From: Phycisphaerales bacterium
GTDB lineage: Bacteria > Planctomycetota > Phycisphaerae > Phycisphaerales > SM1A02
NCBI GenBank assembly: GCA_009692045.1
Contig: SIAA01000001.1
Coordinates: forward strand, 62,001-126,000
DNA: 64,000 nt
Direction: 5' to 3'
Shown here: positions 1-64,000 of the stretch, in pieces
Layout of the letters: each line of letters starts with the position of its first letter
How positions within the stretch are numbered: the first letter of the stretch is position 1
Position numbers and translations under genes: made by a program
The notes under the pieces: model-generated
The model's input: the letters and a program-made list of their open reading frames with translations, nothing else
Told to the model about the DNA's origin: nothing
Database searches by the model: none

Positions 1-823
1 GCATCGTTGCATCTTCAAGATGGGCGCTCGGATGTCCCTCAGCGATTGTCTCTGAACCGTGAGGAGCAGCATCGGTCGAACCGGAAAGCGCTACTCCCAG
101 AGGCCCGCGCGATGCGGGTTTCACAGCCGATAGTTCGGTGAGCGGCGCACCGACGAAGCTGGGGGACCCTCCCGCGGCCAGCATTGCGGCAGGTGCCAGC
201 ACTTCGCCTACTGAGTCGGTGGATGTGCTCGCGGCGTGGCTGGTCGCCGCTGTGGCATGGCTGGATGCGCCCCCTTGGGCAACAGCAGCAGGCGCCGCGA
301 TCTCATGGGAACCCTCAATGACGGCAATCTCATGGTCAGGTGGAACATAGAAGGTGCTGCCCCACACCAGATGCTCGTGAATCTTGTGGGTGTACTCAAA
401 GTACTTGATCACCATGAAGGCGGCCGCGCCCGCCATGGTTAGCCACAGACACACCAGCATCGCCCTCTTGCGCGACCGCTGCGCGAAGTACACGGCGCTT
501 GCCATGGTGAGACTGCTGACTATGAGCACGCAGGTGTTGATTCCACCCATGGTCGTGCTGAGATAGTGACTGGCGTAGCTAAAGACCTCAGGGAATCGAT
601 TGCGCAGGACGGCATAGGCCACGAACAGCCCGCCGAAGAACAGAACTTCGGTGGCAAGAAACAGCCACATGCCCAACTTGCTGCTGTCAAACTGCTGAGC
701 CGGGGTCTCGAAGTGGTGCGCGAGGAAGGGATGCTTGGCGTGCTCGCCGCCATGACCGTGATCAACTGCGTGGGAGTGCGGCACTGGAGCGCCTGATGCC
801 TGATTGGCGTCAACAGTACTCAC
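1..823 (-). CDS. coxC: Cytochrome c oxidase subunit III, partial (runs off the left edge)
   Basis: Subunit III of the haem-copper oxidase, a membrane protein supporting CoxA. Translating the minus strand from a GTG at 823 gives 274 codons still open at base 1. Residues 49-71 (GMWLFLATEVLFFGG) are the classic COX3 helix; two further helices follow at about 92-112 and 121-140, then the conserved EHLVWGSTFYVPP loop. The start lies 3 bases after the coxA stop, so the two are co-transcribed. From about residue 172 to the window edge the protein turns into Ala/Ser/Gly/His/Thr-rich low-complexity sequence where COX3 usually moves quickly into its next helix. The rest of the protein, including the later helices, lies outside the window. 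Confidence 0.88.
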   Translation of the reverse strand, partial: MSTVDANQASGAPVPHSHAVDHGHGGEHAKHPFLAHHFETPAQQFDSSKLGMWLFLATEVLFFGGLFVAYAVLRNRFPEVFSYASHYLSTTMGGINTCVLIVSSLTMASAVYFAQRSRKRAMLVCLWLTMAGAAAFMVIKYFEYTHKIHEHLVWGSTFYVPPDHEIAVIEGSHEIAAPAAVAQGGASSHATAATSHAASTSTDSVGEVLAPAAMLAAGGSPSFVGAPLTELSAVKPASRGPLGVALSGSTDAAPHGSETIAEGHPSAHLEDATM

Positions 824-826
824 TGG

Positions 827-2569
827 TCAGTGTCCCTTCGCCGGAGTTGGGTTCTCTCGCAGAGAGGGATCGAGGCTGCGATCAACCACATAACCATTCT
901 CCTCATCACTCCAGCGCACGATGGAGAAGTCATAGCAGTCACCCACGCGCGGTGGCGTCTTGAAGTTGTCATGGGGAGGAGGCGAGGGACATTGCCACTC
1001 GAGGCTGCGCCCGCCCCAAGGATTGGCGGGCGCGCGCTTGCCGTTGACGAGACTCGCCAGCAGGTATCCCGCAGTGATGAAGAAACCCACGGACATGATG
1101 TAGGAACCAACCGTGGAAATCACATGGTAGGTCTGGAACTCCGGCAGGTAGTCGTAGTAGCGCCGGGGCATGCCCTGACTTCCCAGCATGAACTGGGTGA
1201 AGAAGGTCACATTGAATCCCACGAAGACCAAGACCCAGGCGAAGCGTCCCCAGTTCTCGTTGTACATGCGTCCCGTGATCTTGGGCCACCAGTGGTGCAG
1301 GCCGCCGATCATGGCGATCAGAGCTGAGCCCATCATCACATAGTGGAAGTGCGCAACAACGAAGTAGGTGTCATGCAGGTGAACATCAACACTGAGGGTG
1401 GCTAGATGCAGACCGGTAAGACCGCCGATGGTGAAGAGGAAGAGGAATGCCAGTCCATACAACATGGGGGTATTCAGCGAGATGTTGCCCTTGTATAGGG
1501 TGATGGTCCAGTTGAACACCTTTACAGCCGAAGGAATCCCCACGCTGAACGAGATCGCGGAGAAGATCGTGTTCATGAGCGCGCTCTGACCGCTGGTGAA
1601 CATGTGGTGGCCCCACACGATGAAACTGAACATGGCAATGGCGACGCTGCTGAAGGCAATGAAGCGATAGCCAAAGATGTGACGGTGACTATGCACCGAA
1701 ATGAGTTCACTCACGATTCCCATGGCGGGAACGATCATGATGTAGACGGCGGGGTGGCTGTAGAACCAGAAGAAGTGCTGGTAAAGAACCGGATCGCCGC
1801 CCATCGAGGGATTGAAAATCCCGATGTTGACTGTCCGCTCGATAATGAGAAGCAGCAGAGTGATGGCCAGCACCGGTGTCGCCAGCACCTGAATGATTGC
1901 CGTCGAGTAGATGGCCCAGAGGAACAGCGGCATCTTGAACCAGGTCATCCCCGGCGGACGCAGCTTGTGAATGGTGACTATGAAGTTCATCCCCGTGAAG
2001 ATGGAGGAGAATCCCAGAATGAATGCGCCGGCAACGATGGGGATCACTCCGCCAGCGGGTGAGGTGGTGCTATAGGGGGTGTAGAAGGTCCAGCCCGTGT
2101 CAAAGCCTCCCATAAGCAGAGAGAGCACCGCCATCAGGGCGCCGATCACCCAGAGGTAGAAGGAGAAGAGATTGAGTTTCGGAAAGGCCACATCCTTGGC
2201 ACCCAGCATCACAGGCAGGATGAAGTTGCCCAGAGCCGCGGGAATGCTAGGAATGATGACGAGGAACACCATGATGGCGCCATGCAGCGTGAACCACTGG
2301 TTATAAACATCCGCGGGGTCCATACCCATCCACTTGGCGAAGGGACCCACGATGGTCGGCCCGGGCGCGAGTAGTTCGGTACGCACCAGAATGGCGAAGA
2401 TGCCCCCGACGAAGAACGCGCCCAACACACCCACCAGATACATCACGCCGATGCGCTTGTGATCGAGGGTGCAGGCCCACGATATGAAGCCCTTGGAGTG
2501 AGTCAGGTAGTTGTCAGAGCTGGCATGAATGTCCAGCGTCTCAGGTTTGTGTGCTTCAAGCGTCGTCAT
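827..2569 (-). CDS. coxA: Cytochrome c oxidase subunit I (caa3 type, A2-like)
   Basis: Catalytic subunit of the terminal oxidase: it reduces oxygen to water at the haem-CuB centre and pumps protons. The 580 residues carry about 12 membrane helices, the CuB ligand pair in GHHMFTSGQ, the [13 protein letters not shown] haem-binding helix, and the K-channel lysine in PSAVKVFNW. The CuB-Tyr crosslink motif reads YSHPAVY rather than GHPEVY, so the D-channel glutamate is replaced; the Tyr-Ser pair is what A2-type oxidases such as the Rhodothermus caa3 enzyme use. Preceded by coxB (11 bases) and followed by coxC. Confidence 0.97.
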
Positions 2570-2580
2570 TGTTCAATCCT

Positions 2581-3693
2581 TCACTTCGCGGCCGTGCCGG
2601 AGAGCAGTTTGCCCTTGGAGTCAAACTGATCGAGGTGCTTCATCAGGCCGATTACGGCGTCGATCTTTCGTTCATTCATCTGACCCTTGAATGTGGGCAT
2701 CACATTGGTAAAGGTCTGCACTATGTAGCGACCGGGATTCAGAATGGAGTCGCGGATGTAATCCTCGGGGGTCTCATAAACCTTGCCCGGGCCAATGATG
2801 TCGGCGTAGGACTGCCCGTTGGTGAACTTGCCCGTGCCCGCACTTATGCGATCCATGATGCCCTTCCAAGAGGGCCCCTGCCCCGTTGAACCGTCCAGAG
2901 TGTGGCACTGGCTGCACTGAGCATAGAGCTTGGGGCCGGCGATCTGGTAGAGCTGATCATCGGGGATGTCTTCGATCCAGTTGGCCTGCTTGGCCATCCA
3001 CTCGGCAAACTCGGTCTCACCCAGGACATAGACCTTGCCGCCCATGTTGCTGTGACCGGTACCGCAATACTCGGCACAGAAAAAGTTGTACGCCTTGGAG
3101 GCATCTTCGCCCGTGGGGAAGTCGCACTGGAACCATAACGCGACGCGCCGACCGGGAACCACATCGCGCTTGACGCGGAAGTTGGGCACAAAGAAGGCGT
3201 GCAGTACATCGTAGCTGCGCATGATGAGCCGCACCGGCTTCCCCGCGGGCACGAACAGGCCGTCCATGTTGGTGCTGATGGCACCGTTGGGATAGGTGAA
3301 ACTCCATTGCCATTTCTTCGCGACCACTTCAATGTCGAAAGTGTTCTTTGGTGGCTGAGCCAGATCCAAGTAGCCCTTGAATCCGAAGAAGAAGATGGCG
3401 ATGGAGATGAGCAGAGGAATGATTATCCACAGCGCTTCGAGCGGACCGTGATGGGTCATGCCATCCGTTCGGAAGCGCTCACCCTTGCGATGGCGATAGC
3501 GGATGACAAAGACGATCATGAGACCGACTATGAGCGCGAAGAAAAAGTAGGACACCCATGTGACAAACATGAATGCCCAGTCGACATCCGCGGAGACGGT
3601 GGAGGCGCCCTCGGGCATCCAGAATGTCGCGGGTGTGACCGCGTCCTGTGCTGCGAGTAGCGCAGTTGAGAGAGTATTGATCATCTGAATCAT
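2581..3693 (-). CDS. coxB: Cytochrome c oxidase subunit II with fused cytochrome c domain
   Basis: Electron-entry subunit of the caa3 oxidase. 370 residues: N-terminal segment, two membrane helices (about 39-64 and 88-105), then a periplasmic cupredoxin domain with the CuA ligands His165, Cys206, Cys210, His214 and Met217 (CAEYCGTGHSNM), then a C-terminal cytochrome c domain with haem motif CSQCH at 260-264. The fused haem domain makes this a caa3-type enzyme, able to take electrons directly from Alternative Complex III. Lies between the SCO chaperone gene and coxA in one transcription unit. Confidence 0.96.
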   Translation of the reverse strand: MIQMINTLSTALLAAQDAVTPATFWMPEGASTVSADVDWAFMFVTWVSYFFFALIVGLMIVFVIRYRHRKGERFRTDGMTHHGPLEALWIIIPLLISIAIFFFGFKGYLDLAQPPKNTFDIEVVAKKWQWSFTYPNGAISTNMDGLFVPAGKPVRLIMRSYDVLHAFFVPNFRVKRDVVPGRRVALWFQCDFPTGEDASKAYNFFCAEYCGTGHSNMGGKVYVLGETEFAEWMAKQANWIEDIPDDQLYQIAGPKLYAQCSQCHTLDGSTGQGPSWKGIMDRISAGTGKFTNGQSYADIIGPGKVYETPEDYIRDSILNPGRYIVQTFTNVMPTFKGQMNERKIDAVIGLMKHLDQFDSKGKLLSGTAAK

Positions 3694-3754
3694 GGGTTTG
3701 ATCGACTTGGGGTCAGTTGGCGTTTCTTTGATCTTGACAGTTCAGGTACCGGAG

Positions 3755-4735
3755 CTAATGCTGAGGAGATCCGTGTCCACTGGGTTCGTTGAGTTGCGGT
3801 GCCTGCAGGCGCTTGCGGGCGGAATCCTTCCAGAAGAGCCAGCCCAATCCTGCGCCTAGGAACACCAGAGTCACCACCCCACCTATCTGCATCAAGCGCA
3901 TGGCAAAGAGGGAATAGCTGCCCGCCAGGGGATCGTATTGATGGCACCAGAGGATGAACCGATCGAGAGGTGTGCCGATCGTTCCTTCGCCCGCCTCCAC
4001 CAACGCCATGCGCATCGTCTCGGGCTCAAACTTCACGCCATAGAGGTAGCGAACTATTCGACCATCAGGGGCGATTAGAAAGAGGGCTGCGGCGTGGGCA
4101 TACTCACCATCGGGGAGTTTCTTGAAGGCAAACCCGACGGCATCGGCGAGCGCCTTAGAACTCGACTCCGCACCCGTCATAAAGTGCCAGCCGCTCGCGG
4201 GCGCATCGCGACCATACTCGGACAGATACCCCTGCTTCTTGGCAAAGGCCAGGGGATACCGCTCCTCGGGATTGATGCTGACGCTGACAAACTCGAAGTC
4301 CTTGCCTGCCGTCCAATCAACTTTGGCCAACCCGCGCACGGCCTCATTGAGAACCATGGTGCAGAGCATGGGGCAGCGCAGGTATCCCAGATGAAGCAGA
4401 ACTGGTTTGCCGCCGCTGAGGATCGCTCCCAGAGTCGTGGCGGATCCATCATCATCGGTGAAGGGAAGATCAAGCGGAAGAGTGTCACCAAGATGTTCGA
4501 TGATGTCCACGCCGACCAGCTCGGGCGGAACAATGTCAGCACTCAGACCAGGCGCTCCTGGGGATGTCGGAGAGAACTCTGACTGTGCTCGCACCACCGA
4601 AGAGACAAGCATCAGTGACAACAGGCTGCTCGACAGGAGCGCACCCCGACCAGCACGGGCGGTTCGGCACCCCGCCGCGACTGCCCAGGCAGTGAACTGG
4701 GGTGCACCGTTGAGTTGGGCAGGTGGTCGCTTCAC
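3755..4735 (-). CDS. SCO1/SenC-family copper chaperone
   Basis: Thioredoxin-fold protein that delivers copper to the CuA site of subunit II. 326 residues; residues 30-50 look like a signal peptide or membrane anchor ending VVRAQS. The copper-binding CxxxC is Cys121/Cys125 in RCPMLC, and the partner histidine follows later in EYAHAAALFL. A C-terminal helix near 285-305 (VVTLVFLGAGLGWLFW) suggests a second anchor. The GTG start overlaps the upstream stop by 4 bases (GTGA). Its place directly before coxB matches its role in oxidase assembly. Confidence 0.93.
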   Translation of the reverse strand: MKRPPAQLNGAPQFTAWAVAAGCRTARAGRGALLSSSLLSLMLVSSVVRAQSEFSPTSPGAPGLSADIVPPELVGVDIIEHLGDTLPLDLPFTDDDGSATTLGAILSGGKPVLLHLGYLRCPMLCTMVLNEAVRGLAKVDWTAGKDFEFVSVSINPEERYPLAFAKKQGYLSEYGRDAPASGWHFMTGAESSSKALADAVGFAFKKLPDGEYAHAAALFLIAPDGRIVRYLYGVKFEPETMRMALVEAGEGTIGTPLDRFILWCHQYDPLAGSYSLFAMRLMQIGGVVTLVFLGAGLGWLFWKDSARKRLQAPQLNEPSGHGSPQH

Positions 4736-5094
4736 TTGTGGGGTCCTGTAGAAGCGGGCGGCTGCTTGCTCTCAGCGATCATTACTTCGAAGGCCCGAGC
4801 AATGGGCATGCGGATTTTCTTGACCTCGGCGCCATCAGGCTGAGCGACTGTGTAGATGCCGTATTCACCCAAAAGTCGCTCCTGCGAGGCACGAAGGTTG
4901 GCGACATCAAGTGAGGGCTGATCCACCACCTTGCGATCGAATTCTGCGGTCTGCTCCGCGAAGAAATACGCGGCCACGGCAAACACCGATACCACCACCA
5001 TGATGGTGCCGGCCAGCGAATAGAACCAGGTAAAACCCGGCTCAGGATCGGGGTCGTTACCGAGATGAGCTTCGTCTTGTTGGCTGTGTGACAT
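4732..5094 (-). CDS. Small single-helix membrane protein of the act-cox operon
   Basis: 120-residue protein with an acidic, His/Asp-rich N-terminus, one membrane helix at about 25-47 (FYSLAGTIMVVVSVFAVAAYFF), then a soluble, presumably periplasmic, 70-residue domain. I do not recognise a named family. It sits between actF and the SCO gene with a 9-base gap upstream and a 4-base overlap downstream, so it is translated as part of the respiratory operon. By position it could be an extra subunit of Alternative Complex III (an ActG-like role) or an oxidase accessory subunit; that is inference from context only. Confidence 0.75.
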   Translation of the reverse strand: MSHSQQDEAHLGNDPDPEPGFTWFYSLAGTIMVVVSVFAVAAYFFAEQTAEFDRKVVDQPSLDVANLRASQERLLGEYGIYTVAQPDGAEVKKIRMPIARAFEVMIAESKQPPASTGPHK

Positions 5095-5103
5095 GGATGA
5101 GAC

Positions 5104-6432
5104 TCAGATGTTCTGGAAGGAAAGACTCTCGTTGATTCGCGGATCGTGAACGCAAACCACGGACTTGGTGGAAAGCCGACGCATGGTCGAAGAGGCAAGG
5201 AGCCCCATCAATCCGAGCAGGAGAAGAAAGTTCACCGGATTGCCAATGCGACTGGCAGTGTCTGCGTAGGCCGAGGCGAACTCGTTATAGGTGGCGTAAC
5301 TGCCGACATCCGCAGGAATGACTGGCATGATGAGCCAGTACATGTCAATCCAGTGGAAGGCCAGCATCCACACGCAGCCGACGGCGAGCGTAAATGTCCA
5401 GCGCTTGATCCAGCGTGAGATGAGAAACACGAAGGGAATGATGAAGTGGCCGAAGAGAAGCGCAATGCTGACTGTCCCCCAGCCGCCCACCTGCCGTGCC
5501 AGGAACCATGTTGTCTCTTCAGGAATGTTGCCGTACCAAATCAGCATGTACTGGCTGAAGGCGATGTAGGCCCAGAACACCACTCCGAAGGCAAAGATCA
5601 TCTTGCCAAGGTCTTGCAAATGCTCTTCGCTCACCACCGCTCGATTGATGCCGAGGTGACGCAACTTGAGCACGATGAGCGTGATCAGGGAGTAACCACC
5701 CGTGCAGGTTGCGGCAAAGAAGTAGACGCCGAACATAGTGCTGAACCAAGCGGGCGAAAGGGACATGATCCAGTCGAATGCCGCGAAGGTAGTGGTGAGT
5801 CCGAAGAGGATGATCCCGGCAGCGGCGGTGCGACTGAGTCGCGCCGTAATCCGCACGCACTCCTCGGGCGACGCCGTGTCCTGCGCCACTGAGCCGCGGA
5901 AGAAGACGCGCGCCAGCGAGCCCCACACAATGAAGTAGATCGCGGCCCGAATGAAGAAGAATCGGTCGTTCAAGTATCCCGACTTGGCGGCGATGATGTG
6001 AGCCTCGGCGGGATCGTGCTCTCCCATGCTCGCCAGATCGGCCCATGGCCAGATCGAGGCCAGACTCAGACCGTGACCATCATGAGCGCGGCCCCACAGC
6101 CAGATTCCCACAAAGGGAAGGAACAGAATCCAGATCCACTGCAGGTTGGCGGCGAGAGCCTCGGCTGGTCGGCGAACAACCGCGCTCCAACCGGAACGCG
6201 TCAGCTGCTGAATCAGACAGAAGAGCAATCCGCCGAGGGCCAGAGAGAGCACAAACACGAAGTTCATGAGGTACTGCCTGGCGAAGTAGGCCGGATCCTT
6301 CCATCCCAGCCACACCGCAAGTCCGAGAGCGACCACCGCCACAGCCAAGGCCATGCGCGAGTAGCGAGCGAGGATCTCGCCTCCCACGAATCGGCTGGGG
6401 GTCAAATCAGTTTTTTCAGCAGCGTGACTCAT
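5104..6432 (-). CDS. actF: Alternative Complex III subunit ActF (quinol:cytochrome c oxidoreductase)
   Basis: Polytopic membrane subunit related to ActC and the NrfD/PsrC family, one of the two large membrane subunits of the quinol:cytochrome c oxidoreductase. 442 residues with about 10 hydrophobic helices, including WLFLARQVGGWGTVSIALLF and AFHWIDMYWLIMP. It is last in the actABCDEF order and its start overlaps the actE stop by 4 bases. Assignment rests on operon order plus the helix pattern and the F-H-W-I-D-M-Y-W motif typical of ActF. Confidence 0.93.
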   Translation of the reverse strand: MSHAAEKTDLTPSRFVGGEILARYSRMALAVAVVALGLAVWLGWKDPAYFARQYLMNFVFVLSLALGGLLFCLIQQLTRSGWSAVVRRPAEALAANLQWIWILFLPFVGIWLWGRAHDGHGLSLASIWPWADLASMGEHDPAEAHIIAAKSGYLNDRFFFIRAAIYFIVWGSLARVFFRGSVAQDTASPEECVRITARLSRTAAAGIILFGLTTTFAAFDWIMSLSPAWFSTMFGVYFFAATCTGGYSLITLIVLKLRHLGINRAVVSEEHLQDLGKMIFAFGVVFWAYIAFSQYMLIWYGNIPEETTWFLARQVGGWGTVSIALLFGHFIIPFVFLISRWIKRWTFTLAVGCVWMLAFHWIDMYWLIMPVIPADVGSYATYNEFASAYADTASRIGNPVNFLLLLGLMGLLASSTMRRLSTKSVVCVHDPRINESLSFQNI

Positions 6433-7103
6433 AGCCCCAATCCTGCTCGCATCTGCGGCGGTACATCCTGAACCGCAGCGTCCTGGCTGCGCTGCAAGGC
6501 TTTCACATAGGCCGCGATCGCCCAGCGATCCTCCACGGGAATCTGGGTTCCGTACCCGGCCATATTGCGAATCCCATAGGTAATGGTGTTGAAAAGCTGT
6601 CCGATGGGCTGCACCGTCACCGTGGCATCATGCAGACTCTTCGCCGTGACCCAAACAGTGCCGTCGACAGGCCCTTGCGCGTTGCTGACGAGAGCGAGAG
6701 CGCGCTGGTTCACCATGCCATCACCAGCGCCGGCGTAGCCGTGGCAAGCCGAGCAGTAGATGTTGAATCGCGCTTGCCCGCGCTCCAGCAGCTTCAGCGA
6801 CATTGTTGCCTGAGCGGGCAAGGTTGTAGCCCACTGCCCCGCCACTACACCGTTGTAATAATGCGTGTCGAGCCGCTCATCGCCGCGCGCCACGGTTCCC
6901 GCAACCGGCTGTCGCATGGAACGACCATCGGCGAACAGTGGATTCACCGCCTGAGTCTTGAACTTGGTCTGTAGGTCCATGTCAAAGATGATGTGAACGC
7001 CCGTGGTAGCACTGGCCTCGCCGCGATTGCGAGCGAGCACCATGGGCGGAACCAGAGCCAAGAGAGCAAGTATCGACAGCGAGTAAACGATCAATCTCGG
7101 CAT
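6429..7103 (-). CDS. actE: Alternative Complex III subunit ActE, monohaem cytochrome c
   Basis: Periplasmic mono-haem cytochrome c of the complex, which carries electrons from the quinol-oxidising part towards the oxidase. 224 residues: N-terminal signal or anchor helix (about 4-24, SILALLALVPPMVLA), haem motif CSACHGYAGAGDG near the middle, and a distal Met candidate in the NMAGYGTQIP segment. The RDWAIAAYVKALQ-like helix (here RWAIAAYVKALQRSQ) is typical of class I cytochromes c. 3-base gap from actD; overlaps actF by 4. Confidence 0.95.
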   Translation of the reverse strand: MPRLIVYSLSILALLALVPPMVLARNRGEASATTGVHIIFDMDLQTKFKTQAVNPLFADGRSMRQPVAGTVARGDERLDTHYYNGVVAGQWATTLPAQATMSLKLLERGQARFNIYCSACHGYAGAGDGMVNQRALALVSNAQGPVDGTVWVTAKSLHDATVTVQPIGQLFNTITYGIRNMAGYGTQIPVEDRWAIAAYVKALQRSQDAAVQDVPPQMRAGLGL

Positions 7104-7106
7104 GGA

Positions 7107-7730
7107 TCAGTCCTCCACCACTTCAACCGCATGGGCACCGAGTGTCTTCAGAAAGGCCTCGGTCTTGGACTTGAGGAACTTGGGATCGCGCGCTTCGATG
7201 ACGATGAAAAACCGATCATCAGTGGAACGGCGGAATCGCTGGCTGGCAAGCAGCGGGTGATTCAGGCGCGGCAGTCCATTGAGGGCCAGCATTCCAAACG
7301 CGGCGGTGAGCGCCGAGAGCAGCACCGTGAGCTCGAAGATCACCGGCACGAATGCGGGAAAGGACATAAGCGGCTTACCGCTGATGAGGAAGGGATAGCC
7401 CGTCACCCAGACGAACGCCCAAATCGATTGGTCGGTGGAGTTGGTGAAGGCCTGCAGCCCGAATCCCAGAGTTGCTCCGGTCAATCCTGCAAAGAAGACG
7501 ATCACCGGCAAGATGGTGCGGCGAACACCCATTTGCTTGTCAAGATTGTGAACGGGGAACGGCACATGGCAGTCCCAGTAGCGATAGCCCGAGTCCCGCA
7601 CCTTGCCCGCCGCTTCGAAAATCGCAGCGGGAGTCTCGAACTCGGCCATGATGCCCCAGGTGCGACGCTGAGAGTGCGCCACAGTCCCTGCGGCTTGACT
7701 GGGTTTCCGATCTGGGGCGAGAGTAGTCAC
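7107..7730 (-). CDS. actD: Alternative Complex III subunit ActD (DUF3341)
   Basis: Two-helix membrane subunit of the complex. 207 residues: a soluble N-terminal part with the family signature [17 protein letters not shown], then two membrane helices (about 73-95 and 110-140, [18 protein letters not shown] and a second [20 protein letters not shown]), and a soluble C-terminal tail with the conserved [11 protein letters not shown] segment. Overlaps actC by 4 bases. No cofactor ligands are expected or seen; the role is structural, peripheral to the ActC/ActF core. Confidence 0.95.
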
Positions 7731-9147
7731 TGGGGATGCTCCCGATGAGGGTCGGCTTCCGGCATGATGGCTTTGATCTCAGCCAGTGCCACCATGGGCA
7801 GGTAGCGGCAGAAGAGCAGGAAGCAGACACCGAACAACCCGAATGCGCCCGTCATGGTGCAGATGTCAACCCAAGTGGGAATGAATCCGCCCCATGAAGT
7901 GGGCAGGAAGTCATTGGCAAGACTGGAGACGATGATCACATATCGCTCGAACCACATGCCGATGTTCACGACCAGACTGAGGACGAACATGATGGGGATG
8001 CTGGTGCGCATCCTCTTGAACCAGAAGAGCTGCGGCGTGATCACATTGCAGCTCACCATGATGAGATAAGCCCACCAGTACTGTCCGAAGGCGCGGTTCA
8101 TGAAGGCGAACTTCTCGTACAAAGCACCCGAGTACCAAGCAATGAAGAACTCCATGGAGTAGGCGTAGCCCACCATGCATCCTGTGACCAGGATGATCTT
8201 GTTCATATTGTCGAGGTGGCGGAGGGTGATCAAATCCTTCAGGCCGAAGAGTTCGCGCGCGGGAACAGCGAGGGTCACCACCATGGCGAAGCCGGAGAAA
8301 ATCGCGCCCGCCACGAAGTAGGGCGGGAAGATAGTGGTGTGCCATCCGGGCAACTGGCTGACGGCAAAGTCGAAAGACACCACCGAGTGAACGGAGAGAA
8401 CAAGGGGCGTAGCGAGTGCCGCCAGCAGGAGGTAGGCAACCTCGTATCGATGCCAGTGGCGCATACTGCCCCGCCACCCCAGAGAGAACAGCCCATAGGC
8501 CATCTGCTGGATGCGACCCTTGGCGCGGTCGCGCAGCGTGGCCAGATCAGGAATCATCCCGACATACCAAAAGACTGCTGAAACCGTGAAGTAAGTGCTC
8601 ACCGCAAACACATCCCACAGCAGCGGGCTGCGGAACTGCGGCCACAGTTCCATCTGATTGGGGATGGGGAACAGCCAATACACCAGCCAGACACGACCCA
8701 CATGGATGCCGGGAAACAGTCCGGCACAGATGACGGCAAAAATCGTCATCGCTTCGGCAAATCGATTGATACCGGTGCGCCACTTCTGCCGGAATAGAAA
8801 AAGAATGGCGCTGATGAGGGTGCCGGCGTGTCCGATGCCGACCCAGAACACGAAGTTGGTGATGTCGAAGGCCCACATGACGGGATTGTTCAATCCCCAC
8901 ACGCCTACCCCGGTGAAGAACAGGTAGAGGACGCAGAACCCCAGCATCGACACCATGGCAAGACTGATGGCAAAGGCCACATACCAAGCCACCGGCGCGC
9001 GCTTAGCCTCGGCGATGCGGCACACCTGCTGGGTGACATCGTGGAAGCGGTGCATGTTGAGCACCAGAGTGGCGCGGCGACCCGGCGTGTCGCCCGTGTT
9101 GTCGGTGTCTATGAAACCGCGATTGCGAACATCGATCTGACTCGAAC

Positions 9148-9151
<4 letters not shown>
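7727..9151 (-). CDS. actC: Alternative Complex III subunit ActC (NrfD/PsrC family)
   Basis: Large membrane subunit thought to hold the quinol-binding site. 474 residues with about 10 helices, including the conserved [22 protein letters not shown] and [29 protein letters not shown] segments (abridged here) that define the NrfD-like family in ACIII. Its start overlaps the actB stop by 4 bases, and actD overlaps its end by 4. Partner of ActB, whose iron-sulphur clusters are next to the quinol site. Confidence 0.96.
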
Positions 9152-12380
<3,229 letters not shown>

Positions 12381-12393
<13 letters not shown>

Positions 12394-13034
12394 GTGGAGC
12401 AGTTCTCGCTAGGAGTGATGTGATAGAGACGAGCGATGCCCTCGCGTTCTTCGCGGGTCATCTGGGTGTTCTGGTCCCATGAGAGCGTCGTGATCTTGGA
12501 TACAGGACGAAGTCGATCAATGGGATCTCGATGACACTCGAGGCACCAACCCATGGATAGCGGTTTGACCCTGGTGACTACCGCCATCTGATCAACGCGG
12601 CCGTGACACTCCACGCAACTCACTCCCCGATTCACATGGGCACTGTGATCGAAGTATGCGTAGTCAGGAAGCTTGTGCACTTTGATCCACTCAATCGGCA
12701 TCCCCGACTCATAACTGCTCTTCACCGGAGCGAGCAGAGGGCTGCCCTTGCGAATCTGGGTATGGCAGTTCATGCAGACTTGCGTGGATGGAACCGCGGC
12801 GAACCATGATCGCTCGACGGTGCTGTGGCAGTAACGGCAGTCGAGTCCAAGTTCGCCCGCATGGCGCGCGTGGCTGAAAGGAACTGGCTGAATCGGCTGG
12901 TATCCCTTCTCCAGCGATTTGGGGCTGAAGCCGTAGGCGACGATAAAAACTGCGTATAGCGGCACCACCGCACCAGCAATAGCCAGCACTGGCACTAGGC
13001 TGTCGATCCACCGTGGAAATAGGAATCTGCTCAT
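12381..13034 (-). CDS. actA: Alternative Complex III subunit ActA, pentahaem cytochrome c
   Basis: Multihaem periplasmic cytochrome anchored by an N-terminal helix (about 11-35, LVPVLAIAGAVVPLYAVFIV). The 217 residues contain five haem motifs: CRYCH 66-70, CMNCH 87-91, CVECH 140-144, CLECH 164-168 and CSTCH 212-216, the last only one residue from the C-terminus. Five haems match the known pentahaem ActA of Rhodothermus. First gene of the respiratory operon; overlaps actB by 13 bases, an unusually long overlap here. A promoter lies about 46 bases upstream. Confidence 0.96.
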
Positions 13035-13079
13035 AAGTGGTTGAGTAATCCGTACCTTTTTTCACGAAGTGAGCGCTGG

Positions 13080-13109
13080 ATTCTAGCCCCTAAACGCTTT
13101 CATCGTCAA
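13080..13109 (-). promoter_or_regulatory. Sigma70-like promoter of the act-cox operon
   Basis: On the minus strand TTGACG (13109-13104) and TAGAAT (13085-13080) are separated by 18 bases. Each hexamer matches 5 of 6 consensus positions. Transcription would begin near 13072, leaving a leader of about 38 bases before the actA ATG at 13034. It is the best promoter seen in the window and heads at least eleven genes. Confidence 0.7.
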
Positions 13110-13207
13110 GGACTGTCGCGGCCGAGGGCGCGATTTGAACGGCTATGGGAAAGATTGGCTCGAAGTGATATCCCCAACGCTCAGAAACCGCTAACTTGAC
13201 CGCTTAG

Positions 13208-13672
13208 ATGATCGAGTCACAGTTGCATCCTGAGCTTGTCTTGAGGCTGTCTGGCGACTTTTCCCGTGACGCACTTCTTCTGCGGCTGACCGACGCTTTG
13301 ATCCTGCGAAAGCCGGAGCTGGACCGCCAATCGGTTTTCAACGCCCTTCTCGAACGCGAAGCCGCGGGGCAGACTGCCACGCCTGAAGGGGTAGCATTTC
13401 CTCATGCTATTCGGTCCGATATCCTTGAGTCGGTCATGGTTATCGCCACTACCACTATGCCGGTTCCCTTCTCAACCGATCCCGCTACGCCTCCGGCGCG
13501 CCTGTTCATGGCCCTGTTCGGCTCGCCCGAGCAGCCTTGGCGACATGTGCAAACGCTCGCACGCCTTGCGCGCATCGCATCCGAACCACAGGCACGCGCC
13601 CGACTCCTGCAATGCGCTGATAGCACCGCTCTCTATGAGCAGATGATGAAGGAGATTGGCGACCATGCCTGA
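13208..13672 (+). CDS. PTS EIIA-like regulatory protein (fructose/nitrogen type)
   Basis: 154-residue single-domain protein of the PTS EIIA type-2 fold, which accepts phosphate on a histidine. The active-site histidine is in GVAFPHAI (about residue 64). The C-terminal half (LARLARI...LLQCAD) matches the usual helical end. No EI, HPr, EIIB or EIIC is encoded nearby, so a regulatory rather than sugar-transport role is likely. First gene of an operon with a P-II-like protein and two antiporter-like proteins; the next gene overlaps its end by 8 bases (ATGCCTGA). No clear Shine-Dalgarno site precedes the ATG. Confidence 0.85.
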   Translation: MIESQLHPELVLRLSGDFSRDALLLRLTDALILRKPELDRQSVFNALLEREAAGQTATPEGVAFPHAIRSDILESVMVIATTTMPVPFSTDPATPPARLFMALFGSPEQPWRHVQTLARLARIASEPQARARLLQCADSTALYEQMMKEIGDHA

Positions 13673-14090
13673 ACCGCGTAAGGGTGACACCAGGCATGGA
13701 AAGGTAAGTGGAGGCGCTGGAGATACCAGGCACGATCACGCCCGTGAACTGCCCCGGCAAACCAATCCGACCGACCCGCGCCTGCTCTTGGTAATCGCTC
13801 GCAACGAAGAGTCATTTGATGGCGTGGTGACCTCGCTGCTCGACATCGGCGTGGTGGGCGCAACCGTAGTGGAGGCGCGCGGTCTCGCCGCCATCCTGCG
13901 CGAAGAAATGCCCATCTTCGCTGGATTGGCCGCTCTGCTTCCCCAGACGACGGGCGCGAGGATCCTGTTCTCGATCACCACCTTCCAACATGTCGCGCAA
14001 CTGATCGCTCATGTATCGAAGTTTCCCAAAGAGCGCCAACCGATTCTCCTGTCGATACCCGTAGATCAGATCTTCGGCGTAACGCGATGA
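13665..14090 (+). CDS. Small P-II-like protein
   Basis: 141 residues from the ATG that overlaps the EIIA gene. About 35 residues at the N-terminus are polar and Arg/Gly/His-rich; the rest (PRLLLVIARNEESFDGVVTSLL, then VVGATVVEARGL) has the beta-alpha-beta look of a P-II/GlnB-like fold: a first strand, a helix and the G-x-T-V-x-x-x-x-G turn. I cannot see a conserved T-loop with the uridylylated tyrosine. It ends by overlapping the first antiporter-like gene by 4 bases. A ligand-sensing subunit for the adjacent transporters is the natural guess, not a demonstrated one. Confidence 0.65.
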   Translation: MPEPRKGDTRHGKVSGGAGDTRHDHARELPRQTNPTDPRLLLVIARNEESFDGVVTSLLDIGVVGATVVEARGLAAILREEMPIFAGLAALLPQTTGARILFSITTFQHVAQLIAHVSKFPKERQPILLSIPVDQIFGVTR

Positions 14091-15361
14091 TCGTTGCCGA
14101 GCAGTCCCTCTCCGACGCGCCTCAGCTCGATGTCGCCCTGCGTGTCTTCATTGCCATCGCCGCCATCTACGCTCTAGCGAGCCTTACTCAATCCGGTCTG
14201 GCCCAGCGCATGCGCCGAGTGCCCGCGATCGCCATGCTCATCTCCGGTGGCTGGCTGGCCGTGCTCACGGGGATGATCGCTGGCCCGCGAGCTCTGAATC
14301 TTCTGTCAGAGTCAACCTTGCTGGCTGCCAGTCCGCTCGTAGTCGTGGCACTCTCATGGGTCGGACTGATTGTCGGACTGCAGGCCCGTGTCGTAATCAT
14401 CAAGGCCGTGCCTGCCGAAGTGTGGAAGTGGGTGGCAGTCGACGCGGCCTTGGCAGTCGCACTCGCCTCGCTTGCCGCCTGGATTCTGGGGGGAATCTGG
14501 CTAATCGAGTCGCCCTCACAAGGCTCGTGGGTTGTCATGATCTGGGCGACTCTCACCTGTGCATCTATCGGATGGTCACCTGAAACAAGATCGCTCCGAC
14601 CAGGGCTCGGTGCCAAGGCGCACCGACTCGGAGTCTTGATCCAAGCGGGTGCGGGACTGTGCGGTCTCTTCTCTGCAGAACTCTCCGCCGTCTGCGTGGG
14701 ACTGGTTCACCGCAGCGCCGAGGGAATTGCATCCGCCAGCATCCCCGACATGACAATCGCGATACTCCTCGCAGCGGCACTTGCCTGCGTGCTCGCACTG
14801 GGAACACGAGTGGTACTGGGACAGTCGATCTCCGATGGCAGTTCCATCAGCGTGATCGTGTTGGCAACTGTCGCCATCACGGGTGGCGTCGCGGCTTCGG
14901 TAGGACTCTCTCCCATCGCGGCCGCTGCGCTCGCTGGCGCTGCGATAGCCAATGTTCGCGGACCACTGCGAATCACCGAACGCATCCTGAACCGCGCGGA
15001 ACCGGTGGTGGCGACCATGATGTTCATGCTCGCTGGTGCTCTCATGCGCCTGCCTGATCATCCGATTCTCTGGGCGGTTGCCGCCCTGCTCGTGGCGAGC
15101 CGAGTGGTACTCAAACCCACGGTGATGCGAAGTTCTTTGTGGCACGAACGAGCCTCGCTAGCGCTGGACGGCCCCTTGGCGCGCGCCACGATTCGTCAGG
15201 CGCCGCTGGCAATCGCGGTAGCGGTGACGGCCGCGGTGTTTGAGGGGAGTCGATTCAGCGGCGAGTTGCTCGGGCTGGTGGTGATCACCGGGCTGGCAAG
15301 TTCACTGATCGGCGCTGTGCAATCCGCGCAGCAGTCATCTGCCATTGAGGTACATGAATGA
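14087..15361 (+). CDS. Polytopic membrane protein, cation/proton antiporter-like
   Basis: 424 residues, about 11-12 hydrophobic helices and almost no soluble domain. The pattern (early paired helices, inverted Gly/Ala-rich second half with SVGLSPIAAAALAGAAIANVRGP, then a final helix pair) resembles CPA-type Na+/H+ exchangers. I do not see the paired ND/DD ion-binding motif of typical CPA2 proteins, so this one may be divergent or a non-transporting partner. Co-translated with its neighbours (4-base ATGA overlaps on both sides). The next gene encodes a second antiporter-like protein, so a hetero-oligomer is possible. Confidence 0.6.
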   Translation: MIVAEQSLSDAPQLDVALRVFIAIAAIYALASLTQSGLAQRMRRVPAIAMLISGGWLAVLTGMIAGPRALNLLSESTLLAASPLVVVALSWVGLIVGLQARVVIIKAVPAEVWKWVAVDAALAVALASLAAWILGGIWLIESPSQGSWVVMIWATLTCASIGWSPETRSLRPGLGAKAHRLGVLIQAGAGLCGLFSAELSAVCVGLVHRSAEGIASASIPDMTIAILLAAALACVLALGTRVVLGQSISDGSSISVIVLATVAITGGVAASVGLSPIAAAALAGAAIANVRGPLRITERILNRAEPVVATMMFMLAGALMRLPDHPILWAVAALLVASRVVLKPTVMRSSLWHERASLALDGPLARATIRQAPLAIAVAVTAAVFEGSRFSGELLGLVVITGLASSLIGAVQSAQQSSAIEVHE

Positions 15362-16782
15362 GCGCGCTCCGCGAAGCCCTGCGTCGGCTGGTGCGCTCCC
15401 GCGCGCTCCCCACTCAGTTCTTGGCGCTCGGATCACTGATGGTGATTTACTTTCTTGTGCGCCTGCTGACTCCGGAACATCCCAATCTGGATGCAGCGCC
15501 TGTTGATGCTTTGGGCGGCAGCGCCCTACCCACGCCCAGCGATCTGATGGACTCCACCGCGGCGCTGGGTTTCCTCCTGCTGGGGGCGTTCATCTCCGGA
15601 AACATTTCGCGAGCAGCAGGACTGCCACGCCTGACTGGTCATCTGATATTCGGATGCATCGCTGGTCCCCAGCTCCCAGCCGCCCTGGGGCTACCTCAGT
15701 GGACCCTCATCACCACGGGACAGCTAAATCATCTAGGAATCGTGAACGCACTGGCAGTAAGCCTCATCGGGCTGAACGCTGGTGGCGCCATTCGCCTCTC
15801 ATTCATACGGCGGCACGGTCGCGGGTTGTTGTTGTTTGTATCCATTACTACCAGCGCTGTCGCACTTTTCTGCGGTGCCGCCGGTTGGTGGGTATTCCCT
15901 TCAATGCTCGGCAGCGAGTCCACGCTCTCGGGCTCTCAGACACTCGCCATAGCCGCCCTCATCGGCATCATCTGCGCCACCACGAGTCCCGCCGCTTGCA
16001 TCGCCCTCATGCGCGAAACTGGGGCGCGGGGAGTGATGGCGCATGCCGCGCTCACCGCCACCGTGTGCGGCGACCTGATCTGCTCTATAGCACTCAGCGC
16101 CGTAATCGCATTCACAGCCGGAACTCTTGACCCGAACTTTGCCCTGCGAAGTGGGGACATGGGAGTGGTGTGGCATCTGGTGGGATCGTTTGCTGTCGGC
16201 GCCATCGCCGCGCCCATCTTGCAGATTCTGGGCAGCAAGGCCAGCGCTCGCCCCCAAACTGCCGTGCTGGTTGGCGCGCTCGGCCTGGCTCTGGTCTGCA
16301 CCTCGCTCTCGCTCTCTCCGCTGGTGGCGGCACTGAGTGCTGGTCTCGTTCAGGCGAATGTGCTACCAGGGAGCAGTCGCAGATTCTTTGAGGGAATCGA
16401 CTCCCTATCCGCCCCCGTGTTCTGCGTGTTCTTTGCGATCGCTGGCGCAGGTATAGATGTGAACATGCTCAAGGTTCTGTGGCCTGCAGCTCTGGGCCTT
16501 GTTGCCCTGCGCGCCGTCACTTCAACCTTTTTCACTGCCGCTACCGTGAGGTTCGTGGGCCTGCCCCCGCCGGCACGGCGCTGGTTGTGGACTGCACTGT
16601 TGCCTCAGGCGGGTGTCTCACTAGCGCTCGCCAATGAGGTTCACAGTTCCTTCCCCGATTCATCATGGTCGCTGGCACTGTGGAGTCTGTTGGTCACTGT
16701 CATTGCCATCAATGAGACGCTGGGGCCGCCGCTGATGCGCTACGGGCTCATTCGTGCCGGCGAAGCATCATGGAGCAAGTGA
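15358..16782 (+). CDS. Cation/proton antiporter (CPA-like)
   Basis: 474 residues with about 12-13 helices. It keeps clearer exchanger features than the gene before it: AAGLPRLTGHLIFGCIAGP near residue 85, a T-S-P-A-A segment followed by RETGARG, and the helix ATVCGDLICSIAL with an acidic residue where CPA proteins carry the ion-binding aspartate. The last part (PQAGVSLALANEV) also fits the family. Last gene of the EIIA/P-II-like operon, overlapping the previous gene by 4 bases. The transported ion (Na+ or K+) cannot be read from the sequence. Confidence 0.75.
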   Translation: MSALREALRRLVRSRALPTQFLALGSLMVIYFLVRLLTPEHPNLDAAPVDALGGSALPTPSDLMDSTAALGFLLLGAFISGNISRAAGLPRLTGHLIFGCIAGPQLPAALGLPQWTLITTGQLNHLGIVNALAVSLIGLNAGGAIRLSFIRRHGRGLLLFVSITTSAVALFCGAAGWWVFPSMLGSESTLSGSQTLAIAALIGIICATTSPAACIALMRETGARGVMAHAALTATVCGDLICSIALSAVIAFTAGTLDPNFALRSGDMGVVWHLVGSFAVGAIAAPILQILGSKASARPQTAVLVGALGLALVCTSLSLSPLVAALSAGLVQANVLPGSSRRFFEGIDSLSAPVFCVFFAIAGAGIDVNMLKVLWPAALGLVALRAVTSTFFTAATVRFVGLPPPARRWLWTALLPQAGVSLALANEVHSSFPDSSWSLALWSLLVTVIAINETLGPPLMRYGLIRAGEASWSK

Positions 16783-16828
16783 TGCCACAGAGGGCGCAGC
16801 TCGGCGATAATGGGAGCCGAACACTCGG

Positions 16829-17680
16829 ATGATCGACACTCACTGTCATCTAACACGACCTGAGCTCTCGGCGGACCTCGAGTCAATATTGGCTTGCTGC
16901 CAAGCGGCTGGAGTCCATCACTGCATCAGTGTTGCTACTTCGACTGCAGATTCCCTCGCGGCGCGGGTCTTGGCGGAGCGGTACACCTGCGTACTTTTTT
17001 CCGCCGGTGTTCATCCACTTCACTCTGACGAACCCATCGACTGGGAGCAGATGCGCCATGCATCACAGAGCCCACGCTGCGTGGCATGGGGAGAACTTGG
17101 GCTTGATTATCACTATCCCCAGCCACCGCGCGAGGTGCAACATCGCGTCCTCGATGAGCAGTTGGATCACATTCGCCGCTGGCAAGCCGAGGAACTCGGT
17201 CGCCCCATCATTATCCACTGCCGCAAGGCATTCGAGGAGTTGATCCCTATCCTCAAGAACACTGGGCTGCCCCCCGACATGTTTGTGTTTCACTGCTTCA
17301 ATGCCGGACCGAGTGAGGCGCGATTGATCCTCGACTTCGGTGCTTGGCTCTCCTTCACCGGCATACTCACCTACAAGAATGCGCCGCAGGTTCGGGAGGC
17401 TGCCAAGTTGGCCCCGCTGGATCGAATCATGGTCGAGACTGACGCACCGTTTCTTTCGCCGGAGCCTCATCGAGGTGAATGGCCCAATCGACCCCATCAG
17501 GTGACTCTGGTTGCTCGATGTCTCGCAGCGGAGCGCGGCATGAACGAGACCGACCTAGAGACAATGCTCGACCAGAACGCTGTTCGCTTCTTTGGCACAC
17601 TTATGCGCAGCGAGGAGCCGCCATCGCCGTTTGGCTCTACCGCGCCCGACTCTGCCGCTAGGATCACGCCCCACAAATGA
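16829..17680 (+). CDS. tatD: TatD-family metal-dependent hydrolase (DNase)
   Basis: Amidohydrolase-fold nuclease of the TatD family; proteins of this family act in DNA repair or RNA turnover despite the name. 283 residues with the metal-binding signature MIDTHCHL at the start, GELGLDYH near residue 91, IIIHCR, FHCF and the late VETDAPFLSP motif carrying the last aspartate. The stop overlaps the tatC start by 4 bases. Gene name and position next to tatC should not be read as a role in protein export. Confidence 0.95.
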   Translation: MIDTHCHLTRPELSADLESILACCQAAGVHHCISVATSTADSLAARVLAERYTCVLFSAGVHPLHSDEPIDWEQMRHASQSPRCVAWGELGLDYHYPQPPREVQHRVLDEQLDHIRRWQAEELGRPIIIHCRKAFEELIPILKNTGLPPDMFVFHCFNAGPSEARLILDFGAWLSFTGILTYKNAPQVREAAKLAPLDRIMVETDAPFLSPEPHRGEWPNRPHQVTLVARCLAAERGMNETDLETMLDQNAVRFFGTLMRSEEPPSPFGSTAPDSAARITPHK

Positions 17681-18672
17681 GAGCAGGATTCAGACAATCC
17701 GGTGAATCCGGAACCATGAGTTTCGGCGACCATCTGGAAGAACTGCGGCGGCGCGTCTTTCTGGCGGTGGCAGTGCCGCTGCCACTGGCGATCATCCTCT
17801 TTGCATTCGCCGGCACCATTCGCGCGTGGCTGTGGGCTCCCGCCGCCTATGCCCTAGGTTTGCAAGGCCTGCCCGCAACCGCGCAAGTTCTGAGCCCGGT
17901 CGAGACACTGGGGATCGATCTCAAACTCAGTCTGATCGGCGCAGTTGTGATCGCTGCCCCGTGGGTGTTCTGGCAAGCATGGCTGTTCATCTCACCCGGG
18001 CTGTACATCCACGAGCGAAGATTCGTCCACCTACTTCTTCCTCTGTCGGGAGTGCTCGGACTCGCCGGAGTGGCGCTCCTGTACTTCGTAATGCTTCCGG
18101 TCATGCTTTCCGCGCTCATTTCCTTTGCCCAAGTTCCGAGCACCACCGTGGGCATGACGCAAGGTGACCAGAGCAGCCCCATGTTGCCCATCCTGAGCGC
18201 GGATCCCGCCCAGGCTCGCCCCGGGCAGATGTGGATTCTTGAAGGCACGCACGAAGTGCGGCTCGCCGTTCCCGGAAGCGACGCGGAGCGCGTCGATGTC
18301 TTGGTGCTGCAGACCAGCCGACCCGGTGGCCTCCTGCAACAGTTCCGCCTGAGCGAGTACATCAACTTTGTACTGCTAATGGTGATGTGCATCGCCGTCG
18401 CATTCCAGCTGCCAGTTGTTGTTCTGCTCTTAGGCTGGGTGGGAATCGTCACACCGGGCTTCCTCGCCAAGAACCGACGATACGCCCTGGCGATCGTGGC
18501 GGTTATCTCGGCTCTAATCGGCCCTGGGGATGCGTTCAGCATGCTGCTCTTCCTCGTTCCGCTCTACATCCTGTATGAGTTCAGCATCCTGCTTCTTCGC
18601 ATCGCGCCAGCAAAACGAGTTGCAGCGGCAAGACTCCTGGGCAAGGAGACCGGTCGCGAGGCGGATGAGTGA
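17677..18672 (+). CDS. tatC: Twin-arginine translocase subunit TatC
   Basis: Core receptor of the Tat export system in the inner membrane. 331 residues with six helices; the N-terminal signal-peptide-binding motif FGDHLEELRRR and the ISPGLYIHERR loop are intact, as is the P-x-D-x-x-S near the end (GPGDAFSM). Two oddities: Gln244 (AFQLPVV) stands where TatC has a conserved membrane glutamate (F-E-L-P), and the loop between helices 3 and 4 is enlarged by roughly 60 residues. A shorter start at 17716 would also give an intact protein. The ActB Tat signal shows it has at least one likely substrate here. No tatA/tatB is in the window. Confidence 0.94.
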   Translation: MRAGFRQSGESGTMSFGDHLEELRRRVFLAVAVPLPLAIILFAFAGTIRAWLWAPAAYALGLQGLPATAQVLSPVETLGIDLKLSLIGAVVIAAPWVFWQAWLFISPGLYIHERRFVHLLLPLSGVLGLAGVALLYFVMLPVMLSALISFAQVPSTTVGMTQGDQSSPMLPILSADPAQARPGQMWILEGTHEVRLAVPGSDAERVDVLVLQTSRPGGLLQQFRLSEYINFVLLMVMCIAVAFQLPVVVLLLGWVGIVTPGFLAKNRRYALAIVAVISALIGPGDAFSMLLFLVPLYILYEFSILLLRIAPAKRVAAARLLGKETGREADE

Positions 18673-19883
18673 GCGCGCTGCGCTGGCTACGCAAACGCCT
18701 GCCCCTCGGCGCTACCTGGACCGACGCCCGCATGATGCGGCGCGCCTTGCGATTGGCGCGTAGCGCTGCCGCCAGCGGTGAGGTGCCAGTGGGTGCGGTT
18801 GTCTATAAGGATGGAGTTGTGCTCGGCGAAGCGGCCAATGACCGCGAAGCGAGCGCCGACCCGACTGGTCACGCCGAGGTGGTGGCGATTCGGCGCGCAG
18901 GCGAGCGACTGGGCTCGTGGCGACTTGATGGCTGCACCATCGCCGTCACACTTGAACCCTGCGCCATGTGCGCCGGTGCTCTGGTGAACTCACGAATGGC
19001 CAGAGTCGTTTACGGTGCCGATGATCCCAAGGCCGGGGCATGCCGAAGCCTCTTTGCCATTCCCGAGGATCGCCGCCTGAATCATCGACTCAAAGTGGTG
19101 CGCCATGTGCTGAGGGTTGAGTGCGCTGCCACACTCCGATCATTCTTTCGTCGGCGGCGCGCCGAGCGGTCGGCACTGGGAACACAGGGCGACCGCGTCA
19201 TCGTGGGTACTCAGCGCCGAAGTGTGGCGACACTGACCTCTCCGCCGCGCATCGTGTGCTTTGATCTCGGTGGCGTACTCGTGCGCATCTGCCGCGATTG
19301 GTCGCAGGGGATGGCGGCGGCTGGGCTAAAGCCCAAGCGCTTTGCCTCGGGCGCAAGTGCGGATGCAGCTCGTCTCACTCTGCTAGAGCAATACCAGCGC
19401 GGGGCTCTGACGGTTAGCGACTTCTGCAGTTCATTCGCCGTCACGCTGGGGAGCAACTGGTCAGGGGCCGATGTTCTTTGCGTGCACCGCGCCTGGATCA
19501 TGGGGGAATACCCGGGAGTCGATCGGCTGGTGGATGATCTGCAACGCAGCGGCGTGCGCACTGCCTGCCTCTCCAACACCAATGATGAACACTGGCGATA
19601 CATGGAGAGGTCGCTGCCCACGGTTGCGGGGCTGCACTTGCGTCTGGCATCGCACCAGTTGCGACTGCACAAACCCGATCGCGGCATCTACGAGGCGTTC
19701 GAGTCAATCAGTGGCTGCCAGAGCGGCGAGATTCTGTTCTTTGATGATCTCGAGGCGAATGTGGCCGCGGCACGATCGCTCGGCTGGGATGCTCATCGAG
19801 TTGATCCCCAGTCGGACACTGCGGCATTCATGAGAGCCCATGCCGTCCGCCGCCGTGCCCTCGCGGAGGTACGCCATGGATGA
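18669..19883 (+). CDS. tadA: tRNA adenosine deaminase (TadA) fused to a HAD hydrolase
   Basis: 404 residues in one uninterrupted frame. Residues about 20-160 are a TadA-like deaminase that converts A34 to inosine in tRNA: zinc ligand and catalytic pair His68-Ala-Glu70, then Cys98/Cys101 in EPCAMC. After an Arg-rich linker (160-190) a HAD-superfamily phosphatase begins with motif I FDLGGVL (Asp199), motif II CLSNTN, KPDRGIYEAF with the motif III lysine, and FFDDLEANV as motif IV. TadA is normally a stand-alone 150-170 residue enzyme. Overlaps tatC by 4 bases and truD by 8 (ATGGATGA), so it is the middle of a translation-coupled run with another tRNA-modifying enzyme. Confidence 0.9.
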   Translation: MSALRWLRKRLPLGATWTDARMMRRALRLARSAAASGEVPVGAVVYKDGVVLGEAANDREASADPTGHAEVVAIRRAGERLGSWRLDGCTIAVTLEPCAMCAGALVNSRMARVVYGADDPKAGACRSLFAIPEDRRLNHRLKVVRHVLRVECAATLRSFFRRRRAERSALGTQGDRVIVGTQRRSVATLTSPPRIVCFDLGGVLVRICRDWSQGMAAAGLKPKRFASGASADAARLTLLEQYQRGALTVSDFCSSFAVTLGSNWSGADVLCVHRAWIMGEYPGVDRLVDDLQRSGVRTACLSNTNDEHWRYMERSLPTVAGLHLRLASHQLRLHKPDRGIYEAFESISGCQSGEILFFDDLEANVAAARSLGWDAHRVDPQSDTAAFMRAHAVRRRALAEVRHG

Positions 19884-21057
19884 CACCTCGCGCTCCCCGC
19901 TCTCGCTCTGCCGAGTCAGCGAGGGCGCCCCACTCGGTGGCGTGATCAAGGCGCGACCCGAGGATTTCTTGGTCGATGAACTTCCGCTCTACGACCCCAG
20001 CGGCGCCGGAGAACACCTCTACCTCGGCATCGAGAAGCGCGATGCGACCCATCACGATCTGCTGCGCTGCCTGTGCCAGCACTTCGGCGTTCGCGATGGC
20101 GACATTGGATTCGCGGGGATGAAGGATCGGTATGCCATCACGCGCCAGGCAGTCAGCATTCACCTGCCGGGTAAACCCGATGGCTCCATCGAACTCGGTG
20201 ATCCACGCTTCAATGTGGTGTGGGCCAAGCGCCACGTGAACAAGTTGCGCCGGGGTCACCTAGCGGGAAACCGATTCGCCATTCGCGTTCGGTCGATCAG
20301 CGCGGTCAAGGCTCCCGAGGTCTATCGCCGCGTGCAAGTTCTGGAGAAACATGGCGCACCCAACACTTTTGGGCCGCAGCGCTTTGGCAATCGACTCGAC
20401 AACCATCTGCTTGGGCTCGCCCTGCTCCGCCAGGACTGGCAAGGGTTTCTGGATCAACTGGCGGGAAGCGGCGGCAGGACTGAGCACTTTGCCAACAGGG
20501 CACTAGCGCAGGGGCGACCCGCTCGGGCCGCGGTTCTCTCTCTGGGAGGCCCCACCCTTGACTTCATGGTGAACGCGCTGCAGTCTGCCATCTTCAATGC
20601 GGTCGTGGATGAACGCGTTCGAGCCGGGATGTTCACCTCGCTGGTTGAGGGTGACCTGGCATTCAAGCACGACAGCGGCGCCGTCTTCGCTGTGACCGCT
20701 GCCGACTGCTCCAGCGACTCTGAGTTGCCAGGGCGTCTTTCCCGCCTGGAGATCTCGCCCAGCGGACCACTTCATGGCACGCGAATGACTCAGCCCGAGG
20801 GGATCCCGCTTCAGATCGAGCAGGAGTGCATGCGCTCCCACGGTCTTGATCCTGGTCTGTTTGCCGACAATCGCCACGCACCCGATGGGGCGCGGCGGTC
20901 GATGCGCATCGCGGTCACTCATGCATCTGTAGAAGGTGGGTGCGATGAGCATGGCGAGTATGTGCGCATCGCCTTTGATCTTCCCGCCGGAGCATTTGCC
21001 ACGGTCGTGCTGCGAGAACTGCTAGGCGACAGCGAGAGCCACGAAGAGTTGCAGTAA
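19876..21057 (+). CDS. truD: tRNA pseudouridine(13) synthase TruD
   Basis: Makes pseudouridine at position 13 of tRNA-Glu. 393 residues from the ATG at 19876; a longer in-frame reading to 19840 would sit inside the previous gene. The TruD signature with catalytic aspartate is GFAGMKDRYA (about residues 78-87), preceded by the EDFLVDE N-terminal motif; NTFGPQRFGNR follows near 170. The insertion domain typical of TruD occupies the middle. Follows the TadA-HAD gene with an 8-base overlap, placing two tRNA-modifying activities in one operon. Confidence 0.94.
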   Translation: MDDTSRSPLSLCRVSEGAPLGGVIKARPEDFLVDELPLYDPSGAGEHLYLGIEKRDATHHDLLRCLCQHFGVRDGDIGFAGMKDRYAITRQAVSIHLPGKPDGSIELGDPRFNVVWAKRHVNKLRRGHLAGNRFAIRVRSISAVKAPEVYRRVQVLEKHGAPNTFGPQRFGNRLDNHLLGLALLRQDWQGFLDQLAGSGGRTEHFANRALAQGRPARAAVLSLGGPTLDFMVNALQSAIFNAVVDERVRAGMFTSLVEGDLAFKHDSGAVFAVTAADCSSDSELPGRLSRLEISPSGPLHGTRMTQPEGIPLQIEQECMRSHGLDPGLFADNRHAPDGARRSMRIAVTHASVEGGCDEHGEYVRIAFDLPAGAFATVVLRELLGDSESHEELQ

Positions 21058-21072
21058 CACGCTACGACTCTC

Positions 21073-21564
21073 TCAGCTCTCTGATTCATCATCCTCGAGG
21101 TCGTCATCAGAATCGTCGTCGTCGGAATCATCATCAAACAACTCGGGTGGTGTGTCCTTTAGCGCCGAGTTGTCGAGGGCTGACTCCAGCACACGCTCTT
21201 CCACAAAGATGGGCGCTTGCTCGGCAATGCCAAAGGCGATGGCATCACTAGGGCGAGCGTCAACTTCGATCTCCTTGCCGCCCTGCTCGATGACTATTTT
21301 GGCTATGAACGTTCCGGCAGAAAGATCATCGATCACAATTCGTACCAGCCTGCCCCCCAGCGCTTCCAGCAGACTGCTCAGAAGGTCATGTGTCTGCGGC
21401 CGCGGACCAGTGACACCCTTGAGCCTTCTCTCGATAGCCGAAGCCTCGGGAAGGCCAATGACGATGGGGAATGATCGCTGCCCACCGAGCTCGGTGAGCT
21501 CGATGATCTGCATATCGGTCATCTCCCGAATGTAGACACGCGATAGTTCCATTTGCACCGGCAT
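21073..21564 (-). CDS. Bifunctional nuclease family protein (DUF151)
   Basis: 163 residues. Start chosen at ATG 21564, preceded by AAGAAGGG; the longer reading would overlap the subtilase gene. The family core is plain: MQIIELTELGGQRSFPIVIG, then EASAIERRLKG, PRPQTHDLL and DARPSDAIAFG. Related proteins act as RNA/DNA-degrading enzymes in plants and in defence responses; bacterial function is not well defined. The last 25 residues are almost all Asp/Glu/Ser. It is 44 bases downstream of the subtilase gene on the same strand and converges with truD with only 15 bases between. Confidence 0.9.
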   Translation of the reverse strand: MPVQMELSRVYIREMTDMQIIELTELGGQRSFPIVIGLPEASAIERRLKGVTGPRPQTHDLLSSLLEALGGRLVRIVIDDLSAGTFIAKIVIEQGGKEIEVDARPSDAIAFGIAEQAPIFVEERVLESALDNSALKDTPPELFDDDSDDDDSDDDLEDDESES

Positions 21565-21608
21565 GGCACGAATCCCTTCTTGAGGAAAGCGTAACTCGAA
21601 GACGCCAC

Positions 21609-23069
21609 TCAGGGCGCGGTCCACTGCACCAGAAGTTCCGAGAGGTCGCCGCCATCGACGGCACAGTCGTTGTTGAAATCCGCACCGCAATCGCAACTTG
21701 GACAGGCGCCATAGGCGCTCAGCAGGATGGCAAGGTCGGGGGCGCTAACGACTCCATCGCCGTCGAGGTCAGCTACCGGGCGCAGGGCGATGGCGGCTGC
21801 GACGGCGGCGGCCGCATCCAATCGTCCCCAACCCGTGAAGTTGTCGAATCCCACCGATTCGATGTCATGCGCCGTTGTCTCTAGGGCAGCACGCACCTGT
21901 GCCGAAGTGATCGCGGGATACGCTGCCATCATCAGGGCGATAGTGCCCGCGACATGGGGCGCCGCCATGCTCGTCCCCGACTTGTAGCCATAAGTGCTGG
22001 TGTTGACGCAGGAGTACACCTGATTCGCGGGAGCCGCGATATCCACCTCGGGTCCATAGTTCGACGAGGCCCACCGCGTGTCCGTCTGATTGCTGCCGGA
22101 GACGGCGATTGTTTCGGCCCATCTTGCAGGGAACGCGACGATGCTGGCAGAGTTGCCTGTTGACGCCACCATAGGGATGTCCAGAGCCACCCCGTAGAGC
22201 ACGGCATCGTGCATATATGTCGTGCCGGTGCTGTACTGCACGCTCATGTTCACGACATGCGCTCCGTGATCAACTGCCCAGATGAGTCCATCGGCAAGCC
22301 ACGACTCCTGCCCAGTGCAGTTAGTGACGACTATCACAGGCATACCCTTGGCACTCCAGTTGACACCGGCAATGCCATTGCCATTGTTACCCGCGGCCAG
22401 GGCAATTCCCATGACATGGGTTCCATGACTCGAGCATTGATCGATGATCACATCAGAACCAGTGGGGATGTTCCATCCGGGAAGGATGCGTCCGGACAGC
22501 TCACTGTGCTGGGCGACCCCACCATCCAAGAAACCAATCACCACATCTGGCGAACCAGTAGTGAGAGACCATGCGCCGGTGGCGTTGATGTCGGCGTTTA
22601 CTGTCCCTGCCAGCTGCCCAGTGTTCTGCAGCGCATACTGGAGATTGAATAGCGGGTCATTGGGGATCAGGTCGCTGAGTTCTCCCAGCGGATCCGACTC
22701 GGCAACCTCCACTTGATCACACTGAGCCTTGAGTACCGCCGCAACGGCAGTCGGGTCAGCGATCTCTGGAATCGTCGCTTGGTACCACCGATCCAAGCCG
22801 AGCTGCTGCGCAATCTCAACATGCTCGGCGCTCGCAGACATCGCCGGACGAAAGTCAGTTGCCCCGATCAACTTGAGTGCAGCGCCGAGAGAGCCGACCG
22901 CATCCGCCTCGTGCTTCAATGCCGCTCGCCCCATCTGCGCTGCCGGGGTGAGCTTCACAAGGATGCGTCCTGAGGCGACGGCCGGAGGCAGAGGAACGGC
23001 CTGCCCGTGAGTCACTCCGGCTAGGAGGAGAGCGGTTGCACTGGCAAGAACTAGGCTGGAATGTGGCAT
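21609..23069 (-). CDS. Secreted subtilisin-like protease (S8) with C-terminal dockerin-like repeats
   Basis: 486 residues: signal peptide about 1-23 ([17 protein letters not shown]), an inhibitor-like propeptide (ILVKLTPAA...), then an S8 catalytic domain with the triad Asp in GFLDGGV, His in [11 protein letters not shown] and Ser in [12 protein letters not shown]. The C-terminus has two calcium-binding dockerin-like repeats ([17 protein letters not shown] and [17 protein letters not shown]), with a Cys-rich link CPSCDCG between. This is a signature of exported planctomycete proteins. Transcribed away from metK, with 141 bases between the starts. Confidence 0.95.
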
Positions 23070-23115
23070 AGGTACAGAGTGATACAGGGGTGGGTCATGG
23101 GGAGGAACAGTGCTG

Positions 23116-23145
23116 TTGTAACTACAGCCCTTTGTCCCCTACTAT
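23116..23145 (+). promoter_or_regulatory. Possible metK promoter
   Basis: TTGTAA (23116-23121) and TACTAT (23140-23145) lie 18 bases apart, each matching 4 of 6 consensus positions, in the 141-base gap between the divergent subtilase and metK starts. The leader would be about 60 bases. I see no SAM riboswitch core in it. Weak evidence. Confidence 0.3.
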
Positions 23146-23210
23146 TACACCTAGAAGCATGCCTTGTTACCGGCTGCTTGCAAAGACTAAGGTCGAGAAA
23201 GGCAGCACGA

Positions 23211-24437
23211 ATGCGTCAAGGAGCTCAGCTTTTTACCTCTGAATCTGTTTCCATGGGTCATCCCGATAAGGTGGCTGACCAGATATCAGACGCGGTGCTG
23301 GATGCGTTCCTGACCGCGGATTCCCATGCTCGCGTCGCCTGCGAGACTCTGGTGACCACGGGGTTGGCTGTAGTTGCCGGCGAGGTGGGATACCGACCCA
23401 GCGCTAAGCACATTGTTGATGTTCCCAAGATCGCTCGCGAGACCATTTTGAGGATCGGGTATGACGACCCCGCCATGAAGTTCGATGGCAACGGTTGCGG
23501 GGTGCTCGCCACTCTGCATGCCCAGAGTGCCGACATCGCGCGCGGTGTGACGGGCAAGAAAAAGCGGCAAGGCGCGGGTGATCAAGGGATGATGTTCGGC
23601 TTCGCCTGCAGTGAGACCAAGAGTCTCATGCCTCTCCCCATTTCGCTTGCCCATCAGTTGGTGGCTCGTCAGGCGCTGGTGCGACGGGAGGGCAAGATTC
23701 CCCACCTTCGCCCCGATGCCAAGAGTCAGGTCACGGTGGAGTACACGGGAACGACGCCTCGCTCGGTTACAGCCGTAGTGCTCTCTACTCAACATGGCCC
23801 CGATTGGAACGAAACACAGGCTGCGCTCAGGGCCGAGGTGATCCGCCACATCATCCGCCCAGTGCTGGGCGATTGGTGGCACGACAGCATCACGGTTCAC
23901 TGCAATCCCACCGGTCGCTTCGAAATCGGTGGTCCCCATGGCGACTGCGGACTCACGGGTCGCAAGATCATCGTCGATACCTATGGTGGCCGCGGCCGCC
24001 ACGGCGGTGGCGCATTCAGCGGCAAGGATCCCTCAAAAGTCGATCGATCGGCCGCCTACATGTGCCGCTACATCGCCAAGAACATCGTGGCGGCCGGGCT
24101 CGCTGAAGTCTGCGAACTGCAGGTCGCCTACGCCATCGGCGTAGCCGACCCTATCAGTGTGTTTGTGGACACCCAGGGAACCGGCGCGGTTGACGAAATC
24201 AAGTTGGCCAAGTTGGTACGCGACCACTTCGATCTCACCCCCGCCGGCATCATTGATACTTTGCAGTTGCGCAAGCCGATCTACTCCCACACCGCATATC
24301 ACGGCCACTTCGGTCGCGAGCCGGGTGAGTCGGGCAAGGGCACTTTCACTTGGGAGAAGACTGATCTTGCCGCCGCTCTGCGACGAGCAGCGGGAAAGTT
24401 CACGGCACGCTCTAGTTCCGGTTTGGTTTCCAAGTGA
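23211..24437 (+). CDS. metK: S-adenosylmethionine synthetase
   Basis: Forms S-adenosylmethionine from methionine and ATP. 408 residues from ATG 23211; the open frame runs 50 codons further upstream but that part is not family-like. Motifs: [21 protein letters not shown] at the N-terminus (abridged), [26 protein letters not shown] for ATP binding, and [22 protein letters not shown] for the phosphate loop. The downstream methyltransferase gene starts at a GTG overlapping the metK stop, so the SAM producer and a SAM consumer are coupled. Confidence 0.97.
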
Positions 24438-25783
24438 ATGCCACTAGCGGCAGGGCTCGGGCGCTTGATCGGATAGCAGAGCACGCCAAGAGGTTTCCCG
24501 ATCTGGTGTTCATCCGCCCCTCTGCAGGTGGATCGTCTGACGCCCGAGACGCCGCTCTGGAGCGATCCATCGAGCAGGCAACTCTGCGCCACTGGGCCGC
24601 CCTGCGCAGTGTGGTCTCAGCCAAACTGACACGACCCTGGACGAGCATTCAGCCTGAGGTGCGAGCCGCACTTCTGGGCGGCGCTGCGCAGATGCTCCTT
24701 ATGGATCGCATTCCCGATCATGCCATCGTTGACGAGGGTGTGGAGTGGACCAAGCGCGCCACGCGCGGGCCGGCGGGCGCATTTGTCAACGCCGTTCTTC
24801 ACCGCGTCAGTGAGATGCGCAAGGAACTCCTCCCCAAGATGCCGCATACGGAGTGGTCGCAGCGACGCGATGTGCTGCCGCGCGACGACGGCAGCGCCTG
24901 GGTACTGACGGAAGCGGTTTTTTCCCCGGAAGAACTGCCGCGAGTATGCGCCCAGACCTCGCTGCCCAAACTTCTACTAGAGAGGTGGCGGTCCCGCATG
25001 GGCGTAGAGCGTTCACTCGAGCTAGCAGCTGCCACTCTGATTCGACCGCCCATCATCGTTACTGCGATTGACGAGGCGCTCGCCAAAGTTCATCTGGAGG
25101 CGGGCACGCTTCGCCCCCACGCGCAGCCGGGGTTTTATGTGGCCGACTGCCCGCGCGATGAACTCGACAGTCTCGTTCGATCGAGCACTTACGCCCGAGC
25201 CCAGGATCCCAGCAGCGCCGAAGCCGTCGCTGCCACCCGCGGCCTTTCGGTGAAAGTTGCCCTGGATGCCTGCGCCGGTCGCGGCACCAAGTCACTGCAG
25301 TTGGGCGAGGTTCATCCGCAGGCGCTGATCTTGGCATTCGAGCCCGATAGCGATCGACGCCGCGATCTGGGAACTCTCAAGGGACGCCTCGGCGCCGAGC
25401 GCTTCCAGGTGCTGCATCCCAGCGAGTTCGAGGCGTGGGCGGGCAAGATCGATCTGCTTCTTCTTGATGTTCCCTGCACCAATACGGCGGTGCTTTCACG
25501 CCGGGTTGAAGCGCGGCATCGTTTCGGCGCCAAGACTCTAGACAGCGTCTGTGAACTGCAGCAGGCCATCACCAAGCAGTTCACTCCCTTCCTCGCGGAT
25601 ACCGGAACGATCGTCTGGTCGACTTGCAGCCTCGAAGAGGAGGAGGACACTCGGGCCGCTCGCCGAGTTGCCACGGACACGAACCGAGCCGTCAAGAGCG
25701 AGTCGCTTCAGTGGCCCATAGGGCTTCCCGGCGATGATCCGGTGACCGTTTCAACCGGTTCCTATCACGCCGTGATTGGCTGA
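24434..25783 (+). CDS. rsmB: RsmB-like rRNA (cytosine-C5) methyltransferase
   Basis: 449 residues. The first 140 resemble the NusB-like RNA-binding domain ([34 protein letters not shown]); the C-terminal part is a SAM methyltransferase with [14 protein letters not shown] for SAM binding, [10 protein letters not shown] as motif IV and [11 protein letters not shown] as motif VI, so both cysteines used by m5C enzymes are present. Motif IV departs from the usual PCSGTG. The GTG start overlaps the metK stop (GTGA). Target C967 of 16S rRNA is the family default, not shown here. Confidence 0.85.
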
Positions 25784-25794
25784 GTTGCGCTAGT

Positions 25795-26268
25795 TCACTG
25801 GGCCGCAGCGGTTTCGACGCCACGAAACAGTTCGTACAAACTTGCGGCATCGGGCGCGCTGAAGGCGCGTTCTCGAAAGAGCGGATCGGACATGATTCTG
25901 CTGAACCGGCCCAGCGCCTGAATGTGATCGGTGATTCGATCGGGTGGCGAAACCAGCAGCACGATCATGCGCACGGGCTTGCGATCCACCGCCTCAAACT
26001 CAATCGGATGCAGGGGTCGGCCCATCGCCATCTGCAGTTTGGTGGCACTCGCGCACTTGCCATGGGGAATCGCCAGACCCTCACCGATCCCGGTGGAACG
26101 CAGTTGCTCTCGTTCCCACACCGCATGTTTCAGCGCCGCCGCATCGGCGATTCCTCCCGCTGCCGCCAGCATGTCTACCAACTCCTCGATGGCCTCGCGG
26201 CGCGAGTTGGCCAAGAGAGGAACTTTCACGCATTCAGGACGAATGATCTCGATGAGGTTGGCTGTCAT
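25795..26268 (-). CDS. PTS EIIA-like protein (PtsN type)
   Basis: 157 residues of the EIIA type-2 fold with the phospho-acceptor histidine in GLAIPHGKC. The N-terminus (LIEIIRPECVKVPLLANSRREAIEELVDML) and LVSPPDRITDHIQALGRFSRIM match the nitrogen/fructose EIIA family closely, and better than the EIIA at 13208. No other PTS component is close. It follows the polyferredoxin-TPR gene by 82 bases on the same strand and converges on the RsmB-like gene with 11 bases between. Confidence 0.9.
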   Translation of the reverse strand: MTANLIEIIRPECVKVPLLANSRREAIEELVDMLAAAGGIADAAALKHAVWEREQLRSTGIGEGLAIPHGKCASATKLQMAMGRPLHPIEFEAVDRKPVRMIVLLVSPPDRITDHIQALGRFSRIMSDPLFRERAFSAPDAASLYELFRGVETAAAQ

Positions 26269-26350
26269 GGCTAAGGGCAGACTTGATAGTAGCGCGACTT
26301 CAGCATGGCGGAGCCACGATCATCAAGTCCTGCACAAGTCATGACTGACA

Positions 26351-28438
26351 TCACTCCGGGTGAGATGCTGCTGCCTCGGATGTGGAAGCACTTGCCTCCA
26401 ACCGATCGGCTGCTGCACGAGCCTCGTTCGCCTCCTCGACTCGCCCAAGTGCCTCAAGCACATCGGCGTGCCCACGCCGAAGCCGTGCATCGAGCGGGGC
26501 CAGTTCCACCGCCTTCGCGAGCGCGGTTTCTGCCTGGGGGAGCTGCTCGAGCCGAGCGTGCCCGAGCGCAAGAGCCCGCCATCCATAGGCGTTTTTCGGG
26601 GCAATCTGCAGAGTTTGCTGCACCAGCATTACACCTTCCGACCACTGGGCGGGGGTCTCCCCCATTTCGATCAGCACCAGTGATAGGCGACGCATCGCGT
26701 TGAGCGCGCCGGCATCGCTCTCGGGGTCGCCACCGCCATGCATGACCCCTAGACGAGCCTGCTCGATGGCATCGCCGCCACGACCCTCGGCGATGAGCCA
26801 CCCCACATATTCATCTCGCACTTTGGTCATGGCGGGGAACGCTGCTAGTGAATCCCGGTACCACTGCTGGGCTGGTTGAGAGTCAGCCCTCGCCATCAGC
26901 ACTCGCCCCATTGCCAAAGCAAATGCCTCTTGCCCCGGTTCCCTCTGCCACTGAGCGCGCAATATCGCTTCCGCCGTGGCAAACTCGCGTAGGACCGAGT
27001 TGAGCCACGCCAATCTCATGTCAATGTTGGGTTGGATAGCGCTGAAGATGCCGATGCCACCTCGGCCGAGTGAACTCTCAAGTGTGTAGAGACCGATGGC
27101 GCGGCGCGCATCATCTGCCATGCTTTTTTCTGGTTCCAAGCCATCGGCAGTGAACACAGATGACTCGCGCATGATGACTCGATCATCAGCAGCCGCAGCC
27201 AAAGTGTGGATTCCGTTGATCACTCCTGTATGAAGGAGAAGCAACAGCCATGCCGCAGCCGACACCCGCAGCCACCATCCCCACCGAGTCGCCTTGCCGC
27301 CGCGAGCAAGCGCGATCCAGTGCATCGTGACATTGGCATCGCGCAGCGTTCGCCACGCCTTCCACAACAGATAGACCGTGCAGATGACGATTCCGCTGGC
27401 GAACAGAAGCGGAACTACACCGTAGGCGCCCCGCACCGCGAAGAATGTGAGGGCGGCGATGGCTGCGAAGGACCATTCCTCAGCAAGAGAGAGATCCCAG
27501 CGCGAACTGGCGGAGGGTGGCGGTACCACTGGCGGGGCGACATTGGCCGCGGTCTTGAAGGCAAATCCAAAGTAGAGAGCGTCATTGGGACAAACCGAGA
27601 CGCAGTCCATGCACTTCATGCAGCCGGGATCCACCACCATTCCGAAGTCGCGCACCTCCTCGTGAACTCGGACATTGCTGGTGCAGGTGGCAGTGCAGTG
27701 GCCGCACTGCTCACAGTCATCGGTCACGCGAATGCGACCGACAGCGTAACGATCGATGGGTGCGAAGAAGCCACCGTAGGGACACCCATAGGTGCAATAG
27801 CCCTTTGAACCGAGCAGATAGACCGCCACGAAGCCACAAATGAAGAGGAAGGGAATCGCTACGGCGATTCCGGGAAAGGTGCGCCAGAAGTCGGTGACTA
27901 CCAAGCGGAAAGTGAGCTCGGGCCAAGCCAGATCTGGACGAGTGAATGGGGCGATGGCCAGTCTATAAACCAACGGCCATACGAACATGTAGAGAGCAAG
28001 CAGCAGTGGCAGCCATAGCAGCAGTCGCGAGCGGAATGCGTGCGGGCGCAGACCGAACTTGCCCATGAGCCAAGTGCATGAATCCTGTAGTGCCAGAATG
28101 TGACAACCCCAACCGCAGAAGAAGCGGCCGAAAATCAGAGTTGACCCTAGGGCCAAGGCGAACAGAATGAATCCCACGGTAACGACGCCGTCCTTCACGG
28201 TATCCATCGCTTCGCTGGGTTCCAATGGAGCGATGGTGCGCCCGGTCATCCACCACTGCACAATGTGGGCGATGATGATGAGGTTTACGAGTATGAGAAC
28301 TGCGGCGCGCTTCCTGCTCATCCGCGAGGCCTTGGGCTTCCCCACAGGTAGAACGGGTAGGGAGATGTTTGCCGAGAGCGATCCGCCCGCGCTAGCGCTC
28401 TTGTCCATGCACTTCAAGACTCCTCCAGCCATCTTCAC
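26351..28438 (-). CDS. Membrane polyferredoxin (NapH/CcoG-like) with C-terminal TPR domain
   Basis: 695 residues. The first half has about five membrane helices and four cysteine groups: FCGWGCHI, CTYGCPYG, CEQCGHCTATC and CMKCMDCVSVCPN, the layout of NapH/CcoG/NosR-type electron-transfer proteins with two cytoplasmic [4Fe-4S] clusters. After further helices (to about 410) the second half is a soluble alpha-helical repeat region (AKNAYGWRALALGHARLEQLPQAE, then ALAKAVELAPLDARLRRGHADVLEALG) that reads as tetratricopeptide repeats. Known NapH/CcoG proteins lack such a domain. Start uncertain: GTG 28438, ATG 28432, or ATG 28408 with GGAGGA upstream. Confidence 0.85.
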   Translation of the reverse strand: MKMAGGVLKCMDKSASAGGSLSANISLPVLPVGKPKASRMSRKRAAVLILVNLIIIAHIVQWWMTGRTIAPLEPSEAMDTVKDGVVTVGFILFALALGSTLIFGRFFCGWGCHILALQDSCTWLMGKFGLRPHAFRSRLLLWLPLLLALYMFVWPLVYRLAIAPFTRPDLAWPELTFRLVVTDFWRTFPGIAVAIPFLFICGFVAVYLLGSKGYCTYGCPYGGFFAPIDRYAVGRIRVTDDCEQCGHCTATCTSNVRVHEEVRDFGMVVDPGCMKCMDCVSVCPNDALYFGFAFKTAANVAPPVVPPPSASSRWDLSLAEEWSFAAIAALTFFAVRGAYGVVPLLFASGIVICTVYLLWKAWRTLRDANVTMHWIALARGGKATRWGWWLRVSAAAWLLLLLHTGVINGIHTLAAAADDRVIMRESSVFTADGLEPEKSMADDARRAIGLYTLESSLGRGGIGIFSAIQPNIDMRLAWLNSVLREFATAEAILRAQWQREPGQEAFALAMGRVLMARADSQPAQQWYRDSLAAFPAMTKVRDEYVGWLIAEGRGGDAIEQARLGVMHGGGDPESDAGALNAMRRLSLVLIEMGETPAQWSEGVMLVQQTLQIAPKNAYGWRALALGHARLEQLPQAETALAKAVELAPLDARLRRGHADVLEALGRVEEANEARAAADRLEASASTSEAAASHPE

Positions 28439-28488
28439 AGTCTAGGCTCGTGCAGAAGCCGCCTTGGTGCCAGGTGGACTTGCCCAGA

Positions 28489-28494
28489 TAGAAT
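28489..28494 (+). promoter_or_regulatory. Possible -10 element of the DnaJ-like gene
   Basis: TAGAAT lies 9 bases before the GTG start of the DnaJ-like gene, the same hexamer as in the act promoter, with TTGGTG 19 bases upstream (28464-28469). Transcription would start close to the GTG, giving an almost leaderless message. The gap to the divergent gene is only 65 bases. Confidence 0.35.
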
Positions 28495-28503
28495 CACCCC
28501 GAA

Positions 28504-29427
28504 GTGCCCCGCGATCTCTATGAAGTTCTGGGAGTCGGCAAGAGTGCCGATAGTGCCGCCATTCGCTCCGCCCATCGCAAGCTGGTGCGCAAGCATCACC
28601 CCGATGTAGACAAGTCCGCTGGGGCCGTCGATAGATTCAAGGAGATCCAGACGGCATATGAGGTTCTTAGTGATGCCAAGCAGCGGGCGAACTACGACCA
28701 GTTCGGGCACGCCGGAGTGCGCGGGGATGGCGGTTCTCGCCCATCTCCCTCTCCACGATCTCGTGGGGCTGCGGGAGTCCCGGGAGGGCATGAGTGGCAA
28801 GACATCGATCCAGGCATGTTCAATGATGTGTTCGGCGACATATTCGGCCGGGGTCGCTCCGGCGGTGGTGGGCAACGCGCTCAGCCGCGTCCGGCGGAGT
28901 TCACATTGAAACTCACTGTTCCGTTCGAGGTCGCCGCGCTTGGAGGTGTGCACAGCATCACCTTTGATGGCGCTGCTGGACGCGAGACTCTCGATGTTCG
29001 TATCCCGAGCGGCATCGAACAAGGTGGGCAGCTTCGATTGAAGGGTAAGGCTCCCGCCACCGGCCGGGGAGAGCGCGGGGATCTGCTCCTGCTAGTCGAT
29101 ATTGCAGCCCACCCCTACTTTCGCCGCGAAGGGCTGGACATCATCGTGGAAGTTCCCATCTCCATCGCCGAAGCGACACTGGGAGGCATCATTGAAGTCC
29201 CCCTCTTGCGAGGCACGGTTGAAATGCGCGTGCCCGCGGGTACGGCGAGTGGCAAGCGACTGCGGGTGAAGTCCCGAGGCATCACGAATCCCGCCGGAGA
29301 GACGGGCGACTTCTATGCGCTGCTGCAAACCGTTCCGCCCACGGATCTGAGCGCGGAAGAGGCGGCGCAACTTCGGGGCATTGATGCGCGGCATGGCAAT
29401 CCTCGCGACACCGCCCCCTGGCACTAG
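28504..29427 (+). CDS. DnaJ-like co-chaperone (type II, CbpA-like)
   Basis: 307 residues starting at GTG. J-domain 4-70 with the HPD motif at 32-34, which stimulates DnaK ATPase. A Gly/Arg/Ser-rich linker follows (75-130), then the two beta-barrel substrate-binding domains (PAEFTLKLTVPFEVAALGG and IEVPLLRGTVEMRVPAGTASG). The cysteine-rich zinc domain of DnaJ itself is absent, so this is a CbpA/type II protein. Its stop shares a CTAG palindrome with the stop of the gene coming from the other side. DnaK is not in the window. Confidence 0.93.
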   Translation: MPRDLYEVLGVGKSADSAAIRSAHRKLVRKHHPDVDKSAGAVDRFKEIQTAYEVLSDAKQRANYDQFGHAGVRGDGGSRPSPSPRSRGAAGVPGGHEWQDIDPGMFNDVFGDIFGRGRSGGGGQRAQPRPAEFTLKLTVPFEVAALGGVHSITFDGAAGRETLDVRIPSGIEQGGQLRLKGKAPATGRGERGDLLLLVDIAAHPYFRREGLDIIVEVPISIAEATLGGIIEVPLLRGTVEMRVPAGTASGKRLRVKSRGITNPAGETGDFYALLQTVPPTDLSAEEAAQLRGIDARHGNPRDTAPWH

Positions 29428-29984
29428 CGCTGGCAGCGATTCATAGCTTCGAGGATTTGCCGCCGCACCGCTTCGGGATCACGCACAACTCGCCAATACA
29501 TTTCGGGCTCATCAGTGGAGCGATGCCGCCAGCAACGAACCATTCCCACTCCCAGAAATCGCTCCAGTCTGGAAGCGACTGTATCCACTCGGGCAATTTC
29601 CTTGAGCGGCATCTGCGTCACCTGCGCCGGGACGCGCGCCCGCACCAATAGCCTGCGATCGGTGAGCACATACCAGCGACCAAGCCAATCAATAACTTGA
29701 AAGACTGCGCGCACTCCCAACACTGCAAATCCGGCTCCGATGGCGTGGGGCAAGTCCCATGGGATCGACTCATCACCTGAGAGCAGGCCCAGCACGACTA
29801 TGCCCGCGGCAACCCAGGGCACCCAGGGCAATATCGATAGCGCTATGAACCAGGCGCTGGGACGCAGAATCAGAATCACCGTCTCTCCACTATCTACTGC
29901 ATCGCTGGCGCTACGGGGCAGATGGGCTGGAGCAGCAATGAGCTCGGCGAGCGCGTTGGTAGCAAAGATCGCACCCAGCTTCAC
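29424..29984 (-). CDS. Membrane protein with bacterial PH-like domain
   Basis: 186 residues from a GTG at 29984 that overlaps the hpt stop by 4 bases; an earlier start would lie inside hpt. Two membrane helices at about 45-90 (FIALSILPWVPWVAAGIVVLGLL and a second) precede a C-terminal domain with WYVLTDRRLLVRARV, the typical opening of the YdbT/PH-like (bPH2) domain, and MPLKEIARVDTVASRLERFLG. Function unknown; proteins of this shape are usually described only as PH domain-containing. Confidence 0.8.
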   Translation of the reverse strand: MKLGAIFATNALAELIAAPAHLPRSASDAVDSGETVILILRPSAWFIALSILPWVPWVAAGIVVLGLLSGDESIPWDLPHAIGAGFAVLGVRAVFQVIDWLGRWYVLTDRRLLVRARVPAQVTQMPLKEIARVDTVASRLERFLGVGMVRCWRHRSTDEPEMYWRVVRDPEAVRRQILEAMNRCQR

Positions 29985-30550
29985 TTGATTGCTTCCCGGC
30001 GCAGCGTGCCAATGAAGGGCAGGTTGCGATACTCGTTGTTGTAGTCGAGTCCGTAGCCCACTACGAACGCATCGGGGATGTCGAAGCCCACATACTCGCA
30101 CTGACACTCCCGCGCCTGAGGCCTATCCTTACGCACGATCACGCAGGTCCGAAGCGAGGCGGGCGACTGCTTGAGAATCTCGCCCCGCAAGAGCCTGATA
30201 GTGCGGCCGGTATCGAGAATGTCGTCCACGAGTAGCACATGCTTCCCCGCCAGATTCTGGGGAAGTTCCCCCTGCATCTGGGCACCCTGACTTTGGGTGC
30301 TGCGACCGGGATAACTAGACACGGCGGTAAGGCCGATGTGCAGGCGCAAGGGGAGTGCTCGCACCAGATCTGCCACGAAGATGACACTGCCGGTGAGGAC
30401 GGCAACAATCACTACCTCGCTCTCGGCTCCCGAGAGATCATCGGCGATCTGCCGCCCCAGTTCGCTGACGCGATCCCGAATCGCCTCTTCACTGACCAGC
30501 ACAGACTCGATGTCCGCCATGATTCCCTGCTGTTGCCGGGGCGCGCTCAT
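29981..30550 (-). CDS. hpt: Hypoxanthine phosphoribosyltransferase
   Basis: Purine salvage enzyme converting hypoxanthine or guanine plus PRPP to the nucleotide. 189 residues with the PRPP-binding loop LLVDDILDTGRT, the early VAVLTGSVIFVADLVRAL segment and the late FVVGYGLDYNNEYRNLPFIG motif characteristic of Hpt rather than other PRTases. Start at ATG 30550 overlaps the gatB stop by 4 bases; ATG 30520 is a possible alternative. Middle gene of a gatB-hpt-PH domain operon. Confidence 0.95.
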   Translation of the reverse strand: MSAPRQQQGIMADIESVLVSEEAIRDRVSELGRQIADDLSGAESEVVIVAVLTGSVIFVADLVRALPLRLHIGLTAVSSYPGRSTQSQGAQMQGELPQNLAGKHVLLVDDILDTGRTIRLLRGEILKQSPASLRTCVIVRKDRPQARECQCEYVGFDIPDAFVVGYGLDYNNEYRNLPFIGTLRREAIK

Positions 30551-32079
30551 GCTCCGCCTTCCCCTAGACGCTCGACGATGCGGGCATGCAGTGCCTTGGC
30601 ATCCGCCTTGCCACCGGAGGATCGCATGGCGGCGCCGACTATTCGTCCGATGGCGGCCAGCTTGCCGGCGCGCACATCATTGGCGGCAGCCTCGTTGGCG
30701 GCGATCGCTGCATCCACCCATCCATCCAGTTGACTGTCATCTCGAACCTGCAGCAATCCGGCATCTTGCGCCACCCGCATCGCGTCGCCATCGCTGGCGC
30801 ACAGTAAGGCGAACAAGGGATCCACCGCCTGCGAACCGATGGTGCCGGATTCGCGCAGAGCCAGCAAACCCACGACCTGCGCCGGCGCGATACCCAAATG
30901 AGTCACCGATGTTCCCAACTCATTGGCCCGCTTCGCCCCAGCATTCAGCAACAGTTTGGCTACCGCCATCGCCCGCGCCGGCACGCTGTGAACTTCAGCC
31001 ACACACAGATCAAAGAACTTCGCAAGTGCCGGATCATCGAGAAGTTGCCGCACATCGCTCGATGACAGTCCAAACTCGACTCCGTAGCGACGGCGGCGCG
31101 CGGATGGTCCCTCCACCAACTCAGCGCGCCTAGCAGCAATCCACGCATCGTCGACTACCACCGGCACCAGATCGGGGTCGGGGAAGTACCGATAGTCGTG
31201 GGCATCCTCCTTTTCCCGCTGTAACACGGTGGCCAGACGCACATCATCCCAGCCCCGCGTGGACTTCATGCCCCGCCCCATGGCGCGACCAGATTTCTGC
31301 CATTCCTCCAACTGCCGCTTGGCTTCGAACTCGATCGCGCCCTTGACGGCACGGAAACTGTTGAGGTTTTTCACCTCCACGATGGGCGTGCGGACCTCCG
31401 TGCCATCATCGAGCGAGATGGCAAGATTGATGTTGGGCTCGAAGCGCATGTGGCCCTTCTGCATGATGCCTTCGGTGGCGCCCAGAAAGCGACAGATGTC
31501 CCGCAACTCCTGAGCGAACGCCACCACATCCTCGGCGCATGCAAAGTCTGGCTCAGTGACAATCTCCAAGAGCGGGGTCCCGGCCCGATTCAGGTCGACG
31601 AGAGAGCCGCTGTACTCATGGCCGCCAGGCAGCTCGTGACCAAGTTTGCCGGTGTCCTCCTCCAGATGAGCTCGCGTAATGCCGATGCGGCGCTGCGAGC
31701 CATCAGACATGTCCAGCAGGTACTCGCCCTTGCCGCACAGGGGAAGGTCATACTGGCTGATCTGATATCCCTTGGGCAAGTCGGGATAGAAATAGTTCTT
31801 GCGGTCCCACTTGCTATAGCGCGCGATGGAGCAGCCCAGAGCAAGCCCGACCATCGCTGAGAGCTCAACGGCCCTTCGATTCATTACGGGCAGCGTGCCG
31901 GGAAGTGCCAGAACTAGAGGGTCGACCAGCGAGTTGGGAGGCGCATCAAAGTTGTCGGGATGCCCGGCGTTGGGCGCCCGCGAGAACATTTTGGATCGGG
32001 TGGACAGCTCGACATGGACCTCAAGGCCGATTATCAGGCGGGTCGAGACCACGGCTGCCGACTTGCCAACGCTAGCCAT
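30547..32079 (-). CDS. gatB: Aspartyl/glutamyl-tRNA amidotransferase subunit B
   Basis: Subunit B of the GatCAB complex, which binds tRNA and phosphorylates the mischarged Glu/Asp before amidation. 510 residues from ATG 32079 (an ATG at 32103 adds 8 residues). Hallmarks: IIGLEVHVELSTRSKMF, NRAGTPLLEIVTEPD, RKNYFYPDLPKGYQISQYD and the C-terminal YqeY-like domain ending VGAAMRSSGGKADAK. Not beside gatA or gatC; a gatC start appears at 63913. A 7-base inverted repeat surrounds the start codon. Confidence 0.97.
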   Translation of the reverse strand: MASVGKSAAVVSTRLIIGLEVHVELSTRSKMFSRAPNAGHPDNFDAPPNSLVDPLVLALPGTLPVMNRRAVELSAMVGLALGCSIARYSKWDRKNYFYPDLPKGYQISQYDLPLCGKGEYLLDMSDGSQRRIGITRAHLEEDTGKLGHELPGGHEYSGSLVDLNRAGTPLLEIVTEPDFACAEDVVAFAQELRDICRFLGATEGIMQKGHMRFEPNINLAISLDDGTEVRTPIVEVKNLNSFRAVKGAIEFEAKRQLEEWQKSGRAMGRGMKSTRGWDDVRLATVLQREKEDAHDYRYFPDPDLVPVVVDDAWIAARRAELVEGPSARRRRYGVEFGLSSSDVRQLLDDPALAKFFDLCVAEVHSVPARAMAVAKLLLNAGAKRANELGTSVTHLGIAPAQVVGLLALRESGTIGSQAVDPLFALLCASDGDAMRVAQDAGLLQVRDDSQLDGWVDAAIAANEAAANDVRAGKLAAIGRIVGAAMRSSGGKADAKALHARIVERLGEGGA

Positions 32080-32086
32080 GTTGGCA
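32064..32086. repeat. Inverted repeat around the gatB start codon
   Basis: TGCCAAC (32064-32070) and GTTGGCA (32080-32086) are perfect inverted repeats separated by 9 bases. In the gatB message this is a 7-bp stem whose loop contains the ATG. It also lies in the 22-base gap and flanks between divergent gatB and the cyclophilin gene, so it could equally be a protein-binding site. Confidence 0.45.
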
Positions 32087-32101
32087 TCATACGGAGGTCC
32101 C

Positions 32102-33244
32102 ATGAATCCACTCCGTCAACTCGGTCACTGCCTGAATGGTGGCGTGCGCAGCAGGCAGCACCTCGCCGGTGTGATCGTTGTGTTCATCACGATGGCCACA
32201 GTTGCAGCGGGCCGCGCCGCATCACCTCAGATCTTCCTCCGAGCGCCGCTCTTCAAACCGAATGAGCCGATTGAAGTCGATGTAAAGGTTCCCAACCTGC
32301 GTTCCTCAGTCTCGCTCCTGCTTCTGGACGAGCGGGGCATGGTGCTTGGCTCGATGCCGGTTTCCAGGAGCGGCACCGTGGATGTGGCTGCGGGAATCCC
32401 GGCGCTTCGCCAACTCACTCAGGCGGTGTATCTGCAACTGATGGAGGACGATCAACCCACGGGTTCCGCCATCGTGGTGCAACCACTGCGCTCTCGCCCA
32501 CCTGTGCGCACAACACGCGACACCAGATCGGATGGCAAGACACCATTCACGCGCATCATCGGTTGGGGACCGACTCTCCTGCGCCCGGACAACGCTGATG
32601 ATGTGAAACTCTCTGAGAGTTGGCTGGAGGGCGATGCTCTCATTACCAGTGGATATCGACTCTACCCCGAGACAGATGCGCTGCTCGAAACTGATCGTGG
32701 CAACATGACGATTGCTTTCTGTCACAGCGAGGCACCCAACACGGTGGCGAACTTCACCAGACTGGCGCAAGAAGGGTTTTACGATGGAACCACCTTTCAC
32801 CGCATTGTGGGCCTCGGCCGCGACGGATTCCCCTTCGTCATTCAGGGAGGCGATCCCACCGGCACGGGCGAGGGTGGCCCAGGCTGGGATCTGCCTATCG
32901 AACCCAGCTCACTTCCCCATGACTTCGGGGTGATTTCTATGGCCCGCGCAGATGAGCCTGATTCGGCGGGAAGCCAGTTCTTCCTCTGTCTCTCCCGCGA
33001 GGGAACGGCTCGACTTGACGGGCAGTACTGCGCCTTCGGCTACCTCACGGCCGGTGCGGAGACGATGCTCGGCATCTCGCAAGTTCAGGTAGCTGACATT
33101 GCAACGGGGCGACCATCCATTGCCACCAGCATTCCCAAGGTGAGGATGATTCCTTCATCGAGCCATGTTGCTCTCGAGGATCGTCGAGGCAGGCGCCTGA
33201 CTGCACCGGCAACTACGACTTCGCCGCCGGCTGTGCCACGGTGA
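32102..33244 (+). CDS. Exported cyclophilin-type peptidyl-prolyl isomerase with extra N-terminal domain
   Basis: 380 residues. ATG 32102 is preceded by GGAGG and followed by a signal peptide (about 22-42, VIVVFITMATVAAGRAA). Residues 45-190 form a beta-rich, unrecognised domain; the cyclophilin domain then runs from about 195 (GNMTIAFCHSEAPNTVANFTRL) through FYDGTTFHRIV, FVIQGGDPTGTGEGGPG and SMARADEPDSAGSQFFLCLS. The catalytic Arg is in FHRIV. Converges with a second, cytoplasmic-looking cyclophilin and overlaps its end by 32 bases. Confidence 0.92.
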   Translation: MNPLRQLGHCLNGGVRSRQHLAGVIVVFITMATVAAGRAASPQIFLRAPLFKPNEPIEVDVKVPNLRSSVSLLLLDERGMVLGSMPVSRSGTVDVAAGIPALRQLTQAVYLQLMEDDQPTGSAIVVQPLRSRPPVRTTRDTRSDGKTPFTRIIGWGPTLLRPDNADDVKLSESWLEGDALITSGYRLYPETDALLETDRGNMTIAFCHSEAPNTVANFTRLAQEGFYDGTTFHRIVGLGRDGFPFVIQGGDPTGTGEGGPGWDLPIEPSSLPHDFGVISMARADEPDSAGSQFFLCLSREGTARLDGQYCAFGYLTAGAETMLGISQVQVADIATGRPSIATSIPKVRMIPSSSHVALEDRRGRRLTAPATTTSPPAVPR

Positions 33245-33704
33245 CAGTGGTCATTCGTGGTGCTTTCTTGGGAGTGCCACTACGAGAGTCTCGCAGTTCA
33301 ACGGCGGCAATCTTGCGAACAGTTTCGATGCCCGATGTCACGCGCCCGAAAGCGGTGTACTGCCGATCCAAGTGCTTGCAGTGATCGCGGCCGAGACAGA
33401 CAAAGAACTGGCTACCCGCGGAGTTGGGGTCTGTTGATCGCGCCATCGAGAGCACGCCCTCGACATGCTGTCGGTCGTTGAACTCAGCCTTCACATTCCA
33501 ACCGGGGCCGCCTGTCCCATCCCCCTTGGGGCAACCTCCCTGAATCACAAAGTCAGGAATGATGCGATGAAAGGAGAGTCCATCGAAGAAGTTGCTGTTG
33601 GCAAGCTTGATGAAGTTCTTCGCATGCAGAGGAGCAACATCGTCCCACAGTTCGACTTCAAAACTGCCAAGATCGGTTGTAACGGTAGCGGTCGGGTATG
33701 CCAT
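33213..33704 (-). CDS. Cyclophilin-type peptidyl-prolyl cis-trans isomerase
   Basis: 163 residues from ATG 33704, preceded by a G-rich ribosome-binding site (GGGGGG). Single cyclophilin domain without signal peptide: VTTDLGSFEVELWDDVAP, FFDGLSFHRIIPDFVIQGGCPKG (abridged), SMARSTDPNSAGSQFFVCLG and FGRVTSGIETV. Catalytic Arg in FHRII and the QFF segment are intact. Probably a cytoplasmic folding enzyme. The 32-base 3' overlap with the exported cyclophilin places two related genes tail to tail. Confidence 0.95.
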   Translation of the reverse strand: MAYPTATVTTDLGSFEVELWDDVAPLHAKNFIKLANSNFFDGLSFHRIIPDFVIQGGCPKGDGTGGPGWNVKAEFNDRQHVEGVLSMARSTDPNSAGSQFFVCLGRDHCKHLDRQYTAFGRVTSGIETVRKIAAVELRDSRSGTPKKAPRMTTVTVAQPAAKS

Positions 33705-33782
33705 CCCCCCACAGTAGCAGGAGCGCGCCACAATAGTGGGCATCGTTGCCACTCGACGCCCTGATGCCTCAACCACCGTGGA

Positions 33783-34676
33783 TCAGGGGCCGAGTCCCCT
33801 GCCGGCGGACAGCGCACGAACTCTGGTAGGCCGCAGGTACTTGCGCCCCTCGTAAGTCGTGACCTCACCACTAATGAGAACCGCGGCTCCCCGCGATCCG
33901 GTGCGCCAACTGTTGCTGATGGCTTCGAGCCCGCGGCAGGGAAACAGTTCGAAAGACTCGCCCGCGTGAGATCCAAAGCCGGTGTGCATGAGCACGCGCC
34001 ACGCGCCCGTGACTGCATCTCGTTCGATGATTGCGCGGCGATCCTGCACCCGCTGCGATGCCGGTAGGGCACTCGATTCATCGGAACTGCCGGAGGCGGC
34101 GAGAGTTCCTAAGCCTTGATCACTCGGCTTAGGAGCAAATGGATTAGCCGGAGCCGTCGTGGGTGTGGCTACATCGCTGGTGCGCGCCGCACTCTTGACT
34201 TGCGCCTCCAACCGCTTGGTGAGGTCATCGGCGAAGGTCTCGGGATTCACGGCTGCCACCACCGAGGCGATCGGCGCTGCCACAGTGGGGGTCGGCGCGA
34301 CAGGCGCGGCGATCTCAACTAGTGATGCATATGCGGGAATGATGTAGTTGCGATTCGCATACGCGAGTAGCTCTCCGCTCAGATGAAAGGTCGCTTGGGG
34401 GCCAAGTGAGTTGCGAGCCTCCAACATGTTGGCGAGCGGTTGCGCCGGGAGCAGGATCAGATGCCGATTTGCCTCACCCCCGAAAGTGCCCAGCAAGACG
34501 AACTCCCAGACGCCGAGCTCATTGTTACGGGACATTGATCCGGCGGCTCGGCTCAGATATCCACCATCGGGAAGCAGCGGCGCATTGCTCTCGGCGGCGG
34601 TAACTACGCCCGCGAGTAGCAGAGTTGTGCTAATCGTGATAGTTCGCAGGGCCTTGTTGATTGACGCGGAAGCCAC
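33783..34676 (-). CDS. Exported protein with duplicated unknown module
   Basis: 297 residues from a GTG at 34676; the longer frame would run through tRNA-Cys. A signal peptide (about 10-28, TITISTTLLLAGVVTAAES) is followed by two copies of an unrecognised module of about 60 residues. Copy 1 reads WEFVLLGTFGGEANRHLILLP...LSGELLAYANRNYIIP and copy 2 WRVLMHTGFGSHAGESFELFP...ISGEVTTYEGRKYLRP. Between them lies an Ala/Pro/Thr-rich linker with a short helix (DDLTKRLEAQVKSAA). No enzymatic motif is visible. Confidence 0.75.
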   Translation of the reverse strand: MASASINKALRTITISTTLLLAGVVTAAESNAPLLPDGGYLSRAAGSMSRNNELGVWEFVLLGTFGGEANRHLILLPAQPLANMLEARNSLGPQATFHLSGELLAYANRNYIIPAYASLVEIAAPVAPTPTVAAPIASVVAAVNPETFADDLTKRLEAQVKSAARTSDVATPTTAPANPFAPKPSDQGLGTLAASGSSDESSALPASQRVQDRRAIIERDAVTGAWRVLMHTGFGSHAGESFELFPCRGLEAISNSWRTGSRGAAVLISGEVTTYEGRKYLRPTRVRALSAGRGLGP

Positions 34677-34689
34677 CGCGTGTAAGGAT
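34661..34689 (+). promoter_or_regulatory. Possible tRNA-Cys promoter
   Basis: TTGACG (34661-34666) with AAGGAT 17 bases downstream (34684-34689). The -10 is poor (3 of 6). Transcription would start near 34697, just before the tRNA. The site overlaps the GTG start of the divergent gene at 34676. Confidence 0.35.
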
Positions 34690-34703
34690 ACTCGTCCCGC
34701 TAG

Positions 34704-34777
34704 GGCCGAGTACCCAAGTGGCCTAAGGGGACGGATTGCAAATCCGTTATTCGCGGGTTCAAATCCCGCCTCGGCCT
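34704..34777 (+). tRNA. tRNA-Cys (GCA)
   Basis: The sequence folds as a complete tRNA: acceptor GGCCGAG pairs with CTCGGCC, the anticodon stem ACGGA/TCCGT closes a loop TTGCAAA with anticodon GCA, and the T arm is GCGGG-TTCAAAT-CCCGC. Discriminator base is U, as expected for tRNA-Cys. CCA is not encoded. A strong terminator follows 8 bases later. Confidence 0.96.
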
Positions 34778-34785
34778 TTCGATCT

Positions 34786-34821
34786 GCGAGCCTGCTTCCC
34801 CAGCGGGCTCGCACTATTTTT
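34786..34821 (+). terminator. Rho-independent terminator after tRNA-Cys
   Basis: GCGAGCCTGCT pairs with AGCGGGCTCGC (11 pairs including one G-T) around loop TCCCC, followed by ACTATTTTT. The only clear intrinsic terminator I find in the window. Confidence 0.88.
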
Positions 34822-34841
34822 GGAATCGCGCGGGGTGAGTG

Positions 34842-35687
34842 TCAAGTCCAGTTGGCAACGAGCGCGGCCAAATCTGAGGCTCCCACCACGCCGTCATCAT
34901 CAATGTCCGCGGCGGCATCCGAGGTCCCCCACTTTGCCAGCAGGATTCCCAAATCACCCGCGTTGACTGAGCCTCCGCCATCAAGATCGCCAACGAGAAC
35001 CGACGGCGGCGTGAAAGTGATCGTGAGCTGAGGGCGGTTTGCCGGAGACTCACGGCTGTCGAATCGCTTGACACTCTGCAGCGTCACTTCATTGCCCCGC
35101 ACCACCCAGCCGAAGTTGGTGCTGGGAGAGGCACGCCACGCCTGCACATTTGCCGTCATCTCGGTCGTTGGGCCCCAGGTATAGAACCCCACGCCACCGA
35201 CACTCTTGGTGGCACTTGCGGTCGCGCTGAAGCTGCCGCCGGGCGTCGCCCATGGTGTTCCGGGATAGAAGCGATGAATCCAGGTGGCATCATTCGTGGC
35301 GCTCGGCGCGCCTCCGCCCCCAAAGCCAGTCGAGGTGCCCTCGCCCCAACTCGCAAGGCATAGATAGAGGCCCACGCTGAATGTGCCGGTCTGAGTAGCG
35401 CTCAGGTTCATTAGCAGAGTTGCCGAGGTGATGGTGCTGCCCGCAGGAATCGCCGCTGCCACATCAAAACGCACCACGGCTCGGCGAAGAGTGGACCCGC
35501 CATTCTTGCCCACTCTCCCGGCATAAAACTGTTGCGCTGCCCCCAAGCTCCAGGCGCCAAGCGGATCCTCAATAAGAGTGTTGTCCGCCACAGGGGTAAG
35601 AACAACCGTCTCGGCCTGAGTCAGACCTGTCAGCGATGCCATGACTGCGAGGACTGCCAGGAATGCCAACTGCTGCGTTGTTCTCAT
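34842..35687 (-). CDS. Secreted DNRLRE-domain protein with C-terminal dockerin-like repeats
   Basis: 281 residues from ATG 35687, which overlaps the preceding stop by 4 bases (a GTG 6 bases upstream is the alternative). Signal peptide ends near LTGLTQAE; a jelly-roll DNRLRE-like domain follows (VVLTPVADNTLIED, then RRAVVRFDVAAAIPAGSTIT). The last 55 residues contain two dockerin-like repeats, DLDGGGSVNAGDLGILLAKW and DIDDDGVVGASDLAALVANW. Likely cell-surface or extracellular; co-transcribed with the exonuclease-like gene upstream. Confidence 0.88.
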   Translation of the reverse strand: MRTTQQLAFLAVLAVMASLTGLTQAETVVLTPVADNTLIEDPLGAWSLGAAQQFYAGRVGKNGGSTLRRAVVRFDVAAAIPAGSTITSATLLMNLSATQTGTFSVGLYLCLASWGEGTSTGFGGGGAPSATNDATWIHRFYPGTPWATPGGSFSATASATKSVGGVGFYTWGPTTEMTANVQAWRASPSTNFGWVVRGNEVTLQSVKRFDSRESPANRPQLTITFTPPSVLVGDLDGGGSVNAGDLGILLAKWGTSDAAADIDDDGVVGASDLAALVANWT

Positions 35688-37525
35688 GACCACGCGCCGA
35701 GCAGGCTGCCAAGATCCACGCCGGTTACCGTTCCATCACCATCAATGTCACCGGTTCCAGCCTGACCCCAGTTGCCCAAGAGAAGCGCCAAGTCGGCGCC
35801 GTTGACCGTGCCATCGCCATCCAGATCGCCAGGAACTCCCGCGCCCGTCACCGTAATGTTGAACTGCACAGTGAGGGCCTGCGTGCTGGCTCCCGGGATG
35901 TTTTCATCCGATGCATTGAGTTGAACGATCGAGGTATAGGTCCCTGGCTGCATAGCGCCGCTGGCAAGAACAAAGCGCAGATTCGCTGGTGTCGACCCGA
36001 TCCCTTGCGCCAAGCCCGACTGTACTTGCACGGACCGCCCTGACACTAACTGGTCGCTGTCAAGATCGAGCAGCGCCTGAAGCGCTCCGGCTCCGAAGTT
36101 GTAAACAGAGAGATCGTAAACTGACTGCGGCGTTCCCTGAGCAATCGACCAGACAACCGTTCGGGTGTTCTGATCTGCTGTGTTGCTGAACGAACCATTG
36201 GCATGTGCCAGCACCGAGTAAGAAACTGGGATGCTGAGCGAAGGGTTCTGAACTGCCTCTGTAGTGCTGGTCACCCATGCAAGTCCTGTTTTCGCTCCGA
36301 CCGAACTGGTCGACAGCGGAAGCAGAGCCGAAGTAGTTGCTGGTGCCAGAGGGGCTGTTCCCGACGAGGCTCCTGACACTGCCCCTGAACCAGTTGCGCT
36401 GAAAGCAAGATCGTCAGCACATATCGGGGCCGCTACCACAACGGTGTTGCTCACGGCTACGCTGGCATTGACCGCCGCACCGAGAATCACGCGCGGTGGC
36501 ACGGCTCCGAGAGTGGCGGCGAGCACACCTGGCACCTGATAGTCGACCATTAACGGTACGTGATCTGATGCATCAAAGAGCGCAGCAGCCAGGGCATTAG
36601 AGCGCACCGCCTGTCCCGGATAAAAAGTGTTGCTCCCGGTATTGATGGCAATGTCGTAGTGATTGCCGTCATTGCCCAGCGGTCGCAGCGAGCCGGGAAT
36701 GATGGAGATTCCTGTGCCATCGGAGAGTGCCGTGCTGGGCAGTTGGAAGTCAAACCGATCATCCATGCCGCCGCCAACGAGCGTTCCTGACGCCAGGCGC
36801 GGACTCTGTGTGTGCTTCCATGCGTTGGTTGCGCCCGTCCAGTTGCCCGTGCCCAGTGGATCCACGCCCTGACTGTTGCCGGTAGAGACCATTTCCCCAT
36901 AGGCAGGTTCGGTGTTGGTGTAGATGTTGTAATCGCCGACGAAGATGCAGCGGGCTCCGGCGCCAAGGGAGTCGCCGTTGTTGCGAAGAGCCTGGGCCCC
37001 CGCGAGCCTTTCTGACTCATAGCCGGGAGAGGCCTTGAGGTGGGAGCTATATGTGTAGAAAGATGCGGCTGCTGAGCTGTACCCCACCAGCTTCAGCTGC
37101 CATCGATCACTGTTGCGCGATGCACCGGTGGCGATGTCGACGTGCCCACTAGCAACTTCGATGATCGTCTGGGTTCGGTAGAAGCACGCCTGCGCACCGG
37201 TTGCGCTGTCCTCGGAACTCGATGTCGTATAGGTGGCAAGTGCGTAGGTGCTGCCTGCGGGAGCGGCGTTGGCGATGATGGCGCTGATGCCCGCGAGTGA
37301 AGCGTTAGGCACTTCCTGGAACATGAAGATGTCAACAGGATGGCTGAAGCCGGGGGTATCGTCGGCGTGAGCCGCAGCGATCACCGCTGTCATTGCCGAT
37401 GGGCTCCCAGCGAGCTTGGCGATGTTGTAGTTCACCACACGTACCTGAGCAAAACCCGGCGCAGTCGCAATCAACAGAGCGACCAATCCGATGCACCATC
37501 GCACCCTGTCTGAACTCAACTGCAT
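35684..37525 (-). CDS. Secreted endonuclease/exonuclease/phosphatase-family protein with dockerin-like repeats
   Basis: 613 residues from ATG 37525 (upstream reading runs past this but is not protein-like). Signal peptide about 9-27 (WCIGLVALLIATAPGFAQ). The EEP domain shows VVNYNIAKL, FMFQEV with the metal-binding glutamate, SSHLKA, CIFVGDYNIY and the closing SDHVPLMVDY. A beta-rich middle region follows, then two dockerin-like repeats (DLDGDGTVNGADLALLLGNW and DIDGDGTVTGVDLGSLLGAW). Probably an extracellular nuclease or lipid phosphatase. Divergent from the M16 pair, 75 bases between starts. Confidence 0.92.
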   Translation of the reverse strand: MQLSSDRVRWCIGLVALLIATAPGFAQVRVVNYNIAKLAGSPSAMTAVIAAAHADDTPGFSHPVDIFMFQEVPNASLAGISAIIANAAPAGSTYALATYTTSSSEDSATGAQACFYRTQTIIEVASGHVDIATGASRNSDRWQLKLVGYSSAAASFYTYSSHLKASPGYESERLAGAQALRNNGDSLGAGARCIFVGDYNIYTNTEPAYGEMVSTGNSQGVDPLGTGNWTGATNAWKHTQSPRLASGTLVGGGMDDRFDFQLPSTALSDGTGISIIPGSLRPLGNDGNHYDIAINTGSNTFYPGQAVRSNALAAALFDASDHVPLMVDYQVPGVLAATLGAVPPRVILGAAVNASVAVSNTVVVAAPICADDLAFSATGSGAVSGASSGTAPLAPATTSALLPLSTSSVGAKTGLAWVTSTTEAVQNPSLSIPVSYSVLAHANGSFSNTADQNTRTVVWSIAQGTPQSVYDLSVYNFGAGALQALLDLDSDQLVSGRSVQVQSGLAQGIGSTPANLRFVLASGAMQPGTYTSIVQLNASDENIPGASTQALTVQFNITVTGAGVPGDLDGDGTVNGADLALLLGNWGQAGTGDIDGDGTVTGVDLGSLLGAWS

Positions 37526-37600
37526 GCTGGAACGATAGCCCAAGATCCTCCCGATACAAGGGCGATCAGGTAGATTGCTCCTCCCTCTGGAGACCTCCTG

Positions 37601-39538
37601 ATGCGATCCCCCCTCGTTGCCCTGTCCGCTGCCGCAATTCTCACAATTTCGGCAGCGACTCACGCCCAGCATGTTGAAGCGCAGGTAGTCAATCTGCCTA
37701 ACGGAATGAAGTTCATTCTGGTGCCCCGTCACGATCAGCCCAACACGATCAGTGCGGGCTGGGTGGCAAAGGTGGGCTCGGTGAATGAACGACCAGGCAT
37801 TACTGGCATCAGCCACTTCTTTGAACACATGATGTTCAAGGGCACCAACACCATCGGCACTGCCAATCCGGACCGAGATGCCAAGTATCGAGAAGAGCAG
37901 CGGGTGCTTCGCAACGCCATGAACCAGATCACCTGGAGCACCCAGTACCAGCGCTTCTTCGCCGGGGAGATCAACGATCCGTGGAGCCAGGCCAATGACA
38001 CCGATGAACTGAAGCAGCTTCGCACCAGTTTGAAGGACTCGATGGACGCGCAGCAGGGCCGATCGATGAGCGACGAAATCACCGCTGCCAAGAAGGAGGT
38101 CGCCGCCATCGACACCGCTGCCGGGAGGGAGAGCGCGAGCCTGATCGAAACGCAGATCGCCCAGATGGAATCAGATCAGAAGGCCATGGCTTCCATCGTG
38201 AAAGATGAGTTTGATCAGATCTACACCAAGGGCGGCGCGTCGCAGATGAACGCCTTTACCTCTGAGGATGTGACCTTCTACATCATCAGCATTCCCTCTA
38301 ACAAGTTTGAGTTATGGTCGTGGATGGAGAGCAATCGCCTGTCAGACAGCGTGTTCCGCGAGTTCTACAGCGAGCGCGATGTGGTTCACGAGGAGCGTCG
38401 CCTCCGAACCGAGAGTACCCCCACTGGCGTGTTTGATGAGCAGTTCAATGCCATGTTCTGGGTGAGCTGTGGCTACTCGTGGCCCGTCATCGGCTGGACT
38501 AGCGATCTCAACTCCTACTCCATGGAGGAGGCGCTCAAGTACTGGAACATCTACTACCGCGCCAACAACCTGACCGGAGTGGTGGTTGGTGACTTTGATC
38601 CCAAAGAAATCGTGCCCATGATCGAGCGCTACTTCGGCCGATTGCAGGCGGGCACGATCGCCCCGCCACCAGTGGTGACCCTCGAGTCCAAGCAGATGGC
38701 GGAGATGCGCATGAACGCCGAGGCCGACTGTCAACCTCAGGTCGAGGTGCGCTACCACGCGGTTGCGTTCGGACACACCGACTCGTACCCGCTCGATGTT
38801 CTGGCCGAGGTCTTGAACGGCCGCACCGGTCGTCTCTACAAGGGACTGGAGGAGGGCCGTGAGATCGCCTCCTCTACTCGCGCCCAGAACGATGCCAAGA
38901 AGTACGCAGGAGCGTTTTCTTTTGCAGCCGAGACCAAGGGTGATGCCACCCCCGGCCAACTCGAGGCGGCTTGGTATGAGGAACTCTCGCGGCTTCAGAC
39001 CGAACTGGTTCCAGATCGCGAAATGCAGAAGGTCAAGAACGGTCTTGCCGCTGATAGCTATCGCCGCTTGCAGAACAACTTCTTCCTGATGATTCAGCTG
39101 GGCTACGCCGAGGCGCTCACCGGCTGGGAGGAGATCAACGATGGCCCAGCAAAACTTCTGGCCGTTACACCCGAGGACATCCAGCGGGTGGCCAAGAAGT
39201 ACTTCAGCGAGACCAATCGCGCCGTCGCGACCTATACCCGCAAGCAGGCTGCCGGAGGCGCTGGGGGCGCTGCCGCCGATCCAGAACTGGCTGCCCTTTC
39301 TGGTCCTATGCAAGCACGCGCTCGGCAGGGAGCAGCTCAGATCGCCCAGATGAGCGATGCCAACGAACTTGAACAGGCACTTGCCATGATGGATGCCCAG
39401 GCCGCGCAGGTTCCCGAGCAGGCCAAGCCTCTCATCGCTTACATGAAGCGAAAAATGCTGGAGCGGCTGGAAGTTCTTCGCGCCGGTTCATCAGGATCCG
39501 CACCACCGGTCTCGAACCCCTCTTCTACGAAGCCGTGA
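37601..39538 (+). CDS. M16 family zinc metallopeptidase (catalytic subunit)
   Basis: 645 residues with a signal peptide (about 1-22, ...ISAATHAQ). Zinc motif HFFEH is near residue 70 and the third ligand glutamate is in ERDVVHEERRL. Between them lies a charged, probably coiled-coil insertion of about 100 residues (FKGT...to GGASQMNAFTS), much longer than the usual 25. The C-terminal M16 domain has RTGRLYKGLEEGREIA. Followed after 7 bases by a second M16 protein lacking HxxEH, so the pair probably forms a heterodimer like bacterial two-subunit processing peptidases. Confidence 0.93.
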   Translation: MRSPLVALSAAAILTISAATHAQHVEAQVVNLPNGMKFILVPRHDQPNTISAGWVAKVGSVNERPGITGISHFFEHMMFKGTNTIGTANPDRDAKYREEQRVLRNAMNQITWSTQYQRFFAGEINDPWSQANDTDELKQLRTSLKDSMDAQQGRSMSDEITAAKKEVAAIDTAAGRESASLIETQIAQMESDQKAMASIVKDEFDQIYTKGGASQMNAFTSEDVTFYIISIPSNKFELWSWMESNRLSDSVFREFYSERDVVHEERRLRTESTPTGVFDEQFNAMFWVSCGYSWPVIGWTSDLNSYSMEEALKYWNIYYRANNLTGVVVGDFDPKEIVPMIERYFGRLQAGTIAPPPVVTLESKQMAEMRMNAEADCQPQVEVRYHAVAFGHTDSYPLDVLAEVLNGRTGRLYKGLEEGREIASSTRAQNDAKKYAGAFSFAAETKGDATPGQLEAAWYEELSRLQTELVPDREMQKVKNGLAADSYRRLQNNFFLMIQLGYAEALTGWEEINDGPAKLLAVTPEDIQRVAKKYFSETNRAVATYTRKQAAGGAGGAAADPELAALSGPMQARARQGAAQIAQMSDANELEQALAMMDAQAAQVPEQAKPLIAYMKRKMLERLEVLRAGSSGSAPPVSNPSSTKP

Positions 39539-39545
39539 TCACCCC

Positions 39546-41090
39546 ATGAATACCTCAACCATGAACACCATCAACACCATCTCCGGCATCCGCAATCGAG
39601 TCTCAGCAACCGTGAGTTCGTCAGCGCTGCTGATGGCATCGCTCGCTCTCGTGGCGGTCCTGCCCGCAGCCGCCCGCGCCGATGATGTGGTCAAGCGCCC
39701 CGAGCAGCTCACTTTCCCACCACTGGTGTTTTTTGCACCGGAGGCCAAGGAGTTCCGCAGCACCCTCTCCGATGGCACACCGGTCTACCTTGCTCCCAGC
39801 AGGGAATTCCCCTTGATCAATCTCACCCTCACGGCTGTGGGCGGCGCGAACCTCGATCCGGTTGGCAAGGAGGGGCTGGCAGCGATCACTGCATCGATGC
39901 TGCGCCACGGCGGCACCCAGAGCATGTCCGCCAGCGAAGTGGACGAAGCGCTCGACTTCCTCGCCACCAAGTGCGATTTGAAGCCGGGCAAGTTCAACTC
40001 GTTGGCGAGTCTCAACTCGCTCGCAGCCAACTTCCCCGAGAGCCTGCGCCTTTTCACCGAGATTCTTAGAAGTCCGCGCTTCGATGAGAGCAAGCTCAAA
40101 CTTGAACTTGCCGAGCGCGTTGAGAACCTCAAGCAGCGCAACGATGCCGCCGATGGCATTCTTGCCCGCGAGTGGAAGTTCGCCCTCTACGGTGAGGATC
40201 ACTTCGAGTCGAATCAACCCACGGCAGCCGGGCTCAGCTCCATCACTACTGATGACATGCGCAAGTTTGCCGCCAACATCTTTCACCCTGGCAACTTTCT
40301 GATCACGGTGACAGGAGACTTCGAACCCAAGGCGATGCTGGCCAGTCTGGAAAATGCCTTCGCCGGCTGGCAGCCGGGAGCTCGCAATGCTGCTCCTACT
40401 GCACCCACCTACACCCTTGTGCCTGGCCTCTACCACATAGAGAAGGACATCCCTCAGGGCAAGGTCGCCATCGGCATGCGCAGCATCAAGCGAGATGATC
40501 CCGACTACATCCCCTTTATGGTGATGAACGACATCCTCGGCGGCGGCGGATTCAGTAGCCGCATCATGCAGCGAGTTCGGAGCGACGAGGGCTTGGCCTA
40601 CTCGGCTGGCAGCCAGTTCCAACCCGGCATCTATTACCCCGGCGAGTTCCGCGCCTCATTCGAGAGCAAGAACCCCACGGTAGCACTGGCGATTGAGCTG
40701 ATTCTCAATGAGATCGCGCGCATTCGCAGTGAACCCGTCAGCGCGAATGAGTTGGAGGTAGCAAAACTCTCTTTCATTGAAACTTTCCCCCGCACCTTCG
40801 AGTCGAAGGATGCCACTCTGGGCGTATTCGTCAACGACGAAATGACTGCTCGGCCCGAGGGTTACTGGCAGAGTTACCGCGACAAGATTCGCGCTGTTAC
40901 TCCCGCCGACATCACCAGAGTGGCGCAGAAGTATCTCACTCCCGATCAGATGGTGATCATGGTCGTGGGCAAGTGGAGCGAGATCGAGCCTGGCGACCCG
41001 ACCGGTCGCGCCAACATGGGCCAGTTTGGCAAGGTCAACCACCTTCCTCTACGCGATCCACTCACGATGGAGCCACTCCGCTTCGACTAA
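39546..41090 (+). CDS. M16 family peptidase-like protein (non-catalytic partner)
   Basis: 514 residues; signal peptide about 15-45 (SALLMASLALVAVLPAAARA). The zinc-site helix reads ITASMLRHGG, so HxxEH is absent, while the C-terminal half keeps the substrate-positioning motif FSSRIMQRVRSDEGLAYSAG. This is the expected layout for the non-catalytic beta partner in a heterodimeric M16 peptidase, with the gene before it as catalytic subunit. The stop TAA overlaps the convergent murJ stop in the sequence CTAA. Confidence 0.92.
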   Translation: MNTSTMNTINTISGIRNRVSATVSSSALLMASLALVAVLPAAARADDVVKRPEQLTFPPLVFFAPEAKEFRSTLSDGTPVYLAPSREFPLINLTLTAVGGANLDPVGKEGLAAITASMLRHGGTQSMSASEVDEALDFLATKCDLKPGKFNSLASLNSLAANFPESLRLFTEILRSPRFDESKLKLELAERVENLKQRNDAADGILAREWKFALYGEDHFESNQPTAAGLSSITTDDMRKFAANIFHPGNFLITVTGDFEPKAMLASLENAFAGWQPGARNAAPTAPTYTLVPGLYHIEKDIPQGKVAIGMRSIKRDDPDYIPFMVMNDILGGGGFSSRIMQRVRSDEGLAYSAGSQFQPGIYYPGEFRASFESKNPTVALAIELILNEIARIRSEPVSANELEVAKLSFIETFPRTFESKDATLGVFVNDEMTARPEGYWQSYRDKIRAVTPADITRVAQKYLTPDQMVIMVVGKWSEIEPGDPTGRANMGQFGKVNHLPLRDPLTMEPLRFD

Positions 41091-42694
41091 GCGCGGCCGA
41101 GTGCCCAGCGTAGTTCTGGCATTTTCAGCGCCCGCGCTACCAACACCAGTGCCCCTGCGCCTGCTGGAATCGCCAGCGCCAGCGTCACGGCCGCGCCCAT
41201 CCACTCTTGCTCATTCAAGCCAAGGGCAGGAAGTGCCACGCTCCGCGCCAGCATCATGCCCGCCACAGCCGACAACAGGCAGACAACAGATGCAACGGCG
41301 GTGCGTCCCCATGCGAGCCAGACCTCCCTGGTGGCAATCTCTCCGAGGCGGCGGCGCAGCAGGACATACATCCAGACGCACTGAAGCACTGAGCAGATTG
41401 CGGTGGAGACTGCCAGCCCCATCACTCCTAGGGGAGTCCAGATGAGGGTGGCGTTCAACAAGAGGTTGAGGCTCACCATCGAGACTGCGATGCGGACTGG
41501 CACCATGGTTTCGCCACGCGCGTAGAACGCCCGTGTTAGAAGCTGATTGATGGAATAGGCCCAAATGGCAAAGGCATAGGCGGCGAGAACCGAGCCCACA
41601 CGAGTGGAGTCGGCCGCTGAGAAGGCATCGCCCTGGAACACGACTGCGGCACTGGGCACCGAGAGCAGCGCCAGACCGAGACTTGCCGGAAGCCCGATGA
41701 ACAATGAGAGTCGCAGTCCGCGAGTCAGGGTCTCTTTGAATGCAGGAAGATCGCCAGCCAATCGCGCCAGCTGCGGAAACACAGCGGTCGCAACAGCGAT
41801 TCCGAATACTCCAAGCGGAAACTCATAGAGTCGCTGCGCGTAGCTGAGCGTCGCCATCGAGCCCTCCGGAAGCGGATAGGCAACTCCGAATATGGTTGGA
41901 CCCACCCAGGTTGGATAGCTGGCAATCAGGCCATCAAGAAAGGTGTTGATCTGAAGCACACCCAGGCCCAGAGCCATGGGAAATGTTCGCCGCAGCACTG
42001 CATGGAAGGGAGCGCGAGCCGCAGCGCGCGCGGCATCTCGCGCCGCAGGATCCGGTTTCGCTCGCCTGATGCCGAGAAGAGCGTGCACGCTCCACGCCAG
42101 TTGCAGCACCCCGGCCCCAAGAACTGCAGCGCCCACATACATGATGTGCACGCGATCACCGGACTCAAACGGAAACATGGAGCCCGAAGCGAGCGCGGCG
42201 GCGGCTACCCCGAGGTTGAGAATTATCGGGGCCGCCGCAGTTGGTCCGAACCGATGGTGCGCCTGCAATACCGCGCCGATCAGCGCCACCAGGCACACGA
42301 GAGGCATATAAGGCAACATCAACATCAGGAGTCGATTCCCCATGAGCGCGTCGGCATCGCCGCTGGGCAGGAATAGCAGGATCACTTCACCGACAACTGT
42401 GATGGCCGCCATGAGAATCATGGCCCGGCTCAATACCAGCCATGCCAGCCGCCGCGCCATCTCGGGATTGGATTGATCGGCACTGGCATAAGCGGGCAGG
42501 AATGCCACAGAGAGTGCGCCCTCTCCGAAGAGCCGCCGAAACAGGTTGGGAATCTGAAAGGCAAATGCAAACACATCCATTACTGCCGTCGTGCCAAACA
42601 CCCGGCTCATGGCGGCCTCGCGAGCCAGCCCTGTGATTCTGCTGACGAAAGTGAGCAGCGAGACCGTGCGCGCGTTGGTTTCAAATGTCGCCAT
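41087..42694 (-). CDS. murJ: Lipid II flippase MurJ (MviN family)
   Basis: Flips lipid II across the inner membrane for peptidoglycan synthesis. 535 residues with about 14 helices and no large soluble domain. Conserved stretches: the N-terminal SRITGLAREAAMSRVFG, NLFRRLFGEGALSVAFLPAY, the central LPEGSMATLSYAQRLYEFPLGVFG and ARGETMVPVRIAV. Divergent from the small lipoprotein gene with 29 bases between starts. No other cell-wall genes are nearby. Confidence 0.96.
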   Translation of the reverse strand: MATFETNARTVSLLTFVSRITGLAREAAMSRVFGTTAVMDVFAFAFQIPNLFRRLFGEGALSVAFLPAYASADQSNPEMARRLAWLVLSRAMILMAAITVVGEVILLFLPSGDADALMGNRLLMLMLPYMPLVCLVALIGAVLQAHHRFGPTAAAPIILNLGVAAAALASGSMFPFESGDRVHIMYVGAAVLGAGVLQLAWSVHALLGIRRAKPDPAARDAARAAARAPFHAVLRRTFPMALGLGVLQINTFLDGLIASYPTWVGPTIFGVAYPLPEGSMATLSYAQRLYEFPLGVFGIAVATAVFPQLARLAGDLPAFKETLTRGLRLSLFIGLPASLGLALLSVPSAAVVFQGDAFSAADSTRVGSVLAAYAFAIWAYSINQLLTRAFYARGETMVPVRIAVSMVSLNLLLNATLIWTPLGVMGLAVSTAICSVLQCVWMYVLLRRRLGEIATREVWLAWGRTAVASVVCLLSAVAGMMLARSVALPALGLNEQEWMGAAVTLALAIPAGAGALVLVARALKMPELRWALGRA

Positions 42695-42706
42695 GAGTTC
42701 CTAGGG

Positions 42707-42712
42707 TAGAAT
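42707..42712 (+). promoter_or_regulatory. Possible -10 element of the lipoprotein gene
   Basis: TAGAAT lies 11 bases before the ATG at 42724, as in the DnaJ-like gene and the act operon. No good -35 is seen at the right distance. If used, the message would have almost no leader. Confidence 0.3.
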
Positions 42713-42723
42713 CTATCGACAGA

Positions 42724-43164
42724 ATGCCGGAGAACCCCGCAGTTGCCCATGACTCAATCAGATCGCTCCGTGCTGTGAGCGGTGTAGCCCTCCTGATCTT
42801 GATACTCGGAGGCTGCAAAGGGCTACCCGAAACTGTCATGGATAGTGACCTGCCTGCTCCGGTAGACATGGAGTCGCGCTACTCATCTGATGTGGTCAAC
42901 ACCGACACCCACATCACCGCTGGTGAGTTCCTGTTTTCGGGAATGGTGCGCGACATTGACCGGTCCATTGATGAGACGCGGACACGCTTCGTCGACCATG
43001 GCTGGACTGAATCCGGTTTCGATGCAGGTAACCGCACCGGCAGATTGGTGTTTCGCAAGGGCGATCGCCAAGCGACCGTGACCATAATGGGCAACTCGAT
43101 CGACCCTGCCATGTCGCGGGGGATGATCGTGGTCAAGCCTGTTCCGCCCGCCGATCAGGGCTGA
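42724..43164 (+). CDS. Putative lipoprotein of unknown function
   Basis: 146 residues. Residues 17-31 form a hydrophobic signal ending in lipobox LGGC (LLILILGGC), so the mature protein would be lipid-anchored. The remaining 115 residues are polar (DIDRSIDETRTRFVDHGWTES, then a beta-rich VFRKGDRQATVTIMG) and match no family I know. Short intergenic regions on both sides; the 3' end overlaps the VanZ-like gene by 32 bases on the opposite strand. Confidence 0.7.
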   Translation: MPENPAVAHDSIRSLRAVSGVALLILILGGCKGLPETVMDSDLPAPVDMESRYSSDVVNTDTHITAGEFLFSGMVRDIDRSIDETRTRFVDHGWTESGFDAGNRTGRLVFRKGDRQATVTIMGNSIDPAMSRGMIVVKPVPPADQG

Positions 43165-44269
43165 AGTCCAAGAACCGCGGGAACTTCCCTCCGCACTCCG
43201 GGCAGTTTCCTATGCCCTTCACGCTGGCGGTTGCTCGCAGATCATGTCGACAACGCAAGCACATTTCACCCTCCTTGTCAGCACGAGTCGTTGACCACTT
43301 CAACAATGGCTCAAACGATGCAATGATGATGATTGTCGCTCCGCCTCCCAGCACCACTAGGCCCAATCCAACATCGCTTGGGTACGTACTCTTCATCCAC
43401 AGCACGGCACCGACGAAGATGAACACGCCGTTGCCCAGATTGCCCAAGAGGGGAAGCCCTATCAGTTTCCAACAATCTCTGCGTGCATCGGACCAAGTGA
43501 TCGTCTGCGACTTGCTCGGTGGTTCTACCCATGACCCGGAGTGGACTGCTTCGTGGCAGAGTGGGCATGCACCCGCACCGGAGTCATCAACAACTACATC
43601 GGGGATTGATTGATCGCAGTGAAGGCAGTTTCGCCCGGCACAGATGCGCTTGGCGTGATGTCTGACGCCGAACTGGATGGCAATGTGTCCGGCAATCAAC
43701 GCGCCGGTGAGGGCTCCCCACAGGCCCTGTGTCACGGCGCTCCGATCCATTGCGCCTCTGAACATCATTAATGCCACGGGCATAACCAACAGCGCACCGA
43801 GCGCGGCCGACGCCAGCACAGCGGCCCATGCTTGAGGACTTTGCAGCAGGGACCGAACTGCCGCGTGCCGCAAGAGAAGCCTCCAGCGCGAGGGTACCCC
43901 CCGCACTCTGTTCTGGTGGAGCGCTGTGAAGACGGCAACGACTGTGACGCCCACCGCATCGGCGATGAAGTCAGCCACCGATGTGTGACGATTGATGAAT
44001 GGCAGCGATTGCGACCATTCATCAAAGCCCGAGTAGACCAGCGCCACAATCCACAGCGTCAGACAGCGCTCAATGACGCGGGCGCGGTACCAGAGGTAGA
44101 ACAGTCCACCGAATAGACCGGCATGCAGCAGCTTGTCGCTGCCGATCCACAGGGCTTCGAGGTTCAGCCGTGGCCAGTGCGTCCCGACAAACACCAGAGC
44201 AAGAACCCAGAGAGCAAGGCGCCTCCAAGTTCTTCGGTCACTCTCATTGCCCGATGATCTACTAGTCAC
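43133..44269 (-). CDS. VanZ-like membrane protein with two zinc ribbons
   Basis: 378 residues. N-terminal VanZ-like domain: GTHWPRLNL, then SDKLLHAGLFGGLFYLWY and FDEWSQSLPFINRHTSVADFIADAVG (abridged), spanning helices to about 115. More helices follow near 150 and 280-320. Two four-cysteine ribbons are present: CLHC...CPLC (about 215-240) and C-terminal CLRCRHDLR...CPECG (about 345-365), the latter a form widespread in planctomycete proteins. VanZ-like domains are mostly of unknown function; no sign of glycopeptide resistance genes. Start overlaps the ParA stop by 4 bases. Confidence 0.85.
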   Translation of the reverse strand: MTSRSSGNESDRRTWRRLALWVLALVFVGTHWPRLNLEALWIGSDKLLHAGLFGGLFYLWYRARVIERCLTLWIVALVYSGFDEWSQSLPFINRHTSVADFIADAVGVTVVAVFTALHQNRVRGVPSRWRLLLRHAAVRSLLQSPQAWAAVLASAALGALLVMPVALMMFRGAMDRSAVTQGLWGALTGALIAGHIAIQFGVRHHAKRICAGRNCLHCDQSIPDVVVDDSGAGACPLCHEAVHSGSWVEPPSKSQTITWSDARRDCWKLIGLPLLGNLGNGVFIFVGAVLWMKSTYPSDVGLGLVVLGGGATIIIIASFEPLLKWSTTRADKEGEMCLRCRHDLRATASVKGIGNCPECGGKFPRFLDFSPDRRAEQA

Positions 44270-45114
44270 CGCTTGAGTTCAACCCGCAACGGGTCGGCCG
44301 TTCCCCAAGCGAGGCGGATTGCCTCGGCCAGCGCCTGATAGTCAAGCGCACCAGCGCACTCGGGGGCGTAGTCAAAAATCGTTTGCCCGAAGCTGGGCGC
44401 TTCGGCAAGTTTGATGTTGCGCCGAATGGGAGGCCGGAGCACACGCGCCTCACTCCAGGGAACGCCCTCTGCCCGATAGGTCTCAAACTGCTGCTCGATC
44501 TCCGCCACCACGGCCTTGCCATGTCCGGAGTGCGATTCGTGCTGGCAGAGAATCACCCCCGTCACCCTCAGCTCAGGATTGAGCGATTGCGAGACCATCA
44601 ATACTGTCTCAAGAAGTTTTCCCAAGCCGCGAAGTGCCAGGTAGTGGGCCTGCATCGGCACCAGCACGAAGTCGCTGGCTACCAGAGCGTTCACGCTGAG
44701 GACCCCCAGACTTGGAGGGCAATCAATGAGTATCGCGTCGTACTTGCCGCGGATCGCCTCGAGGCGACGAGCCAGAATCGTCTGCATGCCCTCAATGGCA
44801 GCAAAGTCTCCCTCGACCAGTGCCATCTCCGTGGTGGCGGGAATGAAGTCCAACCGTTCGCGCGCCTTGCGGATGGTCTTAGAAATGGCCAGCGCTTGAT
44901 CGGTGAAGAGTTGCAGCGCGCCCGGACGATCAGCCTCCTCCTCAACGCCGAAATGCAAACTCAGATTGGACTGAGGATCAAGATCGATGAGAAGCGTCTT
45001 GAGTCCACTGCGTGCAAGTGCCGCACCCACATTCACCGTGGTCGTCGTTTTGCCAACGCCCCCCTTCTGATTCAGAACTGCTGCGATGCGGGCGCGGCGC
45101 GCCTTGTCAGCCAT
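44266..45114 (-). CDS. parA: ParA/Soj-family ATPase
   Basis: 282 residues from ATG 45114; the reading 53 codons longer is not family-like. Deviant Walker A KGGVGKTTTTVN at 17-28, Walker A' DLDPQSNLSLHFG, and the DCPPSLGVLSVNAL switch region; the C-terminal RRNIKLAEAPSFGQTIFDYAP is diagnostic of chromosomal Soj/ParA. These ATPases segregate origins or position other cargo. No ParB follows; instead a VanZ-like protein is co-translated, so the cargo is unclear. Confidence 0.93.
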   Translation of the reverse strand: MADKARRARIAAVLNQKGGVGKTTTTVNVGAALARSGLKTLLIDLDPQSNLSLHFGVEEEADRPGALQLFTDQALAISKTIRKARERLDFIPATTEMALVEGDFAAIEGMQTILARRLEAIRGKYDAILIDCPPSLGVLSVNALVASDFVLVPMQAHYLALRGLGKLLETVLMVSQSLNPELRVTGVILCQHESHSGHGKAVVAEIEQQFETYRAEGVPWSEARVLRPPIRRNIKLAEAPSFGQTIFDYAPECAGALDYQALAEAIRLAWGTADPLRVELKR

Positions 45115-45136
45115 GCGCCGAGTATATGGCGAGGGA

Positions 45137-46816
45137 TCACCAGGACGATAGATCGATCGTCGCACTGGGAGCGTTTGAGGTCCATGGCCCCACGGCGCGG
45201 AAAGCTGTTTGGCGCACTCCGTCCAAGATGCGGTCGACGGAGATTTGGAAGAACTGCCCGTTCGACCCCGCATGGGGAAACACCTCCCGAGGTATCTCTA
45301 TCCGCGCCCGCCAGCGATCTGACCCCTTCCAAGAAAACACCGATGGGCGGCTGACTCCATCAGGCTGTACGCCGCTGATCCCCTCATCCGTGAGCTCCAC
45401 AACGAGTCTCGGCTCCTGCCCCAGTTCGATCCGCACCAGGTCTTCGGTGGCGGAGGGGTCACGCAAACACTCGACAAATATTTCCCATCCCCCTGGGCGC
45501 CGGCGAAGGCTAGCGGTGGTCCGGCTGGCGGGCGCAGGGATGGACGATGCGCCGGTCTGCACATCGATGAGCCTCAGCGGATTCTGCAGGATGCCGAAGG
45601 GCACTCCGGGAGGATGCGCGATGGTGACGGCAGGCTGTACCAGCATGTTGGACTGCCGACCGCCCTGCGTGACTGCGATCTCGGCCGGGTCGGTCGGGCG
45701 CAGGTCGGCGGGAGTGGGCAGGCGAATGAATCGCAACTCTCGGGGGCCGATCGTGTGCTGCTGAGGTGCGAGTTCGGTAGAGCCAGCCCACCCGCATGAG
45801 ACTGTGAGTGCCGCACGCGTTGGATTCGCCGCGGCGATCAATGCCCCGTCATCCAGGCGGGACTCAATCCAGCAGACAACTCCTTCGCAGGCACCCATCC
45901 AGGCCTGCACGGACCTAACAACATCCTCGTCAGACCTTTCGAAATCCAGAATCATTGACAGCAGAATGTCTGCCTCATCATCCCGCTGCCGCCAAGCAGC
46001 AATGGATAGATCGCGCCCGTCGGCAAGAAATCCCCGCGCCGATCCGCACATGAGATCGCACAGTTGCGACTCGACCTCAGAATCAACATCACCGAGGCGA
46101 GACATGGCCGCACGCCAGAGGCCGACATAGTGCTCCCCCAGCAAGCGCGATCGCTCCTCCTCGGGAGGAGATGGAAGGCGAACACCATCCCGTCCCGCCA
46201 GCATGTCCCAGCGGAACATCTCGCGGGGCGCGACCGGATCAGGAGTATCGAACGAGCCCGGAGAACTGGTTGCGCCCGGGTCTTGAGCCGCTCTACTGCT
46301 GGCACTACCTGCGCCATGTGCAGTTGGCTCCTGCGGCTCTGTGCGCCGGCGAAATGGCCCGACCCAGCGAGGGCGCAACACCTGATCGCCCAAGCGCAGA
46401 GTGTCACCGGAGTTCTCTGGCAGCGCGATGAGCAGGACAGGCGCGGCGGCGGCGGTCAGTTCTGCCGCCAGCGCCGAGGGGGGCACGGCGTCATAGAAGG
46501 GATTTGCTTGGGTCCAGAATGGTTCCCGCTCGTCGCGCCTGATGATCAGAAAGGCCACTGATCCGGTGACTGCAGCCCCAGACTCGGTGAGTACCGACAT
46601 CTGCTCGGGCCACTTGGTGCCTGGTTCACCAGTCAGCGGAAGAAGCAAGACACCTCCGCGCACCGCGAGCGGTTGATCAATGATGCACTTGATTCCTGTT
46701 GAGTCAGCGCTGCTGAGATTGACTAGTCCGCAGATGGCGGCGAGGGTTGCGGCGGCGCGGGCGCAATCTGAGGAACTGCAGCTGCCTGTGGTTGGGCGTT
46801 CGAGCTGGGTGGGCAC
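45137..46816 (-). CDS. Hypothetical protein, probably exported
   Basis: 559 residues from GTG 46816; the start is not certain because the frame is open to 46909 and no ATG occurs in that stretch. The first 30 residues (CARAAATLAAICGLVNLSS) could be a weak signal peptide. The rest is beta-rich with many Pro, Gly and charged residues and few hydrophobic helices (LAAELTAAAAPVLLIALPE). The final 120 residues (WEIFVECLRDPSATEDLVRIEL, IEIPREVFPHAGS) resemble the carbohydrate-binding-like sandwich at the end of some large exported planctomycete proteins, but no family is clear. Shares about 94 bases with the upstream gene. Confidence 0.6.
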   Translation of the reverse strand: MPTQLERPTTGSCSSSDCARAAATLAAICGLVNLSSADSTGIKCIIDQPLAVRGGVLLLPLTGEPGTKWPEQMSVLTESGAAVTGSVAFLIIRRDEREPFWTQANPFYDAVPPSALAAELTAAAAPVLLIALPENSGDTLRLGDQVLRPRWVGPFRRRTEPQEPTAHGAGSASSRAAQDPGATSSPGSFDTPDPVAPREMFRWDMLAGRDGVRLPSPPEEERSRLLGEHYVGLWRAAMSRLGDVDSEVESQLCDLMCGSARGFLADGRDLSIAAWRQRDDEADILLSMILDFERSDEDVVRSVQAWMGACEGVVCWIESRLDDGALIAAANPTRAALTVSCGWAGSTELAPQQHTIGPRELRFIRLPTPADLRPTDPAEIAVTQGGRQSNMLVQPAVTIAHPPGVPFGILQNPLRLIDVQTGASSIPAPASRTTASLRRRPGGWEIFVECLRDPSATEDLVRIELGQEPRLVVELTDEGISGVQPDGVSRPSVFSWKGSDRWRARIEIPREVFPHAGSNGQFFQISVDRILDGVRQTAFRAVGPWTSNAPSATIDLSSW

Positions 46817-47544
46817 TCTGGGCTGATAGTAGGCGCAGCCGGCGCATCGGTCGGATAGGCGCCCGCACTTCGGGGTATCGCAGCCGCCAAATCTGAACTG
46901 CCCGCCCAACTTGGCAGCGCCTCTGTGCGGTCATCATCTTCGTGCACTTCGCCAGCGCCCACTCTCCGATCTATCGACTTGGCGCTGAACTGGCGATCGA
47001 CCCGTGTTGGCGTGAAGAGAGACGCCTCGCTTGGCATCTCTGAGTTCATCCGCAACTCGCTAGCAGACACGGCTCGTCCGTCCACCATCACAGTTCCGCT
47101 TCGCGGTTTCGCGAAGGGGATACTGTCAAGAAACTGCTGCGTTGGCACACCAATGGTGAAGGTCGCTCCTGGCGGAATTACGGCGAAGTCGCGCCCCTTC
47201 CATCGTTGGTAGACCGATTGTGAGAAGACAACAAAGACCGCGCCATTCGCCCTCATCAGCAGGTCGGGTCGCCCTGGTACTCGGTACAGCTGCCGAAAAC
47301 CGCTGGGCTGTGCGAGATCGGTAGAAGGCTGGCGCAAGCTTGCTGAGAGCGCTCCCATGTCATCCTCACGAGGCACCGCCTGTTGCAGCGTGCTGACATC
47401 AAAAGGCCCTGAAGTATCCGGAACAAAGCGTTTGTCTTGCGGCGCGGCCTCGACCCCAGAGCAGACAGACACGCTTGCCAATACCGCACCGAGAATTGTC
47501 TCAGCGGCACCATGTTGCATAGTCCGTACTAGGAGGCGACTCAT
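46723..47544 (-). CDS. Hypothetical exported protein
   Basis: 273 residues with a signal peptide (about 10-33, ILGAVLASVSVCSGVEAAP). A central compact segment (FRQLYRVPGRPDLLMRANGAV, then FVVFSQSVYQRWKGRDFAVIPPG) may be a small beta domain; the last third is Pro/Ala/Ser/Gln-rich and low in complexity (PQAAAVPQIAPAPPQPSPPSAD). No recognised family. Overlaps the next hypothetical gene in another frame, so the two are probably translated together. Confidence 0.6.
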   Translation of the reverse strand: MSRLLVRTMQHGAAETILGAVLASVSVCSGVEAAPQDKRFVPDTSGPFDVSTLQQAVPREDDMGALSASLRQPSTDLAQPSGFRQLYRVPGRPDLLMRANGAVFVVFSQSVYQRWKGRDFAVIPPGATFTIGVPTQQFLDSIPFAKPRSGTVMVDGRAVSASELRMNSEMPSEASLFTPTRVDRQFSAKSIDRRVGAGEVHEDDDRTEALPSWAGSSDLAAAIPRSAGAYPTDAPAAPTISPECPPSSNAQPQAAAVPQIAPAPPQPSPPSAD

Positions 47545-47560
47545 GGGGGAATCCTATGCC

Positions 47561-48370
47561 CTAGAGCTCGCGCCCGCCTTCGAAGCGCTCTTCGTGCAGC
47601 AGCATCGATGTGGTTGACGGACTGAGAAACCTCGTTCCGGCACTCGTGGCTACCTCCAAACCCTGGGCAGGATCGACACTCCGCACGACTCCCTCCACAA
47701 CTCCCTCGGGGGTGGAGAATCGAGCGTTGCGCCCGCGGAGGCAGTCACGGGATTGATAGCACCCGCGCAACGCCTCGTCGTCCATCGCCAGACATTCATG
47801 AAGGGTCGAACACAAGGACAGGATCAGTTGCAATCGATCGACATGGTGGCCGCACTGGCAGAGGCTGATGGCACGAGCCGCGAGATCGGCCGGAAACTGT
47901 CGTTGCAGCACATTGATGCCGATGCCAATTGTTGCCGCCCTTCCATCCTGCTCTACGAGAATTCCCGCCAGTTTCTTGCCCACTGACAGAATGTCATTGG
48001 GCCACTTGATTGAGAGGGCTGGAACTGCGCCGCTCGCTCTTTGCACCGTCCGCTCGATCGCCATCGCTGTGGCACATGCGCTGGCAGTGGCTAGACGAAC
48101 TGGGGTGTCCCTTGCTACTACGAAACTTACGGCCACCCCCTCCTCCCCCGTGTCCAACCACGCTCGACCTAGGCGGCCTCGGCCACCTGTTTGACGCCAA
48201 GCTGCCACAACAGTTCCCACTTCGCCCTGGGCGCGCGCCACATCTTGAGTGCTGGCAGTTTCCCGAATCACGATGACCTTGGAGGCCGGTTCGCCTTGAG
48301 CGAGCAGTACTCCCTCCAGCGCGTCGGGCCAACTGGCCAAGGGGCTCTGGAGTGAAACCTGATCCCTCAT
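47561..48370 (-). CDS. birA: Biotin--[acetyl-CoA-carboxylase] ligase (class I)
   Basis: Attaches biotin to carboxylase subunits. 269 residues from ATG 48370, overlapping the nadC stop by 4 bases. The ATP/biotin motif QTGGRGRLGRAW, the SIKWPNDILSVGKKLAGIL core and the GIGINVLQRQFP segment are all present. The N-terminal DNA-binding domain of E. coli BirA is absent, so it should not act as a repressor. The C-terminal small domain ends FLSPSTTSM. Confidence 0.93.
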   Translation of the reverse strand: MRDQVSLQSPLASWPDALEGVLLAQGEPASKVIVIRETASTQDVARAQGEVGTVVAAWRQTGGRGRLGRAWLDTGEEGVAVSFVVARDTPVRLATASACATAMAIERTVQRASGAVPALSIKWPNDILSVGKKLAGILVEQDGRAATIGIGINVLQRQFPADLAARAISLCQCGHHVDRLQLILSLCSTLHECLAMDDEALRGCYQSRDCLRGRNARFSTPEGVVEGVVRSVDPAQGLEVATSAGTRFLSPSTTSMLLHEERFEGGREL

Positions 48371-49434
48371 CCTCGTTCGCCAATGTTGGGAGGAACGGTC
48401 AGAGTCGGTATCAATGTTGCAACTTCGAAGTCGAGTCCGATGTCGAGGCTGGGTGCCGAGTGAGTGATGCACCCCACGGCGATTCGATCAACACCGGTCG
48501 CTGCGATGGCGCGAACTGTTCCCATGGTCACACCTCCAGATGCTTCAAGTTTCGCGGTTGAAGCGCAGGCATTACGCAGGGCAACCGAACTCTTGATCTC
48601 CTCGAGTGTCATGTTGTCGAGCATGATGATGTCAATCACGCCCGGGGCCAATCCGAGCAGTGCCCTGACCTGAGAGGTGGTGTCCGCCTCAACCTCGATG
48701 AAGCGCAGACTTCCCTTGGCACGCGCCGCTTGGCATCCGCGCCGCACAGAATCAATCCACCCTTCTGGAAGGCTTGATCCGGATTCCGAGGGGCAGTCTC
48801 CCCGCGCCATCATCTCTATATGGTTGTCCTTGACGAGAACTGCGTCGTGCAATCCCAGTCGGTGCGGCACACCGCCTCCACAGCGCACGGCGTACTTGGC
48901 CAGTGCGCGCAGGCCCGGCACCGTCTTGCGTGAATCGACAATGCTGGCAGAGGTTCCCCTGACGCATTCAACGAATGCTGCCGTCATTGTCGCGACACCG
49001 CTCAGATGGGTGAGCCAGTTGAGCAGAGTGCGCTCGAGCGCAAGGATCACGGCCGCGTCTCCCGAGACCCGCGCGATCACGCCACCCGCGTGTACGGCTT
49101 CGCCATCCTGCAGATACTGCTCGAGCGACAGGCTTTGCCCAGGGCTTGTCATGCGGCATACCAGTGCCCGGGCCAGCGGCATGCCGCAAATGACACCTCT
49201 CCCGCGGCTGACAAGTGCGGCCGTCACAACAGGAGCGGCCCTCATCAGCAGGTACTTCGAAGTGACATCGGCTGCTGCCAGCGCCACTGCCAACTCGGCA
49301 TTGGTGAGTGCAGATACATCAAGCCCGCAGTCCTCACTGAGAGACGCATCAATGTGGCGCTTCAACTCGGCCTCAGACACCAGTTCGGTGAACAGGTGGT
49401 CAAGCGGCAGTGTGCTGAGATCACTAAGACCCAT
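48367..49434 (-). CDS. nadC: Nicotinate-nucleotide pyrophosphorylase (carboxylating)
   Basis: NAD synthesis: quinolinate plus PRPP to nicotinate mononucleotide. 355 residues from ATG 49434, longer than the usual 280-300. Motifs: the GVICGMPLA segment, LNWLTHLSGVATMTAAFV, DSRKTVPGLRALAKYAVRCGGG (abridged), HRLGLHDAVLVKDNHIE and the late EASGGV(T)MGTVRAIAATGVD. The extra length is mostly in the first 70 residues. Divergent from the HIT gene with 25 bases between starts; birA follows with a 4-base overlap. Confidence 0.93.
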   Translation of the reverse strand: MGLSDLSTLPLDHLFTELVSEAELKRHIDASLSEDCGLDVSALTNAELAVALAAADVTSKYLLMRAAPVVTAALVSRGRGVICGMPLARALVCRMTSPGQSLSLEQYLQDGEAVHAGGVIARVSGDAAVILALERTLLNWLTHLSGVATMTAAFVECVRGTSASIVDSRKTVPGLRALAKYAVRCGGGVPHRLGLHDAVLVKDNHIEMMARGDCPSESGSSLPEGWIDSVRRGCQAARAKGSLRFIEVEADTTSQVRALLGLAPGVIDIIMLDNMTLEEIKSSVALRNACASTAKLEASGGVTMGTVRAIAATGVDRIAVGCITHSAPSLDIGLDFEVATLIPTLTVPPNIGERG

Positions 49435-49459
49435 GGGCACGAATGGTACGCTCGCCCAT

Positions 49460-49870
49460 ATGCCAAGCCTGTTCTCGCGCATCGTTGCCGGCGAGATCCC
49501 CTGTCATCGTGTTTACGAAGACGATCTGGTTATCGCGTTCCTCGACATCATGCCCCTCAGCGTTGGCCACTGCCTCGTCGTCCCCAAGGAAGAACGAGAG
49601 TTCCTTCACCAATTATCGCGGCACAGTGCCGAGGCTCTAGGACGCGCACTGGTAACTGTCTCGGGCGCAGTGCTCGCCGCTACTGGTGCCACCTCCTACA
49701 ACCTGCTGCAGAACAATGGGGCGTTGGCTCATCAGGCCGTCCCCCATGTGCACTTTCACATCATCCCCCGCTACGACGATGGAACAGGACTGGGAATCGG
49801 ATGGAAGGCCGGCCGACTCGATACCGATACCGGTGCCAAGTTGGCCGCCACGATCCAGTCGCGCGTGTGA
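49460..49870 (+). CDS. HIT-family nucleotide hydrolase/transferase
   Basis: 136 residues from ATG 49460, starting MPSLFSRIVAGEIPCHRVYED, which is typical of the bacterial HinT branch. The catalytic histidine triad is in VPHVHFHIIPR and the companion segment SYNLLQNNGALAHQAV precedes it. Likely a purine nucleoside phosphoramidase or Ap4A-type hydrolase; substrate cannot be read. Converges with the dehydrogenase gene with 4 bases between the stops. Confidence 0.93.
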   Translation: MPSLFSRIVAGEIPCHRVYEDDLVIAFLDIMPLSVGHCLVVPKEEREFLHQLSRHSAEALGRALVTVSGAVLAATGATSYNLLQNNGALAHQAVPHVHFHIIPRYDDGTGLGIGWKAGRLDTDTGAKLAATIQSRV

Positions 49871-49874
49871 TGCC

Positions 49875-51202
49875 TCAGGGAAAGATGCCGCGCAGGTCGT
49901 AGACCCGACCGAGTTGCTGGCATCCCGCAGCGTAGGCCGCCGTGCGCCAGTCGCAGTCGAATCGCACGCGTGCCAGTTTCATACGCCTAGCGGCAAGGAC
50001 CAACATCTGCTCGAGCTTGGTGTCCAGTTCCTGTGTCGGCACCGTTAGGAAACTGCGATTCTGCAGCCACTCCAGATAGGCGCCGATGATGGCGCCGCCG
50101 TTACACAGAACACTTGGGAGAACATCAATGCCTCGCTTGAGAAACACATCATCACTATCAGCTGTCCAGGGCGCGTTAGCAACTTCCGCTACTACTCCTG
50201 CCCGCACCAAGGCTGCACGGCGGGCATCGATGGATCTCTCGCCACCGGCGAGGATCAACAAGTCGCAGGGCACCGCGTAGGCATCATCGGACGAGAGTGA
50301 CTGCACCCCACCCAACCCCATGACCGTTCCCTCGTCCTGCATCTGATCCGAGAGTTCGATGGGATCAATCCCCGCCGCATTGGCGATGCCACCCTTGCGG
50401 TCAATCGCGGATACCAACTTGGCACCCGCTCCCACCATGCATCTTGCCACCTGACTTCCGACGGCGCCGTACCCAGCGACCACGAAGCGCAGACCCTTGA
50501 GGTTCAGGCCTAGTTCCGGAAGCATTTCCCTCATGATGTGCAGGAACCCCACACCCACCGCTGCGTCGCGCGCCACCCTGCCTCCGATTTCCCACGGCTT
50601 CCCCGTAACGATTGGCCGAGTTCCCTGCCGATCCGCATCAGGTGTGATCTGCGCGATGGTGTCAGCAAACCATGCCATCACCTGCTGGTCCGCGGCGATA
50701 TCCGCTCCGGGAATGTCATAGTTAGCACCGATCTGATGGGCAATCGCCGCGGCGAACCGGCGCACCACTCTCATCATCTCATCGCGGGAGAGAACTCGCG
50801 GATCACAGGCAACTCCTCCCGCTGCGCCGCCGAATGGCAGGCGCAGCAGCGCGCACTTGATGGTGGTGTGGAGAGCTAGGCCCTTCAGATCATCACGCGA
50901 AACCATGGGATGAAAGCGAATCCCACCCTTGTAGGGGCCGAGCGCATCGTTGTGCTGAATCCGATATCCGGTGAAGAGTTGCCACTTGCCATCGTCCATC
51001 TTCACAGGGAAGTGAACGACGATCTCATTCTTGGGCTGGGCCAATATCAACTGATGATGATGCTCGAGTCCGACCAGTTGAGCAGCGTCCAGTACGCGGT
51101 GCAGAATCTGGTGATGAAGATTGTCAGAGCCAGGAACGATGCCCAGCGACTCGAGCACCTTCGACTCTTGGCGACCGGGATCTGTTGCAGCGCTACCCTG
51201 CA

Positions 51203-51206
<4 letters not shown>
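49875..51206 (-). CDS. Glutamate dehydrogenase homologue lacking the catalytic lysine
   Basis: 443 residues from ATG 51206, overlapping the ppdK stop by 4 bases. Both domains of the Glu/Leu/Phe/Val dehydrogenase family are complete: [11 protein letters not shown] with Lys93, TIKCALL with Lys117, the [18 protein letters not shown] segment with the catalytic-site aspartate, and a Rossmann domain with [13 protein letters not shown]. The motif that should read GG-x-K-GG is [10 protein letters not shown], so residue 129 is alanine instead of the catalytic lysine. The codon GCG at 50822-50820 was read directly. It may be inactive, regulatory, or use a different chemistry. Confidence 0.9.
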
Positions 51207-54091
<2,885 letters not shown>

Positions 54092-54126
54092 TGATTGCTC
54101 CAATTGCTTTCTCTTCGATACGGTCA

Positions 54127-55683
54127 ATGGGTGGATCGACATTCTACTACGGCGATGCTTCCAGATACGATGCGTCGGTGAGCCGCGCCCCCGCAGTATT
54201 GAGCCGCTGCCGCGCCATATCGCTGCGCGCTGCACCATGCGATGTCTTGCGACTGTGGCCGGAAACAGAGCCAGTTGTGGCGCTTATCAGTGGAGGTGGC
54301 GGACCGAACGCGCGGTGGAGCATTCTGGCATCGCCACTTCGCTTTGAGCAGTTGCGACTGGGACATTCCCATCAGAACGCGAGAAGCGACCTACACACTC
54401 TGCTCTCAACCGCAACCAATAATGACCACGAAAGACGCGGAGATCAAACCGACTTGCCTCCATTCCGTGGGGGCCGAATCGGCTTCATCGGCTACGAATG
54501 CGGTGGACTCTTTGAGAAACGGGCGGCACCGGCACAGCGGCATGCGGCCGCGAGTTGGCCTGACGCCGCGTTCGCATGGTGTCCCAGTGCGCTTGTCCAC
54601 GACAGCACCTTGGATCAGTGGTGGGTTGTCGGTGCCGACCTAGACACCACGGAGTCATTTGCTAACGACATTGGGCGATCACTCTCCCACCCCGCCCCCA
54701 ACAGCAACAGTTGGCATGCAGGAGAACTGAGCAGCTGCCGATCAGATGGCTGGTTCGCCCGAGCCTGCCAGCGCACCATCGAGTTGATTGGACAGGGCGA
54801 TCTGTTTCAGGCCAACATTTCCGAGCAGTTCGCCTGTGACTTCTCCGGAGACACCAGAGCATTCGCGGCGCAGGCGCTGGCCTCTGCTCCCATTCGCTAC
54901 GGCTCCTACTTGGAGCTACCGGAGGGAAACAGAATCATCTCCTTCAGCCCCGAGTTGTTTCTCTCATTCGATGTCAGTTCCAGATTGGTGACAACTCGGC
55001 CCATCAAGGGCACGCGCGCTGCCGCCGGTGCATCTTGCAGCGATGCGGCGGCATTCGATGCGGGGATGACTCAGGCGCTCCTGGAAAGTGAGAAGGATGC
55101 AGCCGAACTGAACATGATCATCGACCTCATGCGCAATGATCTAGGCCGGGTCTGCGAGACTGGCACGGTGCGCGTGGCTAGATCGCGCCACATCGAACGA
55201 CATGGAACAGTCTTGCATGCAGTCGCCGAGGTCTCGGGCACGCTGGCGGAGTCCTGCGGCATTACTGATCTGATTGGCGCCTGCTTCCCCCCGGGAAGCG
55301 TCACGGGAGCCCCCAAGGTGCGCGCCATGCAGATCATTGACGACATCGAGTCAGTTCCGCGCGGTGTCTACTGCGGGATCATCGGATTCATCGACACCGA
55401 AGGCTCGCTCGAGTTCAGCGTTGCCATCCGCACTGCCATGCTTACTGCCACGCCTACTGCCACGCCTACGGCCAAAGGTGCGCCGCCACCGTTCAGCGGC
55501 CGTCTCCACTACTGCGCTGGTTGCGGCATCGTCGCCGATAGTGATCCGCGCGCAGAGACTCAAGAGAGGCTGGACAAGACTGCTGTGTTGCGGGAGGCAC
55601 TCCGAACTTCGCCCCAGGCAACGCCTAGAGAATCTCCGCCGCCAGGCTCGCCAGTTCGCTGCGCTCAGTCTTCGCCAGCGTGA
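54127..55683 (+). CDS. pabB: Chorismate-binding enzyme, aminodeoxychorismate synthase component I
   Basis: 518 residues from ATG 54127. The chorismate-binding C-terminal half has [58 protein letters not shown] (abridged) and [12 protein letters not shown]. These also occur in anthranilate synthase TrpE; PIKGTR and lone placement favour PabB, the first step of 4-aminobenzoate synthesis. The N-terminal domain has WRAWWVVGAD-like segments. The last 20 residues ([18 protein letters not shown]) overlap the phoH gene on the other strand by 59 bases. Confidence 0.85.
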
Positions 55684-57124
55684 CATGTCCGGCGATGCGC
55701 TGACCCTTCATTCGTTCAATGGTGTGCGCTAGTCCGTTGCTGGCAGCATCCAGATAGGGGTTATCAATCTGGCCGATGTCGCCACAGAGCACGATCTTTG
55801 TGCCATCACCCACACGACTCACGATGGTCTTGACCTCATGGGGCGAGAGGTTTTGTGCCTCATCAACCACGAAGAACTGATGGGGAATGCTCCGACCTCG
55901 AATGTAAGTGATCGGTTCCAGCACAAGCTTCCCACTCGTGAGCAACTGATCGATGCGATGTTCGGTCGACTTGCTCTCCGGCTCTCCCGTTGATCCCCCG
56001 CGCGTGCTGAGAAGATAGGAGACATTGTCGAAAATCGGCTGCATCCACAGGGCTAGTTTCTCGTCCTTGTCACCGGGCAGATACCCAATGTCCCGGCCCA
56101 GTGGCATGATGGGACGCGCTACCAGCATCTTGTCGAATCGCTCCTCCCGCACAACCTTTTGCAGTCCCGCCGCGATGGCAAGCAGCGTCTTTCCTGTGCC
56201 CGCGGGCCCGATCATGGTGATGATCTTCACCTCGTCGTCTAGAAGCAGATCGAGCGCCATCGTCTGTTGCAGGTTGCGCGCCAGAACTCCATACACCGGC
56301 TTGCGCGGACCGGTGACGGGAATGATGTGCAGCGTGTCAGCTAGGCGGCGCCCCACGCCCGTATGGGATGGATCCACTTCGTCCTGTAGCACCACGAACT
56401 GATTGGCAACAATCTCTGCATTCTCGGTCTCCGTACCATCGGGATTGGTCGTGGCGTATGGCTCCAATCGCTCCAGCGGCAGTTGGCGCTCGTCGTAGAG
56501 AGCATCGATCAACTCTCCGGGAACCTGCATGTGCACATACCCCAGATAGAGCCAGTCCGCGTCAACGCGGTCGTGCTCGAAGTCTTCTGCCGGCACACCA
56601 AGCGCATCGCACTTGACGCGTGCATTGATGTCCTTGCTTACGAAAATAGCGCGCTCACCCCGCTTGTGCAGAGCGTGAGCCACTCCGATGATCTGATGAT
56701 CGGGCTTGGACTGATCCAGCGGCAGGGAATATGTCGAATCGATCTGGGCCACGCGAATGCTGCCGCCCTGGTCGTTCCACACAACTCCCTGCAGTAGCAA
56801 GCCGCTGGCACGCAACTTGTCGAGCGCGCGGATGACATGACGGGCGTTGCGCCCATTCTCATCGTTGTTTTTCTTGAAGGTGTCGAGCTCCTCGATCACA
56901 GCCAAAGGCACAATCACCTCGTGCTCTTCAAACTTGAAGAGACTCCCGGGATTATGAAGCAGCACATTGGTATCGAGAACAAAGTGCTTCTTGAGTTTGG
57001 TCTTGGCTGCTTCGTTGGGGGAGGCAGCCCCTTTGGGTGATTTGGTTGAAGATCCTGGGTCAGCGTCGCTGCTGCGTCGTACCAAAGTTGACACCTCCAA
57101 GGCTTCCTTGCCTGAGTCAATCAT
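55625..57124 (-). CDS. phoH: PIN-PhoH family ATPase/ribonuclease-like protein
   Basis: 499 residues from ATG 57124. N-terminal PIN domain: HFVLDTNVLLHNPGSLFKFEEHEV (abridged), with FVSKDINARVKCDALG. C-terminal PhoH ATPase: MIGPAGTGKTLLAIAAG Walker A, YIRGRSIPHQFFVVDEAQNLSPHEV Walker B (abridged), and TKIVLCGDIGQIDNPYL sensor region. PhoH2-type proteins act on RNA. The first 45 residues are polar and may be disordered. Divergent from the Nif3 gene, 72 bases between starts. Confidence 0.95.
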   Translation of the reverse strand: MIDSGKEALEVSTLVRRSSDADPGSSTKSPKGAASPNEAAKTKLKKHFVLDTNVLLHNPGSLFKFEEHEVIVPLAVIEELDTFKKNNDENGRNARHVIRALDKLRASGLLLQGVVWNDQGGSIRVAQIDSTYSLPLDQSKPDHQIIGVAHALHKRGERAIFVSKDINARVKCDALGVPAEDFEHDRVDADWLYLGYVHMQVPGELIDALYDERQLPLERLEPYATTNPDGTETENAEIVANQFVVLQDEVDPSHTGVGRRLADTLHIIPVTGPRKPVYGVLARNLQQTMALDLLLDDEVKIITMIGPAGTGKTLLAIAAGLQKVVREERFDKMLVARPIMPLGRDIGYLPGDKDEKLALWMQPIFDNVSYLLSTRGGSTGEPESKSTEHRIDQLLTSGKLVLEPITYIRGRSIPHQFFVVDEAQNLSPHEVKTIVSRVGDGTKIVLCGDIGQIDNPYLDAASNGLAHTIERMKGQRIAGHVTLAKTERSELASLAAEIL

Positions 57125-57196
57125 AGGATTGAATCCGCCCTTCGCCAGCCGATTCTGTGCGCCGCGGCTAAATCTCGGCGGCGATAGGCTGCCCTC

Positions 57197-58312
57197 ATGA
57201 GGATTAGCGATCTCTGTAGTGCGATGGAACGAATCGCGCCGGCTGCCCTCGCCGAATCGTGGGACAATACTGGGCTGCTCTGCGGAGATCCCAGAGATTC
57301 GTTGAAGTCCGCCCTCCTCTGTATCGATGCCACGGATGCGGTGATCGCCGAGGCGGTGTCGGCGCGAGCGAGCGCCCTCATCGCCTACCACCCACCAATA
57401 TTCCGGGCACTGAAGCGACTCGGTGGCAGCGAACCTGCCGAGCGACGCGCCCTCGCACTCGCGCGCTCGGGACTGGCGGTTTACTCCCCGCACACGGCAT
57501 TGGACGCGGCCGCGGGCGGCGTCAACGACCATCTGGCACTCTTGGTTGGCGGGGGATGGCTGCGGCCGCTGCGCCGCGCGCCGATTCATTCCCAGTCGGA
57601 GCAGTTCAAGCTCCTCACCTACTGCCCGAGTTCATCCGCTGAAGATGTCCGCAGTGCCTTGGCCAGTTCGGGTGCGGGAAGAATCGGTGACTATGAGTGC
57701 TGCTCATTCAGCACCTCTGGAACGGGCACTTTCCGCGGCACACCATCAAGTAGCCCTCGGGTGGGGAGAAAGGGCCAGTTGGAGCGAGTCGAGGAAGTCT
57801 GCATCAGCGTCGTGACATCGCAGCGCGCCCTTGCCGCCTCGATCGCAGCACTGCGCTCCGCGCATCCTTATGAGGAACCTGCCATCGAGGTCATTCCTCT
57901 GCATCCTGGAGCCAGTGCCAACGAGGGATCGGGACGCCTGCTCACTCTGGATAGACCGGCAACTACGCTCTCACTCGCCAAGAGATTGCGAAGGGCCCTC
58001 AAGGCCGGCTGCGCCTCCTTCGCCGCGACCAAGCCCTCCCGCAAGCACACACTTGTTGGCATTTGTGCTGGGAGTGGCGGCGAGTTGTTTGCTCAGGTCC
58101 AGGCAGCTGATGCGACGCTGTTTGTTACCGGCGAGATGAAACATCATGAGGTCCTCGATGCTCTGGCGCGCGGCGTCGATGTCATCTGCGCAGGCCACAG
58201 TGAAACGGAGCGCGCCTATCTACCCGTTCTCGCGGCGCGTTTGCGGCGAGAACTCCCGGGTCTGCGCCCGAGCATCAGCCGCGCCGACCGCGCGCCGCTG
58301 CGATCCGTTTGA
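57197..58312 (+). CDS. Nif3-like dinuclear metal hexameric protein (DUF34)
   Basis: 371 residues. Family motifs: ESWDNTGLLCGD, SALIAYHPPIFRALKRL with metal-ligand histidine, VYSPHTALDAAAGGVNDHLA, and the C-terminal GEMKHHEVLDAL and GHSETERAYLPVLAARL. A PII-like insertion occupies the middle (KLLTYCPSSSAEDVRSALASSGAG), which is the long bacterial form. Function in this family is still debated. The 3' end overlaps the ROK kinase gene by 38 bases. Confidence 0.94.
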   Translation: MRISDLCSAMERIAPAALAESWDNTGLLCGDPRDSLKSALLCIDATDAVIAEAVSARASALIAYHPPIFRALKRLGGSEPAERRALALARSGLAVYSPHTALDAAAGGVNDHLALLVGGGWLRPLRRAPIHSQSEQFKLLTYCPSSSAEDVRSALASSGAGRIGDYECCSFSTSGTGTFRGTPSSSPRVGRKGQLERVEEVCISVVTSQRALAASIAALRSAHPYEEPAIEVIPLHPGASANEGSGRLLTLDRPATTLSLAKRLRRALKAGCASFAATKPSRKHTLVGICAGSGGELFAQVQAADATLFVTGEMKHHEVLDALARGVDVICAGHSETERAYLPVLAARLRRELPGLRPSISRADRAPLRSV

Positions 58313-59318
58313 GCCTCACCGGGCGCTTGTTGCGGGAGCCGCCCGCAGACGCGATCGAGTTGCGTGCCAGCATCGCCGCGCCCAACACTCCTGCGTCTTC
58401 GCGCAGGGCGCACTCCACCACTTCACACTTGCGCAGTGCCGATGGGAACACATGTCGTTCGAAACTGCGGCGCACTCGGTCGATGTAGGGCTTGCCCAAC
58501 GCTTCGGTGACTCCGCCGCCAAGCACCACCAACCGAAGCGAGAGCACGGTTATCCAGTTGGCGATGGCGAGGCCGAGCAGATCCGCTGCTGAGTCGATCA
58601 CTCTCACCGCCAGTTCGTCTCCGTCGCGGTAGGCCTGTGCCAGCGCCCCTGATCCGACTGGGCCATCGTCGGCTTGACGCTCGAGCAGAATCCGGCGCAG
58701 GTGCGAACGCGGATAGAACCCGCTGATCGCCTGCATGCTGCGGAGCATGCCAGACCGGCTGCAGTTCTCCTCCAGAGTCTGATGACCGGGTGAAGCGCTA
58801 GGGAACAGGATCGTCTGGCCGATTTCACCGGCGGTGTGCATTGGCCCTCGCCACAGTTCACCATTGAGAATGATTCCTCCACCTACACCGGTTCCCACCC
58901 ACACTGCCAGGAGATCACGCGACTCACCCACGCCCAGAGTCGACTCTCCCCATGCCGCCATGTTCACATCATTGTCGACGCACACGGGCAACTTCAGCTT
59001 TGCCGCTAGGAGGTCTCGAAGCGGCACATTCTTCCAACCGAGATTGCCGGCGTTCAGGACCATGCCCGCTTCAACATCAATGGCACTCGGCGCGCCGATG
59101 CCCACCCCTTGCAGGGATGCGACTGTCACCTTCGCCTCATCGCAAGCACGCTCTACGGCGTCGCAGATTCTGGCAATCACCCGGGCGCGCCCCTCCTGCG
59201 CCTTAGTCTTGCGTTTGCAGCGTCCAATGATCTTCCCCTTGCTATCGACCACTGCGACAGCGAAGTTGGTCCCGCCCAGATCGATGCCAGCCACTGCGGC
59301 GGTCGCGCGTTTACTCAT
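58275..59318 (-). CDS. ROK-family protein (glucokinase-like) without the zinc motif
   Basis: 347 residues from ATG 59318. ATP-binding IDLGGTNFAVAVVDSKG, catalytic CVDNDVNMAAWGE with Asp117 region, and GTGVGGGIILNG are intact, so it looks like an active sugar kinase. The zinc-binding motif that follows GEIGH in ROK proteins (C-x-C-G-x-x-G-C) is missing: the sequence is GEIGQTILFPSASPGHQ, then NCSRSGML. The ATG overlaps the stop of the RND transporter gene by 8 bases (ATGAGTAA), coupling a sugar kinase to an efflux system. Sugar substrate unknown. Confidence 0.9.
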   Translation of the reverse strand: MSKRATAAVAGIDLGGTNFAVAVVDSKGKIIGRCKRKTKAQEGRARVIARICDAVERACDEAKVTVASLQGVGIGAPSAIDVEAGMVLNAGNLGWKNVPLRDLLAAKLKLPVCVDNDVNMAAWGESTLGVGESRDLLAVWVGTGVGGGIILNGELWRGPMHTAGEIGQTILFPSASPGHQTLEENCSRSGMLRSMQAISGFYPRSHLRRILLERQADDGPVGSGALAQAYRDGDELAVRVIDSAADLLGLAIANWITVLSLRLVVLGGGVTEALGKPYIDRVRRSFERHVFPSALRKCEVVECALREDAGVLGAAMLARNSIASAGGSRNKRPVRLKRIAAARGRRG

Positions 59319-62300
59319 CGGTAGCGATGGTACGCGGCGCTGGCATTCCCCAGACTCGACGCAGCAATGCCTTGGTGTCATCAATGATGATGAGCACGCT
59401 AGGCAGCAGGAGCAGCGTGAGGAAAGTGGCACTCAGCAGTCCGCCGCACAAACTGATGGCCATGGGGATCAGAAACCTAGCCTGAAACGATTGCTCGAAC
59501 ACTAGGGGTGCCAGCCCGAACACAGTTGTGATCGAGGTGAGCAGAATGGCGCGCAGACGCTGAGACCCAGCCGCGACCAGAGCGTCGCGCAAGGAGGCGT
59601 GCCGATGCCTCTCCGCGTTGACAAACTCCACCATCACCAGTGAGTTGTTGACCGTCACGCCGCTGAGGGCAACCACTCCGATCAGGCTGAGGAATGTCAG
59701 CTCATAGCCCATGACAATGTGGCCCCAGATCGCGCCGATGATCCCAAAGGGAATCGCGGCCATGACCGCGAGAGGCTGGGTATAGCTGCCGAACAGCCAA
59801 GCCAGAATCGCAAAGATCAGCAGCAGCGCCGCGCCCGCTGCGTAGGGAATAGTTGAGAACGCATCGGCGCGATCCCTCTGCTTCCCCGCCATGCGCACAT
59901 CCACTCCTGGCATCTCTGTGGCAATCTGATGCAGCGTGCCTGCCAACGCCTCGACCACCAACTCGGGATAGGTACCCATCTCGGTGTCCGCGTTGACGGT
60001 GATGGCCCGCTTGCGATCGATGCGGCGCACTACCGCTTCGCCCGCGCCCTCACGCGCATCCGCAACTTCACAAAGCGGGGTGATCGTGCCGCCGGGAGCG
60101 ACGATCCACATGTTGGTGCCTAGGTCCAGTCGGGTGCGCGTCGCATGGTCGAGTCGCACCCGAACATCGATGTCCTCGCGATCAGCGGTATGAACATGGG
60201 CATCGATGCCGTGGATCGCACCGCGGATCTGCCGAGCCACTATTGCTGGAGTCAACCCCAGAGCCGCCGCTGATGGCTTGATCGACACTTGGATTTCCGG
60301 CGCTGCGTCGAAGTCATCATCGGAGACCGCCAGCACACCCTTGAACTGGCGGAGGTCATCCTCGATCAGTGCCACTGCCTCGCGAATGGTCTCGATGTTG
60401 TCACCAACTACTTCAAGTGAGATGTCCTCTCCGGGCGGGCCACCCGAGACCTCGCTGAAAGTGAGCTGCTCCACTTCGGGAATTCCCCCAACCGCGCGCC
60501 TGATTGAATCCACCACCTCGTTGGAGTGCCTGTCGCGCTGCTCAATCGGATGCAACTCAATGAATAGTTGGGCGATGTTGCCGCTCGCCGCATCGGTAAT
60601 GGCTGTCTGCCAATCGATGCGCAAGCCATAGAGACTGGTGACGGCGGCCACTTCAGGCTGAGAGCGACAGGCGGCCTCAACGCGGGCGCCCACTAGTTTG
60701 GTTCTCTCCACGCTGCTTCCCAGCGGAAGACGAAGGTCTACTACCACAGTCTCGGTGTCATCGGTCGGCAGGAATGTGAATGGCAGTTGACCGCCCGCGA
60801 CCAGAGCCAGAGAGACGATCAACAGAGAAACCGCAGCAGAGACCGTCACGTAGCGATGCAGCACACACCACTCTGCCAGCAATCGGTACTTCCGCTCCAG
60901 CCAAGGCCACGCTGTGCCATCGCGCCAGCGATCCCAGCCGGCAAGTGCGCGGTCAAGCCACCAGGTCTTTCCCGAGGCGATCCGCATCATGCTGTGGGCG
61001 ATGTGACTGGGCAGCATGCAGATCGCTTCAAGCAGACTCACAAACAGGGCGATTGAGACCACAATGGGTAGTTCTCCCAGCATGTCACCCATGGCGCCCT
61101 CGACCATTCCCAGCGGCGCGAAGGCCACGATGGTGATCATCACACTGGCGATGACCGGCCACATGACTTTGGTAGTGCCTCGAACAGCTGCCTCCTCTGG
61201 CGGCAGTCCCTCCACAACTCGAACGCGCTCGATGCTCTCGGTAAACACGATGGCATCATCCTCAAGCATGCCGATGACGATGAGCAGGGAGAACATGGTC
61301 AACAGATTCAGGGTCACTCCCGTGACATTCATGATGAGCAGGGTTCCGAAGATTGCCACGGCGATGCCCGTCATTACCCACCATGCTGCGCGGTAGTTCA
61401 CCCCGAAGAGCAATGTCAGAAAGACCAGAAACGCTCCCTGAAACGCATTGTCCACCAGAAGGTTCAGGCGTCCGTCAATGATCCGGGCCAGATCATTGTG
61501 CGCGCGGATCTCCACCGGCAGAGGACCTCGCTTCATCCCTAGCGCAAACCCCTCCAGACGCGGCCCGCCGAAAATGGACTCGCGCCAACCGGCACCGCTG
61601 GGTTCGCCGCGCCTTCCCGCGACATAGCCGCGCACAAACTGCGCCATGTCGATGGCATCATCGCCAACTCCCTTGTACACGGTGCACTTGGCGGCGGGCG
61701 CTCCATTGAACTTCTCCGAAGTCTCGTCATCAACGAAGCCCTCTTCCACGGTGGCGATGTCGGATAGTCGCCACATTCTTCCATCTGAGTCAGCGCGCAC
61801 AACGATCTCGCGGATGCGATCGGCGCGTTCCTCAACTCCCATGGTGCGAACCGCGATCTGCCCGTCGGCGGCGCGAATGGTGCCCCCGGGAACCTCTTTC
61901 ATCCACGCCGTGACCGCCTCAGCAACAGCGGTAAGCGGCAAGCCCAGTCGCAGCAGTGCCACATGATCCACCTCGATGCGAATCTCGTAGCCCCGCGCGC
62001 CGGAGACAATCACGCTTCCCATTCGTGGCGATGACTTCAGGTCGTCCTCGACAGAACGGATGGATCGCTTCAGCGTCTCCTCGTCAACTTCACCGAACAC
62101 CGTGACTTGAATGACGGGAATGTGCGCCTTGAGCTCCATCACCCGACTGCGATCGGCCTCCTCGGGCAAGTCCTGCAGCAACTCGATGCGATCGCGCACA
62201 TCATCCAAGTGCTTGCTAATGTCGCCCGAGTCCTCAAACTTGACAATGACGCTGCCGCCGCCCTCCAGCAAAATCGTTGTCACCTTTTCCACGCCGTCCA

Positions 62301-62520
62301 AGTCGCTCACGGCATCTTCCACCTTGCGGCCGAGAGACTCCTCCACCTCATCGGGGCTAGCGCCCGGCAAGGAGAGGGCGATGCGCGCCGAGTCAGAATC
62401 CATTTCGGGGAAGAACTCGCGGCGAATGGTGAAGGCGCTGAACAAGCCCCCCAGGACCAGCGACCACATGAGCAAGTTCACCGGAACCCGATTGCGAACA
62501 GCGAATCGAACCGGATTCAC
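59311..62520 (-). CDS. RND-family efflux transporter, inner-membrane permease
   Basis: 1069 residues with the RND topology: helix 1 (VNLLMWSLVLGGLF), a large periplasmic loop, helices 2-6 with the TM4 acidic pair in GMLEDDAIVF, a second loop, and helices 7-12 ending in LLSATFLTLLLLPSVL. In the second half the usual lysine position reads SGVTVNNSLVMVEF, as in the NN-type branch. The start overlaps the membrane fusion protein gene by 4 bases. An outer-membrane channel is not encoded here. Substrate cannot be inferred. Confidence 0.95.
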   Translation of the reverse strand: MNPVRFAVRNRVPVNLLMWSLVLGGLFSAFTIRREFFPEMDSDSARIALSLPGASPDEVEESLGRKVEDAVSDLDGVEKVTTILLEGGGSVIVKFEDSGDISKHLDDVRDRIELLQDLPEEADRSRVMELKAHIPVIQVTVFGEVDEETLKRSIRSVEDDLKSSPRMGSVIVSGARGYEIRIEVDHVALLRLGLPLTAVAEAVTAWMKEVPGGTIRAADGQIAVRTMGVEERADRIREIVVRADSDGRMWRLSDIATVEEGFVDDETSEKFNGAPAAKCTVYKGVGDDAIDMAQFVRGYVAGRRGEPSGAGWRESIFGGPRLEGFALGMKRGPLPVEIRAHNDLARIIDGRLNLLVDNAFQGAFLVFLTLLFGVNYRAAWWVMTGIAVAIFGTLLIMNVTGVTLNLLTMFSLLIVIGMLEDDAIVFTESIERVRVVEGLPPEEAAVRGTTKVMWPVIASVMITIVAFAPLGMVEGAMGDMLGELPIVVSIALFVSLLEAICMLPSHIAHSMMRIASGKTWWLDRALAGWDRWRDGTAWPWLERKYRLLAEWCVLHRYVTVSAAVSLLIVSLALVAGGQLPFTFLPTDDTETVVVDLRLPLGSSVERTKLVGARVEAACRSQPEVAAVTSLYGLRIDWQTAITDAASGNIAQLFIELHPIEQRDRHSNEVVDSIRRAVGGIPEVEQLTFSEVSGGPPGEDISLEVVGDNIETIREAVALIEDDLRQFKGVLAVSDDDFDAAPEIQVSIKPSAAALGLTPAIVARQIRGAIHGIDAHVHTADREDIDVRVRLDHATRTRLDLGTNMWIVAPGGTITPLCEVADAREGAGEAVVRRIDRKRAITVNADTEMGTYPELVVEALAGTLHQIATEMPGVDVRMAGKQRDRADAFSTIPYAAGAALLLIFAILAWLFGSYTQPLAVMAAIPFGIIGAIWGHIVMGYELTFLSLIGVVALSGVTVNNSLVMVEFVNAERHRHASLRDALVAAGSQRLRAILLTSITTVFGLAPLVFEQSFQARFLIPMAISLCGGLLSATFLTLLLLPSVLIIIDDTKALLRRVWGMPAPRTIATDE

Positions 62521-63869
62521 TTGGTGCTAACTCCGGCGCCAGGCTCCTCAGCCAGCACTTTGGCACCCGGTTGATAGTTGCGGGTGCCATCAAGGGCCAC
62601 GAGAGTGCCGCTGGGCAGTGGTAGCTCCAACACCAGCCACTCGCGATCGGCCAGGCCGCTCTGGGGAATCTCTCCTCTATAGGTGTAGGCAACCACGACT
62701 GGCAATGCTCTGAGTTCTTCGCTCTCCACCACGAACACTCGCTCGCCTCGCACGCTTCGCCGAGGCACAACAGTGCGCTGCCGTTGCTCTCTCGTTACCA
62801 CTATCGCTTCAACGAATGACTTGGGAGCCAGAGGGCTGCCCGAAGCATCAGACTTCGCGATGTCCACCCACACCGTCATGGTGTGGGCAAGTGAGTCATC
62901 CTCGGGATTCACGCGAGCTACTTGGCCACCAACGATCACCGTATCACCATCGACGATCTGCACTTCGTCGCCGACTCGAACCGATTCCCGCGCCGAAGCC
63001 GGTAGGGCCACTGCCACCTCAACCGCTCGAGGATCCACGACTCGGGCGATCATGCTTCCGGGTGCGACCGCCTCCCCGACCTCCAAGTCCATTCTCTGCA
63101 GCACTCCATCTAGGGGACTCACGATGCGGCAGCGCGTCACATCCAACTGCGCCCTCGCCAATGCTGCCTGCTGACCATTGTGCTTTGCCGTCAACTCTTG
63201 GCGGCGCGGTGCTATGAGCATTGCCGACTGCCGAAGCGCAATGAGCGCACTCTCCGCGGCGAGTTCCAGTTTGCGCGCATGTTCAACCTCGCGCTCATTG
63301 GCTACTCCCTGCTCAAACGCCCGACTAACGCGAAGAACATCCGCCTGGGCAATCTCCTGCTCCTTGCTGAGCACAACCAGCCTCTCACTCAGCGATTTCT
63401 CCTCGATATCCAATGAAGTCAAACTGGCATCGATGGAAAGCATGGCCTCCTGCGCTGCCTCGGCAGCTCTGGCAAAGTCGCTTTCGTCGAGGAGTATCAG
63501 CAGGTCGCCCGCGCTGACCTGCGCTCCGGCAAGCACGGAGCCGGGAATCTCCAGCACCGTGGCGCCAACTCGCGCGGGAACATCGGCGCTCGCAACAGCC
63601 TCGACAATTCCGAAGCCAGTCCACTGCCGAGGAACCTCCATAAGCAACGCCTTCACCACAGGCACACGCTGGGGAGGGGTTGCGCCATCCGTGATCGGAG
63701 GCATTGGTCTATTGACCAACAGGATTCCAAACAGCGAGACTGATCCACCCAGCAGGATCAGGCAGATGATGGCGCGACGCAGGGTGTGATTGGCAGGAAC
63801 GGGCTCAGACTCAGCGGCCTCGCTCCTACTCAACTCGTCTGAACTGGTGCCTGATTCTCGGTGGGACAT
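62517..63869 (-). CDS. Membrane fusion protein (RND/HlyD type)
   Basis: 450 residues. N-terminal anchor helix about 30-51 (IICLILLGGSVSLFGILLV). Then the lipoyl half VPARVGATVLEIPGSVLAG, a long coiled coil (about 150-225, EAMLSIDASLTSLDIEEKS and RAFEQGVANEREVEHARKLE), the second lipoyl half VSPLDGVLQRMDLEVGEAV, and the beta-barrel AVEVAVALPASARESVRVGD. Starts the MFP-RND-ROK operon; divergent from gatC, 43 bases between starts. Confidence 0.94.
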   Translation of the reverse strand: MSHRESGTSSDELSRSEAAESEPVPANHTLRRAIICLILLGGSVSLFGILLVNRPMPPITDGATPPQRVPVVKALLMEVPRQWTGFGIVEAVASADVPARVGATVLEIPGSVLAGAQVSAGDLLILLDESDFARAAEAAQEAMLSIDASLTSLDIEEKSLSERLVVLSKEQEIAQADVLRVSRAFEQGVANEREVEHARKLELAAESALIALRQSAMLIAPRRQELTAKHNGQQAALARAQLDVTRCRIVSPLDGVLQRMDLEVGEAVAPGSMIARVVDPRAVEVAVALPASARESVRVGDEVQIVDGDTVIVGGQVARVNPEDDSLAHTMTVWVDIAKSDASGSPLAPKSFVEAIVVTREQRQRTVVPRRSVRGERVFVVESEELRALPVVVAYTYRGEIPQSGLADREWLVLELPLPSGTLVALDGTRNYQPGAKVLAEEPGAGVSTK

Positions 63870-63912
63870 CGGAACTGAGTACGGTACACGCTCTGCACAC
63901 TACACTCGCAAC

Positions 63913-64000
63913 ATGGCACCAACAGCCGCCGATCTGACTGCCGAGGAGGTGGCTCATGTCGCCAAGTTGGCGCGCCTGTGCCTTGATCCTGATCGACTGG
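63913..64000 (+). CDS. gatC: Glutamyl-tRNA amidotransferase subunit C, partial (runs off the right edge)
   Basis: ATG 63913 opens MAPTAADLTAEEVAHVAKLA, followed by RLCLDPDRL; the (E)EVxHVAxLARL motif is the GatC N-terminus. 29 codons are visible. GatA probably follows outside the window. GatB lies 31 kb away on the other strand. Confidence 0.85.
   Translation, partial: MAPTAADLTAEEVAHVAKLARLCLDPDRL

Follow-up and report, generated by a model that had tools for sequence, protein, structure and literature searches.

Layout of the locus and its neighbours

The window analysed in the current study is a 64,000 nt stretch of a Phycisphaerales genome (2.17 Mb, 95% complete), and all nucleotide positions given here refer to its first base. 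It carries four ORFs on the + strand, here called A to D, which were assigned as follows:

nt 13208–13672 (+), ORF A: EIIA protein (PTS_EIIA_2 / PtsN-like), 154 aa; Pfam PF00359, E 1.4e-18
nt 13665–14090 (+), ORF B: PII-like protein, 141 aa; PF00543 matches within its family, profile and structural model
nt 14087–15361 (+), ORF C: degenerate CPA-superfamily membrane protein, 424 aa; sub-threshold PF00999 match, hhalign and structural model
nt 15358–16782 (+), ORF D: CPA antiporter-like subunit, 474 aa; PF00999, E 5.4e-18, and profile matches to solved antiporters

Consecutive ORFs overlap by 8 (A/B), 4 (B/C) and 4 (C/D) bases, and in this respect the coordinates agree with the original prediction. 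That prediction also held that nothing else is in the operon, a statement that goes too far, as a TatD-like gene starts at nt 16829, just 46 bases past the end of D and on the same strand. It is followed by a tatC-like gene at nt 17677 (TatD/TatC stretch, nt 16829–18672, +), and genes of both types are found near the operon again in more than 20 related loci. Given the short distance, the common strand and the recurring synteny, read-through from D is possible, and the TatD-like and TatC-like genes may be co-transcribed with the operon.

Upstream of A, and divergent from it, is an alternative-complex-III-like cluster (nt 9148–13034, –) with ActB- and ActA-like genes, these labels being assignments from sequence features. 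In the window and in 23 named relatives alike, an ActA-like cytochrome gene sits immediately upstream of the operon on the other strand; it has been kept as a neighbour in these relatives despite the fast divergence of the proteins of the operon itself.

The four gene products

The two signalling ORFs contain the following short features:

nt 13403–13405 (+), codon of His66 of A, the predicted phospho-acceptor, within an FPHA motif; identified from the alignment column
nt 13908–13928 (+), MPIFAGL motif of B (residues 82–88), at the T-loop position between strands 2 and 3; identified from the alignment and the model

ORF A scores 67.7 bits against PTS_EIIA_2 (PF00359, E 1.4e-18), well above the curated Pfam cut-off of 27, and its best match among solved structures is the nitrogen regulatory IIA protein 1a6j (E 4e-9). 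Of the 71 aligned sequences that extend over the column of residue 66, 70 have His there. Profile searches of the genome recovered one EI, one HPr and three EIIA in all, with the HPr gene adjoining an EIIA gene on contig 11. A second EIIA, more canonically PtsN-like and with an IPHGK motif, is encoded within the window (nt 25795–26268, –). EIIC (PF02378) has no match in the genome, and a sugar PTS was rejected on this ground; the natural reading of the EI, HPr and EIIA set, as judged from sequence, is a PTS relay that would serve regulation and not sugar uptake.

A single-sequence search of Pfam, NCBIfam and the PDB with B alone returned nothing informative, including no match to PF00543, and the canonical P-II model has no match in the genome. 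Among 22 members of the B family that were scanned, 19 do match P-II (PF00543), and when a profile of the family was compared to solved structures, PII proteins came first (E 5e-5). The AlphaFold model of B, built on 81 sequences (mean pLDDT 83.5), shows a ferredoxin-like PII fold; the top Foldseek matches were all PII, and VIA-align gave Z 9–10 against PII-like, CPII and SbtB structures. The first 36 or so residues (nt 13665–13770), in which GDTRH occurs twice, form an N-terminal tail of low model confidence. In the profile alignment the nucleotide loop of the B family reads gsgiaf where canonical PII has GDGKIF with its Lys, and the T-loop segment is unlike that of canonical P-II. At this position the MPIFAG(L) segment is helical in the model (helices 71–81 and 83–91), with P83 invariant over the 81 sequences and F85, A86 and G87 conserved in at least 90%. 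Since the GDGKIF loop is not conserved, canonical GlnB was rejected as an identity for B, and this, together with the helical segment at the T-loop position, marks B as a PII-like protein, not a GlnB. Its ligand is probably an adenine nucleotide or a similar small molecule.

Of the two membrane proteins, D matches Na_H_Exchanger (PF00999) at 65.4 bits (E 5.4e-18), and its profile matches solved Na+/H+ antiporters, whereas C reaches 23.8 bits, under the cut-off of 26.2. Single-sequence searches of the PDB with either protein gave nothing informative. As a PDB search with the C profile also returned no CPA protein, the homology of C to the CPA superfamily rests on its hhalign comparison with D (99.6%, E 4e-24) and on its fold; the C model (pLDDT 92, pTM 0.90) has the NapA fold, aligning with 5bz2 over 372 residues (Z 28.0, rmsd 5.1). 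Pfam domains other than Na_H_Exchanger were found in neither C nor D, so that both are without a CorC/RCK-type cytosolic region. A maximum-likelihood tree places the first and the second CPA genes in separate clades, and most loci have one pair in each operon. Between the distance matrices of C and D the correlation is 0.97, compared to 0.83–0.89 for other gene pairs, a value that is also raised by common species ancestry and by the fact that C and D are longer. This co-divergence supports a complex without proving one.

The ion site was compared using a frame in which a profile built from four CPA proteins, each encoded as the single CPA neighbour of a B gene, was aligned to NapA. In that profile, Asp-Asp and Gly-Lys fall on Asp156-Asp157 and Lys305 of NapA. 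We take Asp157 to be the transport (ion-binding) residue, and the roles of all three residues in NapA to be established. The relevant positions in the window are:

nt 14570–14596 (+), TM4 break of C, GWSPETRSL (residues 162–170), with E166 and R168; from the alignment and the helix break in the model
nt 14660–14665 (+), C192-G193 of C, at the positions of NapA Asp156-Asp157, with both Asp missing; from alignment columns and NapA mapping, with hhalign in the same register
nt 15113–15115 (+), K343 of C, equivalent of NapA Lys305; from the alignment
nt 15194–15199 (+), R370-Q371 of C, in the second discontinuous helix; from the alignment and the helix break in the model
nt 16069–16074 (+), G238-D239 of D, in TM5, with Asp239 equivalent to NapA Asp157 and Gly238 at the Asp156 position; from the alignment

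All 61 D proteins retain the transport Asp (Asp239 in the window), and the Lys305 equivalent is absent from every one of them; at the Asp156 position 49 of the 61 have Lys, while the window has Gly238. The reverse is seen in C, where the transport Asp is missing from 61 of 62 proteins (Gly193 in the window) and the Lys305 equivalent (K343) is present in 62 of 62. Thus, one paralogue has kept Asp157 and the other Lys305, and the ancestral site appears to have been divided between them. C lacks the TM5 transport Asp by which a functional CPA antiporter is recognised. The Asp156 equivalent is retained in all 12 C proteins outside the clade of the window and in none of the 50 within it. The same 50 proteins invariably carry E166 and R168 (ExR) in the TM4 break and an Arg at the position of R370 in the second helix break. 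A decaying pseudogene was considered for C and rejected, as the frame is open and these charged residues are invariant (50/50).

The original prediction had named the first gene an EIIA and nt 13665–14090 a P-II-like protein, and both identities hold: the former on the PF00359 match and conserved His66, the latter on a model fold shared with PII, CPII and SbtB. It had also described two non-identical exchanger-like proteins, which are now seen to be CPA-superfamily members of separate clades. The loss of an ion-site motif from the first and retention of the Asp in the second proved more pronounced than claimed, extending across nearly all C and all D proteins.

Distribution of the gene set

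The B profile was run against 84,980 species genomes and recovered 171 relatives, of which the best 80 were analysed. The order A-B-CPA-CPA was found in 56 of these 80 loci (53 with two CPA genes and three with three) and in several phyla, so the gene order that the original prediction singled out does extend beyond this genome. Among the same best 80 of 171, two loci have the order CPA-CPA-A-B, and four more fit as far as they reach, being truncated where the contig ends; in 70 loci B directly follows A. These loci come from Planctomycetota, Myxococcota/'Deltaproteobacteria', candidate division CSSED10-310 and Aminicenantes, among others, and the named relatives are mostly Planctomycetota, many of them labelled Phycisphaerales. 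Within a sample of the phylum, B is present in 31 of 392 genomes, the weakest matches being marginal and several of the genomes being the same assemblies as the named loci, and so not independent. The module is therefore patchy in the phylum. For two loci, L069 (labelled Vicinamibacteraceae) and L098 (labelled Proteobacteria), C and D fall inside Planctomycetota clades, a placement that would reflect either transfer or misbinned MAGs.

The number of membrane genes varies. The three operons with three CPA genes (L091, L100, L102) each carry one C and two D paralogues. A single CPA gene accompanies B in L105, L131, L123 and L120, and in one Planctomycetota family (L048, L049, L051) a fused EIIA-PII (A-B) gene is followed by a single C-type protein, that of L049 having no Pfam match. 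Two different subunits are thus not always needed.

The A-B pair is also found apart from CPA genes. In 8 of the 80 loci no CPA gene accompanies A-B in the stretch examined, in some cases owing to contig ends. Two Aminicenantes loci (L112, L117) have the pair near a CLC gene with CBS and TrkA-C (TrkA_C) domains, and L126 has it near a CNNM gene with a CorC_HlyC domain; these neighbours point to ion-transport regulation as the common theme. Neither EIIA nor CPA genes were found in the stretch examined around the B genes of L042, L046 and L047, all from one Planctomycetota family. The neighbours of B in L042 are zinc-finger, GGDEF and 2-hydroxyacid dehydrogenase genes.

Possible working and known systems

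The reading favoured here, with a probability of roughly 0.55, takes the four genes to specify a single cation/H+ antiporter, heteromeric and regulated, in which one subunit is a degenerate partner and which EIIA phosphorylation and a PII-like sensor would gate. D, with its ion-binding Asp239, would be the transporting protomer and would exchange a monovalent cation, the presumed substrate, for protons. C would be a NapA-like paralogous protomer without an ion-binding Asp; it would not transport, or would work in another way, and would most likely pair with D as a heterodimer. A would signal how far a PTS relay (PEP, EI, HPr, EIIA) is phosphorylated, no sugar permease having been detected for this relay, and A and B may bind the cytosolic face of the exchanger and switch antiport on or off. 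Homeostasis of monovalent cations (K+ or Na+) and of pH would thereby follow the energy and carbon status of the cell. Since C and D are without the cytosolic CorC/RCK-type domain that PtsN binds in YcgO (PMC11808508), the EIIA would need another docking site.

Whether C and D instead form two separate homodimeric exchangers with common regulators must be considered, the site of C (E166, R168, R370 and K343) then serving to carry a different substrate, for instance an anion, or as a path for protons. The invariance of these residues (E, R, R, K) in all 50 C proteins of the clade, at the discontinuous helices or near the Lys305 site, argues for such activity, as a dead protein would drift, and the lone C-type protein beside the fused EIIA-PII points the same way. 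However, C is almost always found next to D and the two co-diverge, and C proteins outside the clade keep the Asp156-Lys305 pair and lose only the transport Asp, for which a structural role is the better fit. Separate exchangers are accordingly regarded as doubtful.

It is less probable still, and on present evidence unlikely, that A-B is a general regulatory cassette for ion transport, with a mainly signalling function, and that the CPA pair is merely its commonest client. The CLC and CNNM loci, and those eight in which A-B stands without a CPA gene (some at contig ends), are consistent with such a role, but the large majority of A-B pairs accompany CPA genes, and a cassette of this kind is compatible with a regulated antiporter, not exclusive of it. 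A chance neighbourhood, or the remnant of a sugar PTS with no common function, is very improbable, as no point was found in its support and it is opposed by the conservation of the order across phyla, the existence of A-B fusions and the failure of any gene in the genome to match EIIC.

A fuller form of the regulated heteromeric antiporter can be put forward tentatively: a heterodimer with a pseudo-transporter subunit, in which the ancestral Asp-Asp-Lys site is split, under the control of an EIIA and a PII-like protein that as a pair are portable and also act on CLC and CNNM. That the pair occurs beside CLC (two loci) and CNNM (one locus) genes suggests that it may indeed be a portable regulator of ion transport.

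If the regulated heteromeric antiporter is correct, EIIA and PII, two of the best-known families of bacterial metabolic signalling proteins, would be joined on one ion exchanger, and a CPA exchanger would exist with one active and one degenerate protomer, so that the need for both protomers to work in elevator-type exchangers would become directly testable. It would also supply a role for a gene set that is conserved in several phyla, largely uncultured ones, and a job for the PTS relay of a genome in which EIIC was not detected.

Control of an antiporter by an EIIA and of a transporter by a PII-like protein are each known, while their combination on a pair of diverged CPA paralogues was not found in the freely available papers searched. 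Nor did these searches return a description of a set of EIIA, PII-like protein and CPA pair. In E. coli, PtsN (EIIA-Ntr) and YcgO/CvrA likewise bring together an EIIA of the nitrogen-PTS type and an antiporter of the CPA superfamily; unphosphorylated PtsN binds and inhibits this K+/H+ antiporter, so that phosphorylation state sets antiport (PMC11808508), while for the operon of the window such regulation is a prediction. The part of that paper covered here describes YcgO as a CPA1 protein made of one polypeptide, in which PtsN binds to a cytosolic region with putative RCK and CorC domains, unlike C and D, and mentions neither a PII-like protein nor a second paralogous subunit, for both of which the window operon has genes.

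The second parallel is SbtB, a PII-like protein that binds and regulates SbtA (PMC13249358). As here, a small PII-like protein is paired with a membrane transporter, and the fold of B is close to that of SbtB, but SbtA, a bicarbonate transporter, belongs to another family, no EIIA is involved, and B has the helical MPIFAG segment at the T-loop position. In GlnK-AmtB and CPII, too, a protein with the PII fold acts on a membrane transporter or is encoded alongside one. B shares their fold but is without the GDGKIF sequence of the PII nucleotide loop, and the window operon has no ammonium transporter or carboxysome gene.

With NapA and other CPA2 Na+/H+ or K+/H+ antiporters, such as KefC, C shares the fold and the discontinuous helices and D the transport Asp. 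NapA and other CPA2 antiporters are known as homodimers of identical protomers, whereas in the operon described here the Asp and the Lys of the NapA site are split between two diverged paralogues.
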